From: Faecalibacterium sp. I4-1-79 | GTDB lineage: Bacteria; Bacillota; Clostridia; Oscillospirales; Ruminococcaceae | Length of the DNA: 64,000 bases | Direction: 5' to 3' | Assembly: GCF_023347235.1 (NCBI RefSeq) | Contig: NZ_CP094467.1 | Location: 2,480,001-2,544,000 of the forward strand | In this document: piece by piece, positions 1 through 64,000 of the stretch | Position numbering within the stretch: the first letter of the stretch is position 1 | Layout of the letters: each line of letters opens with the position of its first letter | Notes under the pieces: generated by a model | What the model was told of the DNA's origin: nothing | Databases searched by the model: none | The model's input: only the letters and a program-made list of their open reading frames with translations | Made by a program: the position numbers and the translations under genes

Positions 1-813
1 CTTTGCGGGGTCGTTGTCCGGGTAGTAGTTGACGGGCACATGGATGGGCAAGCCCTTGGCTACGTCCCGCTTATACTCAGCATCCAGCGTGTACTTATCG
101 TACTCCGGGTGACCGGTAACAAAGATCTGCCGCCCGTTCTCGGTGCTCATGAGGAAGGGTCCGGCGGCATCGCTCTCGGCCAGAATGCGCAGGGCGGCGC
201 AGTTGTCCACATCCTCCCGGCAGATGCCAGTGTGGCGGCTGTGGGGAGCGTAGAACACCTCATCAAAGCCGCGCACAAGCGGGTTTGCCGGGCGGATGAC
301 CCGGTGCTCGAACACGCCGAACATCTTTTCCGGCAGCAGCTGCTTGCGCACGCCGTAGTGGTAGTACAGCCCGGCCTGTGCGCCCCAGCAGACATGGAGG
401 GTGGAGTAGACGTTCGTTTCGCTGAAGTCCATGATCTCGCACAGCTCGTTCCAGTAGTCCACCTGCTCAAAATCCATGGTCTCCACCGGCGCACCGGTAA
501 TGATCATGCCGTCGTAGCGGTTGTTCTTCACCTCGTCAAAAGTCTTGTAAAAAGCCTCAAGGTGGGCAGCCGACACATGGGTGGCAGAGTGGCTGGCAGT
601 TTGCAGCAGAGTCATGTGCACCTGCAGCGGGGTGTTGGCCAGCAGCCGGGCGATCTGGGTCTCGGTGGCGATCTTGGTGGGCATCAGGTTCAGGATCAAA
701 ATTTCCAGCGGACGGATATGCTGCGCCAGCGCCCGCTCCCGGTGCATGACAAAGACGTTTTCTTCATACAGAGCATCAAAGGCAGGTAAGGTCTTGGGGA
801 TGATCAGCGGCAT
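1..813 (-). CDS. metA: homoserine O-acyltransferase MetA (3' part cut by window edge)
   Basis: The reading frame starts at an ATG at 813 behind AGGAG and stays open to base 1, giving 271 codons; the C-terminus lies outside the window. It begins [12 protein letters not shown] and contains [18 protein letters not shown], the nucleophile context [10 protein letters not shown] and TGHPEYD, all typical of the MetA family. MetA acylates homoserine with acetyl-CoA or succinyl-CoA, the first committed step to methionine; many Firmicutes members use acetyl-CoA, which would suit the neighbouring O-acetylhomoserine sulfhydrylase. It lies downstream of metQ-metN-metI-metY on the same strand, so it is probably the last gene of a T-box controlled methionine unit, separated from metY by repeat copy A. 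Substrate choice is inferred. Confidence 0.93.
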
Positions 814-835
814 AGGGAAGTCGCTCCTTTGCTAG

Positions 836-953
836 ACGATTCAAAAATGGCTCCGCGTTCGCTTTGCCATCTTCAGGGGTATCATGATTTTTGATTTCAC
901 ATTTGTCGCGGCCTATTGGCCGCGACAAATGTATTTTCACGGGAGGGGATCAT
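836..953 (+). repeat. dispersed pseudoknot/variable-hairpin element, copy A
   Basis: Copy A of a six-member family. It starts with GACGATT, has ATGGC/GCCAT arms around TCCGCGTTCGCTTT, and carries a perfect 14-bp stem (900-913 with 918-931, loop of 4) that reads TTTGTCGCGGCC on its outer part, then the shared 3' end TTTTCACGGGAGGGG. It sits between the metY stop and the metA start and slightly overlaps the metY end. The downstream GCGGA arm seen in the other copies is altered here (CAGGGG), so this copy looks decayed. Confidence 0.75.
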
Positions 954-2224
954 ACCTTATCCAGTGCCTGCGCGATATCGGCGATGAGGTCCTCGGCAGA
1001 TTCCAGACCGCAGCTCATGCGCACCAGCTCAGCGGGCACACCGGCGGCAGCCAGCTGCTCGTCGTTCATCTGGCGGTGGGTGCTGGAGGCGGGGTTCAGG
1101 CAGCAGGTACGGGCATCCGCCACATGGGTCTCGATGGCGGCAAGCTTCAGCTCCTTCATAAAGGTGCTGGCGGCCTGACGTCCACCCGCCAGACCAAAGC
1201 TCACGACGCCGCAGCTGCCATTGGGCAGGTACTTCTGCGCCAGTGCATGGTAGGGGCTGCTTTCCAGCCCACAGTAGTTCACATAGGCCACCTTGGGGTG
1301 GTTCTCCAAGAACTGTGCCACTGCCATACCGTTGGCGCAGTGGCGCTGCATCCGAACGTGCAGGCTTTCCAGACCAAGGTTCAGCATATAGGCGTTCATG
1401 GGGGACTGCATGGAGCCGAAGTCCCGCATCAGCTGTGCGGTGGCCTTGGTGATGAAGGCTCCCTCCTTGCCGAAGCGCTCGGCGTAGGTAATGCCGTGGT
1501 AGCTGTCATCCGGGGTGCACAGACCCGGGAACTTGTCGGCGTGCGCCATCCAGTCGAACTTGCCGCCGTCCACGATGGCACCGCCCAACACCGCGCCGTG
1601 ACCGTCCATGTACTTGGTGGTGGAGTGGGTCACGATGTCCGCGCCCCACTCAAAGGGGCGGCAGTTGACCGGCGTGGGGAAGGTGTTGTCCACCATCAGC
1701 GGCACGCCGTGGGCGTGGGCGGCCTTGGCAAACTTTTCAATGTCCAGCACGGTCAGGGCGGGGTTTGCGATGGTCTCGCCGAACACCACCTTGGTATTGG
1801 GCCGGAAGGCGGCGTTCAGCTCCTCCTCGGTGCACAGAGGGTCCACGAAGGTGGCGGTGATGCCCATTTTAGCCATGGTGACCGAGATGAGGTTGAAGGT
1901 GCCGCCGTAGATGGTGCTGGAAGCCACGATGTGGTCCCCTGCCTCGCAGATATTGAACAGCGCAAAGAAGTTTGCGGCCTGTCCGCTGGAGGTGAGCATG
2001 GCGGCAGTGCCGCCTTCCAGCTCGCAGATCTTTTTGGCTACCATATCGCAGGTGGGGTTCTGCAGACGGGAATAGAAATAGCCGTCTGCCTCCAGATCGA
2101 ACAGCTTGCCCATGTCCTCGCTGGTAGCGTACTTGAAGGTGGTGGACTGAATGATGGGGATCTGACGGGGCTCGCCATTGCCGGGGGTGTAGCCGCCCTG
2201 CACACAGATGGTATCACGGTTCAT
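950..2224 (-). CDS. metY: O-acetylhomoserine sulfhydrylase / cystathionine-gamma-synthase family enzyme
   Basis: A 424-residue PLP enzyme of the Cys/Met metabolism family (fold type I). Visible signatures are YSRLQNPT near the N-terminus, SSGQAA, the substrate/PLP region VDNTFPTP and the lysine that binds PLP in HSTTKYMDGHG. It should convert O-acetylhomoserine plus sulfide (or a cysteine-derived thiol) to homocysteine. It follows metI by about 90 bp and precedes metA, so acceptor synthesis, sulfur incorporation and methionine uptake share one strand and probably one Met T-box. A second paralogue lies at 19684-20973 under a different leader. MetY and cystathionine gamma-synthase are hard to separate by eye; MetY is the better fit given the length and motifs. 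Confidence 0.92.
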   Translation of the reverse strand: MNRDTICVQGGYTPGNGEPRQIPIIQSTTFKYATSEDMGKLFDLEADGYFYSRLQNPTCDMVAKKICELEGGTAAMLTSSGQAANFFALFNICEAGDHIVASSTIYGGTFNLISVTMAKMGITATFVDPLCTEEELNAAFRPNTKVVFGETIANPALTVLDIEKFAKAAHAHGVPLMVDNTFPTPVNCRPFEWGADIVTHSTTKYMDGHGAVLGGAIVDGGKFDWMAHADKFPGLCTPDDSYHGITYAERFGKEGAFITKATAQLMRDFGSMQSPMNAYMLNLGLESLHVRMQRHCANGMAVAQFLENHPKVAYVNYCGLESSPYHALAQKYLPNGSCGVVSFGLAGGRQAASTFMKELKLAAIETHVADARTCCLNPASSTHRQMNDEQLAAAGVPAELVRMSCGLESAEDLIADIAQALDKV

Positions 2225-2262
2225 ACAACATACTCCTTTGCTGGTTTTTTGGTCGGGAAGGA

Positions 2263-2301
2263 CGATTCCCCGCAGGAGGGGCTGCCTCCGGCGGGGAATC
2301 G
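2263..2301 (-). promoter_or_regulatory. long intergenic hairpin between metI and metY
   Basis: CGATTCCCCGC at 2263-2273 pairs with GCGGGGAATCG at 2291-2301, and the inner bases GGAGG/CCTCC extend the stem. There is no clear run of T after it on the minus strand, so it may be a processing or mRNA-stability structure rather than a strong terminator. Confidence 0.5.
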
Positions 2302-2316
2302 AAAATTCAAAGATTC

Positions 2317-2973
2317 TTATTTCCGCAGGCGCTTATCGCTCTTGGTGGCCCACAGGGTACCCACAGACTGGAACGCCTGCACCATCAGCACCAGCAGCAC
2401 CACACAGACGATCATGATGTTGGTCTGGTAGCGGTAGTAGCCATAGGACAGGGCGATCTTGCCCAGACCGCCGCCGCCGATGACGCCGGACATGGCGGAG
2501 TAGCCCAGAATAGTGGTCAGTGCGGTGGTCATGCTGGAGATCAGGCCGGGCAGGCACTCCGGGATCATGACCTTGGTGATGATCTGGAAGGGGGTAGCGC
2601 CCATGCTCTGGGCAGCTTCCACCACGCCCTCGTCCAGCTCCCGCAGGCTGGTCTCCACCAGACGTGCCACAAAGGGGAAGGCGGCGACCACCAGCGGAAC
2701 GATGGTGGCCTTGGTGCCCACCGTAGTGCCCACGATGGCGCGGGTAAGCGGGAATACACAGATCATCAAAATCAGGAAAGGCACACTGCGCAGGATGTTG
2801 ATGACGATGTTGATCAGGTGCATCAGCCAGCCGGGCAGGGGCAGGATGCCGTCCTTGTCACCGGCTACCAGCAGCACACCCAGCGGCAGACCCAGCACCA
2901 GCGCAAAGGCGGTGGAAAGCATCGTTACATAAAAGGTCTCCCAGATGGCAAAGCCGTAATCTGCGATATTCAT
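2317..2973 (-). CDS. metI: methionine ABC transporter permease MetI
   Basis: 218 residues starting MNIADYGFAIWETFYVT. It is a five-to-six-helix integral membrane permease with the EAA loop (EAAQSMGATPFQIITKV) that docks on the ATPase, followed by GYSAMSGVIGGGGLG, typical of MetI. The ATG at 2973 overlaps the metN stop (ATGA), and GAGGAGGTG precedes it, so translational coupling is likely; a longer frame up to 3084 only runs through metN. It forms the membrane channel for D/L-methionine import with MetN and MetQ. Confidence 0.95.
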   Translation of the reverse strand: MNIADYGFAIWETFYVTMLSTAFALVLGLPLGVLLVAGDKDGILPLPGWLMHLINIVINILRSVPFLILMICVFPLTRAIVGTTVGTKATIVPLVVAAFPFVARLVETSLRELDEGVVEAAQSMGATPFQIITKVMIPECLPGLISSMTTALTTILGYSAMSGVIGGGGLGKIALSYGYYRYQTNIMIVCVVLLVLMVQAFQSVGTLWATKSDKRLRK

Positions 2974-3983
2974 ATACCGGTCACCTCCTCTACCGTTACG
3001 CCAGACTGGCTGCGCATATACTCCATAGCCTGCTGTGCGACAGCAAGCTCTGCGGGCAGCTTGAGCAGCATGGAGCCGTAGCACTGGCCGCTCAGATCAC
3101 GGGTATCGGCGCTGAGCACCGACACCAGAATGCCTTTTTCGGCGGCAAGGCTTGCCACCAGCGGCTTTGCGGTGGAGGAACCATTAAAGGTAACGCGCAC
3201 CACATGGTCATCCGGCGCAAAGCAGGAAAGATCCCGCGCTGCGCTGCCGCCGTTGGGTGCCACCAGACGCTTGGCGGCTGCCGTTTTGGGGTTTGCAAAA
3301 ATTTCCTGTACCGAGCCCTGTTCCACGACCACACCGCCGTCCAGAATGGCCACGCTGTCGCAGATCTCCTCCACCACGCTCATCTGGTGGGTAATGACCA
3401 CCACGGTGATGCCCAGCTTACGGTTGATATCCTTGATCAGGGTCAGGATGGAGTGGGTAGTGTTGGGGTCCAGCGCACTGGTAGCCTCGTCGCACAGCAG
3501 CACCTTGGGGTTAGTAGCCAGTGCGCGGGCAATGGCGATGCGCTGTTTCTGACCGCCGGACAGCTGTGCCGGGTAGGCGTTAGCCTTATCCGGCAGACCC
3601 ACCATCTCCAGCAGCTCCATGGCACGCTTTTCGGCCTCAGCCTTCTTCACGCCTGCCAGCTCCATGGGGAAGCAGACGTTCTTCAGGCAGGTGCGCTGCA
3701 TAAGCAGGTTGAACTGCTGGAAGATCATGGTAATCTCCCGGCGGCGCTTGCGCAGCGAGGCGGGAGACAAAGTCTCCATTGCCACGCCGTCGATCACCAC
3801 GCTGCCGCCGGTGGGGCGCTCCAACAGGTTGATGCAGCGCACCAGCGTGGATTTGCCCGCACCGGACATGCCGATGATGCCGTAGATCGCGCCATCGGGA
3901 ATGGTGAGGTTGATGTTCTGCAGCGCTTTCACCGCGCCATCCTTCATCTGGAAGGTCTTGGAAAGGTACTTGAGTTCGATCAC
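2970..3983 (-). CDS. metN: methionine ABC transporter ATPase MetN with NIL domain
   Basis: 337 residues. The ATPase core shows Walker A GMSGAGKST, Q-loop MIFQQFNLL, signature [15 protein letters not shown] and Walker B VLLCDEATSALD, then an H-loop in VVITHQM. About 75 residues at the C-terminus (roughly 260-337) match the NIL regulatory domain, which binds methionine and inhibits transport when the cell is replete (known for E. coli MetN). It follows metQ by about 36 bp and overlaps metI by 4 bp. Start at 3983 is supported by AAAGGAGCAATTTCTGTG just upstream. Confidence 0.96.
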   Translation of the reverse strand: MIELKYLSKTFQMKDGAVKALQNINLTIPDGAIYGIIGMSGAGKSTLVRCINLLERPTGGSVVIDGVAMETLSPASLRKRRREITMIFQQFNLLMQRTCLKNVCFPMELAGVKKAEAEKRAMELLEMVGLPDKANAYPAQLSGGQKQRIAIARALATNPKVLLCDEATSALDPNTTHSILTLIKDINRKLGITVVVITHQMSVVEEICDSVAILDGGVVVEQGSVQEIFANPKTAAAKRLVAPNGGSAARDLSCFAPDDHVVRVTFNGSSTAKPLVASLAAEKGILVSVLSADTRDLSGQCYGSMLLKLPAELAVAQQAMEYMRSQSGVTVEEVTGI

Positions 3984-4019
3984 AGAAATTGCTCCTTTAG
4001 CTTATCCCTCGATGGTAGA

Positions 4020-4934
4020 TTATCCCTCGATGGGTGCCAGACTGTCCTGCTTGCCGCCGTAGACGCCCATGGGCTCTACGTGAATACCGGCAACGGTCAC
4101 CAGATGGGTACCCTTTTCGGCGTTGAAGTTGTCCAGATACGGCTGATGCTGGAAGTAGTTGGTGTCTACCTGACCGTCCTCGACGATCTGGTTGGGGATC
4201 ACATAGTCGTCGTACTCCTGAATATCCAGCGTGATGCCCTTGGCGGCAAGGATCTCCTTGCACACCTCCAGCACCTCGCAGTGGGGAGCGGGAGTAGCGG
4301 CGCAGCTGACGGTCTGGCCGTTCAGAGCGTCATAGTCCAGAGTGGAATCGTAGCCGTCGGTGGGGTTCTCCACAACGGACACCACGGAGCCCTTGTAGGT
4401 CTCGTCCATGAAGTCCTTCACCTTCTGGCTCTGCAGAGCAGCGGCCAGAGCCTTGATCTTGGGCTCCTCCTGATTGCCGTCCTTGCAGACCAGAATGTTG
4501 ACGTAAGCAGAAGAGCCGTCCTCCATGGCCAGTGCATCGGTCATGGGGTTCAGACCGGCAGAGATGGCGTAGTTGGAGTTGATGACGGCGTAGTCCTCGT
4601 CCTGCAGGACGTTGGGCACCTGAGCGGCCTCCACCTCGTCCACGGTGACGTTCAGGGGGTTCTCCTCGATGTCGTTCTTGGTGGCGGTCAGGCCGGCATC
4701 TGCCTTCAGCTTGAAGAAGCCGTTCTTCTCCAGCAGGGTCAGGGCACGAGCCTCGTTGGTGGTATCGTTGGGCACAGCCACCTTGATCTTATCCAGCTTA
4801 GCTGCGGCAGAGGATGACACGCTGCCGGATGCAGCGGCGGAAGAAGCAGTGGAAGAAGAACCACCGCAGGCAGTCAGGGCAGCGGCTGCGGCTGCCACAC
4901 CGGTAACTTTCAGAAAATCGCGACGAGTAATCAT
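4020..4934 (-). CDS. metQ: methionine-binding lipoprotein MetQ with circularly permuted order
   Basis: 304 residues. The signal ITRRDFLK...LTAC is a twin-arginine-like lipoprotein signal with the lipidated Cys at 23, followed by a Ser/Ala linker. Residues about 50-185 (VAVPNDTTNEARAL, NDIEENPLNV, EVEAAQVPNVL, AVINSNYAISAGLNP) correspond to the C-terminal half of ordinary MetQ/NlpA proteins. Residues 213-304 (ATPAPHCEVLE, DDYVIPNQIVEDGQVDTNY, FQHQPYLDNFN, GIHVEPMGVYGGK, DSLAPIEG) correspond to the N-terminal half. The order is therefore swapped relative to E. coli MetQ, with a roughly 25-residue linker joining the two. The stop is followed by a near repeat of ATCGAGGGATAA. It heads metQ-metN-metI under a Met T-box. 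Function in methionine capture is inferred from the family and neighbours. Confidence 0.93.
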   Translation of the reverse strand: MITRRDFLKVTGVAAAAAALTACGGSSSTASSAAASGSVSSSAAAKLDKIKVAVPNDTTNEARALTLLEKNGFFKLKADAGLTATKNDIEENPLNVTVDEVEAAQVPNVLQDEDYAVINSNYAISAGLNPMTDALAMEDGSSAYVNILVCKDGNQEEPKIKALAAALQSQKVKDFMDETYKGSVVSVVENPTDGYDSTLDYDALNGQTVSCAATPAPHCEVLEVCKEILAAKGITLDIQEYDDYVIPNQIVEDGQVDTNYFQHQPYLDNFNAEKGTHLVTVAGIHVEPMGVYGGKQDSLAPIEG

Positions 4935-5021
4935 AGTTTTGTTCCCTCTCTATTTGTTCTCTATTTTGTGCAGCGACCCGCACGGCACCTTTCCGCGCGC
5001 GGCCTTGAACGGATGCATGAA

Positions 5022-5328
5022 AAAATGCCCCCGTCCTTACGAGCCCTAGACTCTGCAAGGACGGAGGCATGAACATACTTCCGTGGTACCACCTTGGTTC
5101 ACTGTACCCTTACGGATACAGCCTCGATGCTGCGGCAGCGTGTACTGCTTACAGCCGGACGCTGTAACGGGCGCATCCCGTTGCGGGCTTAGCACTCCTG
5201 CGCCTCGTCCGCACGGCTCCGAGACCATTTTCAGCTTCCTGTTTCCTGCCCTTTTCCACCGCCCGGGCTCTCTGGTAAGGATCAATGCGAAGGCCTACTC
5301 TTCTCTTCACAGCCATTTTTGTGATATT
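5022..5328 (-). promoter_or_regulatory. T-box leader, methionine specific
   Basis: Read on the minus strand, the leader contains the T-box core AAGGTGGTACCACGGAAG (complement of about 5080-5097) and a terminator whose arms are 5031-5038 and 5057-5064 followed by six T. The Specifier region reads GCTGAAAATGGTCTC, with AUG at 5227-5225, so uncharged Met-tRNA is the expected ligand. It controls metQ-metN-metI and probably metY-metA. The span from the promoter to the T run is about 300 nt, the usual T-box size. Confidence 0.93.
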
Positions 5329-5334
5329 GACACT

Positions 5335-5363
5335 ATAATAAACCCATCGGCGGCATTTGTCAA
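5335..5363 (-). promoter_or_regulatory. sigma-A promoter of the methionine T-box unit
   Basis: On the minus strand TTGACA (5363-5358), a 17-bp spacer and TATTAT (5340-5335). It lies just upstream of the T-box. Confidence 0.85.
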
Positions 5364-5425
5364 CACCTTCAACGAAGTTTTTGGGTAGGGATATGGCTTC
5401 CGGCCTTTTGCCGCGCCCGTTTTGC

Positions 5426-5454
5426 TTGACAATACGCACAAAAAGGGTTATACT
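5426..5454 (+). promoter_or_regulatory. strong sigma-A promoter of the small RNA candidate
   Basis: TTGACA at 5426-5431, 17-bp spacer and TATACT at 5449-5454: an exact -35 and near-perfect -10. It is read away from the met unit. Confidence 0.85.
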
Positions 5455-5460
5455 ATAACT

Positions 5461-5556
5461 ACAAAAGGCACTGCGACAAGCGGTTGGCCCTTTAGGTTTT
5501 TAGTTTAACTTTTATCCAAAGAAAAACCGTCACCTGTGGGGGGTGGCGGTTTTTTA
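5461..5556 (+). ncRNA. candidate small RNA or terminated leader upstream of yjjP
   Basis: Between the strong promoter and yjjP lies a roughly 95-nt segment ending in an intrinsic terminator: AAAAACCGTCACC (5522-5534) pairs with GGTGGCGGTTTTT (5542 on), followed by T residues. An inner stem can form between AAAGGC and GCCCTTT around 5463-5492. A separate promoter for yjjP follows, so this could be an independent sRNA rather than a leader. No known riboswitch class was recognised and no convincing ORF was seen in it. Confidence 0.5.
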
Positions 5557-5566
5557 TTATACGCCC

Positions 5567-5595
5567 TTGTATGCGGCTGGTGCACATGATAAAAT
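5567..5595 (+). promoter_or_regulatory. promoter of yjjP-yjjB
   Basis: TTGTAT at 5567-5572, 17-bp spacer, TAAAAT at 5590-5595. It lies downstream of the terminator at 5522-5556 and about 30 bp before the yjjP start. Confidence 0.55.
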
Positions 5596-5626
5596 AGGGT
5601 ATCATCTTTTGCAAGGAGAGCAGGCA

Positions 5627-6418
5627 ATGAACAGCAGAGACCCTTTTCCCGATGAAGAGCTGCGCCGCCGCATTATGGATTTTATCATGGCCGCAGGGCA
5701 GACCCTGCTGGAAAACGGCGCAGAGGTGTTCCGGGTGGAGCAGACCATGGAGATCATGGCGCGCAGCTTCCATTTGCGGGAGTTCCACGTTTATGTGCTG
5801 ACCAACGGCATTTTTGCCAGTGCCGGCACTGCCGAGATCAGCGAGGTGCGCAACGTACCGGTGCGCACCACCCATCTGGGGCGGGTGGCGGCGGTGAACG
5901 AGCTTTCCCGCCAGATTGCCCAGACCGGGATGACCTTGGATGAAGCCGAGAGCCGTCTGGTGCTGGCGCGGCAGCTGCCCTTCCCCAAAGATCATGTGCA
6001 GCTGCTGTCCGGGCTGTGCGGAGCGTTCTGCTTTGCCATGATGTTCGGCGGTAACCTGCGCAGTGCACTGGCAGCTGCCGGGGCGGGACTGGTGGCCAGC
6101 TGGTATCTGCTGTGGTGCGGGCGGCACGAGGTGCCCGGCGGCTTCCAGAAGATCAGCACCGCCGCGCTGATCACGCTGGTGTGCATTCTGCTGTGCAATC
6201 TGCTGCACACTTCTGCAAGCCACGCCATCATCGGTACGCTGATGATTTTGACCCCGGGCATCGCCTTCACCATGGGTATCCGGGACTTTGTGCAGGGCGA
6301 CTACCTTTCCGGCACTATCCGTATGATCGACGCCTTGCTTATTGCCGCCAGCATTGCCATAGGCACCGGCCTTGTACTGCGGCTGTACACGGTATTTACG
6401 GGGGTGGTCGTGGTATGA
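5627..6418 (+). CDS. threonine/serine exporter family protein, N-terminal half (YjjP type)
   Basis: 263 residues starting MNSRDPFPDEELRRRIMDF behind GGAG (5614-5617). The N-terminal soluble part contains GQTLLENGAEVFRVEQTM and continues into about five membrane helices (LSGLCGAFCFAMMFGG onwards, GTLMILTPGIAFTMGIRDF), the hallmark of the ThrE N domain (DUF1212). With the next gene it forms a two-gene version of the ThrE exporter, expected to export small amino or dicarboxylic acids; ThrE homologues move threonine/serine, E. coli YjjPB moves succinate, so the substrate is open. Its TGA overlaps the ATG of the next gene, indicating coupling. Confidence 0.85.
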   Translation: MNSRDPFPDEELRRRIMDFIMAAGQTLLENGAEVFRVEQTMEIMARSFHLREFHVYVLTNGIFASAGTAEISEVRNVPVRTTHLGRVAAVNELSRQIAQTGMTLDEAESRLVLARQLPFPKDHVQLLSGLCGAFCFAMMFGGNLRSALAAAGAGLVASWYLLWCGRHEVPGGFQKISTAALITLVCILLCNLLHTSASHAIIGTLMILTPGIAFTMGIRDFVQGDYLSGTIRMIDALLIAASIAIGTGLVLRLYTVFTGVVVV

Positions 6419-6867
6419 TGTCCCTTACAGCTGTACAGATCAGCGAGCTGACCGCGCAGTTTTTTCTGGCCGGGCTGGGCACGCTGAGTTTTGCCATTCT
6501 GTTTGCGTGCCCCCGGCGCTGCCTGCCTTACTGCGCACTGGTGGGCGCTGTGGGCTGGCTGTGGTACGAACTGCTGACTCTGCTGGGCGCAGACGCCGCC
6601 ACGGCCTCCCTGCTGGCGGTCATTCCGCTTACCATCCTTACCCGCGTGTTTGCCATTACCCAAAAAACGCCGGTCACGGTGTTTTTGCTGACCGGCATTT
6701 TCCCGCTTGTGCCGGGCGCGGGCATCTACTACACCGCCTACTACTTCATCCAGAACGAAAACGCCCTTGCCCTTGCCAAGGGCATCAGCACCTTTAAAAT
6801 CGCCGTGGCGCTGGCCATCGGCATCAGTCTGGTGCTGTGCATTCCGATACCGAAAAAACACGGTTGA
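6415..6867 (+). CDS. threonine/serine exporter family protein, C-terminal half (YjjB type)
   Basis: 150 residues, nearly all membrane helices: LTAQFFLAGLGTLSFAILF, ALVGAVGWLWYELLTLL, FLLTGIFPLVPGAGIYYTAYY, AVALAIGISLVLCIPI. The motif FPLVPGAGIYYTAY is characteristic of the small ThrE C domain (DUF3815). The start ATG at 6415 overlaps the yjjP stop, so the two subunits are probably made in fixed ratio. It ends before a bidirectional terminator at 6880-6927. Confidence 0.85.
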   Translation: MMSLTAVQISELTAQFFLAGLGTLSFAILFACPRRCLPYCALVGAVGWLWYELLTLLGADAATASLLAVIPLTILTRVFAITQKTPVTVFLLTGIFPLVPGAGIYYTAYYFIQNENALALAKGISTFKIAVALAIGISLVLCIPIPKKHG

Positions 6868-6879
6868 CTCTCTCACAAC

Positions 6880-6927
6880 AAAAGCCAGAAGGCTGCTGTA
6901 GAAACCCACAGCAGCCTTCTGGCTTTT
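6880..6927. terminator. bidirectional terminator between convergent genes
   Basis: AAAAGCCAGAAGGCTGCTGT (6880-6899) and its perfect complement at 6908-6927 with an 8-nt loop; A and T runs on the outer edges serve both strands. Confidence 0.9.
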
Positions 6928-6960
6928 ACTTTTATAGAAAGAGGATCGCAGTTTCAGGGC

Positions 6961-7779
6961 TTATGCCTTGATGTACTTGATTTTTGCAGTAACCTTCACT
7001 TCGCCCTTATTGTTGCCCAGATAGTTAATGCGGAACGGACCATTGCCCACAGGCACGACCTGAATCAGAATCTTATCCTGGCCCATCCAGGCTTCCTTGC
7101 TCACCTTCGGCAGCTGATTCGCATACAGGAAGGTAACATCCATGTCCACATTCATGGTAGCCTCGCCGATACAGTTTTTATCGATCTGCTCAAGGCCCTC
7201 CTTATAGTAGTAAACGGTAACTTCCTTCTGCTTCGCAGGGTTGACCGGCTTAACCTCCATCACAACGCGGTTGTTCTCGCTGATCTGGTTCTTGCCGTTG
7301 TCGATGATCTCGTAGCCGGGCAGAGCTTCCTTCAGATCGGTCTTGTAAACAAAATCAGTATCCGATGCAACGGTAATCGTCATGGTGGTGCTCAGCATAG
7401 CTTTGTTAACGGAGTCGTAGAATGCAACCGTAACCTTCTTGCCGGTATCGATCTTCTTCAGGTCGACAAGTACGCTCTCCTTGCCGCCGATCTCCTGGAT
7501 CTTCAGCTCACCGGTGCTCTCCATAGTATAGCCCTGCGGGATCTGCTCAGCCTTAATCATGGAAACAGGAACAGTCTTGGCGTCCTTTTTAACAACAACA
7601 GAACCATCCTTGCCAGCAGTTGCGCCCTTGTACATAAAGATGACCTTAACTTCCTTGGTCACTTCGGGAATCACAGGAGCATCCTCCTTGGAGCAGCCTG
7701 CCATCATGCCAGCAGCCGCAACAGCCAGAGTAGCAACACCTGCGCTCTTCAGGAACTGACGACGAGAGATATTAGACAT
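6961..7779 (-). CDS. Tat-type lipoprotein of unknown function
   Basis: 272 residues. It starts MSNISRRQFLKSAGVATL and has the lipobox MAGC, so it should be exported folded by Tat and lipid-anchored. The mature part has no family I recognise. It is beta-rich in appearance with three similar stretches (KEVKVIFMYKGA, KKVTVAFYDSVNKA, KEVTVYYYKEGL), suggesting repeated small Ig-like or ubiquitin-like beta modules. It is a single gene with its own promoter and a terminator shared with yjjB. ATG at 7779 is preferred because GTGAGG precedes it and the signal motif begins right there; a frame start at 7794 is possible. Confidence 0.75.
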   Translation of the reverse strand: MSNISRRQFLKSAGVATLAVAAAGMMAGCSKEDAPVIPEVTKEVKVIFMYKGATAGKDGSVVVKKDAKTVPVSMIKAEQIPQGYTMESTGELKIQEIGGKESVLVDLKKIDTGKKVTVAFYDSVNKAMLSTTMTITVASDTDFVYKTDLKEALPGYEIIDNGKNQISENNRVVMEVKPVNPAKQKEVTVYYYKEGLEQIDKNCIGEATMNVDMDVTFLYANQLPKVSKEAWMGQDKILIQVVPVGNGPFRINYLGNNKGEVKVTAKIKYIKA

Positions 7780-7844
7780 AATAATCAACCTCACGATCTT
7801 TTATTTTCAGCTCCTACTACAAAACAGGAGCTTGTTCTTCTATA

Positions 7845-7868
7845 ATATACCCCCCCCTGTATTATTTT
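7845..7868 (-). promoter_or_regulatory. promoter of the 6961-7779 lipoprotein gene, with G8 spacer
   Basis: On the minus strand TTGACA is followed by an A/T stretch, eight consecutive G and then TATATTATA. The -35 is exact. The G tract inside the spacer is unusual and could be phase variable. Confidence 0.6.
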
Positions 7869-7933
7869 GTCAATACTTATTTCGACTTTTTGCAAAAAAG
7901 TTTTTAACAATCACCATCTGTTTATCATTCTTG

Positions 7934-7962
7934 TTGCAAGATATTGCCGCATCTGTTATATT
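7934..7962 (+). promoter_or_regulatory. promoter of the nitroreductase gene
   Basis: TTGCAA at 7934-7939, 17-bp spacer, TATATT at 7957-7962, about 38 bp before the start codon. Confidence 0.5.
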
Positions 7963-7999
7963 TTTTATTATAATGTGATTTATAAAAGGAGTGATCTCT

Positions 8000-8575
8000 A
8001 TGAACGCAATGGAACTTCTGACTACCCGCCGCACCTACCGCCGGTTTGCACAAAAGGCCGTGCCGCAGGACGTGGTGGACGATATCGTACAGGCCGTGCG
8101 GCTGTCCTCCTGCGGGGCAAACCGGCAGGCGGTGCGTCTGGTGCTGGTGCAAAGCCCGGAGATGGTGGCCAAGGTACAGCCGCTGGTCAAATGGGCTGGC
8201 TATCTGCCGCCGGAGCAGGGCACGCCCAAGGCGGACGAGCTGCCCACCTTTTATGCAGCTGTGGTGCAGGATACCGCCATCCCCGGCGACCTTGCCACCG
8301 ACACTGGCATTGCGCTGGCAAACATGACCCTTGCCGCATGGGACAAGGGCGTGGGCAGCTGCATCATGGGCGCGATCAATAAGCCCGCCCTGACCGCGCT
8401 GCTGGGCATCGAGGAGCCGCAGAAGCTGGCCTTTATGGTGGCTTTCGGTTACCCCACCCACAAAGCCAGCATCGTACCCATGACCGAGCAGACCGGCGTA
8501 AAGTACTATCTGGACGAAAACCGCGACTACTGCGTGCCCAAGCGCAGCGCGGAGGAGATTGCAAGAAGCGTATAA
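8000..8575 (+). CDS. nitroreductase family protein
   Basis: 191 residues starting MNAMELLTTRRTYRRFAQKAVP behind AAAAGGAG. The family marks are the N-terminal RRTYRRF FMN-phosphate contact, SSCGANRQAVRLVLV, and the C-terminal helix region LGIEEPQKLAFMVAFGYP. Such proteins are FMN-dependent NAD(P)H oxidoreductases acting on quinones, nitro compounds or flavins. It stands alone; the physiological substrate cannot be read from the sequence. Downstream comes a decayed repeat (8594-8759). Confidence 0.85.
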   Translation: MNAMELLTTRRTYRRFAQKAVPQDVVDDIVQAVRLSSCGANRQAVRLVLVQSPEMVAKVQPLVKWAGYLPPEQGTPKADELPTFYAAVVQDTAIPGDLATDTGIALANMTLAAWDKGVGSCIMGAINKPALTALLGIEEPQKLAFMVAFGYPTHKASIVPMTEQTGVKYYLDENRDYCVPKRSAEEIARSV

Positions 8576-8593
8576 GCACCGCAGTGCAAGTTC

Positions 8594-8759
8594 GCCCTCT
8601 CAGGCTGAACTCCCCCAGTCATCGCTACGCGATGCCAGCCCCCTCTGAGATGGGGCCTTTGGCATGGCGGCAAAGTTACCGGCTCAAGTGCAAAGTGTCC
8701 GGGCGCGCCAGAGGCTCCCTCCCCGAGGGAGCTGGCAAAGCCGTCAGGCTTTGACTGAG
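8594..8759. repeat. CCCTCTCAG-type dispersed element, degenerate copy
   Basis: Begins with CCCTCTCAGG, contains AACTCCCCCAGTC, a small CATCGCTACGCGATG palindrome and CTCCCTCCCCGAGGGAGC, and ends near GACTGAGG. It resembles the better copies at 16085, 27756 and 33957 but its halves have diverged. Confidence 0.6.
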
Positions 8760-8852
8760 GAAGTTTATACTGCATATATTCACGCATTTTCTCCGTTATT
8801 GCATAAATGTTTGCAAAATCGTTTCAATTTCACGGATTATTATGCACAAGTA

Positions 8853-8881
8853 TTGACTTTTTGTTTTGTACAAACTATACT
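8853..8881 (+). promoter_or_regulatory. promoter of the amino-acid ABC operon
   Basis: TTGACT at 8853-8858, 17-bp spacer, TATACT at 8876-8881. Upstream, around 8800-8818, TTGCATAAATGTTTGCAA is an imperfect inverted repeat that could be an operator. Confidence 0.7.
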
Positions 8882-8964
8882 AAGTGCGTTCCCCGAAAGC
8901 GCGATGAATCGCATCCCATCGGGGCAAAGCAAACTATATTGCATAGATTGAGGAGTGTTTGAAT

Positions 8965-9801
8965 ATGAAAAAGATCTCTCGCCGCAGCTTCATGGCTGCC
9001 GCTGCTGTTTCCGTTGCTGCTCTGGCTATGACCGCCTGCGGTGGTTCTGCAAGCTCTGCTGCTTCCTCTGTGGCAAGCTCTGCCGCTTCCTCCGAGGCTG
9101 CTTCTTCTGCCGCTGCTGCTGAACTGACCACCGTGGAGGCCGGCAAGCTGACCATGGCTACCAACGCTGCCTTCCCTCCGTACGAGATGACCACCGATGC
9201 CGGCGAGTTCGAGGGCATCGACGTGGACACCGCCAAGGCCATTGCTGAGAAGCTGGGTCTGGAGCTGCAGATCGATGATATGGACTTTGACGCCGCACTG
9301 CTCAGCGTGCAGCAGGGTAAGGCCGACATCGTGATGGCAGGCGTTACCGTGACCGACGAGCGCAAGGCTGTGATGGACTTCTCCGACAGCTACGCCACCG
9401 GCATCCAGTCCATCATCGTGCCCAACGATTCCGACATTGCTTCTCCCGACGATCTGGCCGGTAAGACGATCGGCACCCAGCGCGGCACCACCGGCTACAT
9501 CTACTGCTCCGATGATTTCGGCGATGAGAACGTGGTTGCTTACGACGACGGTCTGACCGCTGTGCAGGCCCTGAACAATGGTCAGGTGGACGCTGTGGTC
9601 ATCGACAACGCTCCCGCACAGGAGTTCGTGGCTGCCAACCCCGGCCTGAAGGTGCTGGATACCAGCTACGCCGAGGAGGATTACGCCATCGGCATGGCAA
9701 AGGGTTCTGCTCTGGAGGACGCTGTCAACAAGGCTCTGGAGGAGCTGAAGGCTGACGGCACTCTGCAGGCCATCGTGGACAAGTACATCAACGCAAACTA
9801 A
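8965..9801 (+). CDS. polar amino-acid ABC transporter substrate-binding lipoprotein
   Basis: 278 residues from ATG 8965, with GAGGAG about 9 bp upstream; a TTG at 8959 is less likely. The signal reads KKISRRSFMAAAA and ends in the lipobox MTAC, a twin-arginine-type lipoprotein signal, then a Ser/Ala-rich linker. The mature part is an SBP family 3 protein: LTMATNAAFPPYEM, GIDVDTAKAIAEKLG, GKADIVMAGVTVTDER, GKTIGTQRGTTG. It should deliver a polar amino acid to the permease and ATPase that follow. A terminator (9833-9865) separates it from the permease, which likely gives more binding protein than membrane components. Confidence 0.93.
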   Translation: MKKISRRSFMAAAAVSVAALAMTACGGSASSAASSVASSAASSEAASSAAAAELTTVEAGKLTMATNAAFPPYEMTTDAGEFEGIDVDTAKAIAEKLGLELQIDDMDFDAALLSVQQGKADIVMAGVTVTDERKAVMDFSDSYATGIQSIIVPNDSDIASPDDLAGKTIGTQRGTTGYIYCSDDFGDENVVAYDDGLTAVQALNNGQVDAVVIDNAPAQEFVAANPGLKVLDTSYAEEDYAIGMAKGSALEDAVNKALEELKADGTLQAIVDKYINAN

Positions 9802-9832
9802 GCTGCGTGCCCTGTACCATTTCCGTACCCAA

Positions 9833-9865
9833 GGAGGCGCCCCGCTCCGGGGCACCTCTTTTTTT
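9833..9865 (+). terminator. leaky terminator inside the amino-acid ABC operon
   Basis: GGAGGCGCCCC (9833-9843) pairs with GGGGCACCTC (9849-9858), followed by seven T. It sits between the binding-protein gene and its permease gene. Confidence 0.8.
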
Positions 9866-9913
9866 AGAAAAAAGTGGTTACAATTTATTGACAAACAGAA
9901 AGCGAGGATGTGA

Positions 9914-10678
9914 ATGGCTGCGCAATACGAACTGCTCAAAGAGCTGCTCAACAGCGGCACAAAGCTAAGCTTTGGACAGGATTTCTTTTTTAAGTTTTAT
10001 CAGGCCTTTCTGCTGAAGGACCGCTGGATGCAGTACATCAACGGTGTGGGCACCACCCTGCTGGTCACCGCACTGGCGCTGGCGCTGGGCGTGGTGCTGG
10101 GCAGCGTGGTGGCGCTGGTGCGCGTGACCCACGACCAGCAGCGTCCCGGCCACAAAAATGCGGTGCTGGGCTTTTTTAACGCGGTGTGTCAGGTGTACAC
10201 CACCATCATCCGCGGCACGCCCATGATGGTGCAGCTGCTGATCATGAGCATGGTCATTTTTTCCAACAGCCGCAACTTTACCATGGTAGGTGCGCTGACT
10301 TTGGGCATCAACTCCGGCGCGTATGTATCCGAGATCATCCGCGGCGGCCTGATGGCTGTGGACCCCGGCCAGATGGAAGCCGGACGCAGCCTTGGCCTGA
10401 ACTACATGACCACCATGGTGGTCATCATCATCCCGCAGGCCATCCGTGCGGTGCTGCCTGCACTGGGCAACGAGTTCATCGTCCTGCTCAAGGATACTTC
10501 CCTGATCACCACCATCGGCGGCAAGGAGCTGCTGTATGCTGCACAGGGCATTATGAACCGTACCTATGAAGCCATGTTCCCCCTGCTGGGCGTTGCACTG
10601 ATCTACCTGATCCTTGTTATGCTGTTCACATGGCTGCTGAGCAAGTTTGAGAGGAGGCTGGCACAAAGTGACCGATAA
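9914..10678 (+). CDS. polar amino-acid ABC transporter permease
   Basis: 254 residues of the HisM/GlnP type. About five helices, with the characteristic [13 protein letters not shown], the EAA loop [22 protein letters not shown] and [12 protein letters not shown]. It pairs with the SBP upstream and the ATPase downstream; its last 11 bp overlap the ATPase gene. No second permease is present, so a homodimer is expected. Confidence 0.93.
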
Positions 10679-11432
10679 GATTTTGGAAGTACGCGGCCTG
10701 ACCAAGACCTATGGCGGCGTAAAGAAGCGCGGCGCAAAAAAAGCCGACCCCACGCTGGATGTGCTGAAAGGCATCGACCTTGATATCTACCGTGGCGATG
10801 TGGTGTGCCTGATCGGCCCTTCCGGCTGCGGCAAGTCCACCTTTCTGCGCTGCCTGAACCGGCTGGAGACTCCCACCTCCGGTTCCATCAAGTTTGAGGG
10901 TGTGGAGGTAAACGAGACACACATCGATGCCGTGCGCCAGAAGATGGGCATGGTGTTCCAGCACTTCAACCTGTTCCCCCATCTGACCGTGAAAAAGAAC
11001 CTTGAGCTGGCACCCAGCCTGCTGAAGCTGAAGGATAAAGAGGCCATCTCTGCCCGCGCAGACGAGCTGCTGGCCCGCGTAGGTCTGGCCGACAAGGCCA
11101 ACGCCTACCCCAAGAGCCTGTCCGGCGGTCAGCAGCAGCGCATCGCCATTGCCCGTGCGCTGGCCATGGACCCGGATGTGATCCTGTTCGATGAGCCCAC
11201 CAGCGCCCTTGACCCCGAGATGGTGGGCGAGGTGCTGGAGCTGATGAAGGAGCTGGCACACACCGGCATCACCATGCTGGTGGTCACCCACGAAATGGGC
11301 TTTGCCCGCGAGGTGTCCAACCGGGTCATCTTCATCGATGACGGCAAAATTCAGGAGGACGAGCCGCCGCAGGAGTTGTTCACCAATCCCAAGCATCCCC
11401 GCCTGAAAGCCTTCCTCTCCAAGATGCTGTAA
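10668..11432 (+). CDS. polar amino-acid ABC transporter ATPase
   Basis: 254 residues from a GTG at 10668, inside the end of the permease gene, with GAGGAGG about 10 bp upstream. Motifs: Walker [11 protein letters not shown]-loop [12 protein letters not shown], signature [15 protein letters not shown], Walker [16 protein letters not shown]-loop VVTHEMGFA. GlnQ/HisP family. A short basic insert ([10 protein letters not shown]) follows the first strand. It energises import by the two preceding gene products. Confidence 0.95.
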
Positions 11433-11446
11433 TAATATAAAAAATT

Positions 11447-11480
11447 CAAGCCCGGAAGGTCTACCGACCTTCCGGGCTTG
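11447..11480. terminator. bidirectional terminator between ABC operon and leuB
   Basis: CAAGCCCGGAAGGTC and its complement GACCTTCCGGGCTTG with a 4-nt loop, followed by TTTTATT on the plus strand. Confidence 0.88.
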
Positions 11481-11504
11481 TTTTATTAAAAATAGCGCTA
11501 CGGC

Positions 11505-12578
11505 TCAAAGCTCTGCCAGAATGGCATCGCCCATGGCGGTGCAGCCAAGGCAGGTGCAGCCGTCGCTCATGTTGTCGGCAGTGCGCAGACCCTTGTCCAG
11601 CACACGGCTCACAGCGTTCTCAATGGCATCGGCTTCCTCTGCCATGCCAAAGGAGTACCGCAGCATCATGGCGGCGGACAGGATGCAGGCGGTGGGGTTT
11701 ACGATGTCCTTGCCCGCAATGTCCGGGGCGGAGCCGTGGATGGGCTCATACAGGCCGCGGGTGCCGTCGCCAAGGCTGGAGGACGGGATCATGCCAATGG
11801 AACCGGTGATCATGGAAGCCTCGTCCGACAGGATGTCGCCGAACATATTCTCGGTGACGATCACGTCGAACTGAGCGGGGTTCTTCACGATCTGCATAGC
11901 GCAGTTGTCCACGAACATCTCGCTGTACTCCACATCCGGGTACTCGGCCTGCAGCCGGTGCATCACGGTGCGCCACAGGCGGCTGGTGTCCAGCACGTTG
12001 GCCTTGTCCACGCAGCACAGCTTTTTGCGGCGCTTGCGGGCGGTCTCGAAGCCGATGCGGCCAATGCGCTCGATCTCATGCTCAGCGTAGGGCATGGTGT
12101 CCACCGCCTGCTTTTCGCCGTTTTCCAGCGTGTGGGTCTGGTGCTGGCCGAAGTACACGCCGCCGATCAGCTCCCGCACGATGATAAAGTCAATGCCCTG
12201 TGCCACGATCTCGGGCTTCAGGGGGCTGGCAGGTGCCAGCTGCGGCCAGATCTTGGCCGGGCGGTTGTTGGCATATAGCCCCATCCCGGCGCGCAGCCGC
12301 AGCAGACCCTTTTCCGGCCGCTGCTCCCCGGGCAGGCCCTCCCACTTGGGGCCGCCTACCGCGCCCAGCAGCACGCTGTCGGCGGCAAGGCACTTATCCA
12401 GCTCGTGCTGGGGCAGCGGGTCACCGTACTTGTCAATGGCCTCGCCGCCCATGGCGGCAGCGGTGTAGTGGAAGGTATGGCCGTACTTTTCAGCCACCTT
12501 ATCCAGCACCCGGAGGGTCTGCTTTACGATCTCCGGGCTGGAGCAGTCGCCCCAGATGACAGCAATATTTTTTTCCAT
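11505..12578 (-). CDS. leuB: 3-isopropylmalate dehydrogenase LeuB
   Basis: 357 residues starting MEKNIAVIWGDCSSPEIVKQ behind AAGGAG. Visible are LLGAVGGPKWEGLP, RAGMGLYANNRPAK (substrate arginines), VRELIGGVYFG, DKANVLDTSRLWR, and the NAD/metal region DEASMITGSIGMIPSSSLGD...EPIHGSAPDIAGK, which define the LeuB/isocitrate dehydrogenase family. It oxidises and decarboxylates 3-isopropylmalate to 2-oxoisocaproate with NAD+ and Mg2+. Last gene of leuA-leuC-leuD-leuB; controlled by the Leu T-box upstream of leuA. Confidence 0.97.
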   Translation of the reverse strand: MEKNIAVIWGDCSSPEIVKQTLRVLDKVAEKYGHTFHYTAAAMGGEAIDKYGDPLPQHELDKCLAADSVLLGAVGGPKWEGLPGEQRPEKGLLRLRAGMGLYANNRPAKIWPQLAPASPLKPEIVAQGIDFIIVRELIGGVYFGQHQTHTLENGEKQAVDTMPYAEHEIERIGRIGFETARKRRKKLCCVDKANVLDTSRLWRTVMHRLQAEYPDVEYSEMFVDNCAMQIVKNPAQFDVIVTENMFGDILSDEASMITGSIGMIPSSSLGDGTRGLYEPIHGSAPDIAGKDIVNPTACILSAAMMLRYSFGMAEEADAIENAVSRVLDKGLRTADNMSDGCTCLGCTAMGDAILAEL

Positions 12579-12621
12579 GAGGTACTCCTTCTATGCTCCA
12601 AACACATTTTCACGGATGGGG

Positions 12622-13104
12622 TTATTTCTGGATGGCCTTCATCAGACCACCGGCGGAGATGATGTTCTGGATAAAGGGCGGGAAGGGCTCGGCGTGGAAC
12701 ACCTTGCCGTTGGTCTCGTCGGTGATGACGCCGGTGTCAAAGTCTACCTGAACGGTGTCCCCTGCCTCAATGGCGTCCACAGCCTCCGGGCACTCCATGA
12801 TGGGCAGGCCAATGTTGATGCTGTTGCGGTAGAAGATGCGGGCAAAGCTTTTGGCAATGACCACCGCGATGCCGGCGGTCTTGATGCACAGGGGTGCGTG
12901 CTCGCGGGAGGAGCCGCAGCCAAAGTTCCAGCCGCCCACCATGATATCGCCGGGCTGCACCCGGTTCACAAAGTCTTTGTCGATATCCTCCATGCAGTGG
13001 CTGGCAAGCTCCTTGGCGTCCTGCGTGTTCAGGTGGCGTGCCGGGATGATGACGTCGGTATCCACGTTATCCGGGTATTTGAAAACAGAACCTCTTGCGT
13101 TCAT
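12622..13104 (-). CDS. leuD: 3-isopropylmalate dehydratase small subunit LeuD
   Basis: 160 residues starting [20 protein letters not shown]. The [10 protein letters not shown] loop (substrate specificity) is exact. With LeuC it isomerises 2- to 3-isopropylmalate. ATG at 13104 is preferred over 13110, since the AAAGGAG lies only one base from the upstream ATG but about 7 from this one. It follows leuC by about 18 bp. Confidence 0.96.
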
Positions 13105-13122
13105 GCTCATGCTCCTTTCGGG

Positions 13123-14382
13123 TCAGACCGTGCGCGGGTCGGTGATGTAGCCGGTCAGGGCGCTGGCGGCGGCGGTAGCGGGAGAGGCCAGATAGACTTC
13201 ACTGTCCACATGACCCATGCGTCCCACAAAGTTGCGGTTGGTGGTGGAAACGCAGCGCTCTCCCGCTGCCAGAATACCCATGTAGCCGCCCAGGCAGGGG
13301 CCGCAGGTGGGGGTGGACACGATGCAGCCCGCATCAATAAAGGCGGTGGTCCAGCCCCGCAGGATGCACTCCTTATAGACAGCCATGGTGGCGGGGATGA
13401 TGATGCCGCGCACGCCCTTGGCGATGTGCTTGCCCTTGAGGATGTTGTAGGCGGCCTCCATATCCTCTAAGCGGCCGTTGGTGCAGCTGCCGATGACCAC
13501 CTGATCGATCTTGATGTCCTTGCCCTCGCTGGCAACATGGGTGTTCTCAGGCAGATGGGGGTAGCTGACGGTGGGCTCCAGTGCGCCGAGGTCGATCTCG
13601 ATGGTCTTTTCGTACACGGCATCGGGGTCTGCCTCGTAGAACACCGGCGGGCGCTGGCTGCGGCCTGCAAGGTAAGCCTTGGTCACCTCGTCCACCGGGA
13701 AGATACCGTTCTTGGCACCGGCCTCAATGGCCATATTGCAGATGCACAGGCGGTCGTCCATAGTAAGACCTGCCACGCCCGGGCCGGTGAATTCCATGGA
13801 CTTATACAGTGCGCCGTCCACACCGATCATGCCGATGATGTGCAGGATCAGATCCTTGCCGGACACCCGGGGGTTAAACTTGCCGGTAAGCACGAACTTG
13901 ATGGCAGAGGGCACCTTGAACCATGCCATGCCGGTGGCCATGCCTGCGGCCATATCGGTAGAGCCTACACCGGTGGAGAAGGCACCCAGCGCACCGTAGG
14001 TGCAGGTGTGGCTGTCCGCGCCGATCACGCAGTCACCGGCGGTGACGATGCCTTTTTCCGGCAGAAGGGCGTGCTCAATGCCCATCTGGCCGACATCGTA
14101 GAAGTTGAGGATATCGTATTTATTGGCGAACTCCCGGCACTGCTTGGACTGGGTAGCGCTCTTGATATCCTTATTGGGTACAAAGTGATCCAGCACGATA
14201 GCGATATGCTCTTTATCAAACACGCGGTCAAAACCGGCGCGCTCAAACTCATTGATGGCCACCGGGGTGGTGATATCATTGCCCAGCACGATGTCCAACT
14301 TTGCGTCGATCAGCTGGCCTGCCTTGACCTCCGGCAGTCCGGCGTGTGCGGCAAGGATCTTCTGCGTCAGGGTCATTCCCAT
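13123..14382 (-). CDS. leuC: 3-isopropylmalate dehydratase large subunit LeuC
   Basis: 419 residues from ATG 14382 behind AAAGGAG, starting [15 protein letters not shown]. The 4Fe-4S ligands are seen as [13 protein letters not shown] and [11 protein letters not shown], with [13 protein letters not shown]; this is the short aconitase-type LeuC found in many anaerobes. A longer start at 14424 would overlap leuA and lacks a ribosome site. Together with LeuD it forms isopropylmalate isomerase. Confidence 0.96.
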
Positions 14383-14398
14383 GGTAGTTTTCTCCTTT

Positions 14399-16051
<1,653 letters not shown>

Positions 16052-16084
16052 CCTGTTGTCCTCCTGATGTTGTGGTGAGACGAG

Positions 16085-16239
16085 CCCTCTCAGTCAGCCC
16101 CTGCGGGGCTGCCAGCTCCCCCGAAGGGGGAGCTTTCCGGCTTCTGAAAGGTGAGACGCTTCTTAGAAGAAGCATTCCTCCCCTTTTCTCTTAAAGCTCC
16201 CCCCTCGGGGGAGCTGTTGCCATCATGCAACTGAGAGGG
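16085..16239. repeat. CCCTCTCAGT terminal-inverted-repeat element between T-box and leuA
   Basis: Starts with CCCTCTCAGT and ends with ACTGAGAGGG. Next inside each end lies a small variable hairpin (CAGCCCC/GGGGCTG on the left, TTGC/GCAA on the right), then CAGCTCCCCC(G)A..GGGGGAGCT hairpins. The two halves are inverted copies around a central about 50-bp spacer. It lies in the leuA 5' untranslated region, so it must be transcribed whenever leuA is read. Confidence 0.8.
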
Positions 16240-16252
16240 TTATCATACAAAA

Positions 16253-16566
16253 AGGCTCCCGTCTTTCAAGGCGAAAACCTTGAGAGACGAGAGCCTGTAA
16301 ATTGCTTTTACAGGGCACCCGTGGTACCACTCTCCTTGCTGCACGGTCAGGTACAGCCACTTTGCACGATCGGCCAAAACGGTGAATCGCTGCCCCTGTA
16401 ACGGTGGGCGTCCGTCAGAACCTACTTGTCCGTTCAGCTCTGCCGCTCAGGGGCCAGTATCCGAAGTTCTCTGCACCCGCCTTGCACCACCCGGCGGCTC
16501 TCTGCACGCAGAAGAAAGATCGTTTTATCCCCGTCAACGCATTTGCACTTTGTTGAAAGTGAGATA
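16253..16566 (-). promoter_or_regulatory. T-box leader of the leucine operon
   Basis: On the minus strand the T-box core AGAGTGGTACCACGGGTG (about 16318-16335) precedes a terminator: GGCTCTCGTCT... pairs with ...AGACGGGAGCC (complement of 16255-16296) followed by TTTTTG. Being upstream of leuA the expected effector is uncharged Leu-tRNA; I could not fix the Specifier codon by eye. Confidence 0.88.
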
Positions 16567-16595
16567 ATTTTAGCACGCCTGCCAGAAAGTGTCAA
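16567..16595 (-). promoter_or_regulatory. sigma-A promoter of the leu T-box unit
   Basis: On the minus strand TTGACA (16595-16590), 17-bp spacer, TAAAAT (16572-16567). Confidence 0.85.
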
Positions 16596-16785
16596 GAAGT
16601 TTCATTCAGGATAAAGATGAAAGCATTTCATAATACCATGGGGTAAATCATGCAAAATTGAGGTCGTTGCTCCCCTTCCCCCTCATCCGGCAAGCCCTTT
16701 GCGCACCTATAATATGGTAACTGAGCGGCTTTAGCCCTCTTTGTTAAGAAACTGCTAAGTTTTTGCAAAGTTGCCCTCGCTGCGC

Positions 16786-16814
16786 TGTTGCCGGGCGGCA
16801 AGGTGTGGTATACT
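16786..16814 (+). promoter_or_regulatory. ftsH promoter
   Basis: TATACT at 16809-16814 with a weak TGTTGC-like -35 17 bp upstream; about 50 bp before the ftsH start. The sequence 16600-16780 holds no other feature that I can name, apart from a partial CCCCCTCATCCGG repeat fragment at about 16678. Confidence 0.5.
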
Positions 16815-16865
16815 GGACGCAGCAAACGGGTGGAAGCCCACTTTATATAGAAGGAGGAACATCCC

Positions 16866-18716
16866 ATGAAAGAAGTCAAGCCATCCAAAAAGCCGTTGGC
16901 CATCTACTATGCCATCGTGCTGCTGGTGCTGCTGGTCATCAACCTTGTGGTCATGCCGTGGCTGGCCGAGCGTCAGGTGCAGGAGGTAGACTACGGCACC
17001 TTTATGAGCATGACCGAGCAGGAGAACATCGGCAAGGTAGATATCCAGTCCAACCAGATCATTTTTACGGATAAGGACAACAAGCAGATCTACAAGACCG
17101 GCCTGATGAACGACCCCGGTCTGACCGAGCGCCTGTACGATGCCGGTGCGCAATTCTCCAGCGAGATCGTGGAGCAGGGTTCGCCGGTGCTCAGCTTTCT
17201 GCTGTGGTTCGTGCTGCCCATTCTGCTGTTCAGTTTCATCGGCAACCAGATGAACAAAAAGCTGATGGAAAAGGCAGGCGGCGGTCCGGGTGCCATGATG
17301 TTCGGCGGCGCGGGCAAGTCCAACGCAAAGGTGTATGTGCAGTCCACCCATGGCATCCGCTTTGCGGACGTTGCCGGTGAGGACGAAGCCAAGGAGAATC
17401 TGCAGGAGATCGTCAACTATCTGCACGATCCCAAGAAGTATGAGGAGATCGGCGCTTCCATGCCCAAGGGCATTCTGCTGGTAGGCCCTCCGGGCACCGG
17501 CAAAACCATGCTGGCCAAGGCCGTGGCAGGTGAATCCAACGTGCCCTTCTTCTCCATCTCCGGCTCGGAGTTCGTGGAGATGTTCGTGGGCATGGGTGCC
17601 TCCAAGGTGCGTGACCTGTTCAAGCAGGCCAAAGAAAAAGCACCCTGCATCGTGTTCATTGATGAAATTGATGCCATTGGCCAGAAGCGCAACAGCGGCC
17701 AGTTTGGCGGCAACGACGAGCGCGAGCAGACCCTGAACCAGCTGCTTACCGAGATGGACGGCTTTGAGGGCAACACCGGCGTCATTATTCTGGCAGCCAC
17801 CAACCGCCCGGATTCTCTCGACCCTGCCCTGACCCGCCCCGGCCGGTTCGACCGCCGTGTACCCGTGGAACTGCCCGACCTGAAGGGCCGCGAAGAGATT
17901 TTGAAGGTACACGCCAAAAAAGTGAAGATCGCCCCGGGTGTGGACTTCAACACCGTAGCACGCATGGCCTCCGGTGCTTCCGGCGCAGAGCTGGCTAATA
18001 TTGTGAACGAAGCCGCCCTGCGTGCCGTGCGGGCAGGCCGCAAGAGCGTGACCCAAGCCGACCTTGAAGAGAGCATTGAGGTGGTCATTGCCGGCTACCA
18101 GAAGAAGAACTCCATCCTGACCGACCACGAAAAGTGCATCGTAGCCTACCATGAGATCGGCCATGCCCTTGTGGCAGCCAAGCAGTCCAACTCTGCCCCG
18201 GTGCAGAAGATCACCATCATCCCTCGCACCTCCGGCGCACTGGGCTATACCATGCAGGTGGACGAGGGCAACCACTACCTGATGAACAAGGCCGAGCTGG
18301 AAAACAAGATCGCTACCCTGACCGGTGGCCGCGCCGCCGAGGAGGTGGCATTCAACTCCATCACCACCGGCGCGTCTAACGATATCGAGCAGGCCACAAA
18401 GCTTGCCCGTGCCATGTTGACCCGCTACGGCATGAGTGACGAATTTGACATGGTAGCGCTGGAGACCGTGAACAACCAGTATCTGGGCGGCGATACCTCG
18501 CTGGCCTGCAGCGCCCAGACCCAGCGCGAGATCGATCAGAAGGTGGTAGAGCTGGTCAAGACCCAGCACGAAAAGGCCATCCGCATCCTGACCGAGAACC
18601 GCGCAAAGCTGGACGAGCTGGCACAGTACCTGTACCAGAGGGAGACCATCACCGGCGAGGAGTTCATGGATATCCTCAACTGCGATGATGCAGAAAACAA
18701 ACCGGAAAATCCCTGA
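16866..18716 (+). CDS. ftsH: ATP-dependent zinc metalloprotease FtsH
   Basis: 616 residues behind AAGGAGG. Two N-terminal membrane helices (about 12-33 and 105-125) flank a small extracytoplasmic domain. The AAA+ module has Walker A GPPGTGKT, Walker [10 protein letters not shown], the pore motif [10 protein letters not shown] and [21 protein letters not shown]. The protease domain has the zinc site HEIGHAL and a downstream acidic ligand region. It degrades misfolded membrane proteins and short-lived cytosolic regulators. Monocistronic, with a hairpin terminator at 18752-18784. Somewhat shorter C-terminal tail than E. coli FtsH, normal for this group. Confidence 0.98.
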
Positions 18717-18751
18717 AAATAAAAAAATTTGAATCTTTTGCAATAATCTGG

Positions 18752-18788
18752 CCGCCGTATCCGTTTATAGAGCAGATACGGCGGTTTT
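18752..18788 (+). terminator. ftsH terminator
   Basis: CCGCCGTATC (18752-18761) pairs with GATACGGCGG (18775-18784), then TTTTCC. Confidence 0.8.
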
Positions 18789-18890
18789 CCATTGTGGATG
18801 CGCCGCAGCTGAACCATGGTTCCCAAAAAGATTATGATGCAAAAAAACAAAGGCAGTCCCTGCGGCTGCCGTTTTCAGGAGGTATTTCCT

Positions 18891-19505
18891 ATGAAGATGC
18901 TGAACAAAAAGTTTGTCCGTACCCTGAGCTGTGCCGCTGTGGCGGTGTGTGCCGCCGCCATGCTGAGCGTGGGTGCCTTTGCCGCCGAGGTGGATTCTAC
19001 CTGCGTGGAGGGCTATCTGCCCCCGCAGGAGCAGATGGTGCAGGGTGACATTGCACTGCACAGTGCCGACGTTGCCGTGGGCGAAAAAGACCCCAGCTAC
19101 GGCGGCTACGGTGCCCCGGAGGGCAACCCCATTCAGGGCAACATTATGCTGATCTCCGGCGACGAGCTGGCTGACACCGCCAAGACCGAGGCGCGTTACA
19201 CCGTCAAGGGTCTGCTGGGCAAGCAGCTGCTGTACACCGCCCGCCAGAAGGACGGCGTGCTGACGCTGGACGTCCCCGCCGAGGTGGCTACCTTCCGCAC
19301 CACCATTGAGGATATGCAGGCCCTGCAGGCAAACGGCGTGAAAACGCTGGTGCTGGTGACCGAAAAGAACACCACCACCCTGAACCTCTCGCTGCTGTGC
19401 GAGGGACAGAAGTCCGGCACCCGCGTCACCCTTCGGCATCTGGGCAGCAATGCTACCCTCTCTGTGGGTCTGCGCTGCCGCCGCGACCTGCTGATCGGCC
19501 GCTAA
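18891..19505 (+). CDS. secreted protein of unknown function
   Basis: 204 residues. ATG at 18891 follows AGGAGG by about 8 bp. The first about 30 residues (KMLNKKFVRTLSC...GAFAAE) are a Sec signal peptide with AFA-A cleavage. The mature protein is rich in acidic and polar residues and has no domain I can name; a central stretch (LLGKQLLYTARQKDGVLTLD) and TTIEDMQALQANGVKTLVLVT look like an alpha/beta segment. It has its own terminator. No neighbour suggests a role. Confidence 0.7.
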   Translation: MKMLNKKFVRTLSCAAVAVCAAAMLSVGAFAAEVDSTCVEGYLPPQEQMVQGDIALHSADVAVGEKDPSYGGYGAPEGNPIQGNIMLISGDELADTAKTEARYTVKGLLGKQLLYTARQKDGVLTLDVPAEVATFRTTIEDMQALQANGVKTLVLVTEKNTTTLNLSLLCEGQKSGTRVTLRHLGSNATLSVGLRCRRDLLIGR

Positions 19506-19528
19506 TCGGAAAACCGGCAGTATAATTT

Positions 19529-19571
19529 GTGGTTCAGAAACGCCCACAGGCGTTTCTGAACCACTTTTTTT
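19529..19571 (+). terminator. terminator of the secreted-protein gene
   Basis: GTGGTTCAGAAACGCC (19529-19544), loop CACA, perfect complement to 19564, then seven T. The stem sequence resembles the variable hairpins of dispersed copies C and F. Confidence 0.88.
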
Positions 19572-19579
19572 AATGATGA

Positions 19580-19610
19580 CAAGACCCCCGGCGGGCAGCC
19601 GGGGGTCTTG
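19580..19610 (-). terminator. terminator of the second metY
   Basis: CAAGACCCCCGGC pairs with GCCGGGGGTCTTG; on the minus strand it is followed by TCATCATTAAAAAAA rather than a T run directly, so moderately strong. Confidence 0.6.
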
Positions 19611-19683
19611 TCGCACACTTATGGAGACCAGGACAGGAATAAAAGGAAGATCACATTCCCTTTGCGGGAAAGAGAATCGCTGC

Positions 19684-20973
19684 TTACTTGCCGCGGACGG
19701 CTGCGAAGCCGGCTTCCAGATCGGCAAGGATATCATCAATGTGCTCGGTGCCGATGGACAGGCGGATAGTGTTCTGGTAGATCTGCTGCTCGGCCAGTTC
19801 GGCATCGGTCAGCTGGCTGTGAGTGGTGGAGGCTGGGTGGATGACAAGGCTCTTCACGTCCGCTACGTTGGCCAGCAGAGAGAAGATCTTGAGGTTATCA
19901 ATGAAGGTAAAGGCCTCCTCGCGGCCGCCCTTGATGTTAAAGGTAAAGATGGATGCGCCGCCGTTGGGGAAATACTTCTGGTACAGGGCGTGATCCGGGT
20001 GATCCGGCAGCGAGGGATGGTTCACCTTTTCCACCTGCGGGTGGTTGGCAAGGAACTCCACCACCTTTTTGGTGTTCTCTACATGACGCTCGATGCGCAG
20101 GCTCAGGGTCTCGGTGCCCTGCAGCAGCAGGAAGGCGTTGAAGGGGGAGATGGTCGCGCCGGTATCACGCAGCAGGATGGCGCGGATATAGGTGACAAAG
20201 GCGGCAGGGCCTGCGGCATCCGCAAAGGAGACGCCGTGGTAGCTGGGGTTGGGGGCAGCAATGTTGGGGTAACGGCCGCTGGCCTTCCAGTCGAAGTTGC
20301 CGCTGTCCACGATGATGCCGCCCAGCGTAGTGCCGTGGCCGCCGATGAACTTGGTGGCAGAGTGCACCACGATATCCGCACCGTGCTCGATGGGACGGAT
20401 GAGGTACGGGGTGCCGAAGGTGTTGTCAATGACCAGCGGCAGACCGTGCTTGTGGGCGATGGCGGCAATGGCGTCGATATCCGGGATATCACTGTTGGGG
20501 TTGCCCAGCGTCTCCAGATAGACAGCCTTGGTGTTGGGCTGGATCGCGGCTTCCACCTGTGCAAGGTCGTGGGCATCCACGAAGGTGGTGTTGACGCCGA
20601 ACTGGGTCAGGGTGTGTGCCAGCAGGTTATAGCTGCCGCCGTAAATGGTCTTTTGTGCCACGATGTGGTCACCGGCCTGTGCCAGTGCCTGAATGGTGTA
20701 GGTGATGGCGGCTGCACCGGAAGCGGTAGCCAGTGCCGCCACGCCGCCCTCCAGCGCTGCAATGCGCTTTTCAAACACATCCTGCGTGGAGTTGGTCAGA
20801 CGGCCGTAGATGTTACCTGCATCGGCCAGACCGAAGCGGTCGGCGGCGTGCTGGCTGTTGCGGAACACATAGGACGTGGTCTGGTAGATGGGCACCGCAC
20901 GGGCATCGGTGGCGGGGTCGGCCTGCTCCTGGCCGACATGAAGCTGCAGAGTTTCAAATTTATATTCAGACAT
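19684..20973 (-). CDS. metY: second O-acetylhomoserine (or O-acetylserine) sulfhydrylase
   Basis: 429 residues starting MSEYKFETLQLHVGQEQADP, the classic N-terminus of MetY/Cys D-type enzymes. PLP lysine in HSATKFIGGHG, with IYGRLTNSTQDVFE and VIDNTFGTPYLIRP. It differs clearly from the paralogue at 950-2224, which has MNRDTICVQGG at its start. The second in-frame ATG (20973) has better spacing to AGAGAGG than the first (20979). It is preceded by a leader peptide and a terminator rather than a T-box, so its control differs from metQ-metY-metA; a cysteine or methionine supply signal is inferred. Product is homocysteine or, in some relatives, cysteine. Confidence 0.92.
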   Translation of the reverse strand: MSEYKFETLQLHVGQEQADPATDARAVPIYQTTSYVFRNSQHAADRFGLADAGNIYGRLTNSTQDVFEKRIAALEGGVAALATASGAAAITYTIQALAQAGDHIVAQKTIYGGSYNLLAHTLTQFGVNTTFVDAHDLAQVEAAIQPNTKAVYLETLGNPNSDIPDIDAIAAIAHKHGLPLVIDNTFGTPYLIRPIEHGADIVVHSATKFIGGHGTTLGGIIVDSGNFDWKASGRYPNIAAPNPSYHGVSFADAAGPAAFVTYIRAILLRDTGATISPFNAFLLLQGTETLSLRIERHVENTKKVVEFLANHPQVEKVNHPSLPDHPDHALYQKYFPNGGASIFTFNIKGGREEAFTFIDNLKIFSLLANVADVKSLVIHPASTTHSQLTDAELAEQQIYQNTIRLSIGTEHIDDILADLEAGFAAVRGK

Positions 20974-21026
20974 TGTCATTTACCTCTCTTTATATACTAA
21001 AAGTATTATTATTGTGTACAAAAAAT

Positions 21027-21054
21027 CCCGATGCGTTTTCAAAGGCGCACCGGG
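21027..21054 (-). terminator. attenuator hairpin before the second metY
   Basis: On the minus strand CCCGGTGCG (21054-21046) pairs with CGCATCGGG (21035-21027; one G-U pair), followed by six T. It lies between the leader peptide stop and the metY start. GCACCGG inside the leader ORF (21144-21138) can pair with the 5' arm and would prevent the terminator. Confidence 0.75.
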
Positions 21055-21081
21055 CAGTGTGGTCTACCGGAGTTGCTGCTG

Positions 21082-21210
21082 TCACATTCGGGTGTACATT
21101 CGCGCAGCCGAGGGCAACATACAGTACACATCCGATGCCGGTGCCCGGTTGGTACGCATTCGCCCACAGCGATAATTCGCGTGCAGCAGTTCTTTCCAGA
21201 TCAGCTTCAT
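21082..21210 (-). CDS. 42-residue leader peptide upstream of metY
   Basis: ATG at 21210 has an excellent ribosome site (GGAAGGAGG, 8 bp upstream) and the frame is 42 codons, beginning MKLIWKELLHANYRCGRMR and ending ARMYTRM. It contains two Cys (residues 15 and 30), five Met and several Arg codons. It lies 28 nt before the attenuator hairpin and its codons 22-26 contain the GCACCGG that can pair with the terminator arm. This layout matches ribosome-mediated attenuation; the effector amino acid (Cys, Met or Arg) is inferred. It is not seen as a known family by eye. Confidence 0.7.
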   Translation of the reverse strand: MKLIWKELLHANYRCGRMRTNRAPASDVYCMLPSAARMYTRM

Positions 21211-21313
21211 CTTTGTGCCCTCCTTCCGGTAAAACTTTTCCATTCCTCTATGTACCACCCGCCGGGGAACCTCTGTTTCATTTCCCTACAAGACTGGTGG
21301 ATTGGATGTCTGC

Positions 21314-21342
21314 ATTATATCCCGCTCTACCTAGTTTGTCAA
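21314..21342 (-). promoter_or_regulatory. consensus sigma-A promoter of the leader peptide-metY unit
   Basis: On the minus strand TTGACA (21342-21337), exactly 17 bp, TATAAT (21319-21314): a full consensus promoter, as expected for a gene regulated by attenuation. Confidence 0.93.
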
Positions 21343-21460
21343 TAGGTTAATTCCGCTTTTTTCAAGGATGTATTTTTTGCATGATAATTTTGCCCGTGCC
21401 ACCCGCGTCCGACAGCATTTTGTACAGCGGCTTCTCTTGCGGGCAAAGCAGGCGTCTGCA

Positions 21461-21520
21461 CCCTCATCCGGCGCTGCGCGCCACCTTCCCCCGGCTGGGG
21501 GAAGGCTTATGCTCCGGCAC
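21461..21520. repeat. partial CCCTCATCCGG repeat fragment
   Basis: ACCCTCATCCGG, a CGCTGCGCG palindrome and CCTTCCCCCGGCTGGGGGAAGG hairpin; one half of a repeat of the kind scattered in gut clostridia. Confidence 0.5.
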
Positions 21521-21552
21521 GTTTTCAGGAAGCAGGAAATGCGCTCACATCA

Positions 21553-21595
21553 AAAAAGGACTGCTGCACCAGATGCCGTGCAGCAGTCCTTTGTA
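21553..21595 (-). terminator. terminator of the UMF1-type transporter gene
   Basis: AAAGGACTGCTGCAC and its complement GTGCAGCAGTCCTTT with an 8-nt loop; T run on the minus strand side (complement of AAAAAA at 21553). Confidence 0.85.
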
Positions 21596-21635
21596 TCGTT
21601 ATAAAGAGAATTTAAGCGATTCGCCGTAAAATAGT

Positions 21636-22892
21636 TCAGACAGACTTTGTTTCTTCCGTCCGGGTGGAAATGCTGAACAGCACAAAGCCGATGACAAACA
21701 GGATGGCAATGGAACCCACACCCACGTTGGCGCTGCCGGTCAGCTGGCTGCCCACGCTGACGATCATGGTGCCAAGGAAGGATGCACCCTTGCCGCAGAT
21801 ATCGAACAGGCCGAAGTATTCACCGGATTTTTCCTGCGGGATGATCTTGGCAAAGTGGCTGCGGCTCAGTGCCTGCACACCGCCCTGGAACATCCCCACC
21901 ACCACGGCCAGCACCCAGAACTGCCACTGACTCTTCAGGAAGAAGGCAAAGACGGCAATGCCGATATAGGCTGCAATGCACACCGGGATGAGGGTCTTGG
22001 ACGCGTATTTCTGGCTCAGACGGCCGAAGATCAGTGCCGAGGGGAAAGCCACGATCTGGGTGACCAGCAGCGCCAGCAGCAGGCCGGTGGTGTCCAGCCC
22101 CAGTGCTGTGCCGTAGGCGGTAGCCATATCAATGATGGTATACACGCCGTCGATGTAGCAGAAGAACGCCAGCAAGAACCAGAACACCTGCTTGTCCTGC
22201 GGCAGATGCTTCAGGGTCTGCCCGATGCGCACAAAGCTCTGGCGGATGGCGTGCTGCTCCACCTCCACATAGTTGATCTGGCGGTACTTTTTCAGCAGCG
22301 GCAGGGTGACCACCAGCCACCATACGGCGGTAATGATCAGCGCGATGGACAGCGCGGTCATCTGGCTGAGCCCCACCGCACTGCTGCCCAGCACCAGCGC
22401 CAGACAGACCACAAAGGGCACGCAGCTGCCGATATAACCCCACGCGTACCCGCGGGAGGACACCATGTCCATCCGCTCCGGGGTGGTCACATCGCCCAGC
22501 ATGGAGTCGTAGAACACCAGACTGCCGGAGTAGCCGATCTTGGCAATGATAAAAATGACCAGAAAGGCCAGCCATGTGCCCGCCAGACCCATGGCGCAGC
22601 AGCCAATGACGCCCACAAAAAGGCAGAGCATGAAGATGGGCTTTTTAAAGCCCTTGGTGTCGGCCAGCGTGCCCAGAATGGGGCTCAGAATGGCGGTGAC
22701 CACCGTGACGATGGAGCTTGCGTAGCCCCAGTAGGCCAGATAGTCCACCTTGCTCACGCCACCGGCCTCGGCCAGCGCATTGAAGAAGATGGGCACCAGC
22801 GTGGCGATCATCAGCACAAAGGCCGAGTTGCCCACATCGTATAAGATCCATGCCCGCTCCAGCGGTGTCACCTTGAATTTTTCAGTTTTCAT
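21636..22892 (-). CDS. UMF1/Atg22-like MFS transporter
   Basis: 418 residues, about 12 membrane helices. It begins MKTEKFKVTPLERAWILYDVGNSAF; WILYDVGNSAF plus FYDSMLGDVT, RGYAWGYIG and the late GGVQALSRSHFAKIIP are the signature of the UMF1/Atg22-like MFS family. Substrate unknown; fungal Atg22 effluxes amino acids from the vacuole. ATG at 22892 is chosen because the upstream extension runs into the next gene. It follows the phospholipase-like gene by about 45 bp, so the two may be co-transcribed. Confidence 0.88.
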   Translation of the reverse strand: MKTEKFKVTPLERAWILYDVGNSAFVLMIATLVPIFFNALAEAGGVSKVDYLAYWGYASSIVTVVTAILSPILGTLADTKGFKKPIFMLCLFVGVIGCCAMGLAGTWLAFLVIFIIAKIGYSGSLVFYDSMLGDVTTPERMDMVSSRGYAWGYIGSCVPFVVCLALVLGSSAVGLSQMTALSIALIITAVWWLVVTLPLLKKYRQINYVEVEQHAIRQSFVRIGQTLKHLPQDKQVFWFLLAFFCYIDGVYTIIDMATAYGTALGLDTTGLLLALLVTQIVAFPSALIFGRLSQKYASKTLIPVCIAAYIGIAVFAFFLKSQWQFWVLAVVVGMFQGGVQALSRSHFAKIIPQEKSGEYFGLFDICGKGASFLGTMIVSVGSQLTGSANVGVGSIAILFVIGFVLFSISTRTEETKSV

Positions 22893-22935
22893 CGTATTTC
22901 CCTTGTCCTCTTTGCACCGCCGGGCGGCGCGTTTT

Positions 22936-23733
22936 TTAAAACTCCCCAAAGGTGTGGTCGTAGGCGGCATCCAGCGGCTCGTCCGTGTCCAGCTTTGCCA
23001 CATACTCTAAAATCAGCCGCTCTGCCAGTGGCAGCGCCTTGGCGTACAGCGCATCCAGCTTGCGGTTGCTCTCGGTGCACTGCGGGTTCGGCTGCGGGTT
23101 TGCCACAAGGCCGTGCATCCCATCATATTTGCCCAGCACCTTCATGCCGGTCAGCACCACCCAGCGCTTGACCGGGTTCGAGGCCTGCAGTACCTTATGC
23201 ACCAGGATCATTCCCTTCAGAGCTTCCAGCGCGGTCTGCTCCGAGATATCCTTGTAAAACGGCGCAATGACCCGGGCGTTTTCCGCGCTGGGATGGATAT
23301 GGCTGGCGGTAAAGAAGGTCAGCGGGTCATAGCCGTCCCGGCGCATCAGCATATTGTCGAACTCGGTCTCGATCTCGCAGTGGGTCACACCGCTCTCCCG
23401 GGTGAACTGCTCCACAAAGGGGTGGCAGGTGCTGTCCAGCGCAAAATGACACACAAAACCCAGCGCATAGGCCAGCGCAGCCTCGCGGTCGGCTTCCTCG
23501 TGCACCACCCGCCGTGCCCGGTCAAAGAACGTTCTGCCTGGCTCGTCGTGCATAGCATTGCCCAGCGCGGCGACCGGGGTGGACTTTTCCGCATGGTAAT
23601 AGAACAGCAGATCCGGCCCGTGCAGACCGATATCATACAGCTCCCGGTGTGCCTCCAGCTTTTCCCGCAGCGGCGCGGGCAGATGATCCAGCACATTTGC
23701 GCCAAAGCGGCGGTGTGCGTAGGTAGAGGGCAT
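22936..23733 (-). CDS. zinc-dependent phospholipase C family protein
   Basis: 265 residues behind GGAGG. It starts MPSTYAHRRFGANVL and has many His and Asp in the pattern of the S1/P1-nuclease-phospholipase C fold: YDIGLHGPDLLFYY, FVCHFALDSTCHPFVEQ, HCEIETEFDNM. No signal peptide is visible, unlike secreted clostridial alpha-toxins, so it acts in the cytoplasm or is a housekeeping relative; the substrate is unknown. It precedes a UMF1-type transporter. Confidence 0.8.
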   Translation of the reverse strand: MPSTYAHRRFGANVLDHLPAPLREKLEAHRELYDIGLHGPDLLFYYHAEKSTPVAALGNAMHDEPGRTFFDRARRVVHEEADREAALAYALGFVCHFALDSTCHPFVEQFTRESGVTHCEIETEFDNMLMRRDGYDPLTFFTASHIHPSAENARVIAPFYKDISEQTALEALKGMILVHKVLQASNPVKRWVVLTGMKVLGKYDGMHGLVANPQPNPQCTESNRKLDALYAKALPLAERLILEYVAKLDTDEPLDAAYDHTFGEF

Positions 23734-23910
23734 CTCTCATTCCTCCTTCTTGCAGTGCCAGCGCTCACCGCCCTGTTCCGGCTGCACTGACCAAAAATTC
23801 TATCGTTTCCAGTATAGCAGAAAGTTTGCCGACCTTCTACCCTTTTGTGTCTGTTTTCTGTAAAAAGTTTTAATAATTTTGCTGCACTTCCCGCCGCTCC
23901 CCCAAACAGA

Positions 23911-23957
23911 AAAGGGACTTCCTGAAATGCCCGCAGGCATTTCAGGAGGTCCCTTTC
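23911..23957 (-). terminator. gpsA terminator
   Basis: AAAGGGACTTCCTGAAATGCC, loop CGCA, and near-perfect complement GGCATTTCAGGAGGTCCCTTT; T run (complement of AAAA) on the minus strand. Confidence 0.8.
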
Positions 23958-23970
23958 TAATCATTCAGGT

Positions 23971-25005
23971 TCACACGCTCTCATAGCCCTGCGGCATCTC
24001 GCTCTTGCGGTCGCGGGACATCAGGTTGCGCAGCGCGTCGCTGGCGCTCATGCCCTCCTTGACGATGGCGTTCACCGTCTGGGCAATGGGCATTTCCACA
24101 TGGTACTTCTCGGCCAGCTCCATAGCGGCGGGCAGGGCGTTGATACCCTCCACTACCATGCCGACTTCCTTCACGGCCTGCTCCGGGCTTTCGCCCTTGC
24201 CGATCAGGATACCGGCGCGGTTGTTGCGGCTATGCATACTGGTAGCGGTGACGATCAGATCGCCGATACCGGCCAGACCCGCAAAGGTCTGGACATTGCA
24301 GCCCATGGCCACGCCCAGCCGGGCGATCTCGGCAATGCCGCGGGTGATCAGGGCGGCGCGGGCGTTATCGCCGTAGCCAAGGCCGGTAGAGATGCCTACA
24401 CCCAGCGCAATGACGTTCTTCATGGCACCGCTCAGCTCCACGCCCTTGATATCAGAGTTGGTGTACACGCGCATACAGGTGTTGCTGAACACCTCCTGCA
24501 CTACCTCGGCAGCTTCCAGATCCGGGCTAGCAGAAACGATGGTGGTGGGCAGATCCAGCGCTACTTCCTCAGCGTGGGTGGGGCCGCTGAGCGCCACCAG
24601 ACGCACCGCACGGGGGCCGTTCTCGTGGCTCAATTCGTCGGCAAGGATCTCGGTCATGGTATATAAGGTATCAGGCTCAATGCCCTTTGCCACGTCCACG
24701 ATGATCTGGCCGGAGCGGATATAGGGCCGCGCCTTAGCCGCCGTGGCACGCACGAACACCGACGGCACTGCAAACAGCAGTACGTCCTTGCCGGTGCACA
24801 CTTCCTCTATGCTTTTGGTAAAACGCAGCTCCTGCGGGATGACCATCCCCGGCAGATTGGGGTGCACCCGGGTGGTGGAAAGGTTGTCCACCTCGGCTTC
24901 AATAGCCGACCACACCTGCACATCGTTGCCGCTGACAGTCAGCATCCGTGCCAGAGCCATGCCCCAGGTACCTGCACCCAGAACACCAATACTAAACTTT
25001 TTCAC
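23971..25005 (-). CDS. gpsA: glycerol-3-phosphate dehydrogenase [NAD(P)+] GpsA
   Basis: 344 residues from a GTG at 25005 with GGAGG 8 bp upstream. N-terminal Rossmann motif IGVLGAGTWGMALA, then VAKGIE, LSGPTHAEEVA, the catalytic lysine region GAMKNVIALGVGI and GLAGIGDLIVTATSMHSRN. It reduces dihydroxyacetone phosphate to sn-glycerol 3-phosphate for phospholipid synthesis. The long frame upstream of 25005 is not used. Own promoter at 25106-25134. Confidence 0.97.
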   Translation of the reverse strand: MKKFSIGVLGAGTWGMALARMLTVSGNDVQVWSAIEAEVDNLSTTRVHPNLPGMVIPQELRFTKSIEEVCTGKDVLLFAVPSVFVRATAAKARPYIRSGQIIVDVAKGIEPDTLYTMTEILADELSHENGPRAVRLVALSGPTHAEEVALDLPTTIVSASPDLEAAEVVQEVFSNTCMRVYTNSDIKGVELSGAMKNVIALGVGISTGLGYGDNARAALITRGIAEIARLGVAMGCNVQTFAGLAGIGDLIVTATSMHSRNNRAGILIGKGESPEQAVKEVGMVVEGINALPAAMELAEKYHVEMPIAQTVNAIVKEGMSASDALRNLMSRDRKSEMPQGYESV

Positions 25006-25105
25006 GTTTGTATCCTCCGTGTCTGCACCGGGCCAAGGGCAAGCCCCTGCCGGTGGATTTGCGCCGTGCCGAGCCGTTGCCCCGCGCCTGCGCACTACTA
25101 TGACC

Positions 25106-25134
25106 ATTGTACACGAAAGCACCCACAGCGTCAA
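25106..25134 (-). promoter_or_regulatory. gpsA promoter
   Basis: On the minus strand TTGACG (25134-25129), 17 bp, TACAAT (25111-25106). Confidence 0.75.
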
Positions 25135-25210
25135 GCATCTGCCGCATTGCACAAATATTTAACAAGTTTATGCAATTTTTCGGGCACATCACACGTTTTG
25201 TGCAAACCGT

Positions 25211-25364
25211 TTGCGCTGCGGGGCATTTCATGCTATTATAGTATTCTGGTAGGTTTTGTAGGGATTGGTGATTCAGTCTCTTGACTTTGACCCTACTTTA
25301 AGGTATATACTGCTTTGGTCGGCAAAAGCTTTGCCGGTCTGCGTATTTTTATTTTGAGGAAAAA
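25211..25364 (+). promoter_or_regulatory. promoter(s) and structured leader of the cystine-type ABC operon
   Basis: TTGCGC (25211-25216), 17 bp, TATTAT (25234-25239). Then GTAGGG (25258 on) and CCCTAC (25290 on) can pair around a 27-nt loop, and CGGCAAA AGC TTTGCCG (about 25320-25336) forms a hairpin before TATTTTTATTTT, like a weak terminator. TTGACT (25281-25286) and TATACT/TATATA (25304-25311) could be a second promoter. No known riboswitch was recognised. Confidence 0.5.
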
Positions 25365-26051
25365 ATGATGTTTGAAGCACTTTTATCCAACCGCACGGTC
25401 GGCGTGCTGGTGGAGGCGCTGCCCCGCATCCTGACGGCAGGCCTGACCATGACCATTCCGCTGACCCTTCTCTCCTTCTTTTTTGCCATGATCATCGCGG
25501 TGGCGGTGGCGCTGGTGCAGTACGCCAATGTGCCGGTGCTGCGGCAGATCGCCCGGTTCTACATCTGGGTCATCCGCGGCACGCCGCTGCTGGTGCAGCT
25601 GTTCATCATCTTTTACGGTCTGCCTAGCCTGGGCATCATGCTGAACGCCTTTCCGGCGGCAGTCATCGCCTTTGCCTTCAACGAGGGTGCTTACTGCGCC
25701 GAGACCATGCGCGGTGCGCTGGAAAGCGTGCCGCAGGGGCAGCTGGAGGCCGGGTACTGTGTGGGCATGAGCTGGTGGCAGATCATGCGCCGCATCGTGC
25801 TGCCGCAGGCACTGCGCACCGCCGTGCCTGCGCTGTCCAACTCCCTCATCGGCATGATCAAGGACACCTCGCTGGCGTCCAATATCACGGTGGCAGAGCT
25901 GTTCATGGCTGGGCAGCGGGTAGCCGCCCGCACCTACATCTTCCTGCCCATCTACTGCGAGGTGGCTGTGGTGTATCTGCTGTTCTGTACCGTCATCACC
26001 AAGCTGCAGGCGCTGCTGGAACGTCAGCTCAACGCCCGCGGCTTTCAGTAA
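25365..26051 (+). CDS. amino-acid ABC transporter permease (cystine type)
   Basis: 228 residues, His/Glu/Gln/Arg/opine permease family: FYIWVIRGTPLLVQLFIIFYGLP, the EAA loop LEAGYCVGMSWWQIMRRIVLPQ, LIGMIKDTSLASNITVAELF. The last motif is close to cystine (TcyB/TcyL) and lysine/arginine permeases. It is first in a permease-ATPase-binding protein order. Confidence 0.9.
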   Translation: MMFEALLSNRTVGVLVEALPRILTAGLTMTIPLTLLSFFFAMIIAVAVALVQYANVPVLRQIARFYIWVIRGTPLLVQLFIIFYGLPSLGIMLNAFPAAVIAFAFNEGAYCAETMRGALESVPQGQLEAGYCVGMSWWQIMRRIVLPQALRTAVPALSNSLIGMIKDTSLASNITVAELFMAGQRVAARTYIFLPIYCEVAVVYLLFCTVITKLQALLERQLNARGFQ

Positions 26052-26069
26052 AAAGGGAGGTGCGCACCT

Positions 26070-26870
26070 ATGGCTATGTTAGAGATTCGCAATGTGCAAA
26101 AAACCTTCCGCACCTACACAAAACCCGGCCTTTTTCACCGCCCCGGTGCACGGAAGGTCATCAGTGAGCTGCCCGTGCTGCGCGGGGTAGACCTGACCGT
26201 GGAAAAAGGCGATGTAGTGGCCATTCTGGGGCCGTCCGGCTCCGGCAAGACCACCCTGCTGCGGTGTTTAAACTTTTTGGAAACTGCCGATGCCGGGCAG
26301 CTGGTGTTTGACGGCGAAAGTTTCGACCTTGCCCATGCCAGTCGCACCGACATTGCCCGGCTGCGCAAAAAGACCGCCTTTGTGTTCCAGAACTACAACC
26401 TGTTCCGCAACAAGACTGCCCTGCAGAATGTGACCGAGGGACTCATCGTGGCGCGGAAGCTGCCCAAGGAGCAGGCGGATGAGATCGGCATGAAGATGCT
26501 TGCCAAGGTAGGTCTTGCAGACCGCGCCGACTACTACCCCCGCCAGCTTTCCGGCGGGCAGCAGCAGCGGGTGGCGATTGCCCGCGCCCTTGCCGCCGAC
26601 CCGGAGATCATCTATTTTGACGAGCCCACCAGCGCCCTTGACCCGGAGCTGACCGGCGAGGTGCTCAGCGTGATGCGGCAGCTGGCCGAGGAGGGCATGA
26701 CCATGCTGGTGGTCACCCACGAGATGGGCTTTGCCCGCAACGTTTCCTCCAAGACCGTGTTTATGGAAAACGGCGTGGTGGTGGAGCAGGCTCCCTCTCA
26801 GCAGTTCTTTGCATCCCCCAAGGAGGAGCGCACCCGGGCTTTCCTGCGCAGGATCGCCCATACGGAATAA
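26070..26870 (+). CDS. amino-acid ABC transporter ATPase (cystine type)
   Basis: 266 residues; GGGAGG precedes the ATG. Walker A GPSGSGKTT, Q-loop VFQNYNLFRNKT, signature [15 protein letters not shown], Walker [16 protein letters not shown]-loop VVTHEMGFA. The FQNYNLFRNKTALQNVTEGLI stretch is typical for cystine importers of Firmicutes. A short insert (KTFRTYTKPGLFHRPG) near the N-terminus is unusual in length. Confidence 0.92.
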   Translation: MAMLEIRNVQKTFRTYTKPGLFHRPGARKVISELPVLRGVDLTVEKGDVVAILGPSGSGKTTLLRCLNFLETADAGQLVFDGESFDLAHASRTDIARLRKKTAFVFQNYNLFRNKTALQNVTEGLIVARKLPKEQADEIGMKMLAKVGLADRADYYPRQLSGGQQQRVAIARALAADPEIIYFDEPTSALDPELTGEVLSVMRQLAEEGMTMLVVTHEMGFARNVSSKTVFMENGVVVEQAPSQQFFASPKEERTRAFLRRIAHTE

Positions 26871-26918
26871 AACCACTTCTCTTTTTGCATTTTTCACGAC
26901 AGAAAGGAATATTTACTT

Positions 26919-27746
26919 ATGAAACGCAGAACCTTTATTTCTCTGATGGGCGTGATGGCCGCAGCCGGGGTGCTATCCATGACCGGCTGCTCTTCCAAGG
27001 ACACCGCCGCCAGTACTGCCAGTTCCGCAACGCTGAATAAGCTGGACAGCATCCAGAAGAGCGGCAAGCTGGTGGTGGCACTGGAAGGCGCATGGCAGCC
27101 GTGGAGTTACCACGATGCTTCCGACACGCTGGTGGGCTATGACGTGGAGGTATCCCGCGCCATTGCCGAAAAGCTGGGCGTGGAGCCGGAGTATGTGGAG
27201 AGCGACTGGGACAGCCTGTTTGCTGGTCTGGACGCAGGCCGCTACGACATGGTGTGCAACGGCGTGGAGGTGACCGAGGAGCGCGCCAAGACCTACGCTT
27301 TCACCACCCCCTACGGCTACATCCACACTGCGCTGGCGGTGCGCAAGGACAATACCGACATTACCAGCTTTGAGGACCTGAAGGGCAAGACCACCGCCAA
27401 CAGTCTGGCTTCTACTTACATGGAGCTGGCCGAGAGCTACGGCGCTACCGTGCAGGGCATCGACACGCTGGAGGAGACCATCCAGCTGCTGACTGCAGGC
27501 CGCATTGACGCCACCCTGAACGCGGACGTTTCCTTCTACGATTACCTGAATGTCCACCCGGACGCAGACTTCAAGCTGGTGGCGCAGACTGCCGAAGCCT
27601 CCCATGTGGCCATCCCGGTGCTCAAGAGCGAGGACACCGCCTATCTGGACGCGCTGAACACCGCCATTGAGGAGCTGCGCGCTGACGGCACCTTAAAGAC
27701 CCTGAGCGAAAAGTACTTCGGACAGGATATCTCTTCTGAAAACTGA
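26919..27746 (+). CDS. amino-acid ABC transporter substrate-binding lipoprotein (cystine type)
   Basis: 275 residues. The signal MKRRTFISLMGVMAAAG ends in the lipobox MTGC, again with paired arginines. SBP family 3: LVVALEGAWQPWSYHD, GYDVEVSRAIAEKLGVEPEYVES, WDSLFAGLDAGRYDMVCNGVE, LKGKTTANSLASTY, LAVRKDN. The EGAWQPWSYHD and DSLFAGLDAGRYD pattern is like FliY/TcyA cystine-binding proteins. It closes the operon; a repeat element follows at 27756. Confidence 0.9.
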   Translation: MKRRTFISLMGVMAAAGVLSMTGCSSKDTAASTASSATLNKLDSIQKSGKLVVALEGAWQPWSYHDASDTLVGYDVEVSRAIAEKLGVEPEYVESDWDSLFAGLDAGRYDMVCNGVEVTEERAKTYAFTTPYGYIHTALAVRKDNTDITSFEDLKGKTTANSLASTYMELAESYGATVQGIDTLEETIQLLTAGRIDATLNADVSFYDYLNVHPDADFKLVAQTAEASHVAIPVLKSEDTAYLDALNTAIEELRADGTLKTLSEKYFGQDISSEN

Positions 27747-27755
27747 GAAACTCGA

Positions 27756-27883
27756 CCCTCTCAGTCTGCTCACTTCGTTCGCATCCAGCTCCCCCGAAAG
27801 GGGGAGCTTTTTTATTATCTGCCAGTCCGTGCGGTAAAGCTCCCCCTTCGGGGGAGCTGGCGAGCGCAGCGAGACTGAGAGGG
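27756..27883. repeat. CCCTCTCAGT terminal-inverted-repeat element
   Basis: CCCTCTCAGT and ACTGAGAGGG ends; inside each a variable segment (CTGCTCACTTCGTTCGCAT left, GCGAGCGCAGCGA right) and AGCTCCCCCGAAAGGGGGAGCT-type hairpins facing each other. The left hairpin followed by TTTTTTATT can terminate the cystine operon, so this copy may serve as its terminator. Confidence 0.82.
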
Positions 27884-27894
27884 TAAATTTCCTA

Positions 27895-27927
27895 TTGACT
27901 TATGCAATATTATATGATATATAATAT
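27895..27927 (+). promoter_or_regulatory. padR promoter with overlapping operator palindrome
   Basis: TTGACT at 27895-27900 and TATATA at 27918-27923 (17-bp spacer). Overlapping the -10 is a perfect inverted repeat ATATTATAT-GAT-ATATAATAT (27907-27927), likely bound by the PadR protein encoded next. Confidence 0.75.
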
Positions 27928-27965
27928 TATAGAAACACACCATATCGAAAGGAGGCTGTTCCTGC

Positions 27966-28283
27966 ATGAGTTTTCCCATCAGTGCCGCGCTGCTGGACGC
28001 CATTGTGCTGTCCGTGGTGGCGCAGGAGCCGGAAGGTACCTACGGCTACAAGATCACCCAACAGGTCACCCACACGCTGGAACTGAGCGAATCCACCTTG
28101 TACCCGGTGCTGCGCCGGTTACAGAAGGACCAGCTGCTCACGGTCTACGATGCGCCCTTCAATGGCCGCAACCGCCGCTATTATCAGATCACATCTGCCG
28201 GGCGGGCGCAGCTTGCCGCCTACGCGCAGGAGTGGAGCCGCTACCGTTCTTCCATTGACACATTTTTCAGAGAGGTGGAATGA
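27966..28283 (+). CDS. PadR family transcriptional regulator
   Basis: 105 residues behind AAAGGAGG. Winged-helix signature: LLDAIVLSVVAQEPEGTYGYKITQQV, SESTLYPVLRRLQKDQLLTVY, RRYYQITSAGRAQLAAYAQEW. PadR proteins repress nearby genes. It is followed after 3 bp by a DUF1700-DUF4097 gene, a common pairing in Firmicutes, and probably represses both from the palindrome at 27907-27927. Confidence 0.93.
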   Translation: MSFPISAALLDAIVLSVVAQEPEGTYGYKITQQVTHTLELSESTLYPVLRRLQKDQLLTVYDAPFNGRNRRYYQITSAGRAQLAAYAQEWSRYRSSIDTFFREVE

Positions 28284-28286
28284 TCT

Positions 28287-29360
28287 ATGACCCGTACTGC
28301 ATTTCTTGCTGCGCTGGAGCAGCTTCTGGCTCCCCTGCCGGAGGCCGAGCGCAAGGACGCTTTGAGTTATTACGAAGATTATCTGGATGCCGCCGGGCCG
28401 GAGAACGAAGCCCGCGCCATTGCGGAATTGGGCAGCCCCGAGGAGGTCGCCCGTAAGATTCTGGACGAGCAAAGCCCGCAAGGCGCCTCTGCCGCCCCGG
28501 CATCCCCTGCCCGCAAGCCGCATTCCCGCTGGCGCATGGTGCTGGGCGGCGGGCTGGCGGTGCTGGTGCTGGCCTGCTTTTTCTTCCAGCATTCCAAAGC
28601 CACCCCGGTGCAGCCGGTCGAGCCTGTGTCCTCGGCAGCGGACAGCAGTTCTGTCCCGGCCGATACCGTGCCCCTCACCATCCCCGCCGATGACCTTGGG
28701 GAAAGCACCTTGCAGATCCCGCTGGAAAAGCTAAATCAGGAACTGAAGCTCAGCCTGAACTACGGCTCTGTGACCTTTGTCACCGACCCGTCCCTTACCT
28801 CAGAAAAATACGCCACCTTCCAGTTCGACAACTTCCCGCATTCTCCGGTTCTGCGCACCACCGGCGGGGATGGCCGCACTACCCTGACCTTTGAAATGCC
28901 GGAAAACTGGCAGGTAGCCGAGGATGCCCCCGAAGCCATGCTCACCGTCACCATCCCGGCAGACGCCCTCACCCGGCTGATCATCAGCTTGGAGACCGGC
29001 GATGTCCGCCTTGCGCCCATGCAGCTGAAAACGCTGACTATTGCGCTGAACAATGGCAGTCTGCGTGCCGAAAACCTGACCGTGACCCGCGACCTGCTGG
29101 TCGAGCTTCCTGCTGGGGGATGCACGATCGATCACCTTTCCATTGCGGAATACGCCAGTATCGCTGCAACCTACTGCATCCGCCTGCATCTGGATGGCGA
29201 CCCCGCCGACTACACGACCGATGCCCGCACGGATGACGTTGTACGCATCGGCAATAAGGAATATGATAAACGCTATACCTCTTCCGGTTCCAACGGCATC
29301 CTGAATCTTTACGCCAAAGGGCTGATTTATCTGAACGTTGAGGAACAACGCCCCGCATAA
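28287..29360 (+). CDS. DUF1700 (HAAS) membrane protein with DUF4097-like beta domain
   Basis: 357 residues. Residues 1-75 (TRTAFLAALEQLLAPLPEAERKD, YYEDYLDAAG, AIAELGSPEEVARKIL) are a HAAS/DUF1700 domain, then one membrane helix (about 83-100, MVLGGGLAVLVLACFFF), a Ser/Pro/Val linker, and an extracellular beta-rich repeat domain of DUF4097 type (LIISLETGDVRLAPMQLKTLTIALNNGSLRAENLTV). Such PadR-linked proteins are thought to sense or respond to envelope state. The exact function is unknown. Confidence 0.85.
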   Translation: MTRTAFLAALEQLLAPLPEAERKDALSYYEDYLDAAGPENEARAIAELGSPEEVARKILDEQSPQGASAAPASPARKPHSRWRMVLGGGLAVLVLACFFFQHSKATPVQPVEPVSSAADSSSVPADTVPLTIPADDLGESTLQIPLEKLNQELKLSLNYGSVTFVTDPSLTSEKYATFQFDNFPHSPVLRTTGGDGRTTLTFEMPENWQVAEDAPEAMLTVTIPADALTRLIISLETGDVRLAPMQLKTLTIALNNGSLRAENLTVTRDLLVELPAGGCTIDHLSIAEYASIAATYCIRLHLDGDPADYTTDARTDDVVRIGNKEYDKRYTSSGSNGILNLYAKGLIYLNVEEQRPA

Positions 29361-29415
29361 CAGAAACCGCCTCTCTTCCATGGCTTTGCGCCAGCGAAGA
29401 GGGGCGGTTTTGTGT

Positions 29416-31266
29416 TTATGCCTGATGAAAATACTCGTAGATGGTCTGCGCCAGCTGCCTGCCCACACCGGGGGTGTTTTCCAGCTGGTCGGGTGTGGCT
29501 TCCTTCACCGCGCCCACGCTCTTGAACTGCGCCAGCAGGGCTTTGGCGGTTTTGGGGCCTACGCCAGGCACCTCGGTCAGGGTGGAGGAGTAGCTTTTCT
29601 GCTTCATCTGCTGCTTGCGGTAGGCGTTGGCAAAGCGGTGGGTCTCGTCCTGGATGGCGGTGATGAAGGTAAAGGTGCCGCGGTTCATATTGATGGCAAT
29701 TTCCCGCCCGTCGCTGTCCACGATGGCGCGGGTGCGGTGGTGGTCATCCTTTACCATGCCGTACAGTGGCACATCTGCCAGTGCTGTACCGGCAAGCGCT
29801 TCCTTTGCGGCGCTCACCTGTCCCCTGCCGCCGTCCATCAGCAAAAGATCCGGCTTCTGCCCGAACCAGTTGCCGCTTGGCTGACCATTTTCAGCCTGTG
29901 CAGCGTATTTTTCGTACTCTGCCGCCCGGCGGGAAACAGTCTCCGCCAGCGAGGCGTAGTCGTCCGTGCCCGCCACGGTTTTCATTTTGAATTTGCGGTA
30001 GCCCGCCTTGAAGGGCTTGCCGTCCTTGAAGGTGACCATGCCGCAGACGCTGCTGCCATCACCCCAGTTGGAGATATCGTAGCTTTCAATAGCGCGGGGC
30101 GGCTTTGAAAGCCCCAGCACCTGTGCCAGCTCGTCCAGCAGCTTTTCTTCCCGGGCGTAGCGTCCGCTCTCCCGCGCCAGACGCTCCACCGCGTTGGTGT
30201 GCGCCATCTCTACCAGATGCGCTTTATCACCCCGCTGGGGCACATACAGCTGCACCTCGCTGCCCCGCTTCTGGTTCAGCGCCTGCTGCAAGGCGTCCAT
30301 GTCCGGCGGCAGTGCGTCCACCGCGATGATCTTGGGAATTTGTTCATCATCCAGATAGTACCGGGGCAGAAATTCCTCCCGCACCGCGTCGATATCCGAG
30401 GTATCGTGGAACAAAAACTCCCGCTTATCGGTCAGCCGTCCCTCCCGGAAGCGCAGCACCGCCGCGCACACGCTGTCCGGTGTGCCGGCAAGTGCCACCA
30501 CGTCCATCTCCACGTCCGGGTCTACCACCACCTTCTGCCCTGCCGTAAGCTTGGTGATGGCGTTGATCTGGTCCCGCAGAAGAGCGGCGGTCTCAAATTC
30601 CAGCCGGTCGGAGGCTTCCTGCATCCGCTCATTGAGGGTTTTCAGGATATCCTTTTTGCCGTAGCGGATGAGGTGCACCGCGTTTTTGACCGCCTGATTG
30701 TAGGTCTCGCAGCTGATCTTTCCGCTGCACACCGCCATACACTTGCCGATATGGGCGTTCAGGCAGGGGCGGCCTTTGCCGATCTCCTGCGGGAAGCGCT
30801 TGGAGCAGCGCGGCAGCAAAAAGGCATCCATGGCCGTTTCTGCCATCTGCCGTGCCGCAAAGCTGGAGGTGTAGGGGCCGATATACTCCGCCCCGTCCTC
30901 CTCCTTTTGCAATGTGAAGGAAAGGCGCGGCCATTCCTCCCGGGTAACGCGGATATAGCTGTAACCCTTGTCATCCTTGAGCAGAATGTTGTACTTGGGG
31001 GTATGCGCCTTGATCTGGCTGGCTTCCAGCACCAGCGCCTCGAACTCACTTTGACAGACGATAACGTCAAAGGCGTAGGCATGGGCGATCATTTGGCTGA
31101 CCTTGTTGTCGTGGGGCACGCCCTCGCGGAAATACTGGCTTACCCGGATGCGCAGGCGCTTGGCCTTGCCGATATAGATGATGGTGTCGCTTTTGTCCCG
31201 GATGATATACACCCCGGGCAGCAGCGGCAGCATACAGGCTTTTTGATAGAGCTCGGCCTTGGTCAT
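29416..31266 (-). CDS. uvrC: excinuclease ABC subunit C, UvrC
   Basis: 616 residues. N-terminal GIY-YIG nuclease (LPGVYIIRDKSDTIIYIGKA), cysteine-rich region around CSKRF/CLNAHIGKCMAVCSG, a UVR motif near 210, the RNase H-like nuclease (IESYDISNWGDGSSVCGMV, DLLLMDGGRGQVSAA) and C-terminal tandem HhH (EVPGVGPKTAKALL, ENTPGVGRQLAQTIYEYF). It cuts DNA on both sides of lesions with UvrAB. Its start overlaps the end of the small membrane protein gene by 4 bp. Confidence 0.97.
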   Translation of the reverse strand: MTKAELYQKACMLPLLPGVYIIRDKSDTIIYIGKAKRLRIRVSQYFREGVPHDNKVSQMIAHAYAFDVIVCQSEFEALVLEASQIKAHTPKYNILLKDDKGYSYIRVTREEWPRLSFTLQKEEDGAEYIGPYTSSFAARQMAETAMDAFLLPRCSKRFPQEIGKGRPCLNAHIGKCMAVCSGKISCETYNQAVKNAVHLIRYGKKDILKTLNERMQEASDRLEFETAALLRDQINAITKLTAGQKVVVDPDVEMDVVALAGTPDSVCAAVLRFREGRLTDKREFLFHDTSDIDAVREEFLPRYYLDDEQIPKIIAVDALPPDMDALQQALNQKRGSEVQLYVPQRGDKAHLVEMAHTNAVERLARESGRYAREEKLLDELAQVLGLSKPPRAIESYDISNWGDGSSVCGMVTFKDGKPFKAGYRKFKMKTVAGTDDYASLAETVSRRAAEYEKYAAQAENGQPSGNWFGQKPDLLLMDGGRGQVSAAKEALAGTALADVPLYGMVKDDHHRTRAIVDSDGREIAINMNRGTFTFITAIQDETHRFANAYRKQQMKQKSYSSTLTEVPGVGPKTAKALLAQFKSVGAVKEATPDQLENTPGVGRQLAQTIYEYFHQA

Positions 31267-31511
31267 GCGTTTTCGTCCTCAGCCTTGGCAGCACGGAGGT
31301 TTTTGCAGTGGAAGAGATCGGCCACGCAGCCCACGATGCCCGCCACATTGAGCAGCCATACCCAGCTTTTGACCCGCTGCTCGGTGAACAGCTCCAGCAG
31401 AGCGTTTGCCGCCAGCAGCAGGCTGAACAGAACAAGGAACACATACCACGGTTTCCCGGAATTACACAGTGCGACGAACTTTTCCATTCGCTGCTTGTTT
31501 TTCTCGTTCAT
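31263..31511 (-). CDS. small two-helix membrane protein
   Basis: 82 residues behind AAGGAGG. A basic head (MNEKNKQRMEKF), a helix YVFLVLFSLLLAANALLELF, a second helix WVWLLNVAGIVGCVADLFH and a charged tail. No family recognised. ATGA overlap with uvrC suggests co-translation. Confidence 0.7.
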   Translation of the reverse strand: MNEKNKQRMEKFVALCNSGKPWYVFLVLFSLLLAANALLELFTEQRVKSWVWLLNVAGIVGCVADLFHCKNLRAAKAEDENA

Positions 31512-31546
31512 AAAAAGCCCTCCTTCTTCCCGTAAAAAAGCTTATC

Positions 31547-31577
31547 AAAAAAGCGGCAGGGAACCCCCGCCGCTTTC
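31547..31577 (-). terminator. ptsH terminator
   Basis: On the minus strand AAAGCGGC pairs with GCCGCTTT around GGGGGTTCCCT, then TTTTTT. Confidence 0.85.
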
Positions 31578-31596
31578 TGTTGCTTGTGATACAGAC

Positions 31597-31860
31597 TTAC
31601 TCTGCAAAGCCGGACTCCACCAGCTTGATCAGGCCATCCACGGCAGCCTGCTCATCAGCGCCGTCAGCGATGATGCGGATGGTGGTGCCGCCAACGATAC
31701 CCAGAGACAGAACGCCCAGCAGGCTCTTTGCGTTCACGCGGCGTTCTTCCTTTTCGACCCAGATGGAAGACTTGAACTCGTTTGCCTTCTGGATAAAGAA
31801 GGTAGCCGGACGAGCGTGCAGACCAACCTGATTTTCAACGGTAACTTCTTTTACGTACAT
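31597..31860 (-). CDS. ptsH: phosphocarrier protein HPr
   Basis: 87 residues: GLHARPATFF has the active-site His15, and VNAKSLLGVLSLGI has the serine (residue about 46) phosphorylated by HPr kinase in low-GC Gram-positives. It relays phosphate from enzyme I to PTS permeases and acts as CcpA co-repressor. AGGAG precedes the ATG. Single gene; no other PTS gene lies nearby. Confidence 0.97.
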   Translation of the reverse strand: MYVKEVTVENQVGLHARPATFFIQKANEFKSSIWVEKEERRVNAKSLLGVLSLGIVGGTTIRIIADGADEQAAVDGLIKLVESGFAE

Positions 31861-32142
31861 AGTAAAGCGCTCCTATCTAATATCGTTTTGGTGTACAAAA
31901 GCATGGTGTGCCTGTTGTGTTACACTCATTTTAGCGCAAGTCGAAACACTTGTACAGACCCCTTTTGCATTTTTGGCGCTTTTCCCAATGAAACAGGGAG
32001 CATTTTTCAGGTTTTGTACAAAGACAATAAAATTATACCCCAAAGGTTAGAGGTGTAATACAAAAGTTTTCAACAACTTTTAGACTGTCGGGGAGTTTTC
32101 CTCTGAATTTTGTGTATTTTTACCGATATTTCCGGTGCCGAC
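31861..32142. other. intergenic region before ptsH
   Basis: A/T-rich. On the minus strand it holds one or two possible promoters: TGTACA, 17 bp, TAAAAT around 31930-31960, and a TATAAT near 32033. No gene seen. Confidence 0.4.
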
Positions 32143-33390
32143 TCACTCCTGCGCAGGGCCTGCGTAGCGCATCTGCACCAGTGCGCATTTGCGCGTCACG
32201 GTGGGGTATTGCTTCGGATCAAATTCCAGACTGGTGCTGCCGTCCAGCTGCCAGCCCATGCGGGTATACAGCGCAATGGCGCGGGTGTTGGTGTTCAGCA
32301 CACTCAGTACCGGGTGTGCGTGCTCCGGCAGCTTTTTGCGGGCAAAGTCCAGCAGCTTTGCGCCGATGCCGTTGCCCCGGGCTTTTTCCGTGACGAACAG
32401 GTGCTCGATATGCCCCGCCTTATGGCTGACACACACCATGCCGTCCGGCACATCTTTGGTGGTGTGCAGGTAGCATACCCAGCCCGCCGCCTTTTCCTGC
32501 TGCAATTGCAGCAAAAACTGCGGCTCGGTCAGAGCGCGGCAGTATTCCGGCGTCCAGTTGTCGGCGCAGACAGCCTGCCGGCCCTCGGCAAACAGCTTTG
32601 CGGCGGCGGCAAACTGCTCGGCGGTCTTTACCAGCCGGACATTCTCGCCCCGCTTCCACTTGGGCACTTCGGCAATGGGGTGGCTCGTACACCACTGCTC
32701 GTACAGCTCCGGGCGGCGCAGACGGGTGCGGGTGCGGCTCTGCTCGCCGCGCCACGCATCGATTTTTGCATGGTCGCCGCCCAGCAGCACCTCGGGCACA
32801 GCACGGCCTTCCCACACCTCGGGGCGGGTGTACTGGGGGTATTCCAGCAGGCCGTCCCAGTAGCTTTCCTCCTCGTAACCCTTCTGCTCAGCCAATACGC
32901 CGGGCTTCAGGCGCAGCACGCTGTCTGCCACCACAAGGCTGGCAAGCTCGCCGCCGGTCAGGATATAATCACCAATGGAGATCTCCTCGTCCGCAAAAGC
33001 TTCGATGACACGCTCGTCAATACCCTCGTAGTGGCCGCAGACCAGCGTCAGGTTGTCGTACTGTGCCAAGCGCTTTGCGTGCTCCTCGGTGTAGCGCTGC
33101 CCGCCTGCCGTCAGAAACACGATATGCGGGGCGGGCCGTCCCTGCTGGGCCACCTCGCGCTGCACCGCCCGCAGGCAGTCCGCGATGGGCTGGGCGTACA
33201 GCACCATGCCGCAGCCGCCGCCGTAGGGGTAGTCGTCGGTCTGCTTCTGCTTGTTCATGGTGTAGTCCCGGATCTGGTGGCAGTGGGTCTCAATATAGCC
33301 CCGCTTTGCCGCCCGGCCGATGATGCTGGCGTCCAGCACCTGCTGGCACATCTCCGGGAACAGGGTCACGATATCCACACGCATTCCCAT
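32143..33390 (-). CDS. trmD: tRNA (guanine-N1)-methyltransferase TrmD fused to a GNAT acetyltransferase
   Basis: 415 residues, well above the roughly 240 of ordinary TrmD. Residues 1-240 are TrmD: MRVDIVTLFPEM, DYPYGGGCGMVLY, LVCGHYEGIDERV, SIGDYILTGGELASL (the knotted SAM-binding site) and VPEVLLGGDHAKI. It makes m1G37 in tRNAs. Residues about 250-415 form an extra GNAT domain with the acetyl-CoA loop VTEKARGNGIGAKLL and NTNTRAIALYTRMGW. The fusion has a continuous frame with no break. ATG at 33390 follows GGAGGAG; rimM lies 3 bp upstream. The acetyl acceptor is unknown. Confidence 0.93.
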   Translation of the reverse strand: MGMRVDIVTLFPEMCQQVLDASIIGRAAKRGYIETHCHQIRDYTMNKQKQTDDYPYGGGCGMVLYAQPIADCLRAVQREVAQQGRPAPHIVFLTAGGQRYTEEHAKRLAQYDNLTLVCGHYEGIDERVIEAFADEEISIGDYILTGGELASLVVADSVLRLKPGVLAEQKGYEEESYWDGLLEYPQYTRPEVWEGRAVPEVLLGGDHAKIDAWRGEQSRTRTRLRRPELYEQWCTSHPIAEVPKWKRGENVRLVKTAEQFAAAAKLFAEGRQAVCADNWTPEYCRALTEPQFLLQLQQEKAAGWVCYLHTTKDVPDGMVCVSHKAGHIEHLFVTEKARGNGIGAKLLDFARKKLPEHAHPVLSVLNTNTRAIALYTRMGWQLDGSTSLEFDPKQYPTVTRKCALVQMRYAGPAQE

Positions 33391-33393
33391 GGC

Positions 33394-33930
33394 TTACTCC
33401 TCCTCCCGCTCGCTGTCAAAATCATCATCCAGCAGGCCGGGGATGGGGGTGACAAGGATATAACCCTCCGGCGGGTTGCGCTCTTTCAGGAAGGCGTCCA
33501 CCCCGGGGAACATATACTCCTTGCCGCCGGGTGCCTTGACGGTGTAGATATCCTGCGCACCCGGGTGGTCCACGCTGGTCACCACACCGTACACCTTGCC
33601 AGTGTCGGCATCCCGCACTTCGCACCCGATGAGGTCCGCCACATACCACCGGCCTGCGGGCAGGGTGGCATCGTTGCGGTCAAAGTAGAACACCTGCCCG
33701 CGCAGCGCCCGAGCGGCGTCCATATCGCTGACCCCCTCCAGCTGGAGCAGCGCCATCTGCCCCTGCGGACGGATGGAAAGGATCTTATAGGCTTTGCCGC
33801 CCTGTGCCGACGGGTACAGGCGACCCACTTTTTTTAAAAAATCCACCCCGTCGCACCAAAGCTCCAGCTTCATTTCCCCGCGCACACCGTGGGTGGTAAC
33901 AACTTTTCCGGCTTCCAGATATTGCTGCAT
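33394..33930 (-). CDS. rimM: 16S rRNA processing protein RimM
   Basis: 178 residues from ATG 33930 behind CAGGAG: MQQYLEAGKVVTTHGVRGEMKL, typical RimM N-terminus, then RWYVADLIGCEVRD, YMFPGVDAFL of the PRC barrel. It assists 30S maturation near S19. The frame runs on upstream to 34209 through a repeat, which is not coding. Adjacent to trmD as usual. Confidence 0.94.
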   Translation of the reverse strand: MQQYLEAGKVVTTHGVRGEMKLELWCDGVDFLKKVGRLYPSAQGGKAYKILSIRPQGQMALLQLEGVSDMDAARALRGQVFYFDRNDATLPAGRWYVADLIGCEVRDADTGKVYGVVTSVDHPGAQDIYTVKAPGGKEYMFPGVDAFLKERNPPEGYILVTPIPGLLDDDFDSEREEE

Positions 33931-33956
33931 AAATTCGCTCCTGTGTAGCATCCTCG

Positions 33957-34122
33957 CCCTCTCAGTCACCTGCGGTGACAGCTCTCCCAGAGGGAGAGCC
34001 AAGAATGTTGCGGTCAGGCTCTTGCTTCTCCCTTTGAGGAAAGACTTCCCCCGTTCCGGGGGAAGATGTCGCACAGCGACAAAAGGGGGAGTGTGGCATT
34101 GCGCAAGCAATGCCGGAGAGGG
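33957..34122. repeat. CCCTCTCAGT-family element between khpA and rimM
   Basis: CCCTCTCAGT at 33957, a CACCTGCGGTG hairpin, AGCTCTCCCAGAGGGAGAGC, an inner CTTCCCCCGTTCCGGGGGAAG with CGCACAGCG, and a distal GGCATTGCGCAAGCAATGCC hairpin next to GGAGAGGGCGAG. The two halves are of different subtype. It splits the usual rpsP-khpA-rimM-trmD order. Confidence 0.7.
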
Positions 34123-34138
34123 CGAGCCTGTTAATAGC

Positions 34139-34170
34139 AAAAAGGCCCCTTGCCGCAAGGGCAAAGGGCC
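34139..34170 (-). terminator. terminator after khpA
   Basis: On the minus strand GGCCCTTTGCCC pairs with GGCAAGGGGCC, followed by TTTTTG. It would uncouple rimM-trmD from ylxM-ffh-rpsP-khpA. Confidence 0.75.
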
Positions 34171-34180
34171 AGTAGGGTGC

Positions 34181-34414
34181 TCAGTCGATCTCAACAAGGA
34201 CCTTTTCATCGACCCGCACAGCAGCCGCGCGCATCACCACACGAATGGCTTTTGCGATCCGGCCCTGCTTGCCGATGACACGGCCCATATCTCCCTCTGC
34301 CACGCTCAGGTGGTAGACGATGGTACCGTCCTCGCGGGGCTCGTCCACCGTGACCTTGACGGCGTCCTTGTCCTCCACGAGACCGCGGGCAACTGCCAGC
34401 AACAGCTCCTGCAT
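34181..34414 (-). CDS. khpA: KH-domain RNA-binding protein KhpA
   Basis: 77 residues with one KH domain; the RNA-contacting loop is VIGKQGRIAKAI. Placed between rpsP and rimM as in most Firmicutes. KhpA works with KhpB in RNA binding and cell division/elongation control. Confidence 0.93.
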   Translation of the reverse strand: MQELLLAVARGLVEDKDAVKVTVDEPREDGTIVYHLSVAEGDMGRVIGKQGRIAKAIRVVMRAAAVRVDEKVLVEID

Positions 34415-34432
34415 GAGTCAGCCCTCCCCTAC

Positions 34433-34675
34433 TTACAGAATGTTGGACTTCTTCAGCAGGACACGAACGGTATCAGTGGGCTGAGCGCCGTTAGCGATCC
34501 ACTGCTTTGCCTTCTCGGCGTCGATCTTCACCTCAGAGGGCTCCTTGTTGGGATCGTAAGTGCCGATCTCCTCGATGAAGCGGCCATCGCGGGGGAAGCG
34601 GCTGTCAGCAACGACAACACGGTAGAAGGGAGCTTTCTTGGCGCCAACGCGGCGCAGACGAATCTTAACTGCCAT
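34433..34675 (-). CDS. rpsP: 30S ribosomal protein S16
   Basis: 80 residues: [41 protein letters not shown]. Full S16. Between ffh and khpA. Confidence 0.98.
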
Positions 34676-34744
34676 AATAGATATCCTCCAAAAATTGTTG
34701 TTTTTGATATATGTTACAAACCCCGCCGGGGTTGTATACCGTTG

Positions 34745-36100
34745 TTATTTCAGTCCGCGGAAGGCGTTGGGGTTGCCCATCATGCCGCCCAGACGGCGGG
34801 CAAAGCCCTTGGGGCTCTTCTTGAACTGCTTCATCATCTTCTGCATCATCTCGTACTGCTTGAGCAGCTTGTTCACGTCCTCCACGCGGGTACCGCTGCC
34901 TGCGGCAATACGGCGCTTGCGCTTGGGGTTGATGATGGAGGGCTTTTCCCGCTCCTCTTTGGTCATGGAATAGATCATGGCCTCGATGCGGTCAAAGGCT
35001 TTTTCGTCGATCTGGCTGGCGTCAATACCGGAAGCGCCGGGCAGCATACTCAGCATTGCGCCTGCACCGCCCATCTTGCGGATCTGGGCGAACTGCTCCA
35101 GCATATCGTTCATATCGAACTTATTTTCCATCAGCCGCTTGGCGGTCTCCTCGGCAGCCTTTTCGTCAGCGGCATCCTGTGCGCGCTCGATCAGGCTGAG
35201 CACATCGCCCATGCCAAGGATGCGGCTTGCCATGCGGTCCGGGTGGAACACATCCAGATCATCCAGCTTTTCGCCGGTGCCCTGAAACTTGATGGGCTTG
35301 CCGGTAACGGCCAGCACAGAAAGCGCTGCACCGCCGCGGGTATCGCCGTCGGTCTTGGTGAGGATGATGCCATCCACGCCCACCGTCTCGTTGAAGGTCT
35401 TAGCCACATTGACGGCATCCTGACCGGCCATGGCGTCCACCACCAGCAACGTCTCGTCCACGGGAACGGCGGCCTTGATGTCCACCAGCTCCTGCATCAG
35501 CACTTCGTCGATCTGCAGACGGCCTGCCGTATCCAGAATGACGATATCGTTGCCGTAGTCTCTGGCGTGTGCCAGTGCCTTGCGGGCGATCTCCGGCGGC
35601 TTTGCGCCGGGCAGGGTGAACACCGGTGCACCGGCCTGCTTGCCCACCACCTGCAGCTGGTCGATAGCCGCAGGGCGGTAGATATCGCAAGCCACCAGCA
35701 TGGGGCGGCGGCCCTGCTTGAGATAGAACTTGGCAAGCTTTGCCGCGTGGGTGGTTTTACCGTTGCCCTGCAAGCCGCAGAGCATGATGACCGTCTGGCC
35801 CTTGTTCTTGATGTTCAGGCGGGCGGCTTCACTGCCGCCCATGAGGGCTACCAGCTCCTCATTGACGATCTTGACCACCTGCTGGGCGGGGGTCAGGCTC
35901 TCCATGACCTCCTGTCCCATGGCGCGCTCGGACACCTTTGCGCAGAAGTCCTTTGCAACCTTGTAGTTGACATCGGCTTCCAGCAAAGCCATCCGCACCT
36001 CGCGCATGGCGGCTTTGATATCTGCCTCGGTCAGTTTACCGTGACCGCGCAGCTTTTTGAATACACCGGCAAGGCGGTCGGTCAGGGATTCAAATGCCAT
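34745..36100 (-). CDS. ffh: signal recognition particle GTPase Ffh
   Basis: 451 residues: N domain, G domain with GLQGNGKTTHAAKLA (P-loop), VACDIYRPAAIDQL, DTAGRLQIDE, TKTDGDTRGGAAL, then the methionine-rich M domain (MYSMTKEEREKPSIINPKRKRRIAAGSG, MMQKMMKQFKK). It binds signal peptides with 4.5S RNA and targets ribosomes to FtsY. Co-directional with ylxM and rpsP. Confidence 0.98.
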   Translation of the reverse strand: MAFESLTDRLAGVFKKLRGHGKLTEADIKAAMREVRMALLEADVNYKVAKDFCAKVSERAMGQEVMESLTPAQQVVKIVNEELVALMGGSEAARLNIKNKGQTVIMLCGLQGNGKTTHAAKLAKFYLKQGRRPMLVACDIYRPAAIDQLQVVGKQAGAPVFTLPGAKPPEIARKALAHARDYGNDIVILDTAGRLQIDEVLMQELVDIKAAVPVDETLLVVDAMAGQDAVNVAKTFNETVGVDGIILTKTDGDTRGGAALSVLAVTGKPIKFQGTGEKLDDLDVFHPDRMASRILGMGDVLSLIERAQDAADEKAAEETAKRLMENKFDMNDMLEQFAQIRKMGGAGAMLSMLPGASGIDASQIDEKAFDRIEAMIYSMTKEEREKPSIINPKRKRRIAAGSGTRVEDVNKLLKQYEMMQKMMKQFKKSPKGFARRLGGMMGNPNAFRGLK

Positions 36101-36126
36101 TGTGCGGTGCTCCTTTCAAAATTCGA

Positions 36127-36510
36127 TCAGCTTTCGTTCGCTTCATCCATCGAGCGGATGATCTCCAGCATTTTTGTCAGCGTTTCCACATATTCCGTGG
36201 TGGTGATATTAGCGCGGGGGCCGGTGCACTCGAAACGGGTGTCGATGACAAGCTGTTCCAGCTGTTCCAGCTTCTGCTGCACCCGCCGGTAGCGGGCTGC
36301 AAAACCTACCTTTTCTTCCAGTTCCTTCAGGGTGGTCTCGCCGTGCTTGATGGCGTCCCGTGCGCCCTGCCGGGTGATGCCGAAGTTTTCGCCGATCTCG
36401 CTCAGCGAAAGGTCATCGTTGTAATACTGGCGCAGCATCTCGCGCTGCTTCTGGGTAAGCACCTCGCCATAAAAATCCAGCAGATACCCCATTTCCAGAT
36501 CTTTTGCCAT
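36127..36510 (-). CDS. ylxM: YlxM family (UPF0122) SRP-associated helix-turn-helix protein
   Basis: 127 residues from ATG 36510: MAKDLEMGYLLDFYGEVLTQKQREML, the sigma-70 region 4-like HTH (LSLSEIGENFGITRQGARDAI) and a coiled helix. YlxM stimulates Ffh function in studied Gram-positives. A longer frame to 36663 has no ribosome site; the promoter overlaps it. Confidence 0.92.
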   Translation of the reverse strand: MAKDLEMGYLLDFYGEVLTQKQREMLRQYYNDDLSLSEIGENFGITRQGARDAIKHGETTLKELEEKVGFAARYRRVQQKLEQLEQLVIDTRFECTGPRANITTTEYVETLTKMLEIIRSMDEANES

Positions 36511-36579
36511 TGCTGTTGACCCCCGGTGCTCTGCTGTCTGTGCTTGCTGTGTTGTAAAGTTTTTTTGCTTTACGGATGG

Positions 36580-36608
36580 AGTATACCAGAACCCCTGCCC
36601 CTTGTCAA
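36580..36608 (-). promoter_or_regulatory. promoter of the ylxM-ffh-rpsP-khpA unit
   Basis: On the minus strand TTGACA (36608-36603), 17 bp, TATACT (36585-36580). Confidence 0.88.
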
Positions 36609-36736
36609 GGGGATTTTGGAGTTTTTTCTGAAATATCTGCCCGAAATTCGCTGTTTTTGCCAAAAGGCATCTTGACGCAGCCAGGGGCTTTGCGTTAGGA
36701 TAATAGTGTTGTATCCCAAGAGAAAGGAGTGTCCTT

Positions 36737-37648
36737 GTGCCGATCTACTCTAATTTTTACCAGACCCTTACCACTGCCTGCCCCATTGTGGAGCTGCGGG
36801 GCTACGCCGCCGCCTGCGGGCTGAAGGGGCATCTGTACGCGTATCTGGATTTTAACGGCCCCACCGGCACCGCCCGGGACGGCCTTGCCGAGGGGATGCT
36901 TGCCCTTGCCATTGAAAAAAAGCAGCTTGCCCCGGGGCAGCCCATCATTGAGGCAGCCTCCGGCCCCTTTGCCACCGCCCTTACGCTGGCCAGCCTGACC
37001 GCCGGGCACCCCATCGTGCTGGTGATGCCGGAGGACGCCCCTGCCCTGCGGCAGGAGTACCTGCTGCGGCTGGGTGCACAGATCCGGCACAGCCCTGCCC
37101 GCAGCGGTCTGGCCGGGGCGCGGGCGCTGGCGGCGCAGACCGCCGCCGCAAACGGCTGGTACTATATGAACTGGCTTGCCAACGATGACAACCCGGAGTA
37201 TCACCGCCGGGTCACCGGCCCCGCCATTGTGCAAAGCATTGCCCGGCAGAACCAGAGCCTTGTGGACGCCATTACCATCGGGGTGGGCAGCGCCGGCACG
37301 GTGACCGGCGTAGGAGAGACTATCAAGGCATGGACGAACGATGTGCGCATCGTGGCGGTGGAGCCGTATGAAAATCAGGTGCTGGGCGGCGGGCTTACCG
37401 GCCCCCACGGCATCCCGGATATCGGCTACGGCATCGTGCCGGAAAACTACAACAGCTATGTGGTGGATAACGTTTCTGCCGTGGCCAGCCGGGACGCCCA
37501 GCGTGCCGCCCAGCAGGTGCTGCGCACCGATGCCATCCCCGCTTCGGTCAGCGCCGGTGCTGCCCTGCACGCCGCCGCCCAGCTGCTGGCCAACTGCAAC
37601 AGTCGTGCCGCGCTGGCGATCTTCAGCGGGCGCGCCAGCATCGTGTAA
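36737..37648 (+). CDS. cysteine synthase-like protein lacking the PLP lysine
   Basis: 303 residues from a GTG behind AAAGGAG. The fold-type II (CysK) pattern is clear along the whole length: IVELRGYAA, a strand-helix with FNGPTGTARDG, PIIEAASGPFATALTLAS, IVLVMPEDAPALRQEYLLRLGAQI, TIGVGSAGTVTGVGETIK, VRIVAVEPYE, SVSAGAALHAA. But the catalytic NPxxSVKDR motif reads NGPTGTARDG (Lys changed to Arg), the substrate loop TSGNTG reads ASGPFA, and the phosphate loop GTGGT reads GSAGT. It is therefore probably not an active PLP enzyme. It could be a regulatory subunit or decoy. It precedes a MATE pump by 37 bp. Confidence 0.85.
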   Translation: MPIYSNFYQTLTTACPIVELRGYAAACGLKGHLYAYLDFNGPTGTARDGLAEGMLALAIEKKQLAPGQPIIEAASGPFATALTLASLTAGHPIVLVMPEDAPALRQEYLLRLGAQIRHSPARSGLAGARALAAQTAAANGWYYMNWLANDDNPEYHRRVTGPAIVQSIARQNQSLVDAITIGVGSAGTVTGVGETIKAWTNDVRIVAVEPYENQVLGGGLTGPHGIPDIGYGIVPENYNSYVVDNVSAVASRDAQRAAQQVLRTDAIPASVSAGAALHAAAQLLANCNSRAALAIFSGRASIV

Positions 37649-37685
37649 GCGGCTGCTTCTATCAATAGGAAAGAGGACGTTTTTC

Positions 37686-39014
37686 ATGACCAAGGACATG
37701 ACCAGCGGTGCTATTACGCCGTTGCTGATCAAATTTACCATTCCGCTGGTGCTGGGTAACCTGTTCCAGCTTACCTACAACGCCGCCGACAGTATCATCG
37801 TGGGCAAGTTTGTAGGCGAGGATGCGCTGGCTGCCGTGGGCACCTCGAACCCGCTGATGACCCTTGCCATCCTGTTCATCAACGGGATGTGTCTGGGCGC
37901 GGGCATTCTGGTCAGCACCGCCTTTGGCGCGGGAGATACCCAGCTGGTAGAGCGGCAGGTCTCCACCACCGCCATTGCAGGCACGGCGTTCTCTTTGACC
38001 TTCTCTGCCCTGTGCGTGCTGCTGGCAGACCCGCTGCTGCGGCTGCTGCAGGTGCCTGCGGCTATTCTGCCCATTGCGGTGAACTACCTGCGTATCGTGT
38101 TTGCGGGGCTGATTTTCACCTTCTTCTATAATTTTCTTGCCGCCACCATGCGTGCGCTGGGCGACAGCAAGAGCGCGCTGTATTTTTTGATGATCAGTGC
38201 GGTGCTGAACATTGGCGGCGACCTGTTTTTTGTGGAGGCACTGGGCTGGGGCAGCGAGGGCTGCGCCCTTTCCACCGTGCTCAGCGAGGCCGCCTGCTGC
38301 CTGCTTTGCGTGGTGTACATCCGCTATAAGGTTCCGGTTTTACAGCTGGGCAGACGGTGGCTGGTGTATGACGGCAAGCTGCTGCGCAAGACCGTGAGCT
38401 ACGGCTGGGCCAGTGCCATGCAGCAGGCCACGGTGCAGCTGGGCAAAATTGCGGTGCAAGCCATCGTGAACACCATGGGCGTCAACGCCATGGCGGCTTT
38501 TACCGCCGCCTCCCGCATTGATGACTTCGCCTACACCCCGCAGCAGAACATCGGCCACGCCATGACCACCCTGATGGCGCAGAACCGGGGCGCGGGCAAG
38601 GCCGACCGGGTACGGCAGGGCTACCACTGCGGGATGCGTATCGAGTTTGCCTATGGCATTCTGCTTACGGCCATCTGTCTGCTGTTTGCCCAGCCCATTA
38701 TCCGGCTGTTTGCCACCGACCCCGCTGTGGTGGACTTGGGCGTGCGTTTCTTGCGCACCATCTCGCTGTTTTATCTGATGCCCGCCGCCACCAACGGCAT
38801 TCAGGGCTTTTTCCGGGGTATGGGCGATTTGAAGGTCACCCTGAACAGCAGTATGCTGAACATGGGCGGCCGTGTGGCTGCTGCCGCCCTGTTTGTGCTG
38901 GTGCTGAAGATGGACATCGAAGCCCTGCCCTTCAGCTACGCGGTAGGCTGGCTGCTGATGCTGCTGTACGAGCTGCCCCTGCTGGTACGTTTTCTGCGCA
39001 GCAGCGAGATGTAA
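37686..39014 (+). CDS. MATE family efflux transporter
   Basis: 442 residues, 12 helices: MTSGAITPLLIKFTIPLVLGNLFQ, YNAADSIIVGKFVGEDALAAVG, SALYFLMISAVLNIGGDLFFV, GWASAMQQATVQLGKIAVQ, PATNGIQGFFRGMGDLK. Na+- or H+-coupled exporter of organic cations or flavin-like compounds. ATG 37686 is favoured by GAGGA upstream. It follows the pseudo-cysteine synthase gene and probably shares its message. Confidence 0.9.
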   Translation: MTKDMTSGAITPLLIKFTIPLVLGNLFQLTYNAADSIIVGKFVGEDALAAVGTSNPLMTLAILFINGMCLGAGILVSTAFGAGDTQLVERQVSTTAIAGTAFSLTFSALCVLLADPLLRLLQVPAAILPIAVNYLRIVFAGLIFTFFYNFLAATMRALGDSKSALYFLMISAVLNIGGDLFFVEALGWGSEGCALSTVLSEAACCLLCVVYIRYKVPVLQLGRRWLVYDGKLLRKTVSYGWASAMQQATVQLGKIAVQAIVNTMGVNAMAAFTAASRIDDFAYTPQQNIGHAMTTLMAQNRGAGKADRVRQGYHCGMRIEFAYGILLTAICLLFAQPIIRLFATDPAVVDLGVRFLRTISLFYLMPAATNGIQGFFRGMGDLKVTLNSSMLNMGGRVAAAALFVLVLKMDIEALPFSYAVGWLLMLLYELPLLVRFLRSSEM

Positions 39015-39017
39015 GAT

Positions 39018-39059
39018 AAAAAACAATGCCGGAGCATCAACGCTCCGGCATTGTTTTTT
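39018..39059. terminator. bidirectional terminator between MATE and upp
   Basis: AAAAAACAATGCCGGAGC pairs with GCTCCGGCATTGTTTTTT; A/T runs on both sides. Confidence 0.92.
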
Positions 39060-39070
39060 ATAGATATGTT

Positions 39071-39697
39071 TTACTTGGTGCCGTAGATACGGTCGCCTGC
39101 ATCGCCCAGACCGGGCACGATGTAGCCATTCTCGTTCAGGCGGTCGTCCTGTGCGCCCAGATAGATGTCCACATCGGGGTGTGCCTCGTGCAGAGCCTTG
39201 ATGCCTTCGGGTGCGCCCAGCAGACCGATGAACTTGATGCGCTTTGCGCCGTGCTTCTTGATCTGGGTGATGGCGTCGATGGCGCTGCCGCCGGTAGCCA
39301 GCATGGGGTCCAGCACCAGAACGTCGCGCTCAGCGATATCCTGCGGCAGCTTGCAGAAGTACTCCACAGGCTGCAGGGTCTTTTCGTCGCGGTACAGACC
39401 GATGAAGCCCACCTTGGCAGCGGGCAGCAGGGTCAGCATGCCGTCCAGCATACCCATGCCTGCGCGCAGGATGGGCACCAGAGCCAGCTTGCGGCCTGCC
39501 AGCACCTTGGTCTTTGCCATGGTGATGGGAGTTTCGATCTCCACCTCTTCCAGCGGCAGATCGCGGGTCGCCTCGTAGCACAGCAGGGTTGCGATCTCGC
39601 CAACAAGGTCGCGGAACTCCTTGGTGCCGGTCTGTTTGTTGCGCAGCAGGCTGATCTTGTGCTGCAGCAGCGGATGTTCAACGATCATCGGGGTCAT
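39071..39697 (-). CDS. upp: uracil phosphoribosyltransferase
   Basis: 208 residues: PRPP loop [46 protein letters not shown] at the C-terminus. Converts uracil and PRPP to UMP for salvage. Follows rpiB on the same strand. Confidence 0.97.
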
Positions 39698-39783
39698 AAA
39701 AACACGCTCCTTAATTTATATAGAACATTCTATCGGGTACTGATCTGTGGCCTTGCCCGCCCGGTGGGCGCACAAAAGGATTT

Positions 39784-39822
39784 TTTCACAGAGAAGCTTG
39801 CAGTGCAAGCTTCTCTGTGAAA
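39784..39822. repeat. 39-bp perfect inverted repeat between upp and rpiB
   Basis: Two 19-bp arms (39784-39802 and 39804-39822) with a single central base; outer arms read TTTCACAGAGAAGCTTGCA. On the plus strand it is preceded by T6, on the minus strand followed by A6, so it is not a standard terminator in either direction for rpiB; possibly a cruciform or recombination site. Confidence 0.6.
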
Positions 39823-39837
39823 TTACAAAAATTCCAA

Positions 39838-40284
39838 TCAGCGGTTTTCCAGTGCGGTCAGCTTGTCGATGCGGCGCTGATGACGGCCGCCCTCAAACTC
39901 AGTGTTCAGGAAGATATCCACCAGCTGGCAGGCAAGGCCTGCGCCCACTACACGACCGCCCATGCACAGGGCGTTGGCGTCGTTGTGGCGGCGGGTATAC
40001 TCGCAGCTGAAGCTGTCGGAGCAGCAGCAGGCGCGGATGCCCTTGATCTTGTTGGCTGCCATGCTGATGCCCACACCGGTGCCGCAGAACAGCAGTGCCT
40101 TCTCACACTGGCCGCTCACCACTGCGTCACAGGCGGGTACAGCCATATCGGGGTAGTCCACGCTGTCGGTGCTGTGGGTGCCAAAGTCGATATACTCCAG
40201 ACCAAGCTCCTCCAGATGTGACTTGACAGCCTCTTTCAGTTCAAATCCGCCGTGGTCGGCGGCAAGTGCAATGGGTTTTGCCAT
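39838..40284 (-). CDS. rpiB: ribose-5-phosphate isomerase B
   Basis: 148 residues: IALAADHGGFELKE, DFGTHSTDSVDYPD, ALLFCGTGVGISMAANKIKGIRACC, CSDSFSCEYTRRHNDANALCMGGR. RpiB family including the active Cys in LLFCGTGVG. Interconverts ribose 5-phosphate and ribulose 5-phosphate. Confidence 0.96.
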   Translation of the reverse strand: MAKPIALAADHGGFELKEAVKSHLEELGLEYIDFGTHSTDSVDYPDMAVPACDAVVSGQCEKALLFCGTGVGISMAANKIKGIRACCCSDSFSCEYTRRHNDANALCMGGRVVGAGLACQLVDIFLNTEFEGGRHQRRIDKLTALENR

Positions 40285-40325
40285 GAAAAAACGTCCTTTC
40301 CCTGTGAGTGGTCACAGTTCCGCTT

Positions 40326-41036
40326 TTATTGTTTGTTTGCTGCGGCTTCGGCAGCCAGACGCTCTGCCCGCTCCCGCTCCGCCTGACTGAGACGGTGGTA
40401 GTCCGGCAGCAGCGCCTCCGGCAGCACAGCCTGCCCGGCTGCGGCCATCTGCTTTGCCACAAGTGCTACGGCAGCGGCACGGCCGCCCCGCAGCGCCGGG
40501 GGTGTTTGCAGCACACCCGGCACATCGCTGTATTTATTATAGCACAGACCCGCGCCATCACCAACAAAAAACAGGGGCTTTTTGCAATTTTCTACAAAAT
40601 CCGCCAAATCTGCAACCGCCCGGGCGTCATCGTCCAGCAGGCGTGCGTGGGTGGCAAGGTCAAACGCTGCGCTGTATACCTGTGCGCGGCGGGCATCCAG
40701 TGCGCAGAGCACCGTGCCCTCGCCGGTGTGGGCAGCAGCCAGCGCTTCCAGTGTAGACACCGGGGCGCACAGGGTCTCGCGCGGGAAGGCCAACCCCTTG
40801 ACGGCGGCCAGCCCGATGCGCAGGCCGGTAAAACTGCCCGGGCCTGCGTTGACAGCATACAGGTCGATGTCCGCGCAGGTCAGCCCGCACAGCTTTAAGC
40901 AGGTGTCGATCATGGGCATCAGCGTTTCGCTGTGGGTCATGCCGCCGTCCAGATACACCTCGTACAGCAGGCGGTCGTCCTGCAGCAAAGCCACACCTGC
41001 GGTCTTGCCCGCCGTATCCACGGCCAGAATATTCAT
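40326..41036 (-). CDS. tsaB: tRNA threonylcarbamoyladenosine biosynthesis protein TsaB
   Basis: 236 residues: MNILAVDTAGKTAGVALLQ, YAVNAGPGSFTGLRIGLAAVKGLA, the TsaB/YeaZ ASKHA fold. With TsaD and TsaE it makes t6A37 in tRNAs. Start overlaps tsaE by 4 bp. Confidence 0.95.
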   Translation of the reverse strand: MNILAVDTAGKTAGVALLQDDRLLYEVYLDGGMTHSETLMPMIDTCLKLCGLTCADIDLYAVNAGPGSFTGLRIGLAAVKGLAFPRETLCAPVSTLEALAAAHTGEGTVLCALDARRAQVYSAAFDLATHARLLDDDARAVADLADFVENCKKPLFFVGDGAGLCYNKYSDVPGVLQTPPALRGGRAAAVALVAKQMAAAGQAVLPEALLPDYHRLSQAERERAERLAAEAAANKQ

Positions 41037-41458
41037 ACCGTCACCCCCTCAATGGTAATCTTGCGGGTGGTATCGTCCAGACGTTCGATGTTCACCCGGA
41101 TGGGGTTTTCCAGTGCCAGCAGGTCGGCAAAGTTTTCGCTCCACTCTGCCGCCACCACAGCGCCCTGATCCAGATAATCGTAGAAGCCTGCCGCGCACAG
41201 ATCATTCTCGGTAGAAATGCGGTACAGGTCAAAGTGCGCCAGCGGGCGCGGGCCCCGGTAGTAGTTCACGATGGCAAAGGTGGGGCTGGACACTGGGTCG
41301 GTGCAGCCCAGACCCTCGGCAAGACCCTCGGTAAAGGCGGTCTTGCCAGCGCCCAGACCGCCGGTAAAGGCGATCAATGCCCCGGGGGCCAGCACAGCGG
41401 CCATCCGTTTGCCCAGCGCCACCGTTTCGGCGCGGGAATGGGTGATATATTCTGACAT
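41033..41458 (-). CDS. tsaE: tRNA threonylcarbamoyladenosine biosynthesis ATPase TsaE
   Basis: 141 residues: P-loop FTGGLGAGKTAFTEGLAEGLG, VSSPTFAIVNYY, LAHFDLYRI, VVAAEWSE. TsaE ATPase of the t6A system. Upstream of tsaB with ATGA overlap. Confidence 0.95.
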   Translation of the reverse strand: MSEYITHSRAETVALGKRMAAVLAPGALIAFTGGLGAGKTAFTEGLAEGLGCTDPVSSPTFAIVNYYRGPRPLAHFDLYRISTENDLCAAGFYDYLDQGAVVAAEWSENFADLLALENPIRVNIERLDDTTRKITIEGVTV

Positions 41459-41484
41459 GAAGGTTACCTCATCGTTTCAAAAAA

Positions 41485-41540
41485 GGGATGGCAGACACTC
41501 TGCCATCCCTAAGTATAATATAAAACGTGCAAAAGTGCAA
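41485..41540 (-). terminator. terminator of the 41544-42755 gene overlapping a tsaE promoter
   Basis: On the minus strand AGGGATGGCAGA, GTG, TCTGCCATCCCT then TTTTTT (41511-41480). TTGCAC (41540-41535), 16 bp, TATACT (41518-41513) on the same strand likely starts tsaE-tsaB. Confidence 0.75.
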
Positions 41541-41543
41541 TGG

Positions 41544-42755
41544 TCAGGCGGCGGCAGGGGTCTGCTGCTCTACGGCACTGTTCGTTGCCATGCCGGGCGC
41601 GGTGAGCCGAGCGGTGCCGTCGCCCTGAATGATGGGATAGGACGCCGCCGAGTGCGGATGCCGCCCGGTGTTCTGGTTGAGATACCACACGATGTCGTTT
41701 TCGCCGTAGACCTCAAGGCCGTAATCAATGGCCTGCTGCAAGGTCTCACCCTCGATCAGGCGGTTCACGGTCGCCCACAGCATACTGCGGGAGTACACGC
41801 TGTATACGTTGTTCACAAAGCCCGCCACAGCCTTTGCCCCGCCGGAGAGCAGCCCATCCGAAAGGGCGGTGTTCACATGGCCGCTGCGTCCGTAGAACTC
41901 GCAGGTCTCCGAAAGCACGATGGTGCCGTTCAGCTTCCCGCCCCGGTAGGCATTGCTGAAAAAGCCTCCGGTGACGGCGTAGCAGCCGTTCACCTTGATG
42001 ACCCGGTGGCTGAGCAGATCCATGCCGTAGCGCAGGTCGTTCCAGAAATCCGATTTTTCCAGCAGCAGAAGGATGGGCGCAGTGGCCTGTTTTTTCCACA
42101 GCCAGCCATACTCATAGGTATAATACGCGCCGTGGGCGCTTAGGATGGCAAGGTCGTAGTCTGCCATCCGCTTCAGGTCGGAGACGGTCACCATCATGTC
42201 CAGATGGGTGTCCAGGCCGTAGCCGTTCCAGTAGTCCTTCATATAAGAATAGTAGGGGTAGCGGTTGCTGTTCACCCCGTTATCAAAGGCATAGTAGATG
42301 ACCGCATTGCCCACGGTGCCGTTCTCTGCAGCGAGCAGGGCGGGCGCATCCTCCATCTCCGGCCCGGGCAGGGCGGCGTCTGTCTCGCTCTCGGTGTCGG
42401 TGAGCAGAATACCGCCCAGTGCGCCGCAGCTGTAAGTAAAGCTTATCATGCCGTTTTTCGCATCCACATAGATGCTGTCCTTTTTTATAAGCCCCTGTGC
42501 CGCCAGCTCGTCCAGCTGCGCCAGCGCAGCAGTCTGACGCGCTTTCTCCGACATTCCGGCGTAGGCGGCGCTGTCGGTCAGGGCGGTGACGGCGGCATCC
42601 GTCTGCTGCATCTCCTTTACCTCAGAGGCAGTCAAGGTCTGGGGGGTGCCGGTGGTCTCCTCCGGCGCGGCGGCCACTGCCGGACACACTGCCGTAAAGG
42701 CCAGTGCGATGGCACACACCGCACTGAGCAGGCGGCGATAAACTGTATGTTCCAT
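41544..42755 (-). CDS. secreted protein with caspase-fold-like motifs
   Basis: 403 residues. Sec signal peptide (MEHTVYRRLLSAVCAIALAFTAVCPAVAAA). After an about 110-residue helical region comes an alpha/beta domain with ADYDLAILSAHGAYYTYEYGW (His-Gly after a strand) and TIVLSETCEFYGRSG (Cys after the next strand), an arrangement like clan CD cysteine peptidases (CHAT, gingipain, caspase). Later GGAKAVAGFVNNVYSVYS also fits. This assignment is inference; the exact CHAT motif is not present. Single gene with its own promoter; the protein would act outside the membrane. Confidence 0.65.
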   Translation of the reverse strand: MEHTVYRRLLSAVCAIALAFTAVCPAVAAAPEETTGTPQTLTASEVKEMQQTDAAVTALTDSAAYAGMSEKARQTAALAQLDELAAQGLIKKDSIYVDAKNGMISFTYSCGALGGILLTDTESETDAALPGPEMEDAPALLAAENGTVGNAVIYYAFDNGVNSNRYPYYSYMKDYWNGYGLDTHLDMMVTVSDLKRMADYDLAILSAHGAYYTYEYGWLWKKQATAPILLLLEKSDFWNDLRYGMDLLSHRVIKVNGCYAVTGGFFSNAYRGGKLNGTIVLSETCEFYGRSGHVNTALSDGLLSGGAKAVAGFVNNVYSVYSRSMLWATVNRLIEGETLQQAIDYGLEVYGENDIVWYLNQNTGRHPHSAASYPIIQGDGTARLTAPGMATNSAVEQQTPAAA

Positions 42756-42826
42756 TTCTTCTTTCCCGTTCCTCTCCCCCGGCACACTGCCGGGGCTGTT
42801 GTGCGCAAGGCTGCGCCCACAGGTTC

Positions 42827-42855
42827 ATTGTAGGATGCCGCCGGGGCTTTGTCAA
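42827..42855 (-). promoter_or_regulatory. promoter of the secreted caspase-fold candidate
   Basis: On the minus strand TTGACA (42855-42850), 17 bp, TACAAT (42832-42827). Confidence 0.8.
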
Positions 42856-42896
42856 GCATCCCGGCAATGTTTTACCATTCCGTCACACCCGGCGCA

Positions 42897-42925
42897 TTGC
42901 ATTGGCAGGGGGATTTGTGTATAAT
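42897..42925 (+). promoter_or_regulatory. promoter of the FtsW/RodA gene
   Basis: TTGCAT at 42897-42902, 17 bp, TATAAT at 42920-42925. Confidence 0.75.
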
Positions 42926-43001
42926 AGCGATATGTTGGGTTTTTATCGCCTGTACGCAGGTACACCCCGGCAGACTGTTCTGATGAAAGGCGGTGCTTTC
43001 C

Positions 43002-44219
43002 TTGGATAGCATTCGACAATATTTTAAGCGCACCGATAAGATCTATCTGCTGCTGTGCATTTTCAGCAGCGTTATGGCGGTGCTGGCGCTGTCCTCGTGG
43101 GCAGCTAAGCAGGGCAACGGCTTTGCCACCGACGAGGTGACCGGTGCCATCATTGGCATTGGCGACTACCGCCGGGCACTGGTGCAGGCGGGCGCTTCCG
43201 TCATTGGCATCGTGATCGCGCTGCTGCTCTCTTGCGTGGACTACCGCAGCCTTGTAAAGGTGTGGCCGGTGCACGTTGTGCTGACGTGGGGTCTGGTGCT
43301 GCCCACGCTGGTCATCCGCAACGTATCCATCGGCCCGCTGACCATCGGCTACAACGCCGGTGATACCGACAACTACTCCTGGTACAAGCTGGGCGGCTTT
43401 ACCTTTCAGCCCACAGAGCTGGCAAAAATCAGCTTTATCCTGACCTTTGCCATGCACCTGAACAATGTGCGCAGCCGCATCAACGAGCCAAAGGAGCTGG
43501 CAAAGCTGCTGCTGCATCTGCTGGTGCCCATTGCCATCATCCATGTGCAGGGCGATGACGGCACAGCCATCATCTACGGCATCATCGGCTGCTGCATGAT
43601 GTTTGCGGCGGGACTGAGCTGGAAGTATATCTTTGCGGCGTTTGCGGCGGCAGGTACTGCCGTGGCGATGGCCTTTGCCTTTTTCAGCGATAAGATCGGC
43701 AAAGGATACCAGTGGTACCGCATTCTGGCGGTGCTGGACCCGGAAAACACCACCGGCTGGGCCCCCAGCGAGACGATATGGAAGAACATCATCTACCAGC
43801 AGCAGCGCGGCGAGATCGCGCTGGGTTCCGGCGGCATCTTTGGCAACGGTCTATTCACCGGCCGGTATTACAGTGTGCCCAACGCCCACAATGACTTCAT
43901 CCTCAGCTGGATCGGCAACGTGGCGGGCTTTGTGGGCTGCTGCGTGGTGCTGGGCGTTCTGCTGGCGCTGGTGATCAAAACCTTTGCCACCGGTGCCCGC
44001 AGCGAAGATCTGCTGGGCAGCTACATCTGCGCCGGTATCGGCGGTGCGCTGATGGCGCAGATCGCGGTGAACGTGGGCATGAACCTGCGGGTGCTGCCGG
44101 TCATCGGCGTCACACTGCCCTTCTACTCTGCCGGTGGCAGCTCGGTGCTCATGTTGTATATCTGTGTCGGTTTAGTACTGTCTGTATACTCTCACAACAC
44201 CAAAAACCTGTTCGGGTAA
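43002..44219 (+). CDS. FtsW/RodA/SpoVE family peptidoglycan polymerase
   Basis: 405 residues, about ten helices. SEDS landmarks: GGFTFQPTELAKISFILTFA, GDDGTAIIYGIIGC, YQQQRGEIALGSGGIFGNGLF, PNAHNDFILSWIGN and GVTLPFYSAGGSSVLMLYI. The conserved Asp in the large loop is present (NAHNDFILS region). It polymerises glycan from lipid II with a partner class B PBP. RodA type is likely by sequence, but no mreBCD or pbp genes are near. TTG at 43002 fits AAAGG spacing better than GTG 42993; this is uncertain. Confidence 0.9.
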   Translation: MDSIRQYFKRTDKIYLLLCIFSSVMAVLALSSWAAKQGNGFATDEVTGAIIGIGDYRRALVQAGASVIGIVIALLLSCVDYRSLVKVWPVHVVLTWGLVLPTLVIRNVSIGPLTIGYNAGDTDNYSWYKLGGFTFQPTELAKISFILTFAMHLNNVRSRINEPKELAKLLLHLLVPIAIIHVQGDDGTAIIYGIIGCCMMFAAGLSWKYIFAAFAAAGTAVAMAFAFFSDKIGKGYQWYRILAVLDPENTTGWAPSETIWKNIIYQQQRGEIALGSGGIFGNGLFTGRYYSVPNAHNDFILSWIGNVAGFVGCCVVLGVLLALVIKTFATGARSEDLLGSYICAGIGGALMAQIAVNVGMNLRVLPVIGVTLPFYSAGGSSVLMLYICVGLVLSVYSHNTKNLFG

Positions 44220-44233
44220 AGAATATTCTATAA

Positions 44234-44275
44234 GCAAGGACGTGCAGCCCGCAGGCTGCACGTCCTTGCTTTTTA
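44234..44275 (+). terminator. terminator of the FtsW/RodA gene
   Basis: GCAAGGACGTGCAGCC, loop CGCA, perfect complement, then TTTTT. Confidence 0.92.
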
Positions 44276-44350
44276 GGTGATTTTAAAACAAACGCCATAT
44301 TTGAAGCACAAAATTTCCTTAAATCATGCCCAGAGCGAAGCGGAGGGCAT

Positions 44351-44935
44351 TCAAGAACGTCCCAGCTTTTCCAGCTCCACCACCGGCCAGCCAAGGGCGC
44401 GGATAGCGCTTTCATCGTGGGTGGCCAGCAGCACCGGCTTGCCCGCGCAGCGCTGCCGCAGCAGCGCCGCCGCCCGCTGCAGGGTGTCCGGGTCCATGCC
44501 GGTAAAGGGCTCGTCCAATAGCAGGGTGTCGCTGGGTGCCCACAGCGCCCGCAGCAGCGCCACCCGCCGCTTTTGCCCGCCGGAAAGTCTGCGGGCGGGC
44601 AGCTGCAAGGCGGCAAGTTCCATTCCAAGCTGTTGAAATTCGTTTACAATTTGCTCTTTGTACTGGCTTTCTGCCCCCGGCAGCACCAAAGTGACGTTCT
44701 GCACCGCATTCAGCTGGGGGCAAAGACGGTCCTCCTGAAAGACCGCTGCCACCCGGCCCACACCCTCCACACTGCCGGTGGTGGGGCGTTCCAGCCCCAT
44801 CAGGATGCGCAGCAGGGTGGTCTTGCCCCAGCCGCTGGGTGCCCACAGCACCACAGGAGCGTCCACCTCCATGCACAGGTCGGTGAAGAGCGGCGCTGTG
44901 CCGAACCGCTTTGTCAGGTGTTGAAGCTTCAGCAT
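44351..44935 (-). CDS. ABC transporter ATPase, SsuB/TauB-like
   Basis: 194 residues, shorter than the usual 240-260. Walker A APSGWGKTTLLRIL (Ala for Gly at the first position), signature LSGGQKRRVALLRAL, Walker B DTLLLDEPFTGMDPDT, H-loop LLATHDESA. Family of nitrate/sulfonate/taurine or thiamine-precursor importers. Overlaps the permease end. No binding protein is encoded next to it. Confidence 0.85.
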   Translation of the reverse strand: MLKLQHLTKRFGTAPLFTDLCMEVDAPVVLWAPSGWGKTTLLRILMGLERPTTGSVEGVGRVAAVFQEDRLCPQLNAVQNVTLVLPGAESQYKEQIVNEFQQLGMELAALQLPARRLSGGQKRRVALLRALWAPSDTLLLDEPFTGMDPDTLQRAAALLRQRCAGKPVLLATHDESAIRALGWPVVELEKLGRS

Positions 44936-45699
44936 TTTGTCCCCTCCTCTCCCAGCACTGCGCCAACGGCTTTATCCAGTGCAAACAGGAACAGCTTTTC
45001 AAAGCCTGCGCTCAGCAGAATGATGACAAAGGTCCACGCAAACAGTTCCCCGGTGGAAAGGGTGATCTTGGCGCGGTACAGCGCATCGCCGATGCTGCCG
45101 TTGGGCAGGCCGATGACCTCGGCCGCCACGCCGCTTTTCCAGCAGATGCCCAGCGCTACACTGCACCCCTGCCGGAAAGCCGGCAACACCGCCGGCAGCC
45201 AGACCGCACGCAGGCGGCGACCCGGCGGCAGACGGAACACTGCCGCCATTTCCAGCAGCTGCACGTCTGCCCCGGCAATGCCGGTGCGCACCGCGCCGTA
45301 CAGCACCGGCAACACCATCAAAAAGCTGATGAGCACCGAAAGGGCACTGCCCCGCACCCAGACCAGTGCCAGAATGATAAAGCTTGCCACCGGCGTGGCT
45401 TTGACCAGCTGCATCACCGGAGCCAGCAGTGCATCGGCGGCGCTCCACCGGGCAGCGCATACCGCCAGCACCACGCTGACCACTGCGCCCAGCACAAAGC
45501 CCAGCAAAATGCGCCCGGAGCTGAAGCCCACCCGCTGCCAGAAATCCGCCCTTGGCAGCAGTTGCACCAAAGTGCGCAGCGCCTGCACCGGCGATACCAA
45601 AAACACCTCCTGCCCGATGGCCATAGCTGCGGCCTGCCACACCGCCAGCCAGAACGCCACCGCCAGCAAACGGCGAAAAATCTGCTTGTTCTGCTTCAT
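44929..45699 (-). CDS. ABC transporter permease, SsuC/TauC-like
   Basis: 256 residues from ATG 45699 (GAAGAGGG upstream). Six helices, EAA-type loop LEMAAVFRLPPGRRLRAVWLPAVLPAF, and ALGICWKSGVAAEVIGLPNGSIGDALYRAK, which is characteristic of the sulfonate/taurine/HMP permease family. The substrate is undefined; a binding protein must be elsewhere. Confidence 0.85.
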   Translation of the reverse strand: MKQNKQIFRRLLAVAFWLAVWQAAAMAIGQEVFLVSPVQALRTLVQLLPRADFWQRVGFSSGRILLGFVLGAVVSVVLAVCAARWSAADALLAPVMQLVKATPVASFIILALVWVRGSALSVLISFLMVLPVLYGAVRTGIAGADVQLLEMAAVFRLPPGRRLRAVWLPAVLPAFRQGCSVALGICWKSGVAAEVIGLPNGSIGDALYRAKITLSTGELFAWTFVIILLSAGFEKLFLFALDKAVGAVLGEEGTKC

Positions 45700-45828
45700 A
45701 AACTGCCCTCTTCCCCTGCCTATTATAAGGTATAGTATACCATACCGTCCCGCAAAGGGGAATGACCTGTGCACCACCCGCGGCGGGTCGGCTTTCAATG
45801 TATATACTTTTATTCAACCGTCGTATGC

Positions 45829-45861
45829 TTGACATGAATTTACATCCAGTGTAAACTGGAT
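45829..45861 (+). promoter_or_regulatory. brnQ promoter with overlapping dyads
   Basis: TTGACA at 45829-45834, 17 bp, TAAACT at 45852-45857. Two overlapping inverted repeats cover spacer and -10: TTTACA/TGTAAA (45839-45855) and ATCCAG/CTGGAT (45844-45861), likely a regulator site. A GGTATAGTATACC palindrome also lies upstream at about 45730. Confidence 0.65.
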
Positions 45862-45911
45862 ACAGTATGCGGTGCATCTTTGCACCGGCGCAGGAAAGAG
45901 GGGGGACGGTA

Positions 45912-47192
45912 TTGACGCAAGCGCTCAAGGGCCGCAAGCTGTTGCTTGTCGGTTTTACGTTGTTTTCCATGTTTTTCGGGGCGGGTAACCTGATCTTCCC
46001 GCCCGATCTTGGCGCAAAGGCAGGGACAAACTTCTGGCCCGCCTTTCTGGGGCTTGCTATCAGTGCCGTGGGTCTGCCCGTGGCAGGGGTCATCGCGGTG
46101 GCACGGGCTGACGGTCTGGACAAGTTGGCCGGGCGGGTGCACCCGGTATTCGCACAGGTGTTCATGATCTTGATCTACCTGTCCATCGGGCCGTGTCTGG
46201 CTATTCCGCGCACCGCAAGTACCTCCTTTGCCATGCTTACCCCGCTGCTGGGCAGCAGCGCCGGGTTGCAGCTGGGGTATTCCGTGCTGTTCTTCAGCGC
46301 GGCCTTTCTGGTAGCGCTGCACCCGGACAGGCTCACCCGCTGGCTGGGCAGGCTGCTCTGCCCCTGCCTGCTGGTTCTGATTCTGATCCTGTTCGGTGGC
46401 TGTCTGCTGCACCCGCTGGCGGCGCAGTACGCTGCGCCCACCGAGGCGTATCGTTCCGCTGTTGTGTTACAGGGCGTATTGTACGGCTACCAGACCATGG
46501 ACGCTCTTGCGGCGCTGAACTTTGGCGCGGTCATCGCTATGAACATCCGGGCGCAAGGCGTTGCCCGGGAGCAGGACGTGCAGCGCAGTGCCATCCGTGC
46601 AGGGCTTGTGGCGGGCGGGTTGCTGCTGGTGGTCTACACCATGCTGGGGCACGCCGGAGCGCTGACCGGTGCTGCCGTGCCCGGCCTTGCCACCGGTGCC
46701 GAGGTGCTGACCGTGCTGGCCGAGCGGCTGTTCGGTAAGGCGGGGTTGGTGCTCCTTGCTGCCATCTTTATGCTGGCCTGCTTCAACACCTGTGTAGGGC
46801 TGATCGCCTGTGTGGGAGAGTATTTCCACACCCTGCTGCCCCGCATCCCCTACCCCGCCCTTGCCGCCTTTTTTGCCGCTGCCAGTATGCTGATCGCCAA
46901 TTTAGGGCTGGCAGAGATTCTGCGCCTGTCCATCCCGGTGCTCAACGCGCTGTACCCGGTGGCCATTGTGCTGATCGTACTTTCCTTCGTGCCCGAGCTG
47001 GAGCAGCGCCGCCGGGTCTACCCGCTGTGTATCGGCTGTACCGCCGTGCAGAGCATTGCCGCTGCGCTGCCGCTTAGCGCACTTTCTGCTCTTGCCAACG
47101 CTCTGCCGCTGGCAGCACTGGGTTTTAGCTGGGTGCTCCCGGCGGTTGCCGGGCTGCTGGCAGGCATCCTTTTGAGCTGTACAGAAAAATAA
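45912..47192 (+). CDS. brnQ: branched-chain amino acid:cation symporter BrnQ
   Basis: 426 residues, 12 helices. N-terminus KGRKLLLVGFTLFSMFFGAGNLIFPP with the conserved FGAGNLIFP, then GLPVAGVIAVA, GPCLAIPRTASTSFAM, GYQTMDALAALNFGAVIAMNI, LACFNTCVGLIACVGEYF. LIVCS family Na+- or H+-coupled importer of Leu/Ile/Val. A TTG start at 45912 is favoured by AGAGGGGGG 6-10 bp upstream. Def follows by 14 bp. Confidence 0.93.
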   Translation: MTQALKGRKLLLVGFTLFSMFFGAGNLIFPPDLGAKAGTNFWPAFLGLAISAVGLPVAGVIAVARADGLDKLAGRVHPVFAQVFMILIYLSIGPCLAIPRTASTSFAMLTPLLGSSAGLQLGYSVLFFSAAFLVALHPDRLTRWLGRLLCPCLLVLILILFGGCLLHPLAAQYAAPTEAYRSAVVLQGVLYGYQTMDALAALNFGAVIAMNIRAQGVAREQDVQRSAIRAGLVAGGLLLVVYTMLGHAGALTGAAVPGLATGAEVLTVLAERLFGKAGLVLLAAIFMLACFNTCVGLIACVGEYFHTLLPRIPYPALAAFFAAASMLIANLGLAEILRLSIPVLNALYPVAIVLIVLSFVPELEQRRRVYPLCIGCTAVQSIAAALPLSALSALANALPLAALGFSWVLPAVAGLLAGILLSCTEK

Positions 47193-47205
47193 AGGAGATT
47201 TTACT

Positions 47206-47616
47206 ATGATCCAGCCTATCATGCACGACCCGTTGTTTCTGGCGCAGAAGTCTGCCCCTGCTACCCCGGAGGATGCGCCCGTTGCACGGGACTTACTGGA
47301 CACCCTGACCGCCCACGCCGACGGCTGTGTGGGCATGGCAGCCAACATGATCGGTGTGCTCAAGCGCATCATCGCGGTGGAGGCCGAGGACGGGTATCTG
47401 GTACTGTTCAACCCGGTCATCCTGAAAAAGTCCGGCCTGTACGAGGCCGAGGAGGGCTGTCTTTCGCTGGAAGGCGTGCGGAAAACAAAGCGCTACCAGA
47501 GCATCAAGGTGCAGTACCAGACCATGGACGGCAAGCCGCGCATCAAGACCTTTACCGGCTGGACGGCGCAGATCATCCAACACGAGATCGACCATTGCGA
47601 TGGGATCTTGATCTGA
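47206..47616 (+). CDS. def: peptide deformylase with variant motif 1
   Basis: 136 residues. Motif 2 EEGCLSLEG (metal Cys) and motif 3 QHEIDHCDGILI (HExxH) are intact. Motif 1, normally GxGLAAxQ, reads CVGMAANMIG, so the conserved Gln is Met. Such short PDF forms occur in clostridia. It should remove formyl from nascent Met, if still active. The ATG follows AAAGGAG; it is close behind brnQ. Confidence 0.85.
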   Translation: MIQPIMHDPLFLAQKSAPATPEDAPVARDLLDTLTAHADGCVGMAANMIGVLKRIIAVEAEDGYLVLFNPVILKKSGLYEAEEGCLSLEGVRKTKRYQSIKVQYQTMDGKPRIKTFTGWTAQIIQHEIDHCDGILI

Positions 47617-47642
47617 ATCCCATCGCACACTCCCCCGCGTGG

Positions 47643-47765
47643 GACGATTTTGAATGCGCTCCGCGTTCGCTCTGCGCATAAATAGCGGAAAGAATATTTT
47701 TATAGTTGTAACTCTGGAAAATCTGCGGCTTTTCCAGAGTTACTTTTTCACGAAAGGGGCGCAAA
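47643..47765 (+). repeat. dispersed pseudoknot/variable-hairpin element, copy B
   Basis: GACGATTTTGA, then ATGCGC/GCGCAT stem with loop TCCGCGTTCGCTCT, GCGGA able to pair with loop TCCGC, an AT-rich stretch, a central 14-bp hairpin TAACTCTGGAAAA../..TTTTCCAGAGTTA, then CTTTTTCACGAAAGGGGCG. Faces copy C about 40 bp away. Confidence 0.78.
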
Positions 47766-47801
47766 GATATTGCAACTGCCTCTCCCGGTTACGGCTCTTC
47801 C

Positions 47802-47910
47802 TGTGAAAAGGGGATTCAGAAACGCCCGCAGACGTTTCTGAATCCCGAATATAAAATAATTTTTCCGCTGAAAATGGCTAGAGCGCAGCGGAAGCCATTC
47901 CAAATCGTTT
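47802..47910 (-). repeat. dispersed pseudoknot/variable-hairpin element, copy C
   Basis: Reverse orientation: AACGATTTGGA, ATGGCT/AGCCAT stem, loop TTCCGCTGCGCTCT whose TTCCGCTG matches downstream CAGCGGAA (8 bp), central hairpin GATTCAGAAACG../..CGTTTCTGAATC, then CCCCTTTTCACAGG. Stems covary with those of copies B and D. Confidence 0.78.
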
Positions 47911-47930
47911 TTGCTCACCAACTATAACGC

Positions 47931-47966
47931 ACAAAGCCCCCGAGGGTGTGACCCCCGGGGGCTTTG
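47931..47966. terminator. hairpin terminator between the repeat pair and the cellobiose operon
   Basis: AAAGCCCCCGAGGG and CCCCCGGGGGCTTT form a strong stem. Beyond it, 47967-48119 shows a CCGCCGCAGGCGGCGG palindrome inside AAAATTGC/GCAATTTT arms (48082-48120) that likely ends the operon on the minus strand. Confidence 0.65.
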
Positions 47967-48119
47967 CTATGCTGTAACAGAGAAATGAAGGTGTTATTGT
48001 TCGCTTAAAACCTCTTGCGGTGCCCTGCATCCGCTTCGACCCTTGGGCGGGTCTCGCGTCTTGCAGACCGCTGCGCCAAAAATTGCTCCCTGTTTCCGCC
48101 GCAGGCGGCGGTCGCAATT

Positions 48120-48986
48120 TTAGCCTTTAACGCCACCAAGAGCAACGCCGCGGACGATAAACTTGGACAGCAGCAGGTAGACGACGATGACCGGCAGAAT
48201 GGCGATGGCCACCATCATGTACACCTTGCCCATATCGAACTTCAGGAAGTCCGCGCTGCGCAGCTGAGCGATCAGGATCGGCAGGGTCTTTTTGTCGGCG
48301 GTATCCAGCACCAGAGCCGGGATGAAGTAGTTGTTCCAGCTTGCCACGAAGGAGAAGATGGCCTGCACAGCCAGAGCCGGCTTCATGATGGGCAGCACGA
48401 TTTTATTAAAGGTATAGAACTCGCCTGCACCGTCAATGCGGGCGGCCTCCACGATCTCCATGGGAAGGGAGGCGTCCAGATACTGCTTCATGAAGAAGAA
48501 CACGGTAGGTGCTGCAATGCTGGGAACGATCAGCGGGATGAAGCTGTTTTTCAAGCCCATCTTGGAGATCAACTGCAGAAAGCCCAGTGCGGACACCTGT
48601 GTGGGCATGGTCATGATGAGCAGGATCAGGGCAAAAGCGGCCTTTTTGAATTTGAAGTTATAGGCGTAGATGCCGTAGGCCGTCAGTGCCGAGAAGTAGA
48701 CGCTGAGCGCTGCCGAGCAGGCAGACACCAGCAGGCTGTTGCGGATGCCGCTTACCACAGGGATGTTGGCGTCCGTAAGCACGTTGCGGAAGTTTGTGAT
48801 GATGGACTTGCCCGGCATCAGCGAGAAGCCCTTCTGGATCTCGAAGTGGGTGCGGGTGGAGTTGATGATCAGCACATAGAAGAAGAACAGGCACAGAAAG
48901 CTGATCAGCACCAGCACCAGATAGCACCACGCACGGCGGGCGGTCAAGATCGCCTTTTCGGACTGGTTTTTAGGCGTATGTGCCAT
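48120..48986 (-). CDS. carbohydrate ABC transporter permease (MalG type)
   Basis: 288 residues, six helices. The EAA loop EIVEAARIDGAGEFYTFNKIVLPIMKPAL and the C-terminal FIVRGVALGGVKG are typical of CUT1 family MalG-like permeases. It follows its partner permease by 2 bp. Substrate cellobiose or other beta-glucosides is inferred from the linked phosphorylase. Confidence 0.92.
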   Translation of the reverse strand: MAHTPKNQSEKAILTARRAWCYLVLVLISFLCLFFFYVLIINSTRTHFEIQKGFSLMPGKSIITNFRNVLTDANIPVVSGIRNSLLVSACSAALSVYFSALTAYGIYAYNFKFKKAAFALILLIMTMPTQVSALGFLQLISKMGLKNSFIPLIVPSIAAPTVFFFMKQYLDASLPMEIVEAARIDGAGEFYTFNKIVLPIMKPALAVQAIFSFVASWNNYFIPALVLDTADKKTLPILIAQLRSADFLKFDMGKVYMMVAIAILPVIVVYLLLSKFIVRGVALGGVKG

Positions 48987-48988
48987 AC

Positions 48989-49966
48989 TTATTTCCCTCC
49001 TTTGGCAGCAGCCTTTTTGGCTGCTTTCAGTTCCTTGCGCTGGGCCTTGGTCAGGCCGTCATCTTCCTTGGTCAGCGAGAAGTACACGACGACGCACAGC
49101 ACTGCACACACAAGGAACAGCACCACAGATACTGCACCGGCCATGCCGTAGTTCTTGCTGAACAGGTGGTTATTCAGGTACATGATCATAGTGGTGGAGG
49201 TACGGTCGGGGCCGCCCTTGCCGTTGGTCAAGATCTGCGGCACATCGAACATCTGCAGGCCGCCGATCATGGAGGTGATCATCACATAGACCAGAATGGG
49301 GCGGATCAGGGGCAGGGTGATCTTCCAGAACATCTGGTTCGGGGTGCAGCCGTCCAGCTCCGCAGCCTCGTACAGGGTGGGATCCACGCCCATAATGGCT
49401 GCCATCAGCATGATGGTGGTGTTGCCGAACCACATCAGGAAGTTCATCAGACCCACCAGACCACGGTTGCCCCACACGGTATTCAAAAAGCTGATGGGGG
49501 TCTTGATCCAGCCCATGCTCAGCAGCACTGCGTTCACCGGGCCGTTATCCGAGAACAGGGCGAAGAACAGCATGGCGAAAGCCGAGGCCATGATCAGGTT
49601 GGGCATGTAGATGACCGTCTTGAAGAAGGTCTGTCCCTTCAGCTTCAGCCGCAGGTCGGTGAACCATGCCGCCAGCAGCAGCGAGACGATGATCTGCGGG
49701 ATAAAACCGATGATCCACAGGATCAGCGTGTTGCTGAAATACTTGGGCAGATCGGTCGCGAACAGGGTGATGTAGTTTTTCAGACCCACAAAGCTGGGTC
49801 CGATGATCTTCAGACCGCTGCGGTAATACTCAAAAAAGCTGTAATAGATGGTGGATGCCAGAGGGATCAGCTGGAATACCGCGAAGATGATAAAGAACGG
49901 TGCAATGAAGATATAGCCCCATTTCGCGTAGCTGATCGACCCTTTCTTCTTTGTTTTTTCTCCCAT
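48989..49966 (-). CDS. carbohydrate ABC transporter permease (MalF type)
   Basis: 325 residues from ATG 49966 with AGGAGGG upstream. Several helices, EAA loop LYEAAELDGCTPNQMFWKITLPLI, and an N-terminal basic head (GEKTKKKGSISYAKWGYIFIAP). CUT1 MalF-like. No ATPase gene is in the operon, so a shared MsmK-type ATPase elsewhere is expected. Confidence 0.92.
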   Translation of the reverse strand: MGEKTKKKGSISYAKWGYIFIAPFFIIFAVFQLIPLASTIYYSFFEYYRSGLKIIGPSFVGLKNYITLFATDLPKYFSNTLILWIIGFIPQIIVSLLLAAWFTDLRLKLKGQTFFKTVIYMPNLIMASAFAMLFFALFSDNGPVNAVLLSMGWIKTPISFLNTVWGNRGLVGLMNFLMWFGNTTIMLMAAIMGVDPTLYEAAELDGCTPNQMFWKITLPLIRPILVYVMITSMIGGLQMFDVPQILTNGKGGPDRTSTTMIMYLNNHLFSKNYGMAGAVSVVLFLVCAVLCVVVYFSLTKEDDGLTKAQRKELKAAKKAAAKGGK

Positions 49967-50063
49967 GAGATCTCCCTCCTGCCGGGTCACAGCAAAACCA
50001 AAGGGGCGGGCGAGATACGCCGCCCGCCCCTTTGCTTCAATTTTCAGTTCGGAGTAAAACCGC

Positions 50064-51506
50064 TTATGCGGGCCATACCACGTCGGTCAGCTCGGGGTAC
50101 TTCTCCTTGATGGCGGTCTCGAAGTTTGCCTTGGCGGCATCCTCCTCCACGTTGCCGGTGAAGTAATCCTTGAAAGCGTTCTGGAAGCTCTCGTTCAGGC
50201 CCTGATCGTACGGGCCGGCGTTGGACATATCGATCTTGGTTGCAGCCTCTGCAAACAGAGCGATGTGGTTCTGGCCGCCGAGGAAGTCGGACTTGTAATC
50301 GCTGCTGGCGATCTCGTTCATGGCCTTCTCGTTGTTGGTGTAATCCTGCGTATCCATGGTGATCTGCTTCATGATGGCTTCATCGCAGGTCAGCTTCAGC
50401 ATAACGTCCTTGATGGTCTCAAGGTTGTCGCTGCCGGCTGCGCCGCAGATCCAGGTGCCGCCCCAGTAGTAGGGCTGAGGGCCTTCGCACACAGCGTAGT
50501 CGCCGTAGATGCCGTTGCCAACCTCTTCCTTGCCGCCCTCAGCGGTAGGAGTTGCCAGAGAGTTGCCCAGCAGGGTGAAGTTGATGCCCCAAGTGGAGTA
50601 GAAGAAGCCGAACACCTTACCGGTGGGGCCCTGATCGGAAGCCCACTGGCTGTCCCACAGGCTGGACTTGTTGTTGTAGCCCTTGTCGGTGTACTCCTTG
50701 GTCTGATCCACCCACTTCATTAGGTTCTCGTCCACGGTAACGGTGGTACCGGTGACCCAGGGTGCGGAGACGTTGTTGGAGAAGGTGCGGTAAGCATCAT
50801 CGAAGCCGGACAGCATCTTGTAGCCCTTGGCAGCAGCCTTGGCAGCTACATCGTTGAACTTATCCCAGTCGGACAGGTAGGTCTGCACTTCAGCGGGGTC
50901 ATCGGTGCCCAGCACTTCCTTGGCAATGCTGCGGCGGTATGCGAACAGACCCGGGGTAGCCTGCCAAGTGGTGCCGCGCTGGCTGCCGTCCACAGAAACG
51001 ATGTCCTTGGTGTACTGGTACTGGCCGGCCAGATCGGAATCGGTCAGGCCGATATCCTTCTTGACATCCAGAACGTAGTCGGAATCCACATACTTCAGAG
51101 CGTAGTCAGCCTCGATCAGGAAAATGTCGATCTTGTCGTCATCGGCAGCGGAGTCCTGATTCAGCAGAGCCTCGTCCAGCTTGTTCTGATAGTTGTTGTT
51201 CTCGTTGGCGTTGATGGTCCACTTCACGGTGGTGCCGTCCTTCAAGGTGGTGGTGGACTTGTCGGCTGCGATCTCCTTGACCTCGGGATAGTAGTCGTTG
51301 AAGCGGCTCTGGAACTCATCATTCCAGCACCAGATGTTCAGCACCTTGCCCTCGGCAGCAGCCGGAGCAGAAGCAGCAGCGGAGGATGCGGGAGCCGCAG
51401 AGGAAGCAGCAGTGCTGCTGGAGCTGCCGCCGCAGGCTGCCAGAGCAGCACCAACAGTCACGACACCGGAAGCGAGCAGGAAATTACGACGAGAGATCTT
51501 TTTCAT
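50064..51506 (-). CDS. carbohydrate ABC transporter substrate-binding lipoprotein
   Basis: 480 residues. Signal KKISRRNFLLASGV ends in the lipobox LAAC, a twin-arginine-type lipoprotein signal, then a Ser/Ala linker. Family 1 binding protein: VLNIWCWNDEFQSRFNDYYPEV, FLIEADYALKYVDSDYVLD. Probably binds cellobiose or longer beta-glucans given LacI and cellobiose phosphorylase next to it. Separated from lacI by a leaky terminator. Confidence 0.9.
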   Translation of the reverse strand: MKKISRRNFLLASGVVTVGAALAACGGSSSSTAASSAAPASSAAASAPAAAEGKVLNIWCWNDEFQSRFNDYYPEVKEIAADKSTTTLKDGTTVKWTINANENNNYQNKLDEALLNQDSAADDDKIDIFLIEADYALKYVDSDYVLDVKKDIGLTDSDLAGQYQYTKDIVSVDGSQRGTTWQATPGLFAYRRSIAKEVLGTDDPAEVQTYLSDWDKFNDVAAKAAAKGYKMLSGFDDAYRTFSNNVSAPWVTGTTVTVDENLMKWVDQTKEYTDKGYNNKSSLWDSQWASDQGPTGKVFGFFYSTWGINFTLLGNSLATPTAEGGKEEVGNGIYGDYAVCEGPQPYYWGGTWICGAAGSDNLETIKDVMLKLTCDEAIMKQITMDTQDYTNNEKAMNEIASSDYKSDFLGGQNHIALFAEAATKIDMSNAGPYDQGLNESFQNAFKDYFTGNVEEDAAKANFETAIKEKYPELTDVVWPA

Positions 51507-51556
51507 AAGGGTAAACCTCCTTCATGGTTTTCCAATTAAAAAAATTCATTCTCAAA

Positions 51557-51574
51557 AACTCCGCGCCGGGAGTT
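51557..51574 (-). terminator. leaky terminator between lacI and the binding protein gene
   Basis: On the minus strand AACTCC, GGCGCG-like loop, GGAGTT, then TTTT. It sits 10-30 bp past the lacI stop. Confidence 0.6.
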
Positions 51575-51585
51575 GTGGGCCTTTG

Positions 51586-52593
51586 TTAAAGGATGCGGAC
51601 GGAGCCGCCGTCCAGCAGTTTGCCGGACACCCGGATCTGCTCCGGCAGGGTCACACGCGGATGCTCGATCAGCTCGATCAGCTTATCCGCTGCCAGCCTG
51701 CCAAGGGATTTTGTGTTCTGCTGGTAGGTCACCAGCGGGGGTTTGACCACCCGGGAGAGATAGATGCCATCGTATCCCATCACCGAGATGTCCTCCGGGA
51801 TGCTCAACCCCGCTTCGGTCAGGGCGTTGTAGCCGCCCAGTGCGGAAAAGTCATCCGGGAAGATGATGCAGGTGGGCCGCTGCGGCAGTGCCAGCAGCGC
51901 CCGGGTCTCCTCTGCGCAGCGATCCACATCGTGGTACACACCGCAGCGGACGTACTCCTCCGGCACCTTCAACCCCAGCTCCTCGCAGGCTTGATAGAAG
52001 CCTGCCAAGCGGTTCTCGGTAACGGCGGTCTTTTCGCCGTGGATGAAGGCGATGCGCCGGTGTCCGCAGGCCCATGCCTGCTGTACCAGAGCCTTTGTTC
52101 CCACCACGTTGTCTGAAAGGATCGCCATCCGGTTGTTGAACACATGGTCGATGGTCACCACCGGCACATCGCCGTTGACCAGCTCCACCACCTGTGGATC
52201 ATAAAAGTTCACACAGGCGATCACCACGCCGTCCACACCCCGGTAGTGGCAATGTTCCAGATAGCTCATGGACTTGCCGCTGATGTTGTGGTTGATGAAG
52301 GTGATATCATAGCCGCGCTTTTCCGCTTCTACCTTGAAGCTGTCCAGCACTGCGGAGAAGTACTCGTGGGTCAGGCCGCTCTGCTTTTCATCTACAAACA
52401 GAACGCCAAGGTTGTAAGTACGGTTGGTTTTCAGTGCCCGGGCCGCTGCGTTGGGCAGGTACCCCATGCGGCGGGCCGCTGCACGGATGCGCTCCCGCGT
52501 GGCCGGTGCGATGTCCGGCTGGTTGTTCAGCGCCTTACTGACAGTTGCGACGGATACGCCGCACTCTTTTGCCAGATCCTTCAGGGACGGCAT
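51586..52593 (-). CDS. LacI family transcriptional regulator
   Basis: 335 residues from ATG 52593 behind AAGGAGG. N-terminal HTH SLKDLAKECGVSVATVSKALNN with hinge YLPNAAARALKTNRTYNLG, then a periplasmic-binding-protein-like sensor (GVVIACVNFYDPQVVELV, PTCIIFPDDFSALGGYNAL, GYDGIYLSRVVKPPLVTY). First gene of the cellobiose transport unit and divergent from cellobiose phosphorylase; operators at both promoters suggest it controls both units and itself. Confidence 0.95.
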   Translation of the reverse strand: MPSLKDLAKECGVSVATVSKALNNQPDIAPATRERIRAAARRMGYLPNAAARALKTNRTYNLGVLFVDEKQSGLTHEYFSAVLDSFKVEAEKRGYDITFINHNISGKSMSYLEHCHYRGVDGVVIACVNFYDPQVVELVNGDVPVVTIDHVFNNRMAILSDNVVGTKALVQQAWACGHRRIAFIHGEKTAVTENRLAGFYQACEELGLKVPEEYVRCGVYHDVDRCAEETRALLALPQRPTCIIFPDDFSALGGYNALTEAGLSIPEDISVMGYDGIYLSRVVKPPLVTYQQNTKSLGRLAADKLIELIEHPRVTLPEQIRVSGKLLDGGSVRIL

Positions 52594-52643
52594 CTTATAG
52601 CCTCCTTCCAAGGAAAGGAGCTGCGGAATGTTTCTCGCGAGTT

Positions 52644-52663
52644 CCTTAATCGTTTTCGCAATC
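52644..52663. promoter_or_regulatory. LacI-type operator at the lacI promoter
   Basis: CCTTAATCGTTTTCGCAATC, with core AANCGNTT on the opposite strand. It directly follows the lacI -10 (TATATT 52671-52666, -35 TTGATT 52694-52689, 17-bp spacer). An identical 20-mer lies at 53055-53074. Confidence 0.8.
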
Positions 52664-52994
52664 TCAATATAGCGCATTCTGTACCAAAAATCAAGCGAAA
52701 ATGCAAAAGTTTTAGCTCAGATGCATCACTTTTGGCATTTCGTTTCAATTTGACCTGTAAAAATTGTGCATCTCGATTCACTTTCGTTACATTTCGATTA
52801 AAACGGAAAAATTTTCGTTGCAGTTTCGTTATGGTTTTCGGTGTCAGAGGCTGTATGTATATATTACTTTTAAAATGGGTTTCAGGTCTTTCGTTCCGCG
52901 TTTCGCCGGTATGCGCAGCGCAGAATGCCGCCGAAAACCGCCGGGGCTGCGCAGATTATTTTTAAATTTCCGTTGAGATTTTTGCAAAAAGCTC

Positions 52995-53023
52995 TTGCAT
53001 TTTTGGGTGGGATAGGGTATGCT
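52995..53023 (+). promoter_or_regulatory. promoter of the cellobiose phosphorylase gene
   Basis: TTGCAT at 52995-53000, 17 bp, TATGCT at 53018-53023, with the operator 53055-53074 downstream. The 52700-52990 stretch is AT-rich and holds further CGATT/CGTT motifs but no gene. Confidence 0.65.
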
Positions 53024-53054
53024 TAGCGTGATGAGATTGCTTCTTTCGCAGCGC

Positions 53055-53074
53055 CTTAATCGTTTTCGCAATCG
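53055..53074. promoter_or_regulatory. LacI-type operator at the cellobiose phosphorylase promoter
   Basis: Exact copy of the 20-mer at 52644-52663. It lies about 30 bp downstream of the -10, where bound repressor would block transcription. Confidence 0.8.
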
Positions 53075-53119
53075 ACACACTGCCCACCTGACAAGGCGCA
53101 GTTTTAAGGAGGAAGCATT

Positions 53120-55555
53120 ATGAAGTTCGGATATTTTGATGACCAGAATAAAGAATATGTCATCACCACCCCGCAGACACCCCTGCCCTGGATCAACTAC
53201 CTTGGCAGCGAGGACTTCTTCAGTCTGGTCTCCAACACGGCGGGCGGTTACAGCTTTTACCGGGACGCCCGGATGCGCCGCCTGACCCGTTACCGCTACA
53301 ATAACTCCCCGCTGGACATGGACGGCCACCGGATCTATATCAAGGACGGCGACACCGTTTGGAACCCGGGCTGGCAGCCCACCAAGACCCCGCTGGACAG
53401 TTACAGCTGCCGCCATGGTCTGGGCTACACCATTCTGGAGGGCAAAAAGGACGGTGTGACCGCCCGGCAGGAGCTGTTCGTCCCCAAGGGGGATGCCTGT
53501 GAGCTGGACCGGGTGACCGTGTGCAACGGCGGCACCACCGTTAAGGAGCTGGACCTTTTCAGCTATGTGGAGTTCTGCCTGTGGGACGCTGTGGATGACA
53601 GCTCCAACTTCCAGCGCAACTACTCCACCGGCGAGGTGGAGGTAGAGGGCAGCGTCATCTACCACAAGACCGAGTATCGCGAGCGCCGCAACCACTACGC
53701 CGTGTTCTGGGCAAACTGCCCGGTGGACAGCTTTGACACCACCCGGGATGCCTTTTGCGGCGTATACGGCGGCCCGGCAGATCCGCAGGCCGTCCGCGCC
53801 GGACACTGCTCCGGCAGCATTGCCCACGGCTGGGCACCGGTGGGTGCGTTGCACATCCACCTGACCCTCGCCCCCGGCGAGAGCCGCAGCATTCTGTTTG
53901 GTCTGGGTTATATCGAGAACCCGCAGCAGGAAAAGTTCATTGCCCCGGGCGTCATCAACAAGACCCGCGCCCACGCCATGATGGAGCGCTACGCCACCGA
54001 TGCACAGATCGATGCCGCCCGCGCCGCCTTGCGCACCCACTGGGAAGAGCTACTGTCCACCTACCATCTGGAATCCGGTGAGGAAAAGCTGAACCGCATG
54101 GTCAACATCTGGCACCAGTACCAGTGCATGGTCACCTTTAACATGAGCCGCTCCGCCAGCTACTACGAAAGCGGCACCGGACGCGGCATGGGCTTCCGGG
54201 ACAGCTGTCAGGATCTGCTGGGCTTTGTGCATATCATCCCCTCCCGTGCCCGGGAGCGCATTCTGGATATCGCCGCCACCCAGTTTGAGGACGGCAGCGC
54301 CTACCACCAGTACCAGCCCCTGACCAAAAAAGGCAACCGGGATATCGGCACCGGCTTCAACGATGACCCGCTGTGGCTCATTGCCGGTACTGCTGCCTAC
54401 CTGCGGGAGACCGGCGACTGGTCTATTCTGGAAGAACAGGTACCCTTTGATAACGACGCCACCAAGGCGCAGACCCTGATGGAGCATCTGCGCCGCAGCT
54501 TCAACTTTACCTGCACCCATCTGGGTCCCCACGGTCTGCCGCTCATCGGCCGCGCCGACTGGAACGACTGCCTGAACCTGAACTGCTTCTCCGAGCACCC
54601 GGGCGAGAGCTTCCAGATCACCGGCCCCAGCGAAGGTCCCGTAGCCGAAAGCGTTTTCATTGCCGGTATGTTCGTCAAGTACGGCCACGAATACGCCCAA
54701 CTGTGCGACCATCTGAATCTGACCGAGGAGGCCGCTGCCGCCCGCAAGCACATTGATGCCGTGGAACAGGCCACCCTGACCGCCGGTTGGGACGGCGCAT
54801 GGTTCCGCCGTGCCTACGATGCTTTCGGCAAGCCCGTCGGCAGCAAGGAGTGCACCGAGGGTCAGATCTTTATTGAGCCGCAGGGCATGTGTGTCATGGC
54901 TGGCATCGGCAAGGAGAGCGGACAGGCCGCACAGGCACTTGCCAGTGTGGAAGAGCGTCTGGACACCAAATACGGTGTGGTGCTGCTGCAGCCCGCCTAT
55001 ACCAGCTACCAGCTGAATTTGGGCGAGATCTCCAGCTATCCTCCGGGATACAAGGAGAACGCCGGTATCTTCTGCCACAACAACCCGTGGATCAGCTGCG
55101 CCGAGGCAACGCTCGGCCACGGTGACCGCGCCTTTGCGGTGTACCGCAAGACCTGCCCCGCCTATATCGAGGACATCTCCGAGATCCACCGCACCGAGCC
55201 CTACGTTTACAGCCAGATGGTAGCCGGTAAGGACGCCCCCACCTTCGGCGAGGCCAAAAACAGCTGGCTGACCGGCACGGCGGCATGGACTTTCTTCAAC
55301 ATCAGCCAGTACATTCTGGGTATCCAGCCCACCTTGGACGGCCTGCGGGTAGACCCCTGCATCCCCCACACCCTGTCCGGCTTCACCGTGACCCGCCGCT
55401 ACCGCGGTGCAGTGTACCATATTACGGTGGATAACGCCGCCGGGGTGCAGCACGGCATCAAGGCCGTTACTGTGGACGGCAAGATCATCTCCGGCAATGT
55501 ACTGCCGCTGGCTGCCGCTGGTACTGAGGTAACGGTGCAGGTGACCATGGGTTAA
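53120..55555 (+). CDS. cbpA: cellobiose phosphorylase (GH94)
   Basis: 811 residues. N-terminus [20 protein letters not shown] and [15 protein letters not shown], the glycoside phosphorylase family pattern. Motifs [40 protein letters not shown] (the Asp acid of GH94), and the phosphate region [23 protein letters not shown]. It converts cellobiose plus phosphate to glucose 1-phosphate and glucose in the cytoplasm. AAGGAGG precedes the ATG. Linked with a LacI regulator and a CUT1 ABC importer. Confidence 0.94.
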
Positions 55556-55649
55556 CCCGACTTTCTCTGCTTTTTCATATTATTCTCCTTTCTGTGACCA
55601 AAGCCGCCGCGCAGCTCCCTGCACGGCGGCTTTGGTTTATAATGAAACA

Positions 55650-55775
55650 GTTTAACGATTGAAAATGCGCTCCGCGTTGCTCTGCGCATAGATAGCGGAA
55701 TTATGATTTTAATTTGCATTTCAGCCAAGCCTGCGGGCTTGGCTGAAATGCTTTTTCACGGGAGGGGTCGTAATG
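55650..55775 (+). repeat. dispersed pseudoknot/variable-hairpin element, copy D
   Basis: AACGATTGAAA, ATGCGC/GCGCAT with TCCGCGTTGCTCT loop, GCGGA partner, then an about 15-bp hairpin CATTTCAGCCAAGCC../..GGCTTGGCTGAAATG and CTTTTTCACGGGAGGGGTCG. Faces copy E; together they form an inverted pair. Confidence 0.8.
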
Positions 55776-55816
55776 GTAAAATAGCGCTTTCAGACTGCAA
55801 ATGCTGTTTTCCTCTG

Positions 55817-55942
55817 CGACCCCACTTGTGAAAATGCGTTTGTCGCGGCCCGCAGGCCGCGACAAACGCGAAATAAAAATAATCTTTCCGCTGAAGATGG
55901 CCAGAGCATAAGCGGAGGCCATTCTAAATCGTCCCCTTCCCT
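55817..55942 (-). repeat. dispersed pseudoknot/variable-hairpin element, copy E
   Basis: Reverse orientation: GGACGATTTAGA, ATGGCC/GGCCAT stem, loop TCCGCTTATGCTCT with AGCGGA partner, hairpin CGTTTGTCGCGGCC../..GGCCGCGACAAACG, then CATTTTCACAAGTGGGGTCG. Its hairpin resembles that of copy A. Confidence 0.8.
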
Positions 55943-55943
55943 C

Positions 55944-55972
55944 TTGCAATTTTGGGGAAAGAGGTGTAAAAT
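55944..55972 (+). promoter_or_regulatory. promoter of the thiamine operon
   Basis: TTGCAA at 55944-55949, 17 bp, TAAAAT at 55967-55972, just before the TPP riboswitch. Confidence 0.7.
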
Positions 55973-55988
55973 ACAGTCACAATCAAAC

Positions 55989-56075
55989 ACAGGGGAGCTC
56001 GTGCAGCGGGCTGAGAGGAAGTATAGCAAGCTTCGACCCTTTTACCTGATGCGGATAATGCCGCCGTAGGAAGTC
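55989..56075 (+). promoter_or_regulatory. TPP riboswitch
   Basis: Shows CAGGGGAGC, GCGGGCTGAGAGGAAG, CGACCCTTTTACCTGATGCG, GGATAATGCCGCCGTAGGAA, the THI-box core. An intrinsic terminator follows (arms 56096-56102 and 56117-56123, then T7). It should switch off the thi genes when TPP is high. Confidence 0.95.
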
Positions 56076-56095
56076 ATACCTTTTATGATTTTTTG

Positions 56096-56130
56096 CAGGA
56101 GGAGCCGTGCCGGGCCCCTCCTGTTTTTTT
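56096..56130 (+). terminator. TPP-riboswitch expression-platform terminator
   Basis: CAGGAGG and CCTCCTG arms around GAGCCGTGCCGGGCC, then seven T (56124-56130). Confidence 0.85.
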
Positions 56131-56164
56131 GTACCTCTGCGGAGGTTCCGCAGCCAGCTGAGGG

Positions 56165-56275
56165 GGAGCGCCCTGAGCCTTGGATGAATGCAGCGATGGG
56201 AAGCCGTGTTCCGGCGTGAGAGGAAGCCAGTAAGCTTCGACCGCACCTTCCGTACCTGTTCCCGCCTTGTTGCGG
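56165..56275 (+). promoter_or_regulatory. degenerate second TPP-like element(s)
   Basis: CCTGAGCCTTGGATGAATGC, AGCGATGGGAAG (about 56172-56203) resembles the 3' half of a TPP riboswitch, then GGCGTGAGAGGAAGCCAGTA and AAGCTTCGACC..TACCTG (56213-56258) resembles a 5' half, here matching the first riboswitch closely at GAGAGGAAG and AAGCTTCGACC. CCCGCC/GGCGGG-like bases follow. The order looks like a decayed or rearranged copy. Ligand binding is unproven. Confidence 0.55.
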
Positions 56276-56352
56276 GCACGGGCTGTTTTGTTGCGGGAGC
56301 GCCGGTATTCGTCCTGCGCTGCCGCAGATGGTTGAAAAGGAGCTAATTTATC

Positions 56353-56868
56353 ATGAAAAATCTCTCTGTCAAAAAGCTTGCCCTTGCCGGTATGTTCTGT
56401 GCCCTGTGCGTGGTGGGCAGCGTGTTCAGCTTTCCCATGTTCGGCAGCAAGTGCGCCCCGGTGCAGCACATGGTCAACGTGCTGTGCGCCGTTCTGCTGG
56501 GGCCGTGGTGGGGTGTAGGCGTGGCCTTTGTGGCTTCCCTGCTGCGCAACCTGCTGGGTCTGGGCAGCCTGATGGCTTTCCCGGGCAGTATGTTCGGTGC
56601 ACTGCTGTGCGGCCTTGCATACCACAAGACCAAAAACCTGATCGCCACCGTGGTGGGTGAGGTGTTCGGCACCAGCATTCTGGGCGGCTTGTGCGCATGG
56701 CCCGTGGCCATCTTCCTGATGGGCAAGAGCGCTGCAGACATCGCTTTCTACGCCTACATCGTACCCTTCCTCATCTCCACCGCTGTGGGTGCGGTGATCG
56801 CCGGTGCAGTGGTGTTCAGCCTGCAGCGCTCCGGCGCTCTGCGCTCCATGCAGAACAGCCTTTCCTGA
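56353..56868 (+). CDS. thiW: ECF-type thiazole/thiamine precursor transporter S component ThiW
   Basis: 171 residues, about five helices: KKLALAGMFCALCVVGSVFSF, FGSKCAPVQHMVNVLCAVLLG, GSLMAFPGSMFGALLCGLAYH, GEVFGTSILGGLCAWPVA. ThiW signature is the FPxFGSKCAPVQHxxN region. It is the substrate-capture unit of an ECF transporter, probably for hydroxyethylthiazole, fitting the next gene thiM. A shared EcfAAT must be elsewhere. Confidence 0.9.
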   Translation: MKNLSVKKLALAGMFCALCVVGSVFSFPMFGSKCAPVQHMVNVLCAVLLGPWWGVGVAFVASLLRNLLGLGSLMAFPGSMFGALLCGLAYHKTKNLIATVVGEVFGTSILGGLCAWPVAIFLMGKSAADIAFYAYIVPFLISTAVGAVIAGAVVFSLQRSGALRSMQNSLS

Positions 56869-56883
56869 GCGGAGGTGCCGGGA

Positions 56884-57705
56884 ATGCTCAAGACCGCCTT
56901 TGAGAACCTGCGCAGCCGTAGCCCTCTCATCCACAACATCACCAACTACGTCACCGTGAACGACTGCGCCAACATGGTGCTGGCCTGCGGTGCCTCCCCC
57001 ATCATGGCCGATGATGCCGCCGAGGTGGAGGAGATCACCGCCATCTGCGGCGGACTGAATATCAACATCGGCACGCTGAACAGCCGCACCGTCACCAGTA
57101 TGCTGCTGGCGGGCAAAAAGGCCAATCAGCTGGGGCATCCGGTGGTACTGGACCCGGTGGGTGCCGGCGCCTCCCATCTGCGCACGGACACCGCCTTCCG
57201 CCTGCTGCGGGAGGTGCAGTTCACGGTGATCCGGGGCAACATCTCGGAGATCAAGACCCTTGCCTCCGGCGCGGGCACCACCAAGGGCGTGGATGCGGAC
57301 GTAGCCGACAAGGTGACCGAGGAGAATCTGGACAGCGCTGTAGCCTTTGCCAAGGCTTTTGCCGCCCGCACCGGCGCGGTAATCGCCATTACCGGTGCTA
57401 TTGACATCGTGGCCGATGCGCAAAAAGCCTACTGCATCCGCAACGGCAACCCCATGATGAGCAGCATTACCGGCACGGGTTGCCAGCTTTCTGCCCTGAC
57501 GGCGGCCTTTGTCACCGCCAACCCTGGCCAGCCGCTGGAGGCTGCCGCAGCGGCGGTGTGCGCCATGGGTCTGGCGGGCGAGATTGCCCACCAGCGGCTC
57601 ACCCCGCAGGACGGCAACGCCACCTACCGCAATTACATCATTGATGCCATTTACAACATGACCCCCGAACAGCTGGAGAAAGGCGCAAACTATGAAGTGC
57701 GATAA
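56884..57705 (+). CDS. thiM: hydroxyethylthiazole kinase ThiM
   Basis: 273 residues. SPLIHNITNYVTVNDCANM, ACGASPIMADDAAEVEEI, VLDPVGAGAS, VIRGNISEIKTLA and ITGTGCQLSAL, the ThiM/ribokinase family (catalytic GTGC). ATG at 56884 has GGAGG 8 bp upstream; an upstream GTG at 56875 is worse. It phosphorylates imported thiazole. Overlaps thiE by 14 bp. Confidence 0.95.
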   Translation: MLKTAFENLRSRSPLIHNITNYVTVNDCANMVLACGASPIMADDAAEVEEITAICGGLNINIGTLNSRTVTSMLLAGKKANQLGHPVVLDPVGAGASHLRTDTAFRLLREVQFTVIRGNISEIKTLASGAGTTKGVDADVADKVTEENLDSAVAFAKAFAARTGAVIAITGAIDIVADAQKAYCIRNGNPMMSSITGTGCQLSALTAAFVTANPGQPLEAAAAAVCAMGLAGEIAHQRLTPQDGNATYRNYIIDAIYNMTPEQLEKGANYEVR

Positions 57706-58330
57706 ACACACCATGCTCCTGTACGCGGTGACCGACCGCGCATGGGTGGGCGAGCAGACGTTGTATCAGCAGGTGGAAAGCGCCCTGAAGGGCGGTGCCA
57801 CCTGTGTACAGCTGCGGGAAAAGCAGCTGGGCGACGCAGATTTTTTACAGGAAGCCATCCAGATCCACGCCCTGTGCCAGCAGTACGGTGTGCCGCTGTT
57901 CATCAACGATAACGTGGAAGTGGCGCTGCAGTGCCACGCCGAGGGCATCCATGTGGGGCAGGACGATATGGCCGCCGCACAGGTGCGTCAGCGCGTGGGC
58001 GAGGGCGTGATGATCGGCGTATCCGCCCACACGGTACAGGAAGCACTGGACGCTGTGGCGCACGGCGCAGATTACCTTGGCGTAGGCGCGGTATTTGCCA
58101 CCCACACCAAGACGGACGTGAGCGAGATGCCCCGGCAGACCCTGCTGGACATCTGCAACGCCGTGGATGTGCCGGTGGTGGCCATTGGCGGCATCCACAA
58201 GGAGAACATCCTGCAGCTCAAGGGCACCGGCGTGGACGGCGTGGCGCTGGTAAGTGCTATCTTTGCCGCAAAGGACATCGAGGCCGAGTGCCGCGAACTG
58301 CGCGCCCTTTCGGAGCAGATCATAAAGTAA
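57692..58330 (+). CDS. thiE: thiamine-phosphate synthase ThiE
   Basis: 212 residues: LLYAVTDRAWVGEQTLYQQVESALKGGATCVQLREK, PLFINDNVEVALQCHAEGIHVGQDDM, GVSAHTVQEALDAV, DYLGVGAVFATHTKTDV, VVAIGGIHKENI. It joins HMP-PP with thiazole phosphate to make TMP. Confidence 0.96.
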   Translation: MKCDKHTMLLYAVTDRAWVGEQTLYQQVESALKGGATCVQLREKQLGDADFLQEAIQIHALCQQYGVPLFINDNVEVALQCHAEGIHVGQDDMAAAQVRQRVGEGVMIGVSAHTVQEALDAVAHGADYLGVGAVFATHTKTDVSEMPRQTLLDICNAVDVPVVAIGGIHKENILQLKGTGVDGVALVSAIFAAKDIEAECRELRALSEQIIK

Positions 58331-58674
58331 GTTATCATCCCGCGGCAAACCGGGGGCACCACCTTGGGCCGCGTTACAAAATTCATGGAGAAAACCAACA
58401 TGAAAAGCGTATTTTGCGCAGGTGCCGGCATCCAGAGCATACTGTTTTTTCTGAATGACGGCTACCTGTCTGCCACCCTTGCCTGCGGGTCGGGAGTTTC
58501 TCCGAGGACCGTCCGCTGGGGTGGGACCCTGCTGCCGCAGGCAGTAGGGCGGGCGATGGAATGGCCCGATTCGTGTCCGAGGAGAAAGCTCCCGGCACGC
58601 GGGCTGCCCCACATCACTGTATGACCAGCACCCTGCTGTTCAGAGATAAACTGTCATTTGGAGGAACACAGCGT
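58331..58674. other. thiE-thiC intergenic region
   Basis: 344 bp with several GC-rich hairpins (CGCGGC/GCCGCG at 58341-58373; CTGCCGCAGGCAG near 58530). I see no second TPP riboswitch. A plus-strand ORF to 58624 has no clear ribosome site and no recognisable family, so it is not called. Confidence 0.5.
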
Positions 58675-59985
58675 ATGCAGACTTATACCACCCAGATGGA
58701 TGCCGCCCGCAAGGGCATCATCACCCCGGAGATGGAGATCGTAGCCAAAAAGGAATACCGCACCACCGAGGAGATCCGCCAGTGGGTCGCCGAGGGCAAG
58801 GTAGCCATCCCCGCCAATAAGCACCACAAGTGCCTGAACCCCGAGGGCGTGGGCTCCATGCTGCGCACCAAGATCAACGTGAACCTTGGCGTCTCCCGCG
58901 ACTGCAAGGACTATAACATTGAGATGCAGAAGGTGATGAGCGCCGTGAACATGGGCGCAGAAGCCATTATGGATCTGTCCAGCCACGGCAACACCCAGCC
59001 CTTCCGCCAGAAGCTGACCCACGAGTGCCCGGTGATGATCGGCACTGTGCCGGTGTACGATTCGGTCATCCACTACCAGCGCGACCTTGCTGAGCTGACT
59101 GCACAGGACTTCATCGATGTGGTGCGTCTGCACGCAGAGGACGGCGTGGACTTTGTTACCCTGCACTGCGGCATCACCCGCAAGACCATCGAGCAGATCC
59201 GCAAGCACAAGCGCAAGATGAACATCGTGAGCCGCGGCGGTTCTCTGGTGTTTGCGTGGATGAGCATGACCGGCAACGAGAACCCCTTCTACGAGCACTT
59301 TGACGAGATCTGCGAGATCTGCGCCGAGCATGATGTGACCATCTCTCTGGGCGACGCCTGCCGTCCCGGCTGTCTGGCTGACGCCACCGACGTGTGCCAG
59401 ATCGAAGAACTGGTGCGTCTGGGCGAGCTGACCAAGCGCGCATGGGCGCACAACGTGCAGGTGATGGTGGAAGGCCCCGGCCATGTGCCCCTGAATCAGG
59501 TGGCCGCTAACATGGAGGTGCAGAAGAGCATCTGCATGGGCGCACCCTTCTATGTGCTGGGACCTCTGGTCACCGATATCGCCCCCGGCTACGACCACAT
59601 CACCGCTGCCATCGGCGGCGCAGTGGCAGCCGCCAGCGGCGCGGCTTTCCTGTGCTATGTGACCCCCGCCGAGCATCTGGCACTGCCCAACGTGGAGGAT
59701 GTAAAGCAGGGCATCGTGGCCTCCAAGATCGCCGCCCACGCCGCCGACATTGCCAAGGGCATCCCCCACGCCCGGGACATTGACGACAAGATGGGCGATG
59801 CCCGCCGCGTACTGGACTGGGATGCACAGTTCGCCTGCGCGCTGGACCCCGAGACCGCCAAGGCCATCCGCGACGCCCGCCTGCCCGAGGACGACCACAG
59901 CGACACCTGCAGCATGTGCGGCAAGTTCTGCGCCGTGCGCAGCATGAACAAGGCACTGGCCGGTGAATACATCGATATCCTGTAA
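58675..59985 (+). CDS. thiC: phosphomethylpyrimidine synthase ThiC
   Basis: 436 residues from ATG 58675 behind [94 protein letters not shown], and the C-terminal iron-sulfur motif CSMCGKFC. It is the noncanonical radical SAM enzyme that rearranges AIR to HMP-P. Together with ThiE and ThiM the locus covers HMP synthesis and thiazole salvage; thiD, thiG, thiH and thiS were not seen here. Confidence 0.97.
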
Positions 59986-60024
59986 GCTATTCCCGCGCTG
60001 AAAGGCGCTTCTTCCTCCGGGACT

Positions 60025-60057
60025 GCTGCACAAGCGTGCGGCAGTCCCTTTTTTCAT
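60025..60057 (+). terminator. terminator of the thi operon
   Basis: GGGACTGCTGCACAAGCGTG and CGGCAGTCCC arms, then TTTTTTC. Confidence 0.85.
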
Positions 60058-60190
60058 ATAGAAAACCACAAGCTATGCTTGTGGAAGAAAAGAGCCGTAG
60101 CGTTGAAACGGTAGAAAAAGAACCTCCTTTTGCTATAATTAGAAGCGGGTAACGCCAACCGCATACTAAAGCAAAAGGAGGTTCATCCAT

Positions 60191-60697
60191 ATGGACGAGA
60201 AAAGTTTATCACATACGAGCTGGAATTGCAAATATCACATAGTGCTAGTACCGAAATATCGCAGGAAAGTGATATACGGAAAGCTAAGAAAAGATATTGG
60301 AAAAATACTAAGGACACTATGCGATTACAAGCATGTAGAGATAATAGAAGCACACGCGATGCCAGACCATATCCATATGCTTGTGTCGATACCGCCCAAA
60401 CTTGCCGTAGCAGATTTCATGGGGTATCTCAAAGGGAAGAGTACGCTCATGATATTCGAGCGACATGCAAACCTAAAATACAAATACGGAAGGAGAGTGT
60501 TCTGGGCGAAAGGATATTACGTAAATACAGTAGGTGGAAATGAAGCCAAGATCCGCAAATACATTCAGGAACAAGAGTTCAACGATCAGACGTGCGACCA
60601 GTTGAGCTTCAAGGAATACGAAGATCCATTCAAGAATGTAGCTGATTTCGATGACGACGATTCGCCAGAAGTGCCTACAGATAGTATGAGAAAGTAA
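60191..60697 (+). CDS. tnpA: IS200/IS605 family Y1 transposase TnpA
   Basis: 168 residues: MDEKSLSHTSWNCKYHIV, VPKYRRKVIYGKLR, the HUH motif HAMPDHIHMLVSIPP, and the catalytic tyrosine in WAKGYYVNTVGGNEAKIRKYI. Slightly longer than average TnpA by an acidic C-terminal tail. It catalyses single-stranded cut-and-paste transposition at hairpin ends. Codon use is more AT-rich than the neighbours, supporting recent acquisition. No tnpB follows. Confidence 0.93.
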   Translation: MDEKSLSHTSWNCKYHIVLVPKYRRKVIYGKLRKDIGKILRTLCDYKHVEIIEAHAMPDHIHMLVSIPPKLAVADFMGYLKGKSTLMIFERHANLKYKYGRRVFWAKGYYVNTVGGNEAKIRKYIQEQEFNDQTCDQLSFKEYEDPFKNVADFDDDDSPEVPTDSMRK

Positions 60698-60699
60698 AA

Positions 60700-60726
60700 G
60701 CGACGTCAGTGTGCGGTTGACGTCGC
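60700..60726 (+). repeat. hairpin after tnpA
   Basis: GCGACGTCA (60700-60708) pairs with TGACGTCGC (60718-60726); likely an IS internal structure or terminator. Confidence 0.65.
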
Positions 60727-60816
60727 TCATTGTGCGCCTTTAGGCGCGGCTGGTATTATGGCCCCTATGGGGCCGTTCTGCAAACCCCGCGTTTTCACGC
60801 GGGGTTATGATTGTAG

Positions 60817-60937
60817 GACGATTTAAATGCCCTCCGCTTACGCTCTGGGCATATTCAGCGGAAAATTTATTTTAATTTCGTGGTTCAGGAAAGTCTGCAG
60901 ACTTTCCTGAACCACATTTTCACGAGAAAAGTCGTGA
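60817..60937 (+). repeat. dispersed pseudoknot/variable-hairpin element, copy F
   Basis: GACGATTTAA, ATGCCC/GGGCAT stem, loop TCCGCTTACGCTCT with AGCGGA partner, central palindrome TGGTTCAGGAAAGTC-TGCA-complement (60881-60914), then CATTTTCACGAGAAAAGTCG. It abuts the right end of the IS200-type element. Confidence 0.8.
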
Positions 60938-61000
60938 AGATAAACTGCATTTGCCACACTACGTTCGGTTTAGTCAATCCGCACTATCAATATTTTAGAT

Positions 61001-61029
61001 TTTACAATTCTTCTGTGCTGTACTATAAT
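61001..61029 (+). promoter_or_regulatory. alsT promoter
   Basis: TTTACA at 61001-61006, 17 bp, TATAAT at 61024-61029. Confidence 0.75.
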
Positions 61030-61072
61030 GAAGTAACAACTTTATTTTTCAAAAGTACAGGAGGCTGTTTTC

Positions 61073-62458
61073 TTGATAGTTGATCTGATTGAAGCACTTT
61101 ACCGCCTGCTGTGGGGCGATTTGTTCACCCTGCCGGTGGCAGGCGGCATTGGCATCTCCTTTATGGTGGTGCTGTTGTTTGCAGCCGGTATCGGCTTTAC
61201 CCTACGCACAAGGTTGCTGCCGGTGCGGCTGTTCCGGGATATGATCGGCGCAGTGTGCGAAAAAAAGCAGGCTGCGGGCGGGCTTTCCTCCTTCCAGACG
61301 CTGGTCATCTCCACCGCTACCCGGGTGGGCATGGGCAATCTTGTAGGCGTGGTGGCCGCTGTTTCGGCGGGCGGCGCGGGCGCGGTGTTCTGGATGTGGG
61401 TCACTGCCCTGCTGGGCGCTTCCACCTCCTTTGTGGAGTCTACTCTGGCGCAGAAGTACCGCGTGCCGGACCCGCTGTACGGCGGCTGGCGGGGTGGCCC
61501 GGCCTACTACCTGCATGTGCTGGCCGAGCGCAAACGGGGCAAAAAACTTCGCCGCTCGGTGTGCGCAGCACTGTTTGCGGTGTCCGGTCTGATCTGCTGG
61601 TGCGGCATCAGCCAAGTCATCTCCAACTCGGTCAGTTCTGCCTTTGAAAACGCCTTTCATGTCCCGCCGCTGGCTACCACCGTGGTGCTTACCCTGCTGG
61701 CGGCGCTGATCGTGCTGCGCAAAAACGCTACCGTAAAAAGCCTTGACTTCATCGTGCCGGTCATGGCGGTGTGCTACTTTGTCATCACGGTGGGCATCGT
61801 GGTGCTGAATATCCGGCAGCTGCCCGCCGTGCTGGCACGCATCTTTGCCGAGGCTTTCGGCCTGCGTCAGGTGGCCGCAGGCGGCTTTGGCGCGGTGCTG
61901 ATGAACGGTGTCAAGCGCGGGCTGTTCTCCAACGAGGCAGGTAGCGGTTCTGCCCCTTGCGCCGCTGCCGCTGCGGAGTGCGACGACCCGGTAAAGATGG
62001 GGCTTGTGCAGGCGTTGGGCGTATTGATCGACACGGTGGTCATCTGCAGCTGCACTGCCTTTCTGATGCTGCTGGTGCCGCAGGACATCACCGCCGGGCT
62101 GACCGGCATGGGCCTTTTACAGACTGCTATGCAGTACCATCTGGGCAGCTTTGGCATCGTGTTCATTGCGGTGATCTTAGCACTGTTCAGCTTCTCCACC
62201 TTTCTGGGGGTGCTGTATTACGCCCGGGGCAATGTGGCCTACCTGTGCGGCGACAACTGGTGGAGCCAGACTGCCTACAAGCTGCTGGCGCTGGCTATGC
62301 TGCTGGTGGGCGGTACACAGGCCTACACCGTGGTGTGGGATCTGGTCGATGTGGGCATCGGACTGATGACCATCTTCAATATGCTGGCGCTCGTTCCCCT
62401 CTCCGGCGAAGCGCTGACCGCCCTGAACGACTACGAAATGCGCAAAAAGCTGAAATAA
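61073..62458 (+). CDS. sodium:alanine symporter family protein (AGCS)
   Basis: 461 residues from a TTG behind GGAGG. Family marks: LSSFQTLVISTATRVGMGNLVGVV, GAGAVFWMWVTALLGASTSFVE, WRGGPAYYLHV, GLFSNEAGSGSAPCAAAAAE. AlsT/DagA-type importer of alanine or glycine with Na+. Eleven-odd helices. Single gene between the repeat F promoter region and a bidirectional terminator. Confidence 0.93.
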   Translation: MIVDLIEALYRLLWGDLFTLPVAGGIGISFMVVLLFAAGIGFTLRTRLLPVRLFRDMIGAVCEKKQAAGGLSSFQTLVISTATRVGMGNLVGVVAAVSAGGAGAVFWMWVTALLGASTSFVESTLAQKYRVPDPLYGGWRGGPAYYLHVLAERKRGKKLRRSVCAALFAVSGLICWCGISQVISNSVSSAFENAFHVPPLATTVVLTLLAALIVLRKNATVKSLDFIVPVMAVCYFVITVGIVVLNIRQLPAVLARIFAEAFGLRQVAAGGFGAVLMNGVKRGLFSNEAGSGSAPCAAAAAECDDPVKMGLVQALGVLIDTVVICSCTAFLMLLVPQDITAGLTGMGLLQTAMQYHLGSFGIVFIAVILALFSFSTFLGVLYYARGNVAYLCGDNWWSQTAYKLLALAMLLVGGTQAYTVVWDLVDVGIGLMTIFNMLALVPLSGEALTALNDYEMRKKLK

Positions 62459-62463
62459 GAGCA

Positions 62464-62507
62464 CAAAAACGGGCTGCTGCACAAGGTTCTGTGCAACAGC
62501 CCGTTTT
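62464..62507. terminator. bidirectional terminator after alsT
   Basis: AAAACGGGCTGCTGCACA pairs with TGTGCAACAGCCCGTTTT (one mismatch). Confidence 0.88.
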
Positions 62508-62524
62508 GTAATATGCTAAAACTT

Positions 62525-64000
62525 TCAGCTATGCTGCTTCAGGGCGCAGACGGCGATGCTCAAGGCGCTCCATGCGGCCTGATACATCAGCACCGTGGCG
62601 ATGGACAGCTGCCAGATGCTGCCCGCATAGGTCAGCAGCACTGCAATGAACACCGAGAAGCACACCGACACCAGCTGCACCGTTGTGGCGCTGGTCTCGG
62701 CATTCTGTGCCTGGTCTGCGGCCTGCAAGCCGCCGGTCAGGCTGGCAAAGCCCCTGTGATGGTACAGGCAGCACTTAGGCTTTTCCGGGGCTGCATCAGC
62801 GGCTTCAATGGCCTGACACTGCTCACCGTCCAGCACGGTAACCATGCCCTCCGGCAGATGGTAGGCCTCGGTGATGTGCCGCGCCGTCAGGCTGGGGTCC
62901 TTGCTGGTGACCAGCAGACGGATGTTCTCCCTTTGCAGAGAAGCAAGGCTGCGTGCCACATTGCGGCCGCCCACATAGCGCAGCACAAACATGGCGTGCA
63001 GGTTGCCGGACACTGCCAGATACAAAATTTGCAGTTCACCGTTTTTGGAATGGCTGTCCTCGTAGTCCTGCTCCGGCAGGGTAACACCCTCCTGCTCCAT
63101 GTAGCGGCGGGTGCCGATGAGGATGCGGTTATTGTCGCACCATGCCGAAAAGCCCAGCCCGGTGTGCTGTTCCAGATCCTTGACCGGGAACAGGATATCG
63201 GTGCGGTCCTCGATGATCTGGCTGAACAGTCCGCGCAGAGTGTCGCAGCTCTCGTTCAGCACACTGGCCGCATACAGAATGGCGCGGTCGATGCGGCCGC
63301 CCTTGAAGATGCGGATATCCTCCAGCGTTACGCTGTCGGCGGTAAACAGGTCGTCGGCGTCCAGTTCAATGGTGTCGATGCCGCCCAGCTCCTCAATGGC
63401 TGCCCAGCCGGGCACCACAGCGCCCACAGCGGCAGCCGCTCTTTGCAGCCGCAGCGCCGCCAGACCGGGCACCAGCACCGAGGAAAGGGGGGCGCCCATG
63501 CACAACACGGCAGCAGCCGCAGCCACGGCGCAGTTGATGCCGCCGCCGAACAGCAGGAAGGCCACGCCGCTGAGCACTGCTGCTGCCAGCAGAACGCAGG
63601 CCACCTTCCGGGCACGGCGCTCGCTGGCGCGCTCGCTGAGGCTCTGCTCCACAAAATCATCGCTGGCGGTCTGCACCGGGCGGCTCAGCAGCACCCACGG
63701 ATCCTTCTGCTCCAGATCCCGGGCGAGGGCGCGGATCAGATCTTTATCGCGGGTGCGGTAAGCGCCCCGCACTTCGCCGCCCTCTGCTGCCAGCGTGTAG
63801 CCGCCCTGCACGGCAGCCAGCATTACCCGGCTGCCCACCAGCGCCAGAAACAGCCCCAGCGCTGCCATACCGGTCAGCAGACCGATGCCCTCGGTGCTGC
63901 GGTAGGCGTTGGCATTCAGCATGGCCACCACTGCCTGCAGCAGCGCTGCCACAGCGGCCAGCGCGGGCATGGTGTCTGCACTGGGACGGCCGCGCAAGCC
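62525..64000 (-). CDS. degenerate P-type-ATPase-like membrane protein (5' part cut by window edge)
   Basis: The frame is open to the window end; about 490 codons seen. Paired helices near the visible start (AALLQAVVAML, GIGLLTGMAALGLFLALVG), two more in the middle (VACVLLAAAVLSGVAFLLFGGG, AVAAAAAVLCMGAPLSSVL) and two at the C-terminus (QLVSVCFSVFIAVLLTYAG). The soluble part resembles the P-type ATPase nucleotide-binding and HAD domains (ELDADDLFTADSVTLEDIRIF, HTGLGFSAWCDNNRILIGTRRYMEQEGV, VGGRNVARSLASLQRENIRLLVTSKDP). The phosphorylation motif DKTGT is absent (DADDLFT instead), so it probably cannot pump. Role unknown, perhaps regulatory. Confidence 0.7.
   Translation of the reverse strand, partial: GLRGRPSADTMPALAAVAALLQAVVAMLNANAYRSTEGIGLLTGMAALGLFLALVGSRVMLAAVQGGYTLAAEGGEVRGAYRTRDKDLIRALARDLEQKDPWVLLSRPVQTASDDFVEQSLSERASERRARKVACVLLAAAVLSGVAFLLFGGGINCAVAAAAAVLCMGAPLSSVLVPGLAALRLQRAAAAVGAVVPGWAAIEELGGIDTIELDADDLFTADSVTLEDIRIFKGGRIDRAILYAASVLNESCDTLRGLFSQIIEDRTDILFPVKDLEQHTGLGFSAWCDNNRILIGTRRYMEQEGVTLPEQDYEDSHSKNGELQILYLAVSGNLHAMFVLRYVGGRNVARSLASLQRENIRLLVTSKDPSLTARHITEAYHLPEGMVTVLDGEQCQAIEAADAAPEKPKCCLYHHRGFASLTGGLQAADQAQNAETSATTVQLVSVCFSVFIAVLLTYAGSIWQLSIATVLMYQAAWSALSIAVCALKQHS

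Follow-up and report, generated by a model that had tools for sequence, protein, structure and literature searches.

In the window, i.e. the whole stretch of 64,000 nucleotides analysed here, positions 4020–4934 hold metQ, which encodes a circularly permuted methionine-binding lipoprotein of 304 amino acids plus stop, as identified by profile, PDB and E. coli MetQ comparisons. This gene with its segments, its upstream leader and the downstream genes of its cluster lie on the minus strand, and the plus-strand reading of 4020–4934 is not the metQ gene. The operon order is Q-N-I: metQ is followed by a metN-like ATPase gene with a NIL domain (2970–3983; best model TIGR02314, 372.6 bits, under the cut-off of 499.7) and a metI-like permease gene (2317–2973; best model NF008049, 208.2 bits, just under the cut-off of 212). 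The next gene of the cluster encodes an enzyme of the O-acetylhomoserine sulfhydrylase type (950–2224; TIGR01326, 553.3 bits, cut-off 495.1). At the far cluster end, positions 1–810 encode a putative homoserine O-succinyltransferase, a gene that keeps this position, past the sulfhydrylase, in most Faecalibacterium loci that extend this far. Upstream of metQ lies a T-box-like leader (5054–5319), the specifier of which was read by eye as AUG (Met). The whole Rfam model RF00230 was matched (E 1.4e-18) with 83.3 bits, below the gathering score of 93, and at that score no T-box match was found upstream of metQ.

Reversed lobe order of the MetQ protein

The protein starts with a Tat-type lipoprotein signal peptide (RRDFLK ... 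LTAC, 4866–4934), which scored 29.2 bits against Pfam TAT_signal (cut-off 22.7); the lipobox, with Cys23 as the lipid-bearing residue, was read from the sequence. A Ser/Ala-rich tether follows (residues 24–48, 4791–4865), mostly with pLDDT values under 50. Then come the C-terminal lobe of MetQ (residues 49–186, 4377–4790), the 21-residue linker VVENPTDGYDSTLDYDALNGQ joining the old C- and N-termini (residues 187–207, 4314–4376; pLDDT block means of 96–99) and, in last place, the N-terminal lobe (residues 208–304, 4023–4313; about 1–100 of the Pfam profile Lipoprotein_9), which ends in SLAPIEG. The original prediction had put the linker at about 25 residues, and roughly 21–25 residues were found.

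Lipoprotein_9 (PF03180) matched the protein in two stretches (E 7e-74, 248.3 bits, cut-off 27), the best of which aligned residues 49–186 with positions 97–234 of the 236-position profile. The order of the lobes is reversed relative to the profile, in which the N-terminal lobe precedes the C-terminal one. A phmmer search against PDB sequences likewise gave two stretches in all 22 distinct chains among the matches listed; in two of these alignments the chain start corresponded to query residues 205–302 and 207–299, and the second half of the chain to residues 50–185 and 51–186. E. coli MetQ aligned to the single protein in crossed pieces (129–268 to 48–185 and 44–128 to 220–303), whereas against the doubled protein, the dot-plot check proposed in the original prediction, it gave one collinear piece (44–268, 39% identity, 9e-50). 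The canonical Gemmiger MetQ (locus L074) was also collinear with the doubled protein over 257 residues at 55% identity, the two halves being 53% and 59% identical to it. The E-values of the alignments exclude a chance likeness, and the change from crossed pieces to one collinear piece upon doubling led us to conclude that MetQ is circularly permuted, as had been claimed from the sequence; the cut at the inter-lobe crossing was likewise confirmed by the alignments and by the linker and structure comparisons. We assign the protein to the MetQ/NlpA family by its descent and content, not by its domain order. Only PF03180 and TAT_signal matched at E 0.01 in Pfam, and the NCBIfam MetQ models were missed (TIGR00363, 160.1 of 228.85 bits; NF008285, 163.5 of 374 bits).

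The AlphaFold model of the protein shows a confident fold (pLDDT 91). In sequential structure alignment, solved MetQs cover only about half of the permuted model; a canonical sister MetQ, in contrast, aligns with them over its own full length. The part of the model encoded at 4023–4868 also gave end-to-end but loose sequential matches to OpuAC and HisG, which presumably arise from the pseudo-symmetry of the lobes.

A frameshift, a misassembly or a decayed gene could in principle have produced such an order, yet nothing was found in favour of this explanation and we give it a vanishingly small probability. The closest named relatives are Faecalibacterium prausnitzii (Clostridia) proteins with 99% identity, and the same permuted order was found in one intact frame in the independently assembled Faecalibacterium loci L046–L066 and L068, one of which is from a complete chromosome (NZ_CP094466, L063). 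In addition, the confident fold and dN/dS values of 0.086 to 0.192 across the lobes (7 pairs) speak against decay; both lobes are under purifying selection. The permuted MetQ was the sole Lipoprotein_9 protein of its genome in a Pfam search, and a whole-protein search of that genome gave seven matches at E 0.001, this protein being the only one of the seven listed. In 12 more genomes that carry a permuted copy, several of them drafts, a Pfam search likewise found no second Lipoprotein_9 protein.

The original prediction had also taken a short repeat at the metQ stop as a hint of a past tandem duplication. The repeat, ATCGAGGGATAA, exists as an approximately 18-bp tandem duplication across the stop codon (3998–4033), but it occurs in only two of the 13 Faecalibacterium loci compared, those of the present genome and of L047 (loci L003 and L047), and is absent from the other 11, including the 99% identical F. 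prausnitzii locus L046. Since the permutation is common to many families, such a distribution means that the repeat cannot have been left by the original duplication; by this comparison we regard it as recent, strain-level and irrelevant to the permutation.

The function is most likely the ordinary one of the substrate-binding lipoprotein of MetNIQ. The permuted MetQ would be exported and lipid-anchored, would close on methionine like any MetQ and would deliver it to MetNI, except that the anchor would sit on the side of lobe 2 next to the hinge and not where lobe 1 begins. The ligand can vary among NlpA-family proteins, and a homologue binding something other than methionine is therefore conceivable. 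We consider this very doubtful here, as the gene stands behind a T-box-like leader with an apparent Met specifier and has an O-acetylhomoserine sulfhydrylase gene as a neighbour. Conservation argues in the same direction: nearly all canonical MetQ invariants are kept in the permuted proteins, and Asn146 in the C-terminal lobe aligns with E. coli MetQ Asn229, which is described as needed for tight binding (PMC12357092).

Distribution of permuted MetQs and their linkers

The permuted order was found in relatives and is widespread. Genomes counted as permuted by a single collinear match numbered at least 23 of 297 in the genome's own family (cut-off E 1e-3), 31 of 394 in its order (E 1e-40), 16 of 341 in its class (E 1e-44) and 3 of 299 in its phylum (E 1e-40), in draws that overlap and each include the genome itself. 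In Coriobacteriia, the class of Enteroscipio, 8 of 197 genomes were permuted, including that with the diverged protein of L156; in the phylum of Enteroscipio, 17 of 149 genomes were matched at E 1e-25, and only the match of Enteroscipio was collinear. Every fetched ORF with both halves had the order AB or BA, and no ABA or BAB protein was present among them. The distinct rows comprised 89 permuted and 116 canonical proteins, the latter being not a random sample but mostly obtained as relatives of a permuted query. Two genomes with matches extending across stops (G1195 and G1457) proved to be canonical.

The linkers of the permuted MetQs are of three kinds, which define groups I, II and III. 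Group I, to which the present protein belongs, is found in Clostridia (at least 19 family codes) and has linkers of 21–22 residues, mostly of the form DG(Y/F)D..(V/I)(D/N)Y..L.G. Group II comprises 14 loci, which all come from certain genera of the family to which the window belongs; it has linkers of 15–16 residues with MG...L..PEI.EPV or similar, and group III, in Coriobacteriia, linkers of 18–20 residues. Where the partner genes were seen, the operon order is Q-N-I in group I and N-I-Q in groups II and III. The cut site is common to all groups: the chain terminates a few residues beyond the hinge SL, and its beginning lies a few residues ahead of the VAVPND-type strand. Among permuted MetQs, a twin-arginine motif occurs only in 24 group I rows, all from Faecalibacterium; it is also present in six canonical rows from elsewhere. 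Two other lipoproteins of the window (6961–7794 and 8959–9801) carry RR.F twin-arginine signals as judged by eye.

One Coriobacteriia genome (G1408) has a canonical MetQ (L152) beside a permuted MetQ-like protein that is very diverged (L156:2440–3417, 29% identity). The latter was not counted as a fourth origin, in view of its branch length of 2.5 and its best other relative, which belongs to group III (38%).

The group I linker matches the lipobox-to-first-strand leader of four canonical MetQs (L030, L031, L074 and L190; GDGFD..(V/I)DY..L.GT). These four gave the best matches among the canonical leaders compared, and for each of them none of 500 shuffles scored as high (L041 and L040 duplicate L030 and L031). 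The operons of these four have the Q-N-I order, as in group I, and together with that of L027 they encode the canonical MetN of highest similarity (68–74%; others up to 62%), with MetI at 64–72% (others up to 64%). The leader match and the order and similarity of the operon partners suggest that the group I linker is most likely the old leader. For group III, the leader of the canonical L072 is matched by the linkers of L128 and L127 (0 of 500 shuffles) and weakly by that of L067 (12 of 500); in the tree of 52 rows described below, L072 and L069 branch as sisters of the region that holds group III. For group II, no good match was found among the canonical leaders compared, the best distinct score being 23 (L192).

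Probable number and proposed route of the permutation events

The trees were built from distinct rows only, leaving out the incomplete L043 and the B-only ORF of L135. A tree of 145 rows showed three permuted clades with canonical rows between them. For later trees, L078, one of the two L138 rows and L033–L036 were also left out, and the rows were thinned by identity from 205 to 127. A tree with more canonical rows and L156 needed five changes between the two orders, four of them forced by starred branches. The AU test was applied to a quick tree of 79 rows, a set thinned further and also without L156, L120 (both), L170, L171, L194 and L174, and to a more careful tree of 52 rows, which were hand-picked after the earlier trees, the permuted or canonical label being independent of any tree. 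A single clade of groups I, II and III was rejected in both sets (p = 0.0012 with 79 rows and 0.000135 with 52 rows). With 79 rows, none of the pairwise unions was rejected (I+II, 0.086; I+III, 0.073; II+III, 0.068), but all of them were in the 52-row set (4.8e-11, 0.0054 and 2.3e-7, respectively). In the 52-row tree the canonical L147, L200 and L203 break up group III, and holding it together was not rejected in either set (p = 0.054 with 52 rows and 0.773 with 79 rows). Given this break in the clade, a reversion or a further event is possible.

These results bear on whether one ancient permutation could have spread by descent and horizontal transfer, several canonical lineages having arisen later by reversion. 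The nesting of L147, L200 and L203 inside group III and the tolerance of pairwise unions in the 79-row set fit such a history, and the linker-like leader of the canonical sisters of group I would also be left by reversion. We nevertheless regard it as unlikely: a single clade of the three groups was rejected in both sets, the leader-bearing canonical proteins form a clade of their own beside, not inside, group I, the linkers and operon order differ between groups, and the canonical order is the one shown by the MetQ chains listed from the PDB. The best reading of the trees is that MetQ was permuted independently about three times, always at the same hinge.

Trees of the separate halves also bear on a chimeric origin, in which the two halves would have been fused from different genes. 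Taken alone, each half lies closer to canonical rows than to any of the other permuted groups. The nearest canonical rows are of the own family for group II and mostly of the own class for group III, and those of both halves overlap in these two groups; the two halves of group I disagree on theirs. In the A-half tree neither group I (two changes) nor group III (three changes) is a single clade. The disagreement in group I leaves the chimera some footing, the half trees being short and poorly resolved. The overlap in groups II and III and the collinearity of the doubled protein with the canonical Gemmiger sister make it highly improbable, and very probably the protein serves a MetNIQ importer as its substrate-binding lipoprotein, with a chain circularly permuted in one of about three independent events of the family at the same hinge.

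A plausible route to the independent permutations may be seen in canonical genes. In G1195 (L157:2164–3855) two canonical metQ genes share a reading frame and are separated by just one stop codon, G1464 (L138) has two metQ in tandem, and G1457 has one canonical metQ gene; tandem canonical copies are a possible intermediate. Proteins of 572–581 amino acids at L033–L036 (G156, G277, G063 and G224), which had matches spanning the junction, were rejected as tandem-MetQ intermediates, as another domain, presumably a polar-amino-acid-type binding domain, precedes a canonical MetQ in them; their genomes belong to the window's family, and the G156 copy has an altered end. In the proposed route, a tandem copy or in-frame fusion of canonical metQ would have acquired a new start with its signal peptide where the two lobes meet at the hinge, and a new stop behind lobe 1 of the second copy, so that the old N-terminal leader would have become the inter-lobe linker.

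The distance from the lipid-bearing Cys to the fold also differs from that of canonical MetQs. Excluding five canonical and one permuted rows with no lipobox match, its median is 7 residues in group I (66 rows), 7 in group II (14 rows) and 6 in group III (7 rows), compared with 19 for canonical MetQs (range 6 to 293, 111 rows); the group I maximum of 107 (perhaps L059) is probably due to a wrong lipobox match. The window's own MetQ is an exception, with 27 residues by the same measure. The short tether in all three permuted groups is possibly a convergent trait. At least three independent permutations at one hinge (in Clostridia, in some genera of the own family and in Coriobacteriia), which replaced the canonical protein in the tested genomes, turned the old leader into the linker in two of the three groups and came with a lipid tether of a few residues, would point to a repeated advantage of anchoring at the hinge, an interpretation that we favour with some reservation.

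Comparison with known systems

To our knowledge, natural circular permutations are rare and usually occur once per protein family, which makes cause hard to separate from chance. In the MetQ family, several apparently separate events affected one site, related genomes provide canonical sisters, the linker still shows what was once the N-terminus and tandem copies are a plausible intermediate, so that the role of topology, anchoring side and folding order should be directly testable. Judging by these relatives, the family appears to be an exceptionally clear example from nature of protein topology changing more than once. For annotation, sequential aligners catch just one half of a permuted MetQ at once, and the cut-offs of the NCBIfam MetQ models are missed.

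Canonical MetQs (E. coli, 4yah; R. gnavus, 4ib2; Gemmiger, L074) have the same lobes, pocket residues, lipoprotein anchor and adjoining metN and metI. The protein described here differs from them in that the lobes are reversed, the anchor is at the hinge, the old termini are linked and the hinge loop is opened. The original prediction knew of no report of such a protein. For MetQ itself we found none among the open-access papers listed, and with this scope the absence is weak; permutation as such has already been published for another substrate-binding lipoprotein, TpMglB-2 (Tp0684) of Treponema pallidum, described in PMC4990184 as a natural functional circular permutation of a proposed 'Type Ic'. 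Like the permuted MetQ, TpMglB-2 is a permuted bilobed substrate-binding lipoprotein of an ABC importer, and its form is also present in Gram-positives (PMC4990184). Its fold is of the sugar-binding type I, and the permutation lies inside one lobe and adds a fourth crossover (PMC4990184), whereas the permuted MetQ has its cut at the hinge joining two complete lobes and matched no type I or cluster B sugar-binding family in Pfam at E 0.01. The permuted halves of the T. maritima ribose-binding protein also illustrate a route of permutation and duplication in the evolution of periplasmic binding proteins, but they are reportedly laboratory constructs (PMC9815098), unlike the natural permuted MetQ. 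Natural permutation of a substrate-binding lipoprotein is thus already known, the permuted MetQ is new as far as we found, and its repeated origin is the surprise.
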